Of a stretch of 43,313 nt of DNA, positions 1 through 43,313 are shown piece by piece. The translations under genes were made by a program, and so were the position numbers. Below the pieces are notes generated by a model, which did no database searches, was not told the DNA's origin, and saw only the letters and a list, made by a program, of their open reading frames with translations. The stretch's first letter is position 1; each line of letters opens with the position of its first letter. Location: positions 1 to 43,313 of the forward strand of contig LNEG01000242.1 in NCBI GenBank assembly GCA_001464865.1, read 5' to 3'. This DNA is from Burkholderiales bacterium Ga0074133. Its GTDB lineage: Bacteria; Pseudomonadota; Gammaproteobacteria; Burkholderiales; Burkholderiaceae_C.

Positions 1-376
1 CGTGATCCGGATTGACGATCTCGACGTCGTGCGGAGTCTGGATGTCGCGGGCGGTGACAATGCCCTCCCCGTCCTTGCGCAGGCTCAGGGTGACTTCGTC
101 GCGGTTGTGCAGCTTGAACACCACGCCCTTGAGGTTCAACAGAATGTTGACCACATCCTCCTGAACGCCATCGATGGAGGAGTACTCATGCAGAACGCCC
201 GCAATGGTGACTTCCGTCGCTGCGTAACCCACCATGGACGAGAGCAGGACACGCCGTATGGCATTGCCCAGCGTGTGACCGTAGCCACGCTCGAACGGCT
301 CCAGTGCAACCTTGGCACGATTGTGCCCAAGCTGCTCCACATTGATAGCCTTGGGTTTCAGCAAATTGGTTTGCAT
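1..376 (-). CDS. rpoA: RNA polymerase alpha subunit, N-terminal part (cut by window edge)
   Basis: Encodes the first 125 residues of RpoA, the subunit that dimerises to nucleate RNA polymerase assembly. The reading starts MQTNLLKPK and includes the [17 protein letters not shown] stretch typical of the alpha N-terminal domain. The ATG at 376 is preceded by a good ribosome-binding site (AGAGGAAG). It is the last gene of the ribosomal block seen here and lies 111 bp after rpsD, the usual alpha-operon order; rplQ would be expected next, outside the window. The C-terminal DNA-binding domain is not visible. Confidence 0.98.
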
Positions 377-434
377 TCAGACTTCCTCTCAATACCCCCA
401 GCTCGTTACACCGGTAAGGCTGGTGAAGCGCCTA

Positions 435-454
435 CACCGCGATGCCTCGCGGTG
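435..454 (-). other. Hairpin in the rpsD-rpoA spacer
   Basis: A perfect inverted repeat, CACCGCGA and TCGCGGTG with a four-base loop, sits in the 111-bp gap between rpsD and rpoA. No T-run follows on the minus strand, so it does not look like a terminator. It may be an mRNA processing or stability element, or part of a translational control site for rpoA. The structure is seen; the role is inferred. Confidence 0.5.
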
Positions 455-487
455 CAGGGACGGTTTTCTCGAAATACGTACCGGCGA

Positions 488-1111
488 TTAGCGCGAGTAC
501 AACTCAACGATCAGCGATTCGTTGATGTCGGCAGCGAACTCATCACGGTCAGGCACCTTCTTGAAGATGCCTTCAGCCTTCTCGGCGTTCACTTCAACCC
601 ATGCTGGCATGCCGACCTGGGCGGCCAGTTGCAGTGCTTCCACCACACGGTTCTGCTTCTTGGACTTCTCACGTACCGCCACGACGTCGCCGGCCTTGAC
701 CAGATACGAAGCGATGTTGACCGACTTGCCATTCACGGTGATGGCCTTGTGCGACACGAGCTGGCGTGCCTCTGCGCGCGTGGAGCCGAAGCCCATGCGA
801 TACACGACGTTGTCCAGGCGCGATTCCAGGAGGAACAGCAGGTTGGCGCCGGTATTGCCTTTTTTGCTGTCAGCAGCTTCAAAGTAGCGGCGGAACTGCT
901 TTTCCAGCACGCCGTACATGCGCTTGACCTTCTGCTTTTCACGCAGTTGCAGACCGTAGTCGGACGTACGAGCGCCCGAAGTACGACCGTGCTGGCCTGG
1001 CTTGGAATCGAACTTCGACTTGTCCGCGATCGAGCGACGGGCGCTCTTCAGGAACAGGTCGGTGCCTTCACGGCGGGAGAGTTTGGCCTTGGGGCCGAGG
1101 TAACGTGCCAC
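488..1111 (-). CDS. rpsD: 30S ribosomal protein S4
   Basis: S4, a primary 16S rRNA binding protein that nucleates 30S assembly; in many bacteria it is also the translational repressor of the alpha operon. The protein is 207 residues, normal for the long form, starting [16 protein letters not shown]. The S4 RNA-binding fold is in the middle ([20 protein letters not shown]). The start codon is GTG at 1111, with GGAAGC upstream. It lies 92 bp after rpsK, and that gap holds two hairpins. Confidence 0.98.
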
Positions 1112-1134
1112 TTGAGCTTCCTTTGTGTCATCTG

Positions 1135-1185
1135 CCGCAAACCATTGCGGGAGCCGCCTGAGGCGCTTGCGCGTGCACAGGCGGC
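1135..1185 (-). other. Tandem hairpins upstream of rpsD
   Basis: Two adjacent inverted repeats fill most of the rpsK-rpsD gap. The first is CCGCAA / TTGCGG with a 4-base loop (1135-1150). The second is GCCGCCT / AGGCGGC (1153-1185) with a smaller GCGC-AA-GCGC palindrome inside its loop. There is no T-run. They sit about 25-75 nt before the rpsD GTG start, where an RNA structure could affect S4 translation. The function is inference. Confidence 0.45.
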
Positions 1186-1203
1186 GGTGGGCTTAGAGAG
1201 AAA

Positions 1204-1608
1204 TTAGATACGACGGCGCTTTTGAGGGCGGCAGCCGTTGTGGGGCACTGGCGTCACGTCAGAGATCGACGTGATGCGGATGCCCAGTGCACCCAGAGCA
1301 CGCACCGAGGACTCGCGGCCTGGACCGGGACCCTTGATCTCGACGTCAAGGTTCTTGATGCCCTGATCAATCGCGGCGCGGCCAGCCACTTCCGATGCCA
1401 CCTGGGCAGCGAATGGAGTGGACTTGCGCGAGCCCTTGAAGCCCTGGCCACCCGACGAGGCCCACGACAGGGCATTGCCCTGGCGATCGGTGATCGTGAT
1501 GATGGTGTTGTTGAACGAAGCGTGCACGTGGGCAATGCCGTCCGAAACGTTCTTCCGGACCTTCTTGCGGACGCGCTGAGCTGCGTTATTGGCAGGAGAT
1601 TTAGCCAT
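1204..1608 (-). CDS. rpsK: 30S ribosomal protein S11
   Basis: S11 forms part of the 30S platform and contacts mRNA at the E site. The protein is 134 residues and carries the conserved [18 protein letters not shown] block and the C-terminal CRPQKRRRI tail. The start is ATG at 1608, 18 bp after rpsM. It belongs to the alpha operon in the order rpsM-rpsK-rpsD-rpoA. No abnormality is visible. Confidence 0.98.
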
Positions 1609-1626
1609 GTTGATCTTTCAATCTCT

Positions 1627-1992
1627 TTATTTCTTCAGTGCAGCTGCACCCTTGCGCGGGCCCTTGCGGGTACGTGCATTGGTACGCGTACGCTGACCAC
1701 GCATTGGCAGACCGCGACGGTGGCGGAAGCCACGATAGCAACCGATGTCCATCAGGCGCTTGATGTTCATCGTGGTCTCACGGCGCAGGTCACCTTCAAT
1801 GGTGAACTGCTCGATTTGCTCACGAATTTTTTCCAGGTCGCCGTCAGTCAGATCCTTGATCTTCTTGCTGTAAGCGATACCTGTTGCTTCGCAAATCTTG
1901 CGAGCGCGGGTGCGACCAATGCCAAAAATGGCGGTCAGACCGATTTCCGCGTGCTTGTGCGGCGGAATGTTAATGCCAGCGATACGTGCCAT
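1627..1992 (-). CDS. rpsM: 30S ribosomal protein S13
   Basis: S13 is a 30S head protein that contacts the P-site tRNA and 50S bridge elements. The protein is 121 residues, beginning [20 protein letters not shown], with the basic C-terminal tail [18 protein letters not shown]. The ATG at 1992 lies 23 bp after rpmJ. It is the first alpha-operon gene in the classical layout; no separate promoter was recognised before it. Confidence 0.98.
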
Positions 1993-2015
1993 ATGCGTCC
2001 TCTAATACTTTCCAA

Positions 2016-2129
2016 TCAACCTTGGCGCTGCTTGTGACGCAGGTTCGTGCAGATCACGCGCACCACACCCTTGCGGCGGATGATCTTGCAGTTGCGGCAG
2101 ATTTTTTTGACCGAAGCCGAAACTCTCAT
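2016..2129 (-). CDS. rpmJ: 50S ribosomal protein L36
   Basis: A 37-residue protein, [15 protein letters not shown]..., ending LRHKQRQG. It is the zinc-binding (C+) form of L36: Cys11, Cys14, Cys27 and a His form the zinc-ribbon ligands. L36 sits near the L7/L12 stalk base. The ATG at 2129 follows TTTTAGGAGAATGCA, which contains a strong Shine-Dalgarno. It lies between secY and rpsM as in many proteobacteria. In numerous betaproteobacteria infA lies between secY and rpmJ; the 141-bp gap here is too short for it. Confidence 0.97.
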
Positions 2130-2234
2130 TGCATTCTCCTAAAACTTTTCCATCCGTCCCGGCTGTTTCGCACGGAACACAATCTGTACCCGCGAAACCG
2201 TGGGGCGCCAATTCAACCGTCATCCATTCGGCGT

Positions 2235-2258
2235 ACTGCCTGGCTTCCGCCTGGCAGT
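2235..2258 (-). other. Hairpin in the secY-rpmJ spacer
   Basis: The 141-bp spacer between secY (stop at 2271) and rpmJ contains two 10-base arms, ACTGCCAGGC and GCCAGGCAGT on the minus strand, that pair with a single central mismatch around a 4-base loop. It starts 13 nt after the secY stop codon. No T-run follows. It could slow 3' decay of the upstream mRNA or mark a processing site. No convincing promoter was found in the rest of the spacer. Confidence 0.45.
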
Positions 2259-2270
2259 GACTCCTCTGCC

Positions 2271-3590
2271 TCAACCGCCTGTGTTGCCTTTGAAGCTTGC
2301 CTTCTTGAGCAACGATTCATACTGCTGGGACATCATGTAGTTCTGGACCTGGGCCATGAAGTCCATGGTCACCACCACAATGATCAGCAAGGATGTCCCA
2401 CCGAAGTAAAACGGTACGTTGTACTTCAGGATGAGGAACTCAGGAAGCAGACACACAAACGTGATGTACACCGCACCAGCCAGCGTCAGGCGAACCAGAA
2501 TCTTGTCGATGTAGCGCGCTGTCTGCTCGCCAGGACGAATCCCGGGGATGAATGCACCGCTCTTCTTCAGGTTGTCTGCAGTCTCGCGGCTGTTGAAAAC
2601 CAGTGCCGTGTAGAAGAAACAGAAGAAGATGATCGCTGCAGCATAGAACATCACATAGATGGGCTGACCAGGGGTCAAAGCACCAGAAATGTCCTTCAAC
2701 CAGCGCATCGACTCACCAGCACTGAACCAGTTCACAACCGTTGCCGGCAGCAAAATGATCGACGAAGCAAAGATCGGAGGGATGACGCCTGCCATGTTCA
2801 ACTTCAGGGGCAGATGCGACGACTGACCGCCATACACCTTGTTGCCAACCTGTCGCCGTGCATAGTTCACCAGGATCTTGCGCTGACCACGTTCGACGTA
2901 CACCACGAAGTAAGTCACCAGACCCACCACGATGACGATGAAGATCGCCGCCAGAATGCTCATCGCACCTGTACGCACCAGTTCCAGCAATCCACCGATA
3001 GAGCTTGGCAGCCCGGCCGCGATACCTGCAAAGATCAGGATCGAAATGCCGTTACCCAAACCGCGCTCGGTAATCTGCTCGCCCAGCCACATCAGGAACA
3101 TCGTTCCAGCTGTCAGGCTGACCACCGCAGTCATGCGGAAACCAAAACCCGGGCTCAAAACCAACCCTGCAGAGCTTTCCAGCGCCACGGCAATACCAAG
3201 CGACTGGAAGAGTGCCAGGCCCAGCGTACCGTACCGCGTGTACTGCGTAATCTTCCTGCGACCGGCTTCGCCTTCCTTTTTCAACTGCTCGAACGTGGGA
3301 ACCACGTAGGTCATCAGCTGCATGATGATCGATGCCGAGATGTACGGCATGATCCCCAGAGCGAAGACTGTGAAACGCGAAAGCGCCCCACCCGAGAACA
3401 TGTTGAACAGGTTCAGGATCCCGCCTTGCTGGCCACTGAACAACTGTTGCAGCTGGGCTGGATCGATACCAGGAACCGGGATGTGTGCCCCGATGCGATA
3501 CACGACCAGCGCAAGCAGCAGAAAAACCAGACGACGACGCAGGTCGCCGAACTTGCCGGTCTTTGCAATTTGAGCCGCGCTAGTAGCCAC
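2271..3590 (-). CDS. secY: Preprotein translocase subunit SecY
   Basis: SecY is the ten-helix channel subunit of the SecYEG translocon in the inner membrane. The 439-residue length is typical. Visible hallmarks are the N-terminal [20 protein letters not shown] segment, the plug region near [10 protein letters not shown], and the cytosolic loop with [15 protein letters not shown]. The start is GTG at 3590, six bases after AAGGAAG. It follows rplO by 24 bp. Encoding it among ribosomal proteins ties translocon supply to ribosome synthesis. Confidence 0.98.
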
Positions 3591-3614
3591 AGATGTCTTC
3601 CTTCAGCGCCAAAC

Positions 3615-4046
3615 TCAGGCGATGCTGCCGCCAGCGGCTTCGATGGCTGCCTTGGCACCTGCCGTAGCACCCACGCCGGTCAGCTTGACTGCCTTGGTGA
3701 GGGAACCACTCTTGATGACCTTGACGACCTTGGCCAGCTCGCCAACCAGACCTGCCTGCTTGAGCGCCAGCACGTCCACTTCGGCCAGGCCGAGTTGGTC
3801 GAGCGCTGTGAGCGTCACTTCTGCATTGAACTTGAGCAGGTGCGACTTGAAGCCGCGCTTGGGCAAGCGACGCTGCAGAGGCATTTGACCGCCTTCGAAG
3901 CCTACCTTGTGGTAGCCACCGGAACGCGACTTTTGACCCTTGTGACCACGGCCAGCGGTCTTGCCCAGGCCAGAGCCGATACCACGGCCTACGCGGCGCT
4001 TGGCATGCTTGGCGCCGTCTGCGGGCTTGATGCTATTGAGTTCCAT
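3615..4046 (-). CDS. rplO: 50S ribosomal protein L15
   Basis: L15 is a late-assembling 23S rRNA binding protein. The 143-residue protein has the glycine/arginine-rich N-terminal extension ([21 protein letters not shown]) that penetrates rRNA, then a globular C-terminal domain. ATG at 4046. It is 10 bp after rpmD and 24 bp before secY, the standard spc order. Confidence 0.98.
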
Positions 4047-4056
4047 GATCTATCTC

Positions 4057-4239
4057 TCAGAGGACTTTGACCAGATAGCTGATCTTGTTAATCATGCCGC
4101 GCACTTCGGGCGAGTCCTGCAGTTCGCTCACGCTGTTGAGCTTGCGCAGACCCAGGCCGCGAACGGTAGCGCGGTGCGATTCCTTGGTGCCAATAGGGCT
4201 GCGCACCAGTTGAATCTTGACGGTTTGTTGCGTTGTCAT
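4057..4239 (-). CDS. rpmD: 50S ribosomal protein L30
   Basis: L30, a small 23S rRNA binding protein. It has 60 residues, [19 protein letters not shown]..., with the characteristic [15 protein letters not shown] core. ATG at 4239, 14 bp after rpsE. Size and position are as expected for a proteobacterial spc operon. Confidence 0.97.
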
Positions 4240-4253
4240 TTTCAGGCTCCGGT

Positions 4254-4772
4254 TCAGGCGAAGATGTCTTCGACCGTCTTGCCGCGCTTGGCCGCAACAT
4301 TCGATGGCGTGGTCGAGTTGACCAGTGCGTCGAACGTGGCGCGAACCATGTTGTAGGGGTTGGACGAACCATGGCTCTTGGCCACGATGTCGGTCACGCC
4401 CAGAACTTCGAAGACGGCGCGCATGGGTCCGCCAGCAATGATGCCGGTACCCTTGGGGGCCGGAGCCATCATCACGACTGCAGCGCCGTGGTGACCCGTC
4501 ACATTATGGAAAATGGTGCCGTTCTTGAGCGATACCTTGACCATGTTGCGGCGGGCTTCTTCCATTGCCTTCTGCACGGCAGCAGGCACTTCCTTGGACT
4601 TGCCCTTGCCCATGCCAACGCGGCCGTCACCGTCGCCAACCACCGTCAGTGCGGCGAAACCGAGAATACGGCCACCCTTCACGACTTTGGTCACGCGGTT
4701 GACCGCGATCATTTTTTCGCGCAGACCGTCGTCCTGGCCTTCGCTCTGCACTTTGGGTTGAAATTTAGCCAT
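4254..4772 (-). CDS. rpsE: 30S ribosomal protein S5
   Basis: S5 helps form the mRNA entry channel and influences decoding accuracy. The 172-residue protein shows the double-stranded RNA-binding-like N-terminal domain ([18 protein letters not shown]) and the C-terminal domain with [22 protein letters not shown] at 4772 follows a purine-rich GAGCGGAA. It lies between rplR (17 bp) and rpmD (14 bp). Confidence 0.98.
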
Positions 4773-4789
4773 TTTGTATTCCGCTCCGC

Positions 4790-5155
4790 TTAGAACTGCA
4801 GGCCGGCTTCACGGGCAGCGTCGGCCAGAGCCTTGACGCGACCGTGGTAGGCGAAACCTGCGCGATCAAATGCAACCTTCTCAACACCAGCAGCCTTCGC
4901 CTTTTCAGCGATGCGCTTGCCGATGATCTGGGCTGCAGCGGCATTGCCACCCTTGCCCGAACCGCCCAGCGACTTGCGAACGTCTGCTTCTGCCGTGGAA
5001 GCAGAAGCGATCACTTTGCTCCCGTCGCCGGAGATGACACTGGCGTAGATATGGAGGTTCGTACGGTTCACCGTGAGACGCGCCACGCCTTGCTGTGCAA
5101 TGCGGATGCGGGTCTGACGCGAACGACGAAGACGCTGCTCTTTCTTGGTCAACAT
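4790..5155 (-). CDS. rplR: 50S ribosomal protein L18
   Basis: L18 binds 5S rRNA and anchors it in the central protuberance. It has 121 residues; the basic N-terminus [16 protein letters not shown] and the C-terminal [24 protein letters not shown] are family hallmarks. ATG at 5155, 11 bp after rplF. Confidence 0.98.
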
Positions 5156-5166
5156 GTTGCAGCTCC

Positions 5167-5700
5167 TTATTTCTTCTTGGTCTCTTTGATCGTGATCTTT
5201 TCGTCCGAATAACGGATGCCCTTGCCCTTGTAGGGCTCGGGTGGACGAACAGCACGGATCTCAGCAGCGATCTGACCGACGCGCTGACGGTCAGCACCCT
5301 TGACCACCACTTCCGTGGGGGTGGGGGTTGCAACCGTGATGCCGGCGGGCATTTCGATATTGACCGGGTGCGAATAGCCGACAGCCAAGTTCAGCTTGGA
5401 GCCCGAGGCAGCAGCCTTGTAGCCCACGCCGACCAGGTTCAGCTTCTTCTCGAAGCCCTTGCTCACACCGACCACCATGTTGTTGACCAACTGGCGAATG
5501 GTGCCGCTCATGGCGTTTGCTTCGCGGGAGTCATTGGCAGGCTCAAAGCTGAGCTTGCCGTCGTTCGAGGACACCTTCACCAGCGCGTTTTGCGCCAGCG
5601 ACAGGGCCCCGCCAGAACCCTTCACGGAGATCTGGTCATCTTTTACGGACACATCCACGCCTGCGGGGATGGTCACGGGCATTTTTCCTACTCGGGACAT
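5167..5700 (-). CDS. rplF: 50S ribosomal protein L6
   Basis: L6 binds 23S rRNA near the factor-binding site. It has 177 residues with the typical two repeated domains; the second contains the conserved [13 protein letters not shown] motif before a lysine-rich tail. ATG at 5700; 25 bp after rpsH. Confidence 0.98.
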
Positions 5701-5725
5701 TTCAGTTTCTCCTCAATGCCGCGGG

Positions 5726-6121
5726 TTAGGCCACGTAGCAGAGCACTTCGCCACCGACACCGGTAGCGCGCGCCTTGCGATCGGTCATCACACCCTGGGG
5801 CGTTGTGACAATTGCCACACCCAGACCGTTCATGACTTGTGGAATGGAATCACGGCCCTTGTAGACACGCAGCCCGGGGCGGCTGACGCGCTCGATGCGC
5901 TCAATCACCGGACGGCCTGCATAGTACTTCAGGGTAATTTCGAGTTCGGACTTACCGGCTTCGGTCTTGACCTGGAAGCCGTCGATGTAACCTTCGTCCT
6001 TCAGCACCTGGGCGATGGCAATCTTCACTTTGGAAGAAGGCACCAGAACCGTGGCCTTGGAGACCATCTGTGCATTACGGATGCGGGTCAGCAAGTCAGC
6101 GATGGGATCACTCATGCTCAT
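5726..6121 (-). CDS. rpsH: 30S ribosomal protein S8
   Basis: S8 is a primary 16S rRNA binder and, in E. coli, the autogenous translational repressor of the spc operon. The start is placed at the ATG at 6121 ([18 protein letters not shown], 131 residues), because AGGAGAG lies at good spacing before it. The frame is open further upstream, but that part has no family similarity. The C-terminal [11 protein letters not shown] is conserved. It follows rpsN by 20 bp. Confidence 0.97.
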
Positions 6122-6141
6122 GTTTAATCTCTCCTGCCTGC

Positions 6142-6447
6142 TTACCAGCTGGCTTTGGTGACACCGGGGATGTCGCCTGCAAAAGCCAGTTCGCGGATCT
6201 TGGCGCGAGCCAGACCGAATTGACGGAACGTGCCGCGTGGACGACCGGTGATTTCGCAACGGTTGCGCTGACGCGTGGGGTTGGCGTTGCGGGGGAGCTT
6301 TTGCAGGCCCAGACGGGCTGCATCGCGCTCTTCGTCGCTGCGCTTGGCATCGCCAGCAATTGCCTTCAGTTCCGCATACTTGGTTGCGTACTTGGCTGCC
6401 AGTTTTTCGCGCTTCAGTTCGCGCTGGATCAAAGCTACTTTAGCCAT
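6142..6447 (-). CDS. rpsN: 30S ribosomal protein S14
   Basis: S14 of the long zinc-independent (C-) type. It has 101 residues starting [20 protein letters not shown]. The Cys-X2-Cys pairs of the short form are absent and replaced by [23 protein letters not shown] at 6447, 8 bp after rplE. It assembles in the 30S head near the A site. Confidence 0.97.
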
Positions 6448-6455
6448 GCTTCGCC

Positions 6456-6995
6456 TCAGTTCTTGAACGGGAAACGGAAACCTGCCAGAAGAGCCTTGGC
6501 TTCTTCGTCGGTCTTGGCCGTTGTGGTGATGCTGATGTTCAGGCCGCGCAAAGCGTCAACCTTGTCGTACTCGATCTCAGGGAAAATGATCTGTTCCTTG
6601 ACACCGATGTTGTAGTTGCCGCGGCCGTCGAAAGCGCGACCAGAGATGCCGCGGAAGTCACGGACGCGGGGCAGTGCCACGGTCACGAAACGGTCCAGGA
6701 ACTCATACATCTGCACACCGCGCAAGGTGACCATGCAACCGATGGCCTGACCTTCGCGGATCTTGAAGCCTGCGATAGCCTTCTTGGCCTTGGTCACCAC
6801 GGGCTTTTGACCAGCAATCTTGGTCAGGTCGGCCACGGCGTTGTCCATCACCTTCTTGTCCGAGACTGCCTCGCTCACGCCCATGTTCAGGGTGATCTTG
6901 GTCAGACGCGGAACCTGCATCGGCGAGGTGTAACCGAACTGCTTGGTGAGTTCGGGAGCGATCTTGTCGCGGAAAACTTCTTGAAGTCGTGCCAT
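6456..6995 (-). CDS. rplE: 50S ribosomal protein L5
   Basis: L5 binds 5S rRNA and contacts the P-site tRNA. It has 179 residues with the conserved [30 protein letters not shown] and [19 protein letters not shown] blocks. ATG at 6995. In E. coli the S8 repressor binds the mRNA at this gene's start; no equivalent site could be judged here by eye. Confidence 0.98.
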
Positions 6996-7004
6996 GTTTA
7001 CCCC

Positions 7005-7325
7005 TTAGGCCACCTTGATTTCAGCGCCGCTGGACTTGAACACGCGAACGCGTGTGCCGTCTGCCTGCACCTTGATGCCCACACGGTCAGCCTTGCCGGT
7101 GGCCGCATTGAAGATGGCCACGTTGGACTGGTGGATCGGCATGGCCTTTTCCACGATGCCGCCGGTCGTACCCTTCATGGGGTTTGGCTTGGCGTGCTTC
7201 TTGACCAGGTTGATGCCGTCGATGACGATATAGGAGTCATCCTTGCGCAGCGACACAGTGCCGCGCTTGCCCTTGTCACGGCCGGTCAGCACGATGACTT
7301 CGTCGCCCTTGCGAATCTTGTTCAT
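7005..7325 (-). CDS. rplX: 50S ribosomal protein L24
   Basis: L24 is an assembly initiator of the 50S subunit. It has 106 residues with the N-terminal KOW motif ([19 protein letters not shown]). ATG at 7325 with GAGGA upstream; 9 bp after rplN and 9 bp before rplE. Confidence 0.98.
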
Positions 7326-7334
7326 GGCGCGTCC

Positions 7335-7703
7335 TCAGAGAACTTCAGGAGCCAGGGACACGATCTTCATGAACTTTTCGGTACGCAGTTCACGCGTCAC
7401 GGGTCCGAAGATGCGGGTGCCGATAGGCTCCAGCTTTGCATTCAGCAACACTGCCGCGTTGCCGTCGAATTTGACGAGCGAACCGTCACCACGGCGAATA
7501 CCCTTCGCCGTGCGAACGACAACCGCGCTGTAAACCTCGCCTTTTTTGACGCGGCCACGTGGAGCGGCTTCTTTGATGCTCACCTTGATGATGTCGCCCA
7601 CGCTTGCATAGCGACGCTTCGAGCCACCCAGCACCTTGATGCAAAGGACGGACTTGGCGCCGGTATTGTCGGCAACCTCTAACCGAGATTCTGTCTGGAT
7701 CAT
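7335..7703 (-). CDS. rplN: 50S ribosomal protein L14, first gene of the detached spc/alpha operon
   Basis: L14 binds 23S rRNA at the subunit interface. The start is placed at the ATG at 7703, giving the canonical 122-residue [17 protein letters not shown]...; an in-frame start 21 nt upstream gives a non-family extension. The core block is [20 protein letters not shown]. Normally rpsQ, the last S10-operon gene, directly precedes rplN. Here the upstream neighbour is glpD, with a 183-bp leader region between them that contains the promoter and a hairpin described separately. Confidence 0.97.
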
Positions 7704-7735
7704 TTCAATATTCCCAACTTGCACCAGAAGACAAC

Positions 7736-7760
7736 AGCCCCAGAGAACTTCTCAAGGGCT
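7736..7760 (-). promoter_or_regulatory. Leader hairpin in the rplN 5' untranslated region
   Basis: On the minus strand, outer arms AGCCC/GGGCT and inner arms GAGA/TCTC form a 25-base hairpin with a 3-base apical loop and a small 2x2 internal loop. It lies about 35 nt before the rplN start. It has no T-run, so it is probably not a simple terminator. It could be a stability or autoregulatory element of the ribosomal operon leader. The role is inferred. Confidence 0.5.
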
Positions 7761-7861
7761 GCAGATCAGCCAGTCAGTCTTGGGCCCGTCGTCCGCACCG
7801 CAAACCATTTGCAGCACTTCCCGCTGGGCAGAAACTTCACGTAGGAAACGCGAAGCCCTCG

Positions 7862-7890
7862 ATTATTGCAAAGCTTGATGGCGGCGTCAA
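7862..7890 (-). promoter_or_regulatory. Sigma70-type promoter for rplN-rpoA, overlapping the glpD stop codon
   Basis: On the minus strand TTGACG (7890-7885) and AATAAT (7867-7862) are separated by exactly 17 bp; each box matches the sigma70 consensus at five of six bases. The -35 box contains the glpD TGA stop codon. The expected start is near 7855, giving a leader of about 150 nt before rplN. This explains how the ribosomal block can be transcribed without the S10 operon promoter. It is the strongest promoter match noticed in the window. Confidence 0.75.
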
Positions 7891-9497
7891 GCGGGCACGT
7901 GCAGATACTGCGGTGCAAGCGCCAGAAAATCTTCCAGCGCCGGATCGGTGCCCAGCTCTTCTTGCAGGATGGCCGCTACCGCAGGGGCCAGTTCGATGGC
8001 CTTGCGGGCATCCAGAAAAAGCATGCGAGACCGGCGGGCGAGCACGTCTTCCACCGTACAGGCGTACTCGTACCGTGCGGCAAAGCGCACCATCGCCTCT
8101 GTCAGGCCGGCGCCCAGCTCCACGGACTGCCCGGCAAGGGCCTGGACAAACGCCGCATCGCTCCCGTAGGAATGCATGCCCTGCGCATCGCTGATGCGGT
8201 GCGTGACCGCCCCCCTGGGCGAGCCCACCACTGGCAATGAATTGGTGATACCAGCCGGCTTTTCCGGAAGCAGGCCGCTAGTGAAGCATTTTTGCAACAC
8301 ATCTTCGGCCATGGCCCGGTAGGTGGTCCATTTCCCGCCCGTTACCGTAACCAGTCCACTGCGACTGGCCAGCACCGTGTGCTCACGGCTCAAGCTCTTG
8401 GTGTTGTCACCGTCGTCGTCCTGCGGCTTGACCAGCGGGCGCAGGCCGACCCAGATGCTGCGGATGTCCTGCACGCCAGGCGCCCGGCTAAGGTAGCGCG
8501 CAGACTCCTCCAGGATGAAGCGGACTTCCTCTGCAAAAGGCAAAGGCTCGCGCACCACGTCCTGGCGGGGGCTGTCGGTGGTGCCCAGGATCAGCTTGCC
8601 CAGCCACGGCACGGCAAACAGCACGCGCCCGTCAGCGGTCTTGGGCACCATCAGCGCGTGGTCGGATGGCAGAAACTCGCGGTCCACCACGATGTGCACC
8701 CCCTGGCTGGGCGCAACCATGGCCTGCACAGGACGACCCGTGGCGTCCCCGTCCATCTGGCGCAGGCCATCCACCCAGACGCCGGTGGCATTGACCACCG
8801 CACGGGCCCGCACCGTGAATTCCTGGCCACCCACCGCATCACGGCAGACAAAACCGGCCACCTTGCCGTTTTCGTGCACCAGCGCGGTGGCCGGGCAATA
8901 GTTCACCACCAGGGCACCCAGGCTGGCCGCGGTGCGCGCCAGGGCCAGTGCCAGGCGGGCGTCGTCAAACTGGCCGTCCCAGTATTTCACCCCGCCTTTG
9001 AGGCCCGCCGCGCGCGCCGTGGGCAGGTACTTGAGCGTGCTTTCCTTGCCCAGGAATTCGGTGGCGCCCAGGCCCGCCTTGCCGGCCAGGGCGTCGTACA
9101 TCTTGAGCCCGATGCCATAGAAAGGCGTTTCCCAGAATCGGTACGACGGCATCACGAACGGCAGCGGCTGCGCCAGATGCGGCGCGTTGTGCAGCAGCGT
9201 GGTGCGCTCGTGCAGCGCCTCGCGTACCAGGGCGATGTTGCCCTGGGCCAGGTAGCGCACGCCGCCATGAACCAGCTTGGTGGCACGGGAGGACGTTCCC
9301 TTGGCGAAATCGTGCGAATCGACGAGGACCACGGAGAAACCCCTCGCGGCAGCGTCCAACGCCACCCCGAGGCCGGTGGCGCCTCCTCCGATCACCGCCA
9401 GGTCGTACTGGATGGGCTGGGCCAGGCGGGCGAGCAGGTCGGCCCGTCGCGTGGGCAAGGGGGAAGGCGTGGCTGAAGTCATGGGGTGATTGTCCAT
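7887..9497 (-). CDS. glpD: Glycerol-3-phosphate dehydrogenase (aerobic, FAD-dependent)
   Basis: Oxidises sn-glycerol-3-phosphate to dihydroxyacetone phosphate and passes electrons to quinone at the inner membrane. The N-terminal FAD-binding motif is DLAVIGGGATGLGVALDAAARG; GTSSRATKLVHGGVRYL and TGGKWTTYRAMAEDVL are family blocks. The start is uncertain: GTG 9506, ATG 9497 (used here, 536 residues) and ATG 9482 are in frame, and none has a clear Shine-Dalgarno. The protein has about 30 more N-terminal residues than E. coli GlpD. It lies downstream of glpV but is separated from it by a terminator, so it probably has its own promoter near the palindrome at 9514-9527. Confidence 0.96.
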   Translation of the reverse strand: MDNHPMTSATPSPLPTRRADLLARLAQPIQYDLAVIGGGATGLGVALDAAARGFSVVLVDSHDFAKGTSSRATKLVHGGVRYLAQGNIALVREALHERTTLLHNAPHLAQPLPFVMPSYRFWETPFYGIGLKMYDALAGKAGLGATEFLGKESTLKYLPTARAAGLKGGVKYWDGQFDDARLALALARTAASLGALVVNYCPATALVHENGKVAGFVCRDAVGGQEFTVRARAVVNATGVWVDGLRQMDGDATGRPVQAMVAPSQGVHIVVDREFLPSDHALMVPKTADGRVLFAVPWLGKLILGTTDSPRQDVVREPLPFAEEVRFILEESARYLSRAPGVQDIRSIWVGLRPLVKPQDDDGDNTKSLSREHTVLASRSGLVTVTGGKWTTYRAMAEDVLQKCFTSGLLPEKPAGITNSLPVVGSPRGAVTHRISDAQGMHSYGSDAAFVQALAGQSVELGAGLTEAMVRFAARYEYACTVEDVLARRSRMLFLDARKAIELAPAVAAILQEELGTDPALEDFLALAPQYLHVPA

Positions 9498-9513
9498 GGG
9501 TGTCACAAAAATT

Positions 9514-9527
9514 AAGGGTTTACCCTT
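9514..9527. promoter_or_regulatory. Palindrome upstream of glpD, candidate operator
   Basis: A perfect inverted repeat AAGGGT-TT-ACCCTT lies 17 bp before the chosen glpD start. The 11-mer GGTTTACCCTT inside it recurs in the same plus-strand orientation at 16030-16040, in the divergent control region between glpS and glpR. Two copies of one motif at two glycerol promoters suggest a shared regulator, most simply GlpR. The assignment is inference; the motif does not resemble the E. coli GlpR operator. Confidence 0.5.
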
Positions 9528-9593
9528 GAATTCTTGATAGCGGTGAAATGGGATCTCGCCCGTCCCACCGCAACCCGGTGTTGTCGTTCAATG

Positions 9594-9629
9594 AAAAAAG
9601 CAGCCAGCGACCTTGTGAGTGCTGGCTGC
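9594..9629 (-). terminator. Rho-independent terminator between glpV and glpD
   Basis: On the minus strand GCAGCCAGC (from 9629) pairs perfectly with GCTGGCTGC (ending 9600) around an 18-base loop-and-spacer, followed at once by TTTTTT (9599-9594). It begins 36 nt after the glpV stop. It should end most transcripts of the glpSTPQUV operon before glpD. Confidence 0.88.
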
Positions 9630-9665
9630 CGTTGGGGTCATCGCATGAAGTGACCGCTCAGGTCC

Positions 9666-11399
<1,734 letters not shown>

Positions 11400-11555
11400 T
11401 GCTGTCTCCTCGGATGTAACCCCCTTGGTGGATGAACACCGTTCCCGGGGGAAATAGGAACGGCGCTTGTCGTCGCCAGCGTTGGCGGGCATCCAGGGCG
11501 TGCCCGCCAATGTTTTGAAGCCTTTTTAGCCTTAAGCCCTAGAAAAATCTTCCCT

Positions 11556-11580
11556 GATTGCTATATTTGTTATAGCAATC
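11556..11580. repeat. AT-rich palindrome overlapping the glpU stop codon
   Basis: Perfect 10-base arms GATTGCTATA and TATAGCAATC with a 5-base loop; the arm overlaps the glpU TGA (11579-11581). It is the longest of four related TGCTAT...ATAGCA palindromes in the window. On the minus strand an ATTTTT run occurs a few bases after the hairpin, so it could act as a weak intercistronic attenuator that sets the glpU/glpV ratio. Confidence 0.6.
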
Positions 11581-11887
11581 AACCTTTGCGCAGGATGAGC
11601 AGCAGCAGCGCCATCGACAGCACAAAACTGATCCAGATCGAGGGCTCGGCAGCCAGGCCCAGCCACTCGGCCATGCGGCCGCTCAGGCCCACAAAAATCA
11701 GGTTCACATATGCGGCCGACAGCAGGCCGATGAACAGGCGGTCGCCCCGCGTGGTGGCCAGCGGCAAGAAGCCCTTGCGCATCACGGTAGGCGACTTGAT
11801 CTCCCACACGGTCATGCCGATCAGCATCAGCACGATGCAGATGAAAAACACGGCCACCGGGGTGGTCCAGGCCATCCAGTTAAACAT
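11579..11887 (-). CDS. glpU: Small inner-membrane protein of the glycerol ABC transporter (DUF2160)
   Basis: A 102-residue protein with three predicted membrane segments: residues ~8-28, ~50-68 and ~82-100. It matches the DUF2160 family, which in the Rhizobium-type glp locus is GlpU, encoded between glpQ and glpV as here. Its biochemical role is not established; the constant position suggests it helps the importer. ATG at 11887 has AAGGAA at good spacing. Confidence 0.85.
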   Translation of the reverse strand: MFNWMAWTTPVAVFFICIVLMLIGMTVWEIKSPTVMRKGFLPLATTRGDRLFIGLLSAAYVNLIFVGLSGRMAEWLGLAAEPSIWISFVLSMALLLLILRKG

Positions 11888-11941
11888 TTACACGTTCCTT
11901 TCCACTAGCGTGGCGTCAGATACCGCCAAAGCACATACCGA

Positions 11942-12038
11942 CTGGCGCGACCCAGGCCAGGGACGCAAGCCAAGGGCCGCCCCGCAGCGAAGGCTGCCTC
12001 CCCTTGGAGGGGGAAGGCGCCGCAGGCGACTGAGGGGG
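11942..12038 (-). repeat. GC-rich dispersed repeat, copy A (glpQ-glpU gap)
   Basis: Begins 5 nt after the glpQ stop. On the minus strand it reads CCCCCTCAGTCGCCTGCGG..., continues through GCTGCGGGGCGGCCCTTGG and ends near GCGTCCCTGGCC. These blocks match copies at 16874, 18556 and 41046 (the last inverted relative to the plus strand). The central hairpin differs from the other copies (CCCCCTCC-AA-GGGGAGG). It separates two cistrons of one operon, so it may affect the amount of mRNA for GlpU/GlpV. Confidence 0.75.
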
Positions 12039-12042
12039 TGCA

Positions 12043-12847
12043 TCACACGCGCCCCATGGCGAAGCCCTTGGCGATGTAGTGGCGCACAAACCAGATCACG
12101 ATGGCGCCAGGCACGATGGTCAGCACGCCGGCCGCCGCGAGCGTGGCCCAGTCCATGCCCGACGCACTTACCGTGCGCGTCATGGTGGCCACGATGGGCT
12201 TGGCGTCCACGCTGGTCAGCGTGCGGGCCAGCAGCAGTTCGACCCAGCTGAACATGAAGCAGAAGAACGCGGCCACACCCACGCCCGCCTTGATGAGCGG
12301 CAGGAAGATGGTGATGAAGAACCGCGGAAAGCTGTAGCCGTCGATGTACGCCGTCTCGTCAATCTCGCGCGGGATGCCGCTCATGAAACCTTCCAGGATC
12401 CACACCGCCAGCGGCACGCTGAACAGCAGGTGCGCCAGGGCCACGGCAATGTGCGTGTCCATCAGCCCCACCGTGGTGTACAGCTGGAAGAACGGCAGCA
12501 GGAACACGGCCGGCGGCGTCATGCGGTTCGTCAGCAGCCAGAAGAACACATGCTTGTCGCCCAGGAAGCTGTATCGCGAAAATGCATAGGCCGCTGGAAG
12601 GGCCACGGTGAGCGTGATCACCATGTTGATGCTGACGTAGATCAGGCTGTTGATGTAGCCCGAGTACCAGGACTCATCGGTGAAGATCGTCTTGTAGTTG
12701 TCCCACGTGAAGTTCTGCGGAAAAAACGAGAACGTGGAAAGAATCTCTGCGTTGGTCTTGAAGCTCATGTTGACCATCCAGTAGATGGGCAGCACGGCAA
12801 AGACGAGGTAGGCGATCAGGAAGATCGACCGCTTCTGGAAGCGCTTT

Positions 12848-12855
<8 letters not shown>
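12043..12855 (-). CDS. glpQ: Glycerol ABC transporter permease
   Basis: Inner-membrane permease of 270 residues with six predicted helices and the EAA loop (EGFMSGIPREIDETAYIDGYSFPRFF) that docks onto the ATPases. It is of the MalG type and pairs with GlpP. ATG at 12855 follows AAGGAAGGGG. The first 8 bases overlap the end of glpP, implying translational coupling. Note that the name glpQ is also used for an unrelated E. coli phosphodiesterase; here it follows the rhizobial importer nomenclature. Confidence 0.92.
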
Positions 12856-13740
<885 letters not shown>

Positions 13741-13744
<4 letters not shown>

Positions 13745-14817
13745 GGGATGAGTTCCTCGTTCTGGTAGTAGCAGGTGTGCTCGCCCAGCACCTGCAGCCA
13801 CACCGTGTCGCCTGCCGACGGCAGGCGCGTTTCAGGGCTGAAGCGGGCCTTGAGCGTGTGCTCGCCCACCTTGGCGGTCAGCATCAGGTAGGTGCCGATG
13901 TCCTGCACCTGCACCACGCTGCAGGCCAGGGCGCCCGACTGCTGCGCAGTGGCCAGCGCCAGGTATTCGGGGCGGATGCCCACCTGCAACGTCCCTGTGG
14001 GCAGCGCGCGCCCGGCGGGGGCCGCAAGGCGGTGGCCCGCGACCGTCAGCTCGCCGCCATCCGACTGCGCAGGCAGAAAATTCATGCCTGGCGAGCCGAT
14101 GAAGTGCCCCACAAACACGTGCTGGGGCCGTTCGAACAGGGCATCGGCCGACCCTACCTGCACCGCTTTGCCGCGCGTCATCACCACCACCTGGTCGGCA
14201 AAGGTCAGCGCCTCCACCTGGTCGTGGGTGACGTAGATCAGCGTGAGCTTGAGTTCGTGGTGGATCTGCTTGAGCTTGCGGCGAAGCTGCCATTTCAGGT
14301 GCGGGTCGATCACCGTGAGTGGCTCGTCGAACAGCACCGCCGCCACGTCCGAGCGCACCAGGCCCCGACCCAGCGAGATCTTCTGCTTCTGGTCGGCAGA
14401 CAGGCCCGCCGCACGCATGTTCAGCTGGTGGCTCATCTCCAGCATCTCGGCAATGGCGCCGACGCGCTGCTGGATCTGCGCCTCGGGCACCTTGCGGTTC
14501 TTCAGCGGGAACGCCAGGTTCTCTGCCACCGTCATGGTGTCGTAGATCACCGGAAACTGGAACACCTGGGCAATGTTGCGCTCCTGCGGGCTGATGCGCG
14601 TCACGTCGCGGCCATCAAACAGCACCTTGCCATGCGAGGGCACCAGCAGCCCCGACATGATGTTGAGCATGGTCGTCTTGCCACAGCCTGAGGGGCCCAG
14701 CAGCGCATAGGCGCCGCCGTCTTCAAACTCCATCTTCAGGGGCAGCAGGGCGTAGTCGCTGTCCTGCTGCGGGTTGGGCTTGTACGAGTGTGCGAGATCC
14801 AGACTGATGCGGGCCAT
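13741..14817 (-). CDS. glpT: Glycerol ABC transporter ATP-binding protein, degenerate signature motif
   Basis: ABC ATPase of 358 residues. Walker A is canonical (GPSGCGKTT, residues 41-49), Walker B is AVLFDE (160-165) and the switch His198 is present (IYVTHDQ). The signature LSGGQ is replaced by LSADQ (139-143). A C-terminal TOBE-like domain follows. The start is ATG 14817, one base after the glpS stop. It pairs with GlpS, which carries the opposite set of changes. The name follows rhizobial usage; it is not the E. coli glycerol-3-phosphate antiporter. Confidence 0.93.
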
Positions 14818-14818
14818 C

Positions 14819-15910
14819 TCAACGCCCTCCCTGTACTGCGTTCGGGCGCACAGGCGCCCAGGCCAGGCGGCCGTCAGCACCGAACACAAAGGCCTGCGCC
14901 GGGTCCAGGTGCAGCGTGATCGGCGTGCCCAGTTCAAAGTAATGCACGCCCGTCACCTGCGCCACCAGGTCGCCCCAGGGGGTGGACGCGTGCACAAAGG
15001 TGTCGGAGCCCGAGATTTCCGCCAGCTCCACCGTGCCAGCCACGCTCAGGTCGGTGGGGCGGGCATGCAGGCGCAGCGCGCTGGCCCGCACACCCACCGT
15101 GAGGCCTGCGGCATGGGCCACGCCTGCAGGCAGCTCCAGCGGCAGCTCGGCACCACCGGGCAGCCCCACGCCGCGCGCCGTGGCGGCAGCGGCAATCAGG
15201 TTCATGGGCGGGTCGCTGAAGGCCCGGGCCACGCGCAGCGAATTGGGGGCGTGAAAGACCTCGGCCGTGGGACCGTACTGCAGCAGCCGGCCTTCGTCGA
15301 GCACAGCGGTGTAGCCGCCCAGCAGCAGGGCCTCGCCTGGCTCGGTGGTGGCGTACACCACGGTGGACTGGCCGGCGGCAAACAGCTGGGTGAGTTCCTC
15401 GCGCAACTCCTCGCGCAGCTTGTAGTCAAGGTTCACCAGGGGTTCATCCAGCAGCATCAGCGGCGCGCCCTTGGCCAGAGCCCGTGCCAGCGCCACGCGT
15501 TGCTGCTGCCCGCCCGACAGCTCGGCCGGGTAGCGGTCCAGGAACATGTCGATGTGCAGGCGGCTGGCGATCTCGCGCACCCGGGCATCGATGTTCTTTT
15601 CGCCGCGCAGCTTCAGGGGCGAGGCAATGTTGGCCGACACCTTCATCGAGGGGTAGTTGATGAACTGCTGGTACACCATGGCCACGTTGCGGTCGCGCAC
15701 AGGCATTCCGGTCACGTCGGCTCCGTCCACCATCACGCGGCCGGCGGTGGGCACATCCAGCCCGGCCATGATGCGCATCAGGCTGGTCTTGCCGGCTTGC
15801 GTGGCGCCCAGCAGCACCGTCACGGCGCCGCTGTGCAGCGCCAGGCTCATGTCGTGCAACCAGGTCTCTGGCCCGACCTTCTTGCTGATGCTGTCCAGTG
15901 CCAGCTGCAT
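14819..15910 (-). CDS. glpS: Glycerol ABC transporter ATP-binding protein, altered Walker A and H-loop
   Basis: ABC ATPase of 363 residues, first gene of the transporter operon. The signature LSGGQQQR (131-138) and Walker B LMLLDE (151-156) are canonical. The P-loop reads GATQAGKT (35-42), keeping GXXXXGK(S/T) but with unusual inner residues, and the switch His is replaced by Thr189 (ATTEPGEA). These changes are also what I recall of GlpS relatives, so they are probably functional. The start ATG 15910 gives MQLALDSISKK; an in-frame upstream extension reads into the promoter region and is not used. Confidence 0.93.
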   Translation of the reverse strand: MQLALDSISKKVGPETWLHDMSLALHSGAVTVLLGATQAGKTSLMRIMAGLDVPTAGRVMVDGADVTGMPVRDRNVAMVYQQFINYPSMKVSANIASPLKLRGEKNIDARVREIASRLHIDMFLDRYPAELSGGQQQRVALARALAKGAPLMLLDEPLVNLDYKLREELREELTQLFAAGQSTVVYATTEPGEALLLGGYTAVLDEGRLLQYGPTAEVFHAPNSLRVARAFSDPPMNLIAAAATARGVGLPGGAELPLELPAGVAHAAGLTVGVRASALRLHARPTDLSVAGTVELAEISGSDTFVHASTPWGDLVAQVTGVHYFELGTPITLHLDPAQAFVFGADGRLAWAPVRPNAVQGGR

Positions 15911-16098
15911 CACGCTTGCCTTTCTTGTGCGGCCCGCGGGGCCCGGTGGGTGCAATGCAGTTGCGCAAGTGCGCGGCATCGCGTTTCAATTTAGATTATT
16001 TTTGTTCGTTTTTGATCATGTTGAATCAAGGTTTACCCTTAAAAAGTTCTTTTTCGTTCGATTTAAAGTAGACCCACCCCAAGATACCGAGCATTCGC
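15911..16098. promoter_or_regulatory. Divergent glpS/glpR control region
   Basis: A 188-bp gap between divergent genes with a strongly AT-rich centre (about 15985-16070) in otherwise GC-rich DNA. It contains GGTTTACCCTT (16030-16040), shared with the glpD upstream palindrome, and two TTCGTT-containing stretches (TTTGTTCGTTTTTGATC at 16001-16017, and TTTTTCGTTCG at 16050-16060) that flank it. These are candidate GlpR sites; TTCG half-sites are known in GlpR operators of other proteobacteria. No single -35/-10 pair stood out on either strand. Confidence 0.6.
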
Positions 16099-16863
16099 GT
16101 GAATACGAACCCCCGACAACTCCTGCTGCTCGAAGAAGTACGCACGCGCAAATCCGCCACGGTGGAACAACTGGCCGACACCCTGGGCGTGACCCTGCAA
16201 ACCGTTCGCCGCGATGTGCAACGCCTGGCCGAGGCCGGCTTGCTGACTCGCTTTCATGGCGGGGTGCGCGTGCCCAGTTCCACCGTGGAGAACCTGGCCC
16301 ACACCCAGCGCGAAACACTCAACGCCGAAGGCAAGGCCCGCATTGCACGGGCCGTGGCCCAGCAGGTGCCCAACGACTGCTCGCTCATCCTGAACATCGG
16401 CACCACCACCGAGGCCATCGCCAAGGCCCTGCTGCAGCACCGGGGCCTGCGCGTCATCACCAACAACCTGAACGTGGCCGCCACGCTGAGCACCAACCCT
16501 GACTGCGAGGTGATCGTGGCCGGCGGCGTGGTGCGCCCGCGCGACCGCGGCATCGTGGGCGAGGCCGCCGTGGATTTCATCCGCCAGTTCAAGGTGGACA
16601 TCGCACTCATCGGCATCTCGGGCATCGAGCCCGACGGCTCGCTGCGCGACTTCGACTACCGCGAAGTGAAGGTCGCCCAGACCATCATTGCCCAGGCCCG
16701 CGAGGTCTGGCTGGCGGCCGACCACAGCAAGTTCAACCGCCCGGCCATGGTGCAACTGGCCACGCTGCAGCAGATCGACCGGCTGTTCACGGATGCGCCG
16801 CCGCCCGAGCCGTTTCCGGCGTTGTTGCAAGACGCCGAGGTCATCTGCACCGTGGCTGCATGA
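16099..16863 (+). CDS. glpR: Glycerol regulon repressor, DeoR family
   Basis: DeoR-type regulator of 254 residues. The N-terminal winged helix-turn-helix (SATVEQLADTLGVTLQTVRRDVQRL, ~20-44) precedes a DeoRC effector domain (NIGTTTEAIAKALLQH, AGGVVRPRDRGIVGEAAVDF). By family and location it represses glycerol genes and responds to glycerol-3-phosphate. The start is GTG at 16099, giving a family-like N-terminus. It is divergent from glpS and co-directional with glpK, separated from it by repeat copy B. Confidence 0.93.
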   Translation: MNTNPRQLLLLEEVRTRKSATVEQLADTLGVTLQTVRRDVQRLAEAGLLTRFHGGVRVPSSTVENLAHTQRETLNAEGKARIARAVAQQVPNDCSLILNIGTTTEAIAKALLQHRGLRVITNNLNVAATLSTNPDCEVIVAGGVVRPRDRGIVGEAAVDFIRQFKVDIALIGISGIEPDGSLRDFDYREVKVAQTIIAQAREVWLAADHSKFNRPAMVQLATLQQIDRLFTDAPPPEPFPALLQDAEVICTVAA

Positions 16864-16873
16864 TCAAGCACAA

Positions 16874-16994
16874 CCCCCTGAGGCGCTACGCGCCCTCCCC
16901 CTTCTCTCGACTTGCGATGCAATTCGGGAAGGGGGACACCGCCAGCGCGGCGGGGCGGCCCTTGCGCGGCGGTCGCTGGCCTCGGCAGCGCGCG
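16874..16994 (+). repeat. GC-rich dispersed repeat, copy B (glpR-glpK gap)
   Basis: Starts 11 nt after glpR. It reads CCCCCTGAGGCGCTACGCGCC, then a hairpin segment (CCCCCTTCTCTCGACTTGC / GCAATTCGGGAAGGGGG), then GCGGCGGGGCGGCCCTTGCG. It shares order and sequence with copy C at 18556. Copies B and C lie on either side of glpK in direct orientation. The remaining 61 bp before glpK show no clear promoter. Confidence 0.8.
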
Positions 16995-17055
16995 TGCACC
17001 GGCCTGTTACCGCCATCAGAGCCTGTCTCAACGGACTGACTTATTCTCTTTTCCC

Positions 17056-18549
17056 ATGACCTACCTGCTCGCACTCGACCAAGGCACTTCCAGCTCCCGC
17101 AGCATCGTGTTCGATGAGCGCGGCCACATCGTGGCGCAGGCGCAGCTGGAGCTGCCGCAGATCTACCCCCAGCCCGGCTGGGTGGAGCACGACCCGCTGG
17201 AGATCTGGCGCACGCAGCTGTCCACCGCGCGCGATGCGCTGGCCAGGGCGGGCATTGCCGCCAGCGCCGTGCGTGCCGTGGGCATCACCAACCAGCGCGA
17301 AACCACCGTGCTGTGGAACCGCAAGACCGGACAGCCCGTGCACCACGCCATCGTGTGGCAGGACCGCCGCGCCGAACCTGCCTGTGCCCGGCTGCGCAGC
17401 GAAGGCCACGCCGCCACCATCCAGGCCAAGACCGGGCTGCTGGTGGACGCGTACTTCTCGGGCACCAAGCTGCAGTGGATGCTGGACAACGTGCCGGGTG
17501 CGCGCGATGCGGCCGAGCGCGGCGAGCTGGCCTTTGGCACAGTGGACAGCTGGCTGATGTGGAAGCTGACCCACGGCCAGGTGCACGTGACCGACGTGAG
17601 CAACGCCTCGCGCACGATGCTGTTCAATGTGCACACCAACCAGTGGGACGACGACCTGCTGGCGCTGCTGCGCATTCCCCGCGCACTCATGCCCGAGGTG
17701 CTGCCCTCGGCCGCCCACTTTGGCGACACCGCGGCCGACCTGCTGGGCCACGCGATCCGCATCGGCGGCGTGGCGGGCGACCAGCAAAGCGCCCTGTTCG
17801 GCCAGGCCTGCTTTACCGCGGGTATGGCCAAGAACACGTACGGCACGGGCTGCTTCATGCTGATGCACACGGGCGGCACCTTCCAGACGAGCCAGAACGG
17901 CCTGCTCACCACCAGCGCAGCGCAGGCCTCTGCCACGCCCGAGTTCGCCATGGAAGGCAGCGTTTTTGTGGGTGGCGCGGTGGTGCAGTGGCTGCGCGAC
18001 GGCCTGCGCGCCATCACCAGCAGCAGCGAGGTCGAGTCGCTGGCGCAAAGCGTGCCCGATTCGGGCGGTGTGATGATGGTGCCGGCCTTCACGGGCCTGG
18101 GCGCCCCGTACTGGAAGCCCGACTCGCGCGGCACCATCACGGGCCTCACGCGGGGCACCACACTGGGCCACATTGCCCGCGCCGCGCTGGAAAGCATTGC
18201 CTACCAGAGCGCCGCCCTGCTGCTGGCGATGAGCCGCGACGCCGTGGCCGCCGGCGGCGCGCCCGTGAGCGAGCTGCGCGTGGACGGCGGCGCGTGCATC
18301 AATGATCTGCTGATGCAGTTCCAGGCCGACCTGCTGGGCATTCCCGTGGTGCGCCCTGCCGTGATCGAGACCACCGCCCTGGGCGCGGCCTACCTGGCCG
18401 GACTGTCGAGTGGCGTGTACCGCGGCACGGATGAACTCTCGCAACTGTGGCGCGCCGACCGCCGCTTTGTACCCACACTCAGCAATGCCCGTGCGCAGGA
18501 GCTGATGGCGAACTGGGAGCATGCGGTGCGGCAAACCGTAGCCGCATAG
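17056..18549 (+). CDS. glpK: Glycerol kinase
   Basis: Phosphorylates glycerol to glycerol-3-phosphate, trapping it in the cytoplasm and making the GlpD substrate. It has 497 residues of the FGGY kinase family: the N-terminal [17 protein letters not shown] phosphate-binding loop, [12 protein letters not shown], and [17 protein letters not shown] are typical. The start ATG 17056 gives [10 protein letters not shown]; the open frame extends upstream into repeat copy B without meaning. No strong Shine-Dalgarno is visible. It probably lies in one transcription unit with glpR. Confidence 0.97.
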
Positions 18550-18555
18550 CGGCCA

Positions 18556-18676
18556 TCCCCCTGAGGCGCTGCGCGCCTTCACCCCTTCTCTCGAATTGCT
18601 ACGCAATTCGGGAAGGGGGACGCAGCCCTCGCTGCGGGGCGGCCCTTGCTTGGCTGCCCTGGCCTTGGGACGCGCC
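18556..18676 (+). repeat. GC-rich dispersed repeat, copy C, in the 319-bp glpK-proC gap
   Basis: Starts 7 nt after the glpK stop. It has the clearest hairpin of the family: CCCCTT-ctct-CGAATTGC, loop TAC, GCAATTCG-gg-AAGGGG. The 3' part GCTGCGGGGCGGCCCTTGCT matches copies A, B and D. The rest of the 319-bp gap (18677-18868) is GC-rich and shows no gene, no clear promoter and no terminator that I can support. Confidence 0.8.
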
Positions 18677-18868
18677 GGTTGCTGCCGCCGTGGCGGTGCG
18701 GACGGCCGATGGGGGCCTGGTTCCGCCAACGCGATCAGCCGTACGTCTGGCGCTGTGCGCTCGGGCATCGGCCATGGCACTCAAGCCTGGGGACCAGTCC
18801 ACCCTGGGAATCCAACGCGGATACCATCGCATCCCTGCGTTGACCACCCTCCATTGATTGCCTGCACC

Positions 18869-19705
18869 ATGAGCCAGACCACCGCCTCCTCCAGTCTTCC
18901 CACCATCGCCTTCATCGGCGGGGGCAATATGGCCAGCGCCATCATGGGCGGTCTGATCCGGCAGGGGCATGCGGCCGGCAACATCGAGGTGGTCGAGCCC
19001 TACGAGCCCACGCGTGCGGCACTGCTGCAAAGCTATGGCATCACCGCGCAGGCGGCACCCACGGCCGCGCTGCAGCGTGCACAGATCGTGGTGTGGGCCG
19101 TCAAGCCCCAGACTTTCAAGGACGCTGCCGCACAGACCCGGGCGCACACGCAGCAGGCGCTACACCTGAGCGTGGCCGCAGGCATCCGCTCGGACAGCAT
19201 TGCCCAGTGGCTGGGCAGCGAGCGCATCGTGCGCACCATGCCCAACACACCTGCGCTGGTGGGCAAGGGCGTGAGCGCGCTGTATGCCCGCCCGGCGGTG
19301 AATGCGGCCGAGCGCCAGCGTGTGGAGGCCATCCTGGCCGGCACGGGCGACGTGTTGTGGGTCGATGCCGAAAAGCAGCTCGATGCCGTCACCGCGCTGT
19401 CGGGCTCGGGCCCGGCCTATGTTTTCTACTTCATGGAAGCCATGACGCGTGCAGGCACCGCCATGGGGCTGTCCGCAGAGCAGGCGCACCAGCTGGCGGT
19501 GGGCACGTTTGTGGGTGCGTCAGAGCTCGCCCGCCGCTCCGATGAGCCCCCGGCGGTACTGCGCGAACGCGTCACGTCCAAGGGCGGCACGACCTATGCG
19601 GCCCTCACGTCGCTGGAGCACGACGCTGTGGGCGACGCCTTCGTGCGGGCGATGCAGGCGGCCGAACGCCGGGCTCAGGAGCTGGGCGACGAGTTTGGCG
19701 GGTGA
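18869..19705 (+). CDS. proC: Pyrroline-5-carboxylate reductase
   Basis: NAD(P)H-dependent reduction of 1-pyrroline-5-carboxylate to L-proline, the last step of proline synthesis. It has 278 residues. The N-terminal Rossmann motif is IAFIGGGNMASAIMGGL; RIVRTMPNTPALVGKG and the C-terminal LRERVTSKGGTTYAAL signature are family hallmarks. The start is ATG 18869, giving MSQTTASSSLPTIAFIGGGN; no Shine-Dalgarno is evident. It stands alone between the glycerol locus and the sulfur module. Confidence 0.96.
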   Translation: MSQTTASSSLPTIAFIGGGNMASAIMGGLIRQGHAAGNIEVVEPYEPTRAALLQSYGITAQAAPTAALQRAQIVVWAVKPQTFKDAAAQTRAHTQQALHLSVAAGIRSDSIAQWLGSERIVRTMPNTPALVGKGVSALYARPAVNAAERQRVEAILAGTGDVLWVDAEKQLDAVTALSGSGPAYVFYFMEAMTRAGTAMGLSAEQAHQLAVGTFVGASELARRSDEPPAVLRERVTSKGGTTYAALTSLEHDAVGDAFVRAMQAAERRAQELGDEFGG

Positions 19706-19740
19706 TTTTGGCCTGTAGCGCTTGTCGGCAAATGGTGGGC

Positions 19741-19760
19741 TGCTATTGATTTAGATAGCA
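19741..19760. repeat. AT-rich palindrome after proC
   Basis: TGCTAT and ATAGCA arms separated by 8 bases, 36 nt after the proC stop. It belongs to the same small palindrome family as 11556-11580, 23848-23866 and 39379-39395. No T-run follows, so terminator function is doubtful. Confidence 0.55.
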
Positions 19761-19796
19761 CCACGCAGTCCACACACCGCGCTTGCCCGCTTTTGC

Positions 19797-19810
19797 GCAT
19801 ATGTATATGC
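19797..19810. promoter_or_regulatory. Palindrome upstream of the sulfur module, candidate operator
   Basis: GCATAT-GT-ATATGC, a perfect dyad, lies 186 bp before the cytochrome start. About 10 bp further on, a weak sigma70-like pair TTGTTA / TCTAAA with an 18-bp spacer can be drawn (19819-19848). The dyad could bind a dimeric regulator of the sulfur genes. No regulator gene lies nearby. The dyad is seen; its function is inferred. Confidence 0.4.
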
Positions 19811-19995
19811 CGTGATAGTTGTTACACCTGAACACGGATCTGTCTAAACTGCCCGCCGAGATCTCCGCCGGCGCGGGCCGCTTCAACGCACCGCCGGCCC
19901 CTGCCTGCTGACTGCCACGGAGCGCTGCACGGGTGTTCTGTCGCAGGGTGATCTCGCAAGGTCGTACCTCTCGCTATCGGTCCCAAGGCATCCAC

Positions 19996-20361
19996 ATGAA
20001 CCTGCGCAACCTCACTTCCCTGGCCCCGCGTTGGCAGCCCTCCAGCCTGCTCCAAACACTGTGTGGCGCTCTGGCGCTGCTGGGCGCCACCACGGCACTG
20101 GCCCAGACCACTCCGCCACTGTCCCAGCAGCAGGTGAAGCTGCTGGCAGCCACCTGTGCCAGCTGCCATGGCACGGACGGCGGCTTTGCCGGCCCCATTC
20201 CTGCCATCGCCGGGCGCCCGGCCGACGTGCTGTCGATGCAATTGCTCAACTACAAGCACCGCGCGCCTGCGGGCACCACGGTGATGGACCGCATCGCCAA
20301 GGGCTACACCGACGAGGAACTGCGCGCGCTGGCCTCGCATTTCTCATCGATCCGCAAGTGA
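19996..20361 (+). CDS. Periplasmic monoheme cytochrome c, partner of the sulfide dehydrogenase
   Basis: A 121-residue class I cytochrome c. A signal peptide (TLCGALALLGATTALAQ, cut near residue 37) precedes one heme site, Cys54-Ala-Ser-Cys57-His58. Met97 (GTTVMDRIAKG) is the likely sixth heme ligand. It lies 11 bp before the flavocytochrome c flavoprotein gene and so is the probable electron-accepting subunit (FccA/SoxE-like). The start ATG 19996 gives a proper signal peptide; the frame is open further upstream. A single heme means a smaller subunit than the diheme form of Allochromatium. Confidence 0.88.
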   Translation: MNLRNLTSLAPRWQPSSLLQTLCGALALLGATTALAQTTPPLSQQQVKLLAATCASCHGTDGGFAGPIPAIAGRPADVLSMQLLNYKHRAPAGTTVMDRIAKGYTDEELRALASHFSSIRK

Positions 20362-20372
20362 AGGGGACCACC

Positions 20373-21716
20373 ATGCAACACAACCAACCCGTCCTCGACA
20401 ACATCAGTACGCCAACAGCCCCCTCGCGCCGCCGGTTCCTGCACGGCCTGAGCGCAGCGTCCATGCTGCCCGTGCTGGCCGCCTGCTCCACCACCTCGCT
20501 CGGGCGTGCGCCTGCGGGCCGCGTGGTGGTGGTGGGCGGTGGCTTTGGCGGCGCCACGGCAGCCAAGTACATCAAGCGCGCCAACCCGGCGGTGGATGTG
20601 GTGCTGATAGAGCCCAACAAGCGGTTTCACACCTGCCCCATGTCCAACCTCGTGCTGGCGGGCGAGCGCACGATGGACTCGATCTCGCACGGCTACGACG
20701 AGCTGCAGGGGACCTACGGCGTGCGTGTGGTGCATGCCCGGGCCGACGACGTGAACCCGGCGGCACGCACGGTGCGCCTGTCCACCGGCACGGTGCTGGA
20801 ATACGACCGCCTGCTGCTGTCCCCCGGCATTGACTTCCGCTGGAACGCGATCGAGGGATACGACGAGCGTGCGTCCGAACTGGCCCCCCATGCCTGGCGT
20901 GCCGGGCCGCAGACCATGCTGCTGCGCCGCCAGCTCGAAAGCATCCAGGATGGCGGTACGTTTGTGCTCAGCGTGCCGCCCGACCCGTTCCGCTGCCCGC
21001 CCGGCCCCTATGAGCGCGCGAGCCTGATCGCCCACTACTTCAGCCGCCACAAGCCCCGCTCCAAGGTGCTGATCCTGGACGCCAAGGACAACTTTTCCAA
21101 GCAGGGCCTGTTCCAGGCCGCCTGGAAGAAGCTGTACGGCGACCGCATCGAATGGGTGGGCCTGTCCAAGGACGGCCGCGTGGTGCGAGTCGATGCGGCG
21201 CGGCGCGAGGTGCAGACGGAATTCGGCACGATCCACAAGGCCGCCGTGCTGAACGTGGTGCCACCCCAGAAGGCCGGCTTCATCGCCGAGCGCGCAGGCG
21301 TCACCGACGCCTCGGGCTGGGTGCCGGTGCATGCCAACACGTTCGAGTCGCGCCAGCAAAAGGACATCTACGTGGTGGGCGATGCCACCATTGCTGCGCC
21401 CATGCCCAAGTCGGGCTTCACGGCCAACACGCAGGCCAAGGTGGCCGCGGCCGCCATCGTGGCGTCCCTCGACGGCAGCACGCCTGCGCAGGCCCTGTGG
21501 GTGAATACCTGCTACAGCCTGGCTTCGCCCGACTACGGCGTCACGGTGGCCGGCGTGTTCCGCGTCGAGAACGACAAGATCATCAGCGTCCCCAACTCGG
21601 GCGGCCTGAGCAGCGCCAATGCCGACGACAGCATCCGCCGCACCGAGGCCGCCTACGCCCAGGGCTGGTACCAGGCGATCAGCCAGGACACCTGGGGCAC
21701 GCCGCGCCCGGCCTGA
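20373..21716 (+). CDS. fccB: Flavocytochrome c sulfide dehydrogenase, FAD subunit
   Basis: Periplasmic flavoprotein that oxidises sulfide and passes electrons to its cytochrome partner. It has 447 residues. The Tat motif SRRRFLHG (from residue 18) and the cleavage region LPVLAACS make the export signal; Cys38 fits a lipobox, so it may be a lipoprotein. FAD binding: VVVVGGGFGGATAAKYIKRA. Redox cysteines typical of the family are Cys88 (HTCPMSNLVLAG) and Cys380 (NTCYSLASPDYG). ATG 20373 follows AAGGGGACCACC. FCSD homologs can also act on other sulfur donors, so the exact substrate is unproved. Confidence 0.88.
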   Translation: MQHNQPVLDNISTPTAPSRRRFLHGLSAASMLPVLAACSTTSLGRAPAGRVVVVGGGFGGATAAKYIKRANPAVDVVLIEPNKRFHTCPMSNLVLAGERTMDSISHGYDELQGTYGVRVVHARADDVNPAARTVRLSTGTVLEYDRLLLSPGIDFRWNAIEGYDERASELAPHAWRAGPQTMLLRRQLESIQDGGTFVLSVPPDPFRCPPGPYERASLIAHYFSRHKPRSKVLILDAKDNFSKQGLFQAAWKKLYGDRIEWVGLSKDGRVVRVDAARREVQTEFGTIHKAAVLNVVPPQKAGFIAERAGVTDASGWVPVHANTFESRQQKDIYVVGDATIAAPMPKSGFTANTQAKVAAAAIVASLDGSTPAQALWVNTCYSLASPDYGVTVAGVFRVENDKIISVPNSGGLSSANADDSIRRTEAAYAQGWYQAISQDTWGTPRPA

Positions 21717-21736
21717 GAACCTGTGCCAAGGCCGCA

Positions 21737-22855
21737 ATGATCGACTGGAACGCCATCCCGGCGGAACAACGCGAAGCCTGGGTGCTGGGGGCGACGGCCG
21801 CCATGGGCCTGACCTACGGTGCGCTCGCCCAGGGCAGCCGTCTGTGTTTCCTGCGCGCAGTGCAGGTCGCCTTTGCGCGCACCCAGCATGCACCGCTGCG
21901 CCTGTTCGCCGTGGCGATGGCCGCGGCGCTCATCGGCAGCCAGTGGCTGTCGGTGGCCGCCGATGTGGACCTGCGGCAGTCGCTGTATGCGCAAAGCCGG
22001 GTTTCGTGGGTGATGGTGGCGCTGGGCGGCGTGCTGTTTGGCTACGGCATGGCGCTGGCCAATGCCTGCGGGGCGCGCAGCCTGGTGCTGCTGGGCAGCG
22101 GCAACCTGCGCTCGCTGGTCACGCTGCTGTGCCTGGCGGTGGGGGCGTCTGCCACGCTGACGGGCGTGCTGGCCCCGCTGCGCATTCGCCTGACCGAAGC
22201 CACCCCAACCCCGCTGGCTGCCACCACCCTGCCCGACTGGCTGGCCGGGCTGGTGGCGATGCCCGACGCGGCGGCGCGGTGGGGCAGTGTGGCGCTGCTC
22301 GTGGCGGGCCTGCTGGGCTGGGCGTTCACCCGCCGGGACAAGGCTGCAGCCCCTGATGCCACCGCTGCAAAGGCCTCCTCGTCCTCCTCCTCGCCCTGGC
22401 GCACGCTGCTGCCGGGCGTGCTGATCGGCCTGCTGGTGCCGCTGGGCTGGTGGATCACTGGCCGCCTGGGGGCCGACGATTTCGAGCCTGTGCCCCTGGC
22501 ATCCATCACCTTTGTGGCCCCGGTGGCCCAGGCCCTGCAGTACCTGCAGCTGTCCACGGGCGTCGCGCTGGGCCATGGCGCGGTGCTGTGCGCCGGCGTG
22601 CTGGCAGGCGCATGGGCCAGCGCGCTGCTGCGCCGTGATTTCCAGTGGCAAGGGTTCACCAGCGCGGCGCAAACAGGCCGCTCGATGGCGGGCGGCGTGC
22701 TCATGGGTGTGGGCGGCGTGCTGGCGCTGGGCTGCTCCATCGGCCAGGGCCTGACGGGTTTTTCGACCCTGGCCCTGAGCACCTACCCCGCGCTGGCGGG
22801 CATCGTGGCAGGCGCCTGGCTGGCCGGACGCACCACCACCCATCAAGGACAATGA
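21737..22855 (+). CDS. YeeE/YedE-type sulfur-compound membrane transporter
   Basis: Multi-spanning inner-membrane protein of 372 residues, YeeE/YedE family (thiosulfate uptake in characterised members). Hallmarks are GSRLCFLRA near the N-terminus, GMALANACGARSLVLLGSGN and GCSIGQGLTGFSTLAL near the C-terminus; their cysteines are typical of the transport path. A low-complexity serine run (~residue 213-219) sits in a loop. The start ATG 21737 is 20 bp after the flavoprotein gene. Its neighbours suggest movement of sulfane sulfur or thiosulfate across the membrane. Confidence 0.87.
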   Translation: MIDWNAIPAEQREAWVLGATAAMGLTYGALAQGSRLCFLRAVQVAFARTQHAPLRLFAVAMAAALIGSQWLSVAADVDLRQSLYAQSRVSWVMVALGGVLFGYGMALANACGARSLVLLGSGNLRSLVTLLCLAVGASATLTGVLAPLRIRLTEATPTPLAATTLPDWLAGLVAMPDAAARWGSVALLVAGLLGWAFTRRDKAAAPDATAAKASSSSSSPWRTLLPGVLIGLLVPLGWWITGRLGADDFEPVPLASITFVAPVAQALQYLQLSTGVALGHGAVLCAGVLAGAWASALLRRDFQWQGFTSAAQTGRSMAGGVLMGVGGVLALGCSIGQGLTGFSTLALSTYPALAGIVAGAWLAGRTTTHQGQ

Positions 22856-22859
22856 CGCG

Positions 22860-23639
22860 ATGCACCGAAGAAACTGCCTTTTGACCCTGGGCGCACTGCT
22901 GGCCGCACGCACGGCCAGCGCGCAAGACGCCACTGCCAGCACCTTTGCCCCCGCCCAGCAACTGCTGCGCGGGCGCACCGTGCAGGCCGCGGGGCTGGAA
23001 CTGGATGTCCCCGCGCTGTCAGAAAACGGCGGGGCCGTGCCGCTGGGCGTGGCCTTTCGCGGCGTACTGCCTGCGGGCGAAACACTGGTGGCCATCCACC
23101 TGCTGGCCACGCGCAACCCCAACCCCGGCCTGCTGAGCTTTGACCTGCCCGGCGACCGGGTGCTGCCCGACTTTGCCACCCGCGTGCGCCTGGCCGAGAG
23201 CCAGACGGTGATCGCCGTGGCGCTGGGCAGCAAGAACAGCGCCTGGGTCGCGCAGCGCAAGGTGCAGGTCACCGTCAGTGGCTGCCTGGGCGGTGGTGAG
23301 GCCGCGCAAAGCGAGGGCATGCGCTCGCCCCGCATCGCGCTGGCACGCCCTACCAAGGCGGGCGGCCCCATCGAGGTGAAGGCGCTGGTGCAGCACCCCA
23401 TGGAAACCGGCCTGCGCCCCGGCACCGACGGCAAGCTGCTGGCACAGAACCTGGTGCGCGACTTCACGCTGCGGATGGGCGAGCGCCCGGTGCTGACGGC
23501 ACGTTTTCAGACCGGCACGTCTGAAAACCCCTACCTGCGGTTCCTGCTGCAACCAGCGCCAGCAACCGGGCCTGCCGTCTTTACCTGGACCGACCAGGCT
23601 GGCCGCACGCTGCGCGAAGAACGCCCGCTCCCGGCTTGA
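22860..23639 (+). CDS. SoxY-SoxZ fusion, sulfur-carrier protein
   Basis: A 259-residue exported protein. After a signal peptide (cut near residue 21) comes a SoxY-like domain (~30-145) ending in VTVSGCLGGG, with Cys142 at the place of the SoxY swinging-arm cysteine (GGCGG). A SoxZ-like domain follows (~156-259: PTKAGGPIEVKALVQHPMETG, FQTGTSENPYLRFLL). In ordinary Sox systems SoxY and SoxZ are separate and the cysteine is at the free SoxY C-terminus; here it is in an internal linker. It starts 4 bp after the transporter gene. No soxB, soxAX or soxCD is in the window. A related fused family serves quinoprotein dehydrogenases, which is an alternative reading. Confidence 0.85.
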   Translation: MHRRNCLLTLGALLAARTASAQDATASTFAPAQQLLRGRTVQAAGLELDVPALSENGGAVPLGVAFRGVLPAGETLVAIHLLATRNPNPGLLSFDLPGDRVLPDFATRVRLAESQTVIAVALGSKNSAWVAQRKVQVTVSGCLGGGEAAQSEGMRSPRIALARPTKAGGPIEVKALVQHPMETGLRPGTDGKLLAQNLVRDFTLRMGERPVLTARFQTGTSENPYLRFLLQPAPATGPAVFTWTDQAGRTLREERPLPA

Positions 23640-23685
23640 GGGCCAGATCGCCCACAGGTGCTGGCATCGCAAGTACCTGCGGCGG

Positions 23686-24573
23686 TCACTTCACGAGCAC
23701 ATCCCGCACCAGATAGCTGCCCGCAATGCCCGCAAACACCGTGGCTCCGAGCCAGTGGTTGATGCGAAATGCTCTGAAGCACCCCTCGCGCGTGCGGGTG
23801 CGGATGAGCGTGAAATGCCACACAGCCTGCGCCAGAGCCACCGCAATTGCTATATAAAATATAGCACCCAGGGCATATGATTCCAGGGCTACCGCCCAAA
23901 TACCCAGAAAAAGCAGGTAAAAGGCCACAATCGCGGCCACATCCAGCCGCCCGAGCGTGATGGCCGATGTCTTGATGCCGATCTTGAGGTCGTCATCCCG
24001 GTCGACCATGGCGTACTCGGTGTCATAGGCCAGCACCCAGAACAGGTTGCCCAGCCACATCCACCAGGCCACGGCCGGCACGCTGCCCTGCACGGCGGCA
24101 AACGCAATCACGATGCCGAAGTTGAACGCAATGCCCAGCACCGCCTGCGGCATGGCAATGATGCGCTTGGTGAACGGGTAGGCAATGGCCACCAGCACCG
24201 CAGGCACCGACCACGCAATGGCGGCGGCGTTGGTGGTGAGCACCAGGCCAAACGACACCAGCGCCAGCGCCGCGCCCAGGGCCAGCGCCTCCTTCACGCT
24301 CACGGCGCCCGTGGTGACAGGTCGCTGCGCCGTGCGCTTGACGTGCCTGTCGAAGTCGCGGTCCGCCACGTCGTTCACGCAGCAGCCTGCGCTGCGCATG
24401 AGGATGGTGCCCAGCACAAACACGACCAGCAGGTGCCAGCCCGGAAACCCGTCGGCCGCGATCCACAGCGCGCTCAGGGTGGGCCACAGGCACACCAGCC
24501 AGCCCGCGGGGCGGTCCCAGCGGATGAGGTCCAGGTACAGGGCAAGGCGGCTGCGGAGCGGGTCGGTCGGCAT
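23686..24573 (-). CDS. ubiA: 4-hydroxybenzoate octaprenyltransferase
   Basis: Inner-membrane prenyltransferase of ubiquinone synthesis; joins 4-hydroxybenzoate to the polyprenyl chain. It has 295 residues and about eight membrane helices. The two Asp-rich motifs are [19 protein letters not shown] (from residue 67) and [17 protein letters not shown] (~190-207). The start is ATG 24573 ([20 protein letters not shown]); the frame stays open for almost 3 kb upstream, but that is antisense to the kinase gene. It converges on the SoxYZ gene with a 46-bp gap and diverges from the kinase operon. An AT-rich palindrome lies within its coding sequence. Confidence 0.95.
23848..23866. repeat. AT-rich palindrome inside ubiA
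   Basis: Perfect 8-base arms TGCTATAT and ATATAGCA with an AAA loop. On the ubiA strand it encodes part of the hydrophobic stretch [11 protein letters not shown], in a late membrane helix. It stands out from the GC-rich surroundings and matches the intergenic palindromes at 11556, 19741 and 39379. This suggests that the element inserted into, or is tolerated by, the gene. Confidence 0.6.
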
Positions 24574-24768
24574 GCGGACGGGAAGGTGCGTGAAAGGAAA
24601 CGAAAGCGCCGTGGCTGCGACGGCGCGTGATCGCGAGGGCCCGAATGTAGCAGCGCATGTGCTGCAGTTGGTTACAAAACGCGCCCCCGCCCAGGCGCTG
24701 CGAGGCCCTGTCCGGGGGGGACAAAAAGGTACAGTCGTTCGCTTCGCCTGAACCGGAACCGTCGCCCC

Positions 24769-27700
24769 ATGACCGCCACGCCCAGCCTTCAGCGCACCGC
24801 CGCCCGTTTTGCCATCCCCCGCACGCTGGCGGCAGGCTTCCTGGTGGCCGCTCTCGCCACCCTGGTGATCGCGGCCGTCAACTACCGCTCTGCTGAAACC
24901 CGCGCCGACGCTGTGCGGGCCATGGACCGCGCCTCGCTGGCCATGCGCCAGCTCAACCTGTTCAACGCATCCATCAAGGATGCCGAGACGGGCCAGCGCG
25001 GCTACCTCCTCACAGGCGACGTCGCCTATCTGCAGCCCTATGAGACCGCCGTCGCCGACATGCAGCAGCATCTGGACAGGCTCAAGGCGCAAGCGGAGGA
25101 TCTTCCCTCGCACCAGCAGCTCGTGACGCAGCTCGACGGGTTGCACCGGCAAAAACTGCGCGAGCTGAACCAGACCATTGCGCTGCGCCGGGCTGGCGAT
25201 CTGGACGGTGCCATGGCGCTGGTCAATGGCGGCGAGGGCAAGAACATCATGGACCGCGTGCGCGACACGGTGGAGGCATTGCGCACGCAGCAGACGGAAC
25301 TGCTCGACACCCGGCGCCAGCAGTGGGTGGACGCCGCCAGCAATGACAACCTGTACTCCGCGGGCGGTTCGCTGTTGCTGCTGGTGCTCATCTGCATCTC
25401 GGCCTGGAGTACGGCCCGGGAATACCGCAGGCACGCACTCGAGGCCTGGGTCTCGGCCGGGCTGAACGGCCTGAGCCAGCGCATCCAGGGCGACCATCGC
25501 CTGGAAGAGCTGGGCCCGCTGGCGCTGGAGTACCTGGCCACCTACCTCATGGCCCCGGTGGGGGCGGGGTATGTGGCCGAGCCCGATGGCAGCTTTACGC
25601 TGTTTGGCGGCTACGCCGTGCCGCGCGAACGCCTGCAGCAGACCGTGCTGCCGGGCGAGGGCCTGGTGGGTCAGGCAGCGCGCTCGCGCGCGATGGTGCA
25701 TGTGCGCGACGTGCCGGGGGCCTACCTGCAGGTGTCGTCCAGCACCGGGCAGTCCGCTCCGGCAGAGGTACTGATTGCGCCCGCGGTGGAAAACCGCCGC
25801 GTCTTTGCAGTCATTGAACTGGGCTTTTACCGTGCCGTGGGCGACGCAGAGCGCAACCTGATGGAACGCGCATCCGAGATGCTGGCTGTGGCGGTCCGGT
25901 CGGCCATCGACCGCAACCGCCTGCAGGACCTGCTGGAGGAAACCCAGCGCCAGTCCGAGGAGCTGCAGACCCAGCAGGAAGAGCTGCGCGTGAACAACGA
26001 GGAGCTGGAGCAGCAAAGCCGCGTGCTGCAGGAATCGCAGGCGCAGATGGAGGTGCAGCAGACCGAGCTGGAGCAGACCAACGCCCATCTCGAAGAGCAG
26101 ACCCAGCAGCTGGAATACCAGCGCGAGCAGATGCTGCGCGCCCAGAGCGCACTGACCGACAAGGCCCGCGAGCTGGAGCTGGCCAGCGAATACAAGAGCG
26201 AATTCCTGGCCAACATGAGCCACGAGCTGCGCACACCGCTGAACTCCACGCTCATCCTGGCCAAGCTGCTGGCCGACAACAAGGCCGGCAACCTCAGCGC
26301 CGACCAGGTGAAATACGCGCAGACCATCCATGCCGCCGGCAACGACCTGCTGGCGCTCATCAACGACATCCTCGACCTGTCCAAGATCGAGGCCGGCCAG
26401 GCCACGGTGTCGGTCGAGCCGGTGAACATTGCCAAGGCGCTGCAGGCGCTGGTGGACCCGCTGCGCCCGCTGGCGGCAGACAAGGGGCTGGTGATCGACT
26501 TGTCGGTGGCGCCCGATGTGCCCGCCGGCATGGAAACCGACCCGCTGCGCCTGGGCCAGGTGCTCAAGAACCTGCTGTCCAACGCGATGAAGTTCACCGA
26601 ACAGGGTACGGTGGCCCTGCATGTGTCGCGCAACCCCGACGAAACGCTGTCGTTTGCCGTGAAGGACACCGGCATCGGCATCCCGGCGCACCAGCAGGAA
26701 CTGATCTTCGAGGCATTCCGGCAGGCCGACGGCAGCACGCACCGCAAGTACGGGGGCACCGGGCTGGGGCTGTCGATCTCGCGCGACCTGGCGCAGCTGC
26801 TGGGCGGCAAGCTGTCGGTGCAGAGCACGCCGGGCGAAGGCAGCGTCTTCACCCTGGTGGTACCGGTACGCCTTGCGCCACAGACCGATGTGGACACCGA
26901 GATCCCGGTCGCCGCAGCCACCCGGGACGCGGCACCCGGCACCATCCCGTCGGCAGCGGCACCTGCCATGGCGGCGAGCCCCCGCGGTACACGCGATGCG
27001 GCCACGGCCAGGGCGCTGGCGCCTGCACCGGCGGGCCACGCTGCGGCAGCCGCAGGCAACACCACGGTACGGCCCGCAGGCACCCGCAGCATCCTCGTCA
27101 TCGAGGACGACCACCGGTTCGCCCAGATCCTGCAGGACCTGGCGCGCGAAATGGACTTTGAATGCCACCTGGCCGCCAACGCTGCCGACGGCCTGGCCAT
27201 CGCCGCGCAGACGCTGCCCAGCGCCATCGTGCTGGACGTGAACCTGCCCGATTTTTCGGGCCTGGGTGTGCTCGACCAGCTCAAGCGCAACCCGGCCACG
27301 CGCCACATCCCCGTGCATGTGGTGTCGGTGGCCGACTACGCGCAGGAAGCCATGGGCCGCGGTGCCGTGGGCTACGCACTCAAGCCTGTGGCGCGCGAGG
27401 AACTGGTGGAGGCCCTGCAGCGGCTGGAAGCCAAGTTCACGCAGGACCTGCGGCGGGTGCTGGTGGTGGAAGACGACGAACGCCAGCGTGAAAGCGTGCG
27501 CCACCTGCTCAGCCGCGACGACGTGGAGATCGTCTGCGCAGGCACCGCCGCGGCGGCGCTCTCACACCTGCGTGGCTCCACCTTCGACTGCATGGTGATG
27601 GACCTGAACCTGCCCGACCAGAACGGCTACGAACTGCTGCAAGAGATGGCGGAACAAGACGGCGTGTCGTTCCCGCCCGTCATCGTCTACACCGGCCGGG

Positions 27701-28269
27701 CGCTGTCGCGCGACGAAGAGCAGCAGCTGCGCCGCTTCTCGCGCTCCATCATCATCAAGGACGCGCGCTCGCCCGAGCGGCTGCTCGATGAGGTGACGCT
27801 GTTCCTGCACCAGGTGGAGTCCGAACTGTCGGACGAGCACCAGCGCATGCTGCAGCAGGCCCGCAGCCGCGACACGGCGCTGGAGGGCCGCACCGTACTG
27901 GTGGTGGAAGACGATGTGCGCAACGTGTTTGCGCTGTCCAGCATCCTGGAGCCCACCGGCATTCGCGTGGAGATTGCCCGCAATGGCCGAGAAGCCCTCC
28001 AGGCCCTGGAACGCGCAGGCACCGGCGGCAGCCCGGCAGTGGACCTGGTGCTGATGGACATCATGATGCCGGAGATGGACGGCTACACCGCCATGCGCGA
28101 GATCCGTGCGCAGCCCGGATGGCGGCGCCTGCCCATCATTGCACTGACCGCCAAAGCGATGAAGGACGACCAGGAAAGGTGCCTTGCCGCCGGAGCCAAC
28201 GACTACATCGCCAAGCCGCTCGACGTGGAAAAGCTGCTGTCGCTGGTACGGGTATGGATGCCCAAGTGA
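24769..28269 (+). CDS. CHASE3-GAF hybrid histidine kinase with three receiver domains
   Basis: A 1166-residue membrane sensor kinase. In order: TM1 (~19-37), a CHASE3-type periplasmic domain (~40-190), TM2 (~197-213), GAF domain (~240-385), a long Glu/Gln-rich coiled coil (~386-475), HisKA with phosphoacceptor His485 (SHELRTPLN), HATPase ([24 protein letters not shown]), an Ala/Pro-rich linker, then three receivers with phosphoacceptors Asp823, Asp945 and Asp1097. All three keep their acidic pockets. The coiled coil carries Glu pairs at 390/391, 397/398, 404/405 and 411/412. It heads a four-gene operon with cheR, cheB and a receiver-kinase; the signal is unknown. The 195-bp gap to ubiA shows no clear promoter. 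Confidence 0.92.
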
Positions 28270-29153
28270 CCGGCAACGACACAGCACCGCCCGGAAAGAT
28301 GCCGACATCCATCCCGTCCACCCACCGGAAAGTGCGCACGGCCGACATCGAGCAGCGCCTGCTGATCGATGCCATCTACCACCGCTACCACTACGACTTT
28401 CGCGGGTACGCGCAGGCGTCGCTGCGGCGGCGGCTGAACGCGGCACTGATCCGCTTTGACTGCCAGACCGTGTCGCAGCTGCAGGACCGCGTGCTGCACG
28501 AGCCCACAGTGTTCCCCGCCCTGCTGGAATACCTCACGGTGCAGGTGAGCGACATGTTCCGTGACCCGGGCTATTTCCAGTCGCTGCGCACCGACGTCGT
28601 CCCGCTGCTGCGCACCTACCCTTCCCTCAAGGTGTGGGTGGCGGGCTGCAGCGCAGGCGAAGAGGTGTACTCGCTGGCCATCCTGCTGCACGAGGAAGGC
28701 CTGCTGGACCGCACCCTGATCTACGGCACCGACATCAACCCGCACGCCCTGCGCGCGGCAGAGTCGGGTGTTTTCGACATGGCGCGGGTGGCGGCCTTTT
28801 CCGAGAACTACGCGCGTTCGGGCGCGCGCAGCTCGCTGTCGGACTACTACACGGCCCGGTACGGCCGCGTGGTGTTTGACAAGTCGCTGCGCGAGCACAT
28901 GGTGTTCTCGGACCACAGCCTGGCCACCGACAGCGTGTTTGCCGAGATGCACCTGGTGTCGTGCCGCAACGTGCTCATCTACTTCGAGCGCGACCTGCAA
29001 AACCGCGCCCTCGGCCTGTTCCGCGAGGCACTGTGCCACCGCGGCTTTCTGGGGCTGGGCTCCAAGGAGTCACTGCGCTTTTCCGACCAGACCGAGGCCT
29101 TCGAGGACTTCGTGGCGGAAGACCGCATCTACCGCAAGAAGGCGGGGCTGTGA
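28254..29153 (+). CDS. cheR: CheR-type protein-glutamate methyltransferase
   Basis: S-adenosylmethionine-dependent methylation of glutamate side chains. It has 299 residues: an N-terminal alpha domain (~35-90) and the methyltransferase domain with VWVAGCSAGEEVYSLAIL (SAM binding), GTDINPHALRAA and CRNVLIYF. There is no C-terminal TPR or receptor-tethering pentapeptide binding site that I can see. The chosen ATG 28254 overlaps the kinase gene by 16 bases; GTG 28266 is an alternative. No chemoreceptor gene is nearby, so its substrate is open. Confidence 0.92.
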   Translation: MDAQVTGNDTAPPGKMPTSIPSTHRKVRTADIEQRLLIDAIYHRYHYDFRGYAQASLRRRLNAALIRFDCQTVSQLQDRVLHEPTVFPALLEYLTVQVSDMFRDPGYFQSLRTDVVPLLRTYPSLKVWVAGCSAGEEVYSLAILLHEEGLLDRTLIYGTDINPHALRAAESGVFDMARVAAFSENYARSGARSSLSDYYTARYGRVVFDKSLREHMVFSDHSLATDSVFAEMHLVSCRNVLIYFERDLQNRALGLFREALCHRGFLGLGSKESLRFSDQTEAFEDFVAEDRIYRKKAGL

Positions 29154-29815
29154 TGGCCGACACCGGCGTTGCACTGCCCTCCCATCAGGAAACAGGGCCG
29201 CTGCCAGATACAAGGGGCTGCGCCACACACCCCGCGCAGCCCGCTTACGATGCCATCGTCATCGGAGGCTCGTCGGGGGCCATTGACGCCCTGGGTGTCA
29301 TTCTTCCCGCGTTGCCAGCCACGCTGCACGCGTGCGTGCTGGTCGTGATGCACCTGCCACGCGACCGGCGCAGCCTGCTGGCCGACATTTTTCGCCAGCG
29401 CTGCGCACTGCCCGTGAAGGAAGCCAGCGACGGCTTGCTGCTGACCCGGCCCCTGATCTGCTTTGCCCCGCCCGACTACCACCTGCTGGTGGATGCCGGA
29501 CCCCGCGTGGCACTGTCGATCGACCCGCCGCTGCACTATTCACGCCCGTCCATTGATGTGCTGTTTGAGTCTGCCGCCGACCTGTACGGCGACCGCGCGG
29601 TGGCGGTGCTGCTGTCGGGCGCCAACGAGGACGGCGCCCGTGGGCTTGCGGCAGTGCAGGCGGCTGGCGGCCTGACCATTGTCCAGTCGCCCGAGAGCGC
29701 CCCCATGCAGGCCATGCCGCTGGCTGGTCTCGCGCGCGTACCGGCGCACCATGTACTGCCACCGCCCGCTGTGGGCGCACTGCTGGCCGACCTGCACGGC
29801 AAGGGGCAGCTATGA
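29153..29815 (+). CDS. CheB-type methylesterase domain protein without receiver
   Basis: A 220-residue protein that is only the CheB catalytic domain. The triad is Ser40 (IGGSSGAIDAL), His67 (VMHLP) and Asp160 (LSGANEDGARG). The N-terminal receiver domain that controls ordinary CheB by phosphorylation is absent, so regulation must come from elsewhere, perhaps from the receivers of the adjoining kinases. It overlaps cheR by one base (TGATG) and the next gene by four (ATGA). It probably removes methyl groups added by the neighbouring CheR. Confidence 0.92.
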   Translation: MADTGVALPSHQETGPLPDTRGCATHPAQPAYDAIVIGGSSGAIDALGVILPALPATLHACVLVVMHLPRDRRSLLADIFRQRCALPVKEASDGLLLTRPLICFAPPDYHLLVDAGPRVALSIDPPLHYSRPSIDVLFESAADLYGDRAVAVLLSGANEDGARGLAAVQAAGGLTIVQSPESAPMQAMPLAGLARVPAHHVLPPPAVGALLADLHGKGQL

Positions 29816-31017
29816 CGACTGCACCCCGACTCATGCCGGCTTCAGACACGGCGTCTGCGTCTGTCGCCCCATCGCCTTTGCCCGCCATGCCCCACACCAC
29901 CCGCATCAAGTGCCTGCTCGTTGACGACATCGAAGAGAACCTCGTGGCCCTGGAGGCGCTGCTGCAGCATGACGATATCGATGTGCTCAAGGCCAGCTCG
30001 GGGCGCGAGGCCCTGGAGTTGCTGCTGGAGCACGGCGATGTGGCGCTGGCCCTGCTGGATGTGCAGATGCCGGAGATGAACGGATTCGAGCTGGCAGAGC
30101 TGATCCGCGGCAGTGAGCGTACGCGGCACATTCCGCTGATCTTCATGACAGCAGGCGCACGCGAGCAGAACTGGCAGTTCCGCGGCTATGAAAACGGGGC
30201 GGTGGATTTTCTGTACAAACCCATCGATCCGCACATGCTGACCAGCAAGGCCCATGTGTTCTTCGAGCTGCACCGCCGCCGGCAGGCACTGGCGCAGGAG
30301 CTGCAGGAGCGCACCGAAGCCCTGCGCATCAATGAAATGTTCATGGCCGTGCTGAGCCACGACCTGCGCACGCCGTTGATGTCGATCACGGCGGCGGCCA
30401 GCGTGCTCAGGCGCGACCTGCCCCCTGACAAGGCCGCCAACATGGTGGACCGCGTGCTGCGCAGCAGCGCGCGCATGGGTCGGATGATCGAGGACCTGCT
30501 CGACCTCACGCGCATCCGCCAGGCGGGCGGGCTGTCGCTGCAGCTGGGGACGGCCGACATGCACGGGATCGTGCAGCGCGCTGCCGAAGAACTGCAGACA
30601 GGGTTTCCGGACCGCCAGATCGTGACCGACCTGGACGGCGACCTCGAGGGCGTGTGGGACAGCGAGCGCCTGTGCCAGGTGCTCACCAACCTGGTTGGCA
30701 ACGCAGTGCACCACGGGGCGGCCGACCAGCCGGTGAACATCCTGGCCGACGGTACGCAGAGCAAAACGGTGGCGGTCACGGTGCGCAACCGCGGGGCCAT
30801 TCCACCCGAACTGCTGCCCCACCTGTTCAATCCGTTCCGCGGGCGCGAACGGCCTCCGGGGCGCCACCAGGGACTGGGGCTGGGGCTGTTCATTGCGGAC
30901 CAGATCGTGCGCACGCACGGCGGGCGGATCGAGGTGCAATCGGCCCATGACGTGACGCAGTTCCGGGTGGAGCTGCCGCGCGTCAGCCGGCCGCTCCGAA
31001 GCCAGGAAAGTGTTTGA
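29812..31017 (+). CDS. Receiver-histidine kinase (soluble hybrid sensor)
   Basis: A 401-residue cytoplasmic protein with reversed domain order. The receiver is first (~32-150; acidic pair VDDIEEN, phosphoacceptor Asp83 in LLDVQMPEMNG, Lys136). A short coiled linker is followed by HisKA with His183 (LSHDLRTPLMS) and HATPase (LTNLVGNAVHHG, LGLGLFIADQIV). The G1 motif is altered (RNRGAIPPE in place of DxGxGI). The ATG at 29812 overlaps cheB by 4 bases. It may take phosphate from the CHASE3 kinase through its receiver and signal on. No output domain is present. Confidence 0.9.
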   Translation: MTTAPRLMPASDTASASVAPSPLPAMPHTTRIKCLLVDDIEENLVALEALLQHDDIDVLKASSGREALELLLEHGDVALALLDVQMPEMNGFELAELIRGSERTRHIPLIFMTAGAREQNWQFRGYENGAVDFLYKPIDPHMLTSKAHVFFELHRRRQALAQELQERTEALRINEMFMAVLSHDLRTPLMSITAAASVLRRDLPPDKAANMVDRVLRSSARMGRMIEDLLDLTRIRQAGGLSLQLGTADMHGIVQRAAEELQTGFPDRQIVTDLDGDLEGVWDSERLCQVLTNLVGNAVHHGAADQPVNILADGTQSKTVAVTVRNRGAIPPELLPHLFNPFRGRERPPGRHQGLGLGLFIADQIVRTHGGRIEVQSAHDVTQFRVELPRVSRPLRSQESV

Positions 31018-31078
31018 GAGGCAGCCGGCGCGCGGTGCTGGCAGACCTGAAGCTGCGGCAGCCGTGGCCGCCCGCGGA

Positions 31079-31447
31079 TCAGGCCGGCGAGCGCGCTACC
31101 GCATGGCGGACGGTGGTGAGCAGCGACTCGAGCTCATCGAGCTCAAACGGCTTGATCAGCGTGCGCACATGGGGCCCCCACGCGTGGGGATAGGTGCCCA
31201 GCTCGTAGCCTGAACACAGCACCACCCATCGCTCCGGCCGCTGCGCCAGGAGCTGGCGGGCGAGGTCCGTACCCGACATGCCGGGCAGGCTGACATCCGA
31301 TACCAGCACGTCAAACGCCTGCTGCGCATCGAGTTCCAGCGCTTCTTCAGCCGACGCGCAAGAGACCACGGTCTGGCCCTCGGTTTCCATCAGCATGCCG
31401 ATGGTCTCGCGCAGCTCTTCGTTGTCCTCAACGTACAGGATTCGCAT
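31079..31447 (-). CDS. Stand-alone response-regulator receiver domain
   Basis: A 122-residue single-domain receiver: acidic pocket Glu7-Asp8, phosphoacceptor Asp51 (VLVSDVSLPGMSG), and conserved Lys in TLIKPFELDEL. There is no output domain, as in CheY-like or phosphorelay proteins. It converges on the receiver-kinase gene with a 61-bp gap and is a likely partner of that operon. The 170 bp upstream to dps hold no gene or clear signal. Confidence 0.9.
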   Translation of the reverse strand: MRILYVEDNEELRETIGMLMETEGQTVVSCASAEEALELDAQQAFDVLVSDVSLPGMSGTDLARQLLAQRPERWVVLCSGYELGTYPHAWGPHVRTLIKPFELDELESLLTTVRHAVARSPA

Positions 31448-31617
31448 GGGTGGAGCGGTGAACGGCGCTCATGCAGAAACGCAGAGCACAGCCGAAGCCC
31501 GAATGATCCGCACAACCGGCGCTCCGACCTGTAGGACAACACGCACTCCGCGACCCGCCTGGGTGGCGCAACGGGGCCGCCCTGCCGCGGCACGGCCGCT
31601 GGCGGGGCGCACGGCGC

Positions 31618-32121
31618 CTATTCTTCGAGCAGGGAGCGCAGCATCCAGGCGGTCTGCTCGTGCACGGTCAGGCGCTGGGTCAGCAGGTCGGCCGTCGGCT
31701 CGTCGCTGGCCTTGTCGGCCAGCGGGAACAGGCTGCGCGCCGTGCGGGCCACCGCCTCGTGTCCCTCGACGAGAATGCGCACCATCTCGAGTGCCTTGGG
31801 CGGCTTCGACGGCGCATCGGGCACGGTGGCGAGCTTGCCGAATTCGGCGTACGAGCCAGGCGCCACATGCCCGAGGGAGCGGATGCGTTCGGCCACCGGG
31901 TCGACCGCGTTCCACAGTTCGGTGTACTGCGCCATGAACATGGTGTGCAGCGTGTTGAACATCGGCCCCGTCACGTTCCAGTGGAAGTTGTGGGTGGTCA
32001 GGTACAGCGTGTAGGTGTCGGCCAGCAGGCGCGACAGACCCTGTGCGATGGCAGCGCGGTCCTTGTCACTGATGCCGATGTTGATGACGGGCGCGGACGA
32101 TGTCTTGGAGGCTTTGGCCAT
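31618..32121 (-). CDS. dps: Dps-family DNA-protection ferritin
   Basis: Forms dodecamers that oxidise and store iron using peroxide and can shield DNA. It has 167 residues. The ferroxidase ligands are present in [15 protein letters not shown] and [11 protein letters not shown]. The lysine-containing N-terminus (MAKASKTSS) could bind DNA. ATG 32121 follows GTGAAGGATT. It is 175 bp downstream of oxyR on the same strand and is a plausible OxyR target; no site could be assigned with confidence in the gap. Confidence 0.95.
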
Positions 32122-32296
32122 ACGGGTAATCCTTCACTGGGAGGCAACGATGAATACGCCGCGCGGCGGGCACTGCCAGTCGCGCGGGGTGCGTGGTTTC
32201 ACTTTAGCGCAAGGCCGGCACGCCTTTTGTGACGCGCGGCAATTCCTGACAACCAGATGCGCGCCTTGCATGCAGCGAACGCGGCCCTTCAAGCCC

Positions 32297-33262
32297 TCAC
32301 GACAGCCGCGTCACTCCAGGCAGTTCGCAGGCATACACGGCGTTGCGCAATGCGGCAATCGCTTCGTAGCGCGTAAAGCTGCGCCGCCAGGCCAGCACCA
32401 CGCGGCGCGTGGGCGGGGCGCCCCCATCGGCCTCCTCAATGGGCAGGTAGCGGATGTACGTCTCATCGCTCTTGCGGCGGCGCACGCCCTTCTGGAGCGC
32501 ATCGCGAGGCACCGAGAGCCGGGGCACCAGCGTCACGCCCATGCCCGCCGCCACCATGTGCTTGATGGTCTCCAGCGACGATCCTTCAAAGGACTTGCGG
32601 ATGCCTTCGGCATTGCTCGAAAAGCGTGCGAACTCGGGGCAGACCTCCAGCACGTGGTCGCGAAAGCAGTGGCCCGCGCCCAGCAGCAGCATGGTCTCGC
32701 TCTTGAGCTCGGCCGCCGTGACGGTGTCGTTGGTTGCCAGCGAATGTGTGCTGGGCACCGCCGCCATGAAAGGCTCGTCATACAGCGGCGCCATGGCCAG
32801 GCCGGTGTCGGGGAAAGGTTCGGCCAGGATGGCGCAGTCGATCTCGCCGGTGCGCAGCATCTCCAGCAGCTTGACGGTGAAGTTCTCCTGCAGCATCAGC
32901 GGCATCTGGGGGTTGCGCGCAATCGAGTGGCGCACCAGCTCGGGCAGCAGGTAAGGCCCGATGGTGTAGATCACGCCCAGCGTGAGCGGCCCGGCCAGCG
33001 GGTCCTTGCCGCGCTTGGCGATCTCCTTGATGGCGGCCGCCTGCTCCAGCACGCTCTGCGCCTGGCGCACGATCTCCTCGCCCAGCGGGGTGACGGTCAC
33101 CTCTCCCGCGCTGCGCTCAAAGAGCTTCACATCCAGCTCTTCTTCGAGCTTCTTGATGGCCACCGACAGCGTGGGCTGCGAGACATAGCAGGCATCGGCC
33201 GCATGGCCGAAATGTTTCTCGCGGGCCACCGCAACGATGTATTTGAGTTCAGTCAGGGTCAT
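32297..33262 (-). CDS. oxyR: Hydrogen-peroxide-sensing transcription regulator OxyR
   Basis: LysR-type regulator of 321 residues. The N-terminal HTH is FGHAADACYVSQPTLSVAIKKLE (~18-40). The redox pair Cys199 and Cys208 (GAGHCFRDHVLEVC) falls at the same residue numbers as in E. coli OxyR. It activates peroxide-defence genes when the cysteines form a disulfide. The start ATG 33262 gives MTLTELKYIVAVAREKHFG, the conserved N-terminus. It lies 192 bp after recG, a linkage common in beta- and gammaproteobacteria. Confidence 0.95.
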   Translation of the reverse strand: MTLTELKYIVAVAREKHFGHAADACYVSQPTLSVAIKKLEEELDVKLFERSAGEVTVTPLGEEIVRQAQSVLEQAAAIKEIAKRGKDPLAGPLTLGVIYTIGPYLLPELVRHSIARNPQMPLMLQENFTVKLLEMLRTGEIDCAILAEPFPDTGLAMAPLYDEPFMAAVPSTHSLATNDTVTAAELKSETMLLLGAGHCFRDHVLEVCPEFARFSSNAEGIRKSFEGSSLETIKHMVAAGMGVTLVPRLSVPRDALQKGVRRRKSDETYIRYLPIEEADGGAPPTRRVVLAWRRSFTRYEAIAALRNAVYACELPGVTRLS

Positions 33263-33454
33263 GGTCTGTTCCTGCGGGCCACTTCCGTGGTGGACCCATG
33301 TCAATCCGGTTGTCGATGGCGGCGCACACTGCCTCCGGCCTGCGCGACTGGCATGCCGCTCCGGGCGAGGACCGCCAGCACGGGCCACCCTGCAGCCAAA
33401 GCCGTCGTACCCTTTGACGGGGAAGGCGCGCAGCAGCTCACGGGGCGTTGCATG

Positions 33455-35629
<2,175 letters not shown>

Positions 35630-35755
35630 GCAGGGACTTGGATAATTACGCGGTCGCCGGTCGGTTACTGGCAGCCAAAAAGGCTACCATGGTTACCATT
35701 GCTCACCGTTTCCCGATTCTGTGCCGGCCGGTGGCAAACGGCGACTTTTTTCACC
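35630..35755. promoter_or_regulatory. Divergent recG / HD-GYP promoter region
   Basis: A 126-bp gap between two divergent start codons, so promoters for both must lie here or inside the genes. It is less GC-rich than its flanks. Only weak -10-like stretches were seen (for recG, TAATTA on the minus strand at 35644-35649, without a matching -35). A small AGCC-AAAAA-GGCT hairpin is present. No operator is claimed. Confidence 0.4.
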
Positions 35756-37036
35756 ATGCTCAAGCGTATCCACATCAAAGACCTGACCCTGGGCATGTAC
35801 CTGCACGAGTTCTGTGGCTCGTGGATGGAGCACCCCTTCTGGCGGGCCAAGTTCCTGCTCAAGGACCCTGCGGACCTGGCGCGCATCCAGGCCACGGCCA
35901 TTCCCGAGTGCTGGATCGACACCTCCAAGGGTCTGGACGTGGCGGCAGGCACCAGCACGGTGTCGCGCGAGGAGGTGGATGCGCAGATCGAAACCGATTT
36001 CAGCCGGCTGGAAGACCTGCCCACGGTCAAGGTGACACTGCCGCAGCCCCCGCCGCCGCCCGTGCGCAACGCGGCGCCTGCCACCATGCACAGCGAGCTG
36101 CGCATGGCCGCGGCCATCTGCAATAAATCCAAGGATGCGGTGGTGTCTATGTTCAGCGAGGCCCGCATGGGCCGCGCGGTGGATTCCGAAGGGGCGCAGA
36201 GCCTGGTGGCCGAGATCTCGGATTCGGTCACCCGCAACCCGGGTGCGCTCATCAGCCTGGCACGCCTGAAGACGGCCGACGACTACACCTTCATGCATTC
36301 GGTGGCCGTGTGCGCGCTGATGGTGGCGCTGGCCCGGCAGCTCAAGCTCAACGACGAGCAGACCCGGCTGGCGGGCATGGCCGGACTGCTGCACGACCTG
36401 GGCAAGGCGGCCATACCGCTGGCCGTGCTCAACAAGCCCGGCAAGCTGACCGACGGCGAATTCGACGTGGTGCGCAGCCACCCGGTGGAGGGCTACCACA
36501 TGCTCCGCGAAGGCGGCAATGTGCCCGACGCCGTGCTGGACGCCTGCCTGCACCACCACGAGAAGATCGACGGATCGGGCTACCCCGACAAGCTCCAGGG
36601 CGACGCGATCAGCATCATTGCGCGCATGACGGCGATCTGCGACGTGTACGACGCCATCACCTCCGACCGCGCCTACAAGCGCGGCTGGGACCCTGCCGAG
36701 TCGCTGCGCCGCATGGCCGAATGGACCAAGGACCACTTCGATCCCCGGCTGTTCCAGGCCTTCGTCAAGAGCATCGGCATCTACCCCGTGGGCTCGCTCG
36801 TGCGGCTCACGTCCGGGCGCATCGGCGTGGTGACCGAGCAATCGCCCACCGCGCTCACCACGCCCATGGTCAAGGTTTTCTTTTCGACCAAGGCCGACCT
36901 GCGCATTCCGCCGGAGGTCATCAACCTGGCCGCCCCGGACTGCAACGAAAAGATCGTGGCCCGCGAAGACCCCGACAAGTGGCGCTTTCCGGACATCAAC
37001 GAACTCTGGTCAGGGTTTAGCGAACGGCCATGGTGA
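35756..37036 (+). CDS. DUF3391 / HD-GYP cyclic-di-GMP phosphodiesterase
   Basis: A 426-residue cytosolic protein. The N-terminal DUF3391 domain (~1-130: RIHIKDLTLGMYLHEFCGSW) ends in a proline run. The HD-GYP domain (~175-340) has the metal ligands of GLLHDLGKA and HHHEKIDGSGYPDKLQG, with the GYP triplet intact. HD-GYP proteins hydrolyse c-di-GMP. The start ATG 35756 is chosen because DUF3391 begins there; the open frame extends far upstream antisense to recG. It overlaps the next gene by 7 bases. Confidence 0.93.
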   Translation: MLKRIHIKDLTLGMYLHEFCGSWMEHPFWRAKFLLKDPADLARIQATAIPECWIDTSKGLDVAAGTSTVSREEVDAQIETDFSRLEDLPTVKVTLPQPPPPPVRNAAPATMHSELRMAAAICNKSKDAVVSMFSEARMGRAVDSEGAQSLVAEISDSVTRNPGALISLARLKTADDYTFMHSVAVCALMVALARQLKLNDEQTRLAGMAGLLHDLGKAAIPLAVLNKPGKLTDGEFDVVRSHPVEGYHMLREGGNVPDAVLDACLHHHEKIDGSGYPDKLQGDAISIIARMTAICDVYDAITSDRAYKRGWDPAESLRRMAEWTKDHFDPRLFQAFVKSIGIYPVGSLVRLTSGRIGVVTEQSPTALTTPMVKVFFSTKADLRIPPEVINLAAPDCNEKIVAREDPDKWRFPDINELWSGFSERPW

Positions 37037-38034
37037 CGGCAGCGGCGATGCAGACGCGCCCGGCAGGCATCGTCACCCTCACGCTCAACCCGGCACTGGA
37101 CCTGGCCACCACCACGGCGCAGGTCGCCCCCACCCACAAGCTGCGCTGCGGCCCGGTGCAGCGCTTTCCCGGGGGCGGCGGCATCAACGTGGCGCGCGTG
37201 CTGCACCGGCTCGGCGCCGGTGTGCAGGCCTGGACCCTGGCTGGCGGTGCTGCAGGTGCGCAGATGGGCGCCCTGCTGGCTGCCGAGGGCGTGGCCACCC
37301 GGCTGCATCCCATCGCCGGGGATACCCGCGAAAACCTCTCGGTGGTGGAGACCTCCACAGGGCGGGAATTCCGCTTTGTGCTGCCCGGCCCCGACGTGAC
37401 GCCTGACGAATGGCAGGCCTTGCTGACCGACCTGACCGCGCTGATGCCGGAGCCCGGCGCAGAGCGCGCAGCCCCACCCGCCACGCGCTGGTGGGTGGCC
37501 AGCGGCAGCCTGCCGCCCGGCCTGCCTGACACCATCTATGCCGATCTGGCCCACGCCGCGCGCCGCCAGGGCGTGCGACTGGCGCTCGATACGTCTGGCC
37601 CCGCCCTTGCGGCCGCGCTGCAGGCGGGCGTGGCGCTGGTCAAGCCCAGCCTGCGCGAGCTGCGCGAACTGCTGCAGCAGCCCCTGGAAGGGCCCGCCGA
37701 CTGGCACCGCGCCGCGATGTCCCTGGTGCAACAAGGGCAGGCCGAGGTGGTGGCCCTCTCGCTGGGCGAGCAGGGTGCGCTGCTGGCCACGCCGGGCGGC
37801 ACCTGGCAGGCGCCTGCCCTGCCCACCGTGGCACAGCACGGCACCACGGGCGCGGGCGACTGCTTTCTGGCGGCGCTGGTGTGGGCGCTGGACCGGGGCG
37901 ATGCACCGCCCGAAGCCCTGCGCTGGGGCATTGCGGCCGGGGCAGCGGCCCTGCAGTCGCCCGGCACATCGCTGGCGGCGACGGCCGATGTGCAGCGGCT
38001 GGTGGCACAGGTGCCTGCGCCGACGGCGCTCTGA
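37030..38034 (+). CDS. pfkB: PfkB-family phosphofructokinase
   Basis: A ribokinase-fold sugar kinase of 334 residues, closer to E. coli 6-phosphofructokinase 2 than to Fru[37 protein letters not shown] and [12 protein letters not shown] line up with PfkB. The anion hole and catalytic Asp are in [12 protein letters not shown] 37030 overlaps the HD-GYP gene by 7 bases, so the two are probably translated from one mRNA; ATG 37048 is an alternative start. A 1-phosphofructokinase or tagatose-phosphate kinase role cannot be excluded. Confidence 0.82.
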
Positions 38035-38171
38035 ATTCACCGCCTCGAAACCCGAATGGGCGCAGATCTGCAAGGGGCGAAAGCCGCTGCAGCGCCATCA
38101 CTGCCCGTGGGACAATCACCGTCCTTTTTCACTGCAACCCTTGGCACGGGCCTGTTCGGCCCTCAAGCACC

Positions 38172-39338
38172 ATGACCGACCTCTCCCCAGGCGCATCTGC
38201 CGCCCCCACCGCCGCGCACGCGGCGCGCCCCTTCACCCTCAGCGATTTCGACTTTTCGCTGCCCCCCGAACTCATCGCCCAGCACCCCGCCGCCGAACGC
38301 AGCGCCTCGCGGCTGCTGGACGGCCGTGCGATGGAGCCAACGGACCGCATCTTCCGCGACCTGCCCGGCCTGCTGCGCGAAGGCGACCTGCTGGTCTTCA
38401 ACGACACCCGCGTGGTCAAGGCGCGCATCTTTGGCGAGAAGGCCAGCGGCGGCAAGCTGGAGCTGCTGATCGAGCGCGTGCTGCCCGCCGAGGCCGGAAA
38501 CCCGGGCAACGAAGTCGTGGCCCACATGAAGGTCAGCAAGAAGCCCCTGCCCGGCAGCACGGTGCACATGGCCGGTGGCCGCCATGCGGGCGGGTTTGAC
38601 GCCACGCTGCTCTCGCGCTGGCCCACCGAAGACGGCCCGCTGTTCCGCTTTGCGCTGCACGGCCCGGCCGGCGAAACGCCGTGGCAGCTGATGGACCGCC
38701 ACGGCCACCTGCCGCTTCCGCCCTACATCGAGCGCCAGCAAAACGCCGACCACGACCCCGACGAAGCCGAAGACAGCGAGCGCTACCAGACCGTGTTTGC
38801 CAGCAAGCCGGGGGCCGTGGCCGCGCCCACCGCCGCCCTGCACTTTGACGACGGCGTGCTGGCCGCGCTGGCGGCGCGCGGCGTCGAGCGCGCCAGCGTC
38901 ACGCTGCATGTGGGCGCCGGCACCTTCCAGCCGGTGAAAACAGAGAACCTGGCCGAGCACCAGATGCACAGCGAGTGGTACGAAGTGCCGCTGGCCACCC
39001 TGGCCGCCCTGGAGCGCTGCCGCCAGCGCGGCGGCCGCGTGGTGGCGGTGGGCACCACCACCGTGCGCACACTGGAGTCGTGGGCGCAGTCGGGGCAGGC
39101 CACGGGCGACACCAACATCTTCATCACGCCGGGCTTTGACTTCAGGGTGGTGGACCTGCTCATCACCAACTTCCATCTGCCCAAGAGCACGCTGATGATG
39201 CTGGTGAGCGCCTTTGCGGGCTATGCCCACATCATGGGCCTGTACCGCCACGCGATTGCGCAGCAGTACCGGTTCTTCAGCTACGGCGACGCGATGCTGC
39301 TGGAGCGCGTGAAAGCGCCATCCAAAGCCGGTTTTTGA
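38172..39338 (+). CDS. queA: S-adenosylmethionine:tRNA ribosyltransferase-isomerase
   Basis: Transfers the ribosyl part of SAM to 7-aminomethyl-7-deazaguanine in tRNA, making epoxyqueuosine. It has 388 residues, about 30 more than E. coli QueA, due to an N-terminal Ala-rich extension and internal loops. Conserved blocks: [58 protein letters not shown] and [21 protein letters not shown] 38172 starts [12 protein letters not shown]. The 137-bp gap after pfkB shows no clear signal. It converges with the gamma-glutamyltransferase gene. Confidence 0.96.
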
Positions 39339-39378
39339 GCCAAACCGGCCTCAAGCCCAGGTTTTGATTGCCTGAATA

Positions 39379-39395
39379 GCTATTATTTTAATAGC
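39379..39395. repeat. AT-rich palindrome between convergent queA and ggt-like gene
   Basis: Perfect 7-base arms GCTATTA and TAATAGC with a TTT loop, 3 bp from the stop codon of the minus-strand gene and 40 bp after the queA stop. It is one of four related palindromes. Its place between converging genes would suit a bidirectional terminator, although true T-runs are missing. Confidence 0.6.
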
Positions 39396-39398
39396 ACA

Positions 39399-41000
39399 TC
39401 AGTACGCCACGGCGTGCCCGTCCTTGCGCGGGTCGGAGCCGGCCACGTAGTGCCCGCCCTGGCGCAGCACCAGCTGGGCACCGCCAAAGGCGAACACACC
39501 GTTGCCCTCCTCCACCGTCACCTCATGGCCGCGCGCGCGCAGCGCGGCCACCACGGCCGGGTCAAACGCCGGCTCCACCGCCACGCCCTTGCCGCCGGTG
39601 ATGCGCCAGCGCGGCGCGTCCACCGCAGCCTGCGGGTTCTGGCCGTAGCGCAGCACACGCAGCGACATCTGGGTGTGGCCCTGGCTCTGCATGGGCCCGC
39701 CCATCACGCCAAACGCCATCTGCGGCGTGCCGTCGGCATGCATGGCAAACGCCGGGATGATGGTGTGCGAGGGGCGCTTGCCCGGTGCCACCTGGTTGGC
39801 GTGGCCCGGAATCAGGTTGAAGTTGTGGCCGCGGTTCTGCAGGCTGATGCCCGTGCCCGGCACCACCACCCCTGAGCCAAACCCCATGTAGTTGGACTGG
39901 ATGAACGACACCATCATGCCGCTGGCGTCGGCCGCCGCCAGGTACACCGTGCCACCGGGGCGCGGCGCTCCGTGGCCGGGGTCGCCGGCGCGCTCGGGGT
40001 CGATCAGAGCGGCACGACTCTTGATGTAATCCGCATGCAGCAGCTCGGCGGGCGTGACGTGCATGGCGTCGATGTCGGCGTTGTACTGGTGCAGGTCGGC
40101 AAACGCGAGCTTCATGGCCTCAATGCTGGCGTGCACCGTTTCCACGCTGTCCAGCGGGTGCGCGCCCACGCCATGTACGTCGAGCATGCCCAGCGCCATC
40201 AGCGCGGCAATGCCCTGGCCGTTGGGCGGAATCTCGTGGATCACCGAATCGCCAAAGCGCTGGTGGATGGTGCCCACCCAGTCGGCCTGGTGTGCGGCCA
40301 GGTCGGCCATGGTCATGGCCCCGCCGTGGGCCTGTGCGTGGGCCACCATGCGCTCGGCAATCACGCCGCGGTAGAACGCCTCGCCCTCGGTCTCGGCAAT
40401 CAGCTCCAGCGTGCGCGCATGGCCCTCGCTGCGGAAGATCTCGCCCGCCTGCGGCGCCCGCCCGCCGGTCATGAAGCACTCGGCAAACCCGGGCTGTGCG
40501 CCCAGCTTGGCCGCCCCCAGCGCCCACAGCCGCGCGATGGTGGGCGACACCGGAAACCCGTTGCGCGCGTAGTCGATGGCGGGCTGGGCCAGCTGCGCAA
40601 ACGGCAGCTTGCCCAGCCGTTTCGACAGCGCCACCCACGACGACACGGCACCGGGCACCGTGACGGCATTCCAGCCCATCTCGGGGATGCCGCCGATCTT
40701 TTCGAAATACTCCGGCGTCCACGCCGCGGGCGAGCGGCCCGAGGCGTTCAGGCCATGCAATTCCTTGCCGTCCCACACGATGGCAAAGCCGTCGCTGCCA
40801 ATGCCGCACCCCGTGGGCTCGACCACCGTGAGGGCCATGGCAGCGGCAATGGCAGCATCCACCGCATTGCCGCCCGCCAGCAGCATGCGCAGACCGGCCT
40901 GCGCAGCCAGCGGCTGCGAGGCCGACACCACATTGCGCCCCATCACCGCGCTGCGGTGGGAGGCGTAGGGAAGGGACCAGTCGAGGGAGGAAGTATTCAT
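39399..41000 (-). CDS. Gamma-glutamyltransferase-family protein
   Basis: A 533-residue Ntn-hydrolase of the gamma-glutamyltranspeptidase superfamily; such proteins self-cleave before a catalytic Thr. The probable nucleophile is Thr351 (GGTVYLAAADASG), followed by YMGFGSGVVVPGTGISLQNRG and GGPMQSQGHTQ. The N-terminal AGGNAVDAAIAAAMALTVVEP is conserved. The start ATG 41000 (MNTSSLDWSLPYASHRS) gives no signal peptide, so it is probably cytosolic, unlike periplasmic Ggt. It may act on glutathione, gamma-glutamyl amides or cephalosporin-like amides; the substrate cannot be told. It lies downstream of a Bug-type receptor gene. Confidence 0.88.
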   Translation of the reverse strand: MNTSSLDWSLPYASHRSAVMGRNVVSASQPLAAQAGLRMLLAGGNAVDAAIAAAMALTVVEPTGCGIGSDGFAIVWDGKELHGLNASGRSPAAWTPEYFEKIGGIPEMGWNAVTVPGAVSSWVALSKRLGKLPFAQLAQPAIDYARNGFPVSPTIARLWALGAAKLGAQPGFAECFMTGGRAPQAGEIFRSEGHARTLELIAETEGEAFYRGVIAERMVAHAQAHGGAMTMADLAAHQADWVGTIHQRFGDSVIHEIPPNGQGIAALMALGMLDVHGVGAHPLDSVETVHASIEAMKLAFADLHQYNADIDAMHVTPAELLHADYIKSRAALIDPERAGDPGHGAPRPGGTVYLAAADASGMMVSFIQSNYMGFGSGVVVPGTGISLQNRGHNFNLIPGHANQVAPGKRPSHTIIPAFAMHADGTPQMAFGVMGGPMQSQGHTQMSLRVLRYGQNPQAAVDAPRWRITGGKGVAVEPAFDPAVVAALRARGHEVTVEEGNGVFAFGGAQLVLRQGGHYVAGSDPRKDGHAVAY

Positions 41001-41045
41001 GGGGTTCTCAATCTGTCGCCCGCAAGGCGCGGGCTGCTTGAAACT

Positions 41046-41235
41046 GGCGCGGCCGCATGCGAGAGACGCCGAGGAAGGGCCGCCCCGCACCGAGGGCGTT
41101 GTCCCCTTCCCGAATGGCATCGCCATTCGAGAGAAGGGGCTGAGAGCCGCGGCTCCAAGCCTACCTTCGTAGGCTTGGACGGCATCGAAGAGCGGCCGCC
41201 TCTGGCGAACGCACCGAGTGGCAACCCTCAGGGGG
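41046..41235 (-). repeat. GC-rich dispersed repeat, copy D, with an inserted hairpin
   Basis: Fills most of the 238-bp gap between the Bug-receptor and gamma-glutamyltransferase genes. On the minus strand it starts CCCCCTGAGGG, later has CCCCTTCTCTCGAATGGC with its pairing arm GCCATTCGGGAAGGGG, and ends with GTGCGGGGCGGCCCTTCC. Compared with copies B and C it is longer by about 70 bp, which include a perfect hairpin with arms CCAAGCCTAC / GTAGGCTTGG and a CTTC loop (41155-41178). Confidence 0.75.
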
Positions 41236-41238
41236 ATG

Positions 41239-42234
41239 TCAATCCAGACTTATCTTGTGCTGCCGGATCACGCTCGCCCAGCGGTTGCTGTCCGTCTGCA
41301 CCATCGCGCCAAACTGCGCGGGCGTGGCGGCTGCCGCGGGCTCCACGCCCAGCTTGGCCAGGCTGGCCGCCACCTCGGGCGACTGCACGGCCTTGGAAAA
41401 CGCTGCATGCACACGTTCGACCAGCGCGGGCGGCGCACCGGCAGGCAGGTACACGCCAAACCAGGTCACCGACGAATAGCCGGGCAGGCCCGATTCGGCC
41501 AGCGTGGGCAGCTCGGGCGCCAGCGCGCTGCGCTTTTCGCTGGTGACTGCGAGCGCACGCAGTCGGCCCGCCTTGGCGTGCGGCATGCCGGTGGGCAGCG
41601 AATCAAACAGCACCTGCGTCTGCCCGGCAATCAGGTCGGGGATGGCCAGCGCCGTGCCCTTGTAGGGGATGTGCGTCATGTCCACCCCCGCCTGCGCCAT
41701 GAACGCAGCGGTGTTCAGGTGCACGATGGTGCCGTTGCCGCTGGTGGCGTAGTTGAGCTTGCCCGGGTTGGCCTTGCCGTAGGCAATCAGCTCGCCCATG
41801 GTCTTGACCGGGAGCGAGTTGGTGACCAGCACCACGCTGGGCGCGTCAGCCAGGTGCACCACGGGCGTGAAGTCCTTGCGCGCGTCGTACGCCAGGCGGG
41901 GCATCAGGTGCGGCGAAATCGCGTGCGTGCTGCTGGTGGTCAGCAGCAGGGTGTAGCCGTCTGCCGCGGCCTTGGCGGCCTCGGCCGTGCCGATGGTGCC
42001 GCCCGCGCCGGGCTTGTTGTCCACCACCATCTGCTGGCCCAGGTCAGCCGCCACGCGCTGCGTGACGGTGCGCGCGACCAGGTCCGTGGCGCCGCTGGCC
42101 GGAAACGGCACGATCACGCGCACAGGGCGATCGGGCCAAGCTGCCTGGGTTTGGGCTTGGGCATGCGCGCCCGCCATCCACGACACCAGGCACGCCAGGC
42201 CCAGGGCGCAGCGGCCCCATGAGAAACGACGCAT
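41239..42234 (-). CDS. Bug-family tripartite tricarboxylate transporter receptor
   Basis: A 331-residue periplasmic binding protein. The signal peptide MRRFSWGRCALGLACLVSWMAGAHA (cut near 25) is followed by WPDRPVRVIVPFPASGATDLVAR, NKPGAGGTIGTAEAAKA and PYKGTALAIPDLIAGQ, all Bug (TctC-like) hallmarks. ATG 42234 has CAGGAGTG upstream. No TctA/TctB membrane genes are beside it, which is common for these expanded receptor sets in Burkholderiales. It may bind a carboxylate or amino-acid-like ligand. A LysR gene is divergent. Confidence 0.93.
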   Translation of the reverse strand: MRRFSWGRCALGLACLVSWMAGAHAQAQTQAAWPDRPVRVIVPFPASGATDLVARTVTQRVAADLGQQMVVDNKPGAGGTIGTAEAAKAAADGYTLLLTTSSTHAISPHLMPRLAYDARKDFTPVVHLADAPSVVLVTNSLPVKTMGELIAYGKANPGKLNYATSGNGTIVHLNTAAFMAQAGVDMTHIPYKGTALAIPDLIAGQTQVLFDSLPTGMPHAKAGRLRALAVTSEKRSALAPELPTLAESGLPGYSSVTWFGVYLPAGAPPALVERVHAAFSKAVQSPEVAASLAKLGVEPAAAATPAQFGAMVQTDSNRWASVIRQHKISLD

Positions 42235-42454
42235 ACAAAACACTCCTGAAAAGGTGAAACGGATGGCGCCCCGACGCATTGACGCCTGCGGGCCGATGGG
42301 TAGCTGGACAGGCAGGTGACCCCTTGCTCCATCTTAGAAAGGCCGGGGCCCGCTGACCACCGCTGTTTGGGCAAGCAGCTTTGCCGTTACAGCAAACCCA
42401 CCGATACTTTGCGCTTGTTTGTGGCAAACACCCCCCTTTGAACAGGCTCCCACC
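42235..42454. promoter_or_regulatory. Divergent Bug-receptor / LysR control region
   Basis: A 220-bp gap with two dyads suited to a LysR-type regulator: GGCAA-GCAGCT-TTGCC (42370-42385) and GTTTG-TGG-CAAAC (42417-42429). The second lies 25 bp before the LysR start, where autoregulation would be expected. The dyads are seen; binding is inferred. Confidence 0.45.
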
Positions 42455-43313
42455 ATGCGCCCGCACCTGCTGCAAGACACCGCCTTGCGCTACTTTCTGG
42501 AAGTGGCCGAGGGCGGCTCGCTGACCGAGGCCTCGGCCCGGCTGCACGTGGCGGCGTCGGCCCTGAGCCGACAAATTGCCGCGCTGGAGGCGCAGCTGGG
42601 CACGCCCCTGTTCGAGCGCCATCCGCGCGGCATGGTGCTGACGGCGGCGGGCGAGATCCTGGCCGTGCACGCGCGACGCAGCGTGCTGGACGCCGAGCGC
42701 GCCCTGGGCGAGATCGGTGCGCTACAAGGCCTGCGCGCCGGGCAGGTGCGGCTGGCCACATCGGATGCGTTTGCCAACGAACTGGTGCCGCGCCTGTGCG
42801 TGGAGTTCCAGCGCAGCCATGCGGGCATCCAGTTCACCGTGGCCTCGCTGCCCACGGCGCAGGTGCCCGATGCCGTGCGCAGCGGCGCGGCCGACATCGG
42901 CCTGTGCTTCAGCCGCGCGCCGCAGCGCGACATTGCGGTGGCCTACCGCCAGAGCGCTCCGGTGCTGGCGCTGATGCTGCCCGGCCACCCGCTGGCCGCC
43001 GCCCCCGGCGTGGCCCTGGCCGACCTGGCCCGCCACCCGCTGGCATTGCCCCCGCCTGAAACCACCGTGCGCCAGATGATCGACATTGCCTGTAGCCGCC
43101 AGGGCCTGCAGCTGCAGCCAGTGCTCATCAGCAACCACGCCAAGACGGTGGTGCACTTCGTGCTGCATGGCGGCGGGCTGTCGGTGGCCAGCGAGATCGC
43201 CGTGCGCCACCTGGTGGCCGAAGGCGCCATTGCGGCGCGGCCCATCAGCGACCAGGGCATGGATTTCCGGGACATCGAGGTGCAGACCCTGGCCGGGCGC
43301 AGCCTGCCGCTGG
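42455..43313 (+). CDS. LysR-type transcriptional regulator (cut by window edge)
   Basis: The first 286 residues are visible and no stop occurs before the window ends. The N-terminal HTH is GGSLTEASARLHVAASALSRQIAALE (~20-45), then the effector-binding domain from ~90 (GQVRLATSDAFANELVPRLC). ATG 42455 gives MRPHLLQDTALRYFLEVAEGG. It is divergent from the Bug-receptor gene and probably controls it, perhaps with the gamma-glutamyltransferase gene. The ligand is unknown. Confidence 0.92.
   Translation, partial: MRPHLLQDTALRYFLEVAEGGSLTEASARLHVAASALSRQIAALEAQLGTPLFERHPRGMVLTAAGEILAVHARRSVLDAERALGEIGALQGLRAGQVRLATSDAFANELVPRLCVEFQRSHAGIQFTVASLPTAQVPDAVRSGAADIGLCFSRAPQRDIAVAYRQSAPVLALMLPGHPLAAAPGVALADLARHPLALPPPETTVRQMIDIACSRQGLQLQPVLISNHAKTVVHFVLHGGGLSVASEIAVRHLVAEGAIAARPISDQGMDFRDIEVQTLAGRSLPL

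Follow-up and report, generated by a model that had tools for sequence, protein, structure and literature searches.

The operon and the glutamate ladder of its kinase

The window analyzed here, a stretch of 43,313 nucleotides from Burkholderiales bacterium Ga0074133 (contig LNEG01000242.1), carries an operon in which a large hybrid sensor kinase is followed by cheR, cheB and a second kinase gene with a receiver domain (Table 1). The earlier note on this DNA had read the two genes after the kinase as a CheR methyltransferase and a CheB methylesterase, and their Pfam matches (CheR and CheB_methylest) agree. The cheR reading frame opens at 28119 and ends at 29153; its start is likely the ATG at 28254, which overlaps the kinase stop at 28269, or that at 28299, both starts being assigned from the translation. 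The likely ATG of cheB at 29153 in turn overlaps the cheR stop. The closest structure to the window CheR in the PDB is 5ftw (E 8.8e-24), and its SAM-binding domain is present with the expected motif. The CheB domain retains the Ser, His and Asp residues that we take to be its catalytic triad. Because PF01339 is its only Pfam match, this CheB is without a receiver domain, unlike CheB of the chemotaxis type.

Table 1. Features of the kinase-cheR-cheB operon, with positions in the window
Feature	Position	Strand	Basis
Hybrid sensor kinase, 1166 aa, CHASE3-GAF-coil-HisKA-HATPase-3 receivers	24769..28269	+	Translation and Pfam
CHASE3 sensor domain, aa 51-185	24919..25323	+	Pfam PF05227, E 3.9e-35
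GAF_2 domain, aa 243-376	25495..25896	+	Pfam PF13185, E 2.1e-10
Predicted single unbroken helix, aa 359-503, from the GAF end through the coil to past phospho-accepting His485	25843..26277	+	AlphaFold2 monomer
Glu-Glu ladder of four pairs in exact heptad register (aa 390/391, 397/398, 404/405, 411/412), suggested as methyl-acceptor sites	25936..26004	+	Translation, conservation, shuffles
HisKA domain, aa 476-543	26194..26397	+	Pfam PF00512
HATPase_c domain, aa 591-701	26539..26871	+	Pfam PF02518
cheR	28254..29153	+	PF01739 (E 6.9e-36), PF03705; start inferred from translation
cheB, methylesterase domain only	29153..29815	+	PF01339 (E 4.4e-48), sole Pfam match; ATG inferred
REC-HisKA-HATPase protein, 401 aa, 4-base overlap with cheB	29812..31017	+	ORF and Pfam

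Two other genes of the window may be mentioned for their own sake. Upstream of the operon, one reading frame (22860-23639, +) matches both SoxY and SoxZ and appears as a SoxYZ fusion. About 4 kb downstream, at 35198-37036 (+), is a protein with DUF3391 and HD_5 matches, as expected of a c-di-GMP phosphodiesterase of the HD-GYP type. The source genome as a whole (4.3 Mb) has 49 GGDEF matches and 34 matches to the MCP domain. It has only two CheR genes, that of the window and one at C65.

Within the window kinase, Pfam finds three Response_reg stretches and no MCP signalling domain (PF00015). On retranslation, the four glutamate pairs stand seven residues apart exactly where the earlier note had placed them, and its description of a Glu/Gln-rich coil between GAF and HisKA is borne out by the Pfam limits and by a count of 20 Glu and 20 Gln in 92 residues. 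Because so rich a coil might produce runs of pairs by chance, we shuffled a 100-residue segment of it 5000 times. No shuffle gave four pairs at an exact spacing of seven and 0.26% gave a run of at least three, and a chance origin of the ladder was rejected on this basis.

The pairs are conserved to the same degree as the leucines of the coil. Among 34 aligned cheR-linked relatives, mean identity to the commonest residue is 0.89 for the eight pair residues, 0.89 for the heptad leucines and 0.58 for the other non-core positions. By residue, Glu is found in 22 of these sequences at position 390 (Ala in 8), in 30 at 391 (Gln in the other 4), in 31 at 397, 29 at 398, 32 at 404, all 34 at 405, 31 at 411 and 33 at 412. 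The first pair is therefore often Ala-Glu, while its second residue is always Glu or Gln. Since the whole coil is rich in Gln, exchange of Glu and Gln at pair positions such as 391 carries little weight, and we do not use it as support. An AlphaFold2 monomer model built with 34 sequences has a mean pLDDT of 90 and predicts residues 359-503 as one helix; pLDDT is 95-96 over the ladder and 76 around the histidine.

Ladders in cheR-linked and unlinked kinases

To compare kinases with and without the adjoining enzymes, we drew them from 40 regions found with a query that included the coil, 60 regions found with the catalytic part alone and 80 CheR loci. A kinase was called linked when a CheR or CheB match was found up to 3.5 kb away in the same orientation. 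A filter for coils rich in Glu and Gln and low in Pro, Gly, Trp and Cys passed 135 of 247 kinases and dropped 112. A run of at least three pairs occurs in 78 of the 114 linked kinases that passed, versus 2 of the 19 unlinked; the longest run in the other 36 linked coils is one or two, and two filtered kinases too near a contig end to be classed have runs of three and four. Linked coils also hold more pairs than their shuffled counterparts (mean 5.86 versus 4.08, n=114), whereas unlinked coils do not (2.32 versus 2.45, n=19). Unfiltered, the runs number 78/158 in linked kinases, 2/73 in unlinked ones and 2/16 near contig ends. When the set gathered by way of CheR is left out, 29 of 47 linked and 2 of 19 unlinked kinases have such a run (Fisher p 0.00025, a value that ignores kinship). 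By the criterion of the earlier note, its idea would fail if the pairs were conserved just as well in kinases that lack a linked cheR or cheB; linked and unlinked kinases proved unequal, and the idea was not refuted.

The unlinked kinases come from 18 genomes, 15 of which lack a CheR of the module type (no match scores above 183 bits, and modules score at least 339 bits). None of the 16 unlinked kinases in these 15 genomes has a run of three. Where a module CheR is encoded elsewhere in the genome, the unlinked kinases of loci L045 and L189 have a run of three, that of L045 with five pairs in all, and the kinase of L234 has a single pair. At locus L193 a divergent CheR (202 bits) lies alongside a kinase with one pair, which failed the coil filter. 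On a FastTree tree of the catalytic region, used without support values, linkage changes about four times; the nearest linked relative is richer in pairs in three of the four changes and equal in the fourth, that of L045. A single clade of long kinases accounts for 16 of the 19 unlinked ones, so these counts overstate the amount of independent evidence.

Ladders are rare outside kinases in the DNA that we gathered. The 181 loci, which were collected around kinases and CheR and are not a random sample of genomes, hold 2372 gene-like reading frames, and 77 of these have a run of at least three pairs: 75 kinases (71 linked, 2 unlinked, 1 near an edge and 1 unclassified), one CheB-CheR fusion and one other. 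Among the 1876 reading frames of these loci that are neither kinase nor CheR or CheB, 1875 are without such a run. The sole exception, L127:2-727 (+), is a ladder-bearing reading frame at a contig end, upstream of cheR and without a match to the kinase model; it is perhaps a broken or split kinase.

Ladders also follow CheR where CheB and CheR are fused. All eight long CheB-CheR reading frames examined, from many more listed (L111 and L243-L249; 1034-1450 aa), have a ladder of five to seven pairs after the CheR domain, and none of these ladders was reproduced in 2000 shuffles each. The short fusions of 559 aa (L063, L065 and L241) have no such ladder. At L063 and L065 the short fusion adjoins a kinase whose repetitive coil consists of near-identical repeats; these kinases have seven pairs, no two of them at exact heptad spacing.

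Spread of the module and genomes without chemoreceptor matches

A CheR alignment of 27 rows served to find further loci, and the best 80 of at least 581 relatives were taken from genome contigs. Among these best 80, a kinase with an E/Q-rich coil is encoded no more than 700 nt from cheR and in the same orientation in 66, a strong kinase match is found near cheR in 70, and a CheB match is present in 63. Six of the ten loci without a strong kinase match have cheR near the contig start (L073, L097, L100, L112, L127 and L137). The kinase-bearing loci belong to Pseudomonadota, Bacteroidota, Bacillota, Verrucomicrobiota, Cyanobacteriota and Thermodesulfobacteriota, and one further module locus is, by record title only, from a Gemmatimonadetes bacterium. 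The module of kinase and cheR spans at least six phyla, a spread that is new here.

We searched for MCPs in 43 module genomes, with loci picked to cover most of the non-Pseudomonadota among the 80. Matches were above the cut-off in 26 genomes, below it in one and absent from 16, and CheW had no match in any of the 17 genomes made up of these 16 and the one with a weak MCP match. Nine of the 16 carry no MAG label in their titles (L111, L113, L114, L131, L133, L136, L144, L145 and L149) and seven are MAGs, with no completeness given for any of the 16. A linked coil kinase with four to eight pairs is present at 15 of the 16 MCP-less loci; at L114 no kinase passed the coil filter. In the genomes without detectable MCP or CheW, the SAM-motif glutamate and both alpha-2 arginines of CheR are kept in 17 of 17 and the CRNVxIYF motif is mostly kept, while the aligned CheB sequences have the serine in 12 of 13 (one gap) and the histidine and aspartate in all 13. 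The SAM-binding residues of CheR and the catalytic residues of CheB are thus nearly invariant in these genomes, where the lack of detectable MCP and CheW makes an MCP substrate impossible or unlikely. Genomes G304 (L131), G326 (L136) and G328 (L145) have the kinase and CheR, with no match to CheB, MCP or CheW. These three have a methyltransferase without a known eraser, so reversal by CheB is not universal.

A profile of 11 MCPs from the source genome finds an MCP-like reading frame within the fetched DNA at 10 of all 181 loci and at one of the 80 CheR loci (L129, on the opposite strand). At L031, the closest relative fetched, the kinase is preceded on its own strand, at a distance of about 0.9 kb, by an MCP-like gene (L031:15145-16896, -).

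The likely target of CheR and its known relatives

CheR and CheB normally act on chemotaxis receptors, in whose glutamate pairs the second residue is usually the one methylated. Since the same arrangement persists in bacteria without a detectable chemotaxis system, the enzymes most likely act on the kinase itself, and the best single explanation of the operon, which we consider probable, is that the window kinase is the substrate of the adjoining CheR. Input to the CHASE3 and GAF domains would, on the structural model, reach the phospho-accepting His485 through a single long coiled-coil helix. By analogy with chemoreceptors, CheR may methylate the heptad-spaced glutamates of this helix, most likely 391, 398, 405 and 412. 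Methylation would remove negative charge and reset the signalling state, and the receiver-less CheB would take the methyl groups off again. The outcome would be a histidine kinase capable of adaptation, with a tunable set point like that of a chemoreceptor.

The glutamate pairs could instead be structural, if charge on the surface of a polar coil rich in Glu and Gln is required to keep it soluble, in register or able to transmit signals, with CheR and CheB acting elsewhere. The composition of the coil and its core of one leucine per heptad with polar partners fit this reading, as do the unlinked long kinases, whose related coil of the QEEL/NEEL type has no cheR in reach, and the unlinked kinase of L045 with its five pairs and run of three. 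We nevertheless regard it as unlikely, because linked coils exceed their shuffles in pairs while unlinked coils of comparable make-up do not, because the pairs match the core leucines in conservation and the rest of the coil surface falls far behind, and because the longest ladders occur in proteins fused to CheR. We find it rather doubtful, too, that CheR or CheB or both act in some other way, on another part of the kinase or on the downstream REC-kinase, or with CheR as a non-catalytic adaptor. CheR of Salmonella reportedly methylates an arginine of the response regulator PhoP (PMC8546571), modules with CheR and no CheB match exist, and the REC-kinase gene overlaps cheB; however, near-invariant SAM-binding and catalytic residues argue against such a role, which would also leave the tie between ladder and CheR linkage or fusion unexplained.

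A third reading, in which ordinary chemoreceptors from elsewhere in the genome are the substrates of CheR and CheB and the kinase is a mere neighbour or a link from chemotaxis to another output, is very improbable. The source genome has chemoreceptors in number, and MCP-like genes do lie near the modules of L031 and, on the other strand, L129. Yet such a gene is found at one of the 80 CheR loci, the second CheR of the source genome scores higher against the general CheR model than that of the window (188.8 versus 125.5 bits), and a role in chemotaxis is reported as ruled out for CfcB and CfcC of Pseudomonas putida (PMC4951495). As a general account, service to MCPs is refuted by the 16 module genomes without MCP and CheW matches.

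The earlier note had proposed that the helix of the window kinase is itself the substrate of reversible methylation. The substrate part of this proposal gains from the contrast between linked and unlinked ladders and from the genomes without MCP and CheW, while the chemoreceptor consensus is missing from the pairs and reversal does not extend to modules without CheB. More broadly, the odds are about even that CheR, together with any CheB present, widely serves to tune hybrid histidine kinases by glutamate methylation and independently of chemoreceptors, the heptad ladder being a CheR docking or acceptor module shared by operon-linked kinases and CheB-CheR fusions in at least six phyla, including bacteria without a detectable chemosensory pathway. 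If so, chemoreceptors would not be alone in having a methylation memory: an ordinary two-component sensor could use these enzymes to adjust its set point, and a substrate would be at hand for many CheR and CheB genes of bacteria without chemotaxis. In the open-access literature searched we found no report that a CheR methylates the kinase to which it is linked.

The likeness to chemoreceptors has clear limits. MCPs, like the window kinase, have a long helix with Glu-Glu pairs at a spacing of seven; the methylation helices of 11 MCPs of the source genome have LEETAASMEEL-like sequences with two pairs at this spacing, and the pattern LEETxxxxEEL is common to these MCPs and the kinase. MCPs differ in having the PF00015 signalling domain and output through CheA and CheW, whereas the window kinase is its own output kinase and is served by a CheB without a receiver. 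The MCP consensus E-E-x-x-A-S/T has no site in the window coil and occurs in 11 of 114 linked coils, versus 10 of the 11 MCPs examined from the source genome. Because the consensus is missing, the sites of the kinase do not count as chemoreceptor sites by that standard, and CheR, if it uses them, must read another context. The CheB-CheR fusions, of about 1000-1450 aa and with a coil and other domains behind the enzymes, resemble the window in that a heptad ladder accompanies both enzymes; their ladders are longer and the enzymes stand in cis, where the window has separate genes, and their CheR bears only a remote likeness to that of the modules (155-194 bits with the module model, compared with 340-440 bits for modules). 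A study of Maribeggiatoa describes CheR and CheB directly downstream of kinases with several receivers, in nearly all cases outside the Beggiatoaceae among its examples; the available passages mention neither glutamate pairs nor the kinase as a substrate (PMC5108060).

The type of operon found in the window is already known, as cfcABCDE of P. putida KT2440. That cluster has the same order, a CHASE3/GAF hybrid kinase, then a CheB/CheR pair (cfcB and cfcC), then a receiver-bearing gene; we draw the likeness from the published description and from P. putida locus L092, which has the cfc gene order and a kinase with a ladder. The histidine of CfcA is published as H496, while its number at L092 depends on the start chosen. 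Two other leads from the literature fell away: P. putida CheR1 is not the CheR of this operon, cheR1 being placed in a wsp-like cluster (PMC6363813, in part), and WelA proved unrelated. CfcA (PP_3761) is a multisensor hybrid kinase whose histidine is required for the diguanylate cyclase CfcR (PMC4951495); it is elsewhere described as a CHASE3/GAF protein (PMC6849547) and cited as a salt sensor (PMC12421958), all according to the parts of these papers available. Of the two systems, only cfc is known for a CfcR-type target and salt sensing, and none of the 49 GGDEF matches in the source genome is assigned as a partner. An unpublished statement within PMC4951495 has it that the crinkle phenotype is kept by mutants in the remaining cfc genes, so that CheR and CheB would appear to be unneeded for CfcA output under the conditions used. 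The available passages of PMC4951495, PMC6849547 and PMC12421958 give no substrate for the cfc CheR and CheB, and a methylated kinase helix, if real, would supply this missing target. Beyond the spread of the module and its persistence, with catalytic residues kept, in genomes without MCP and CheW matches, what our analysis adds to the known cluster is the association of ladder with linkage, the ladders of the fusion proteins and the conservation of the pairs at the level of the leucines within one predicted helix.
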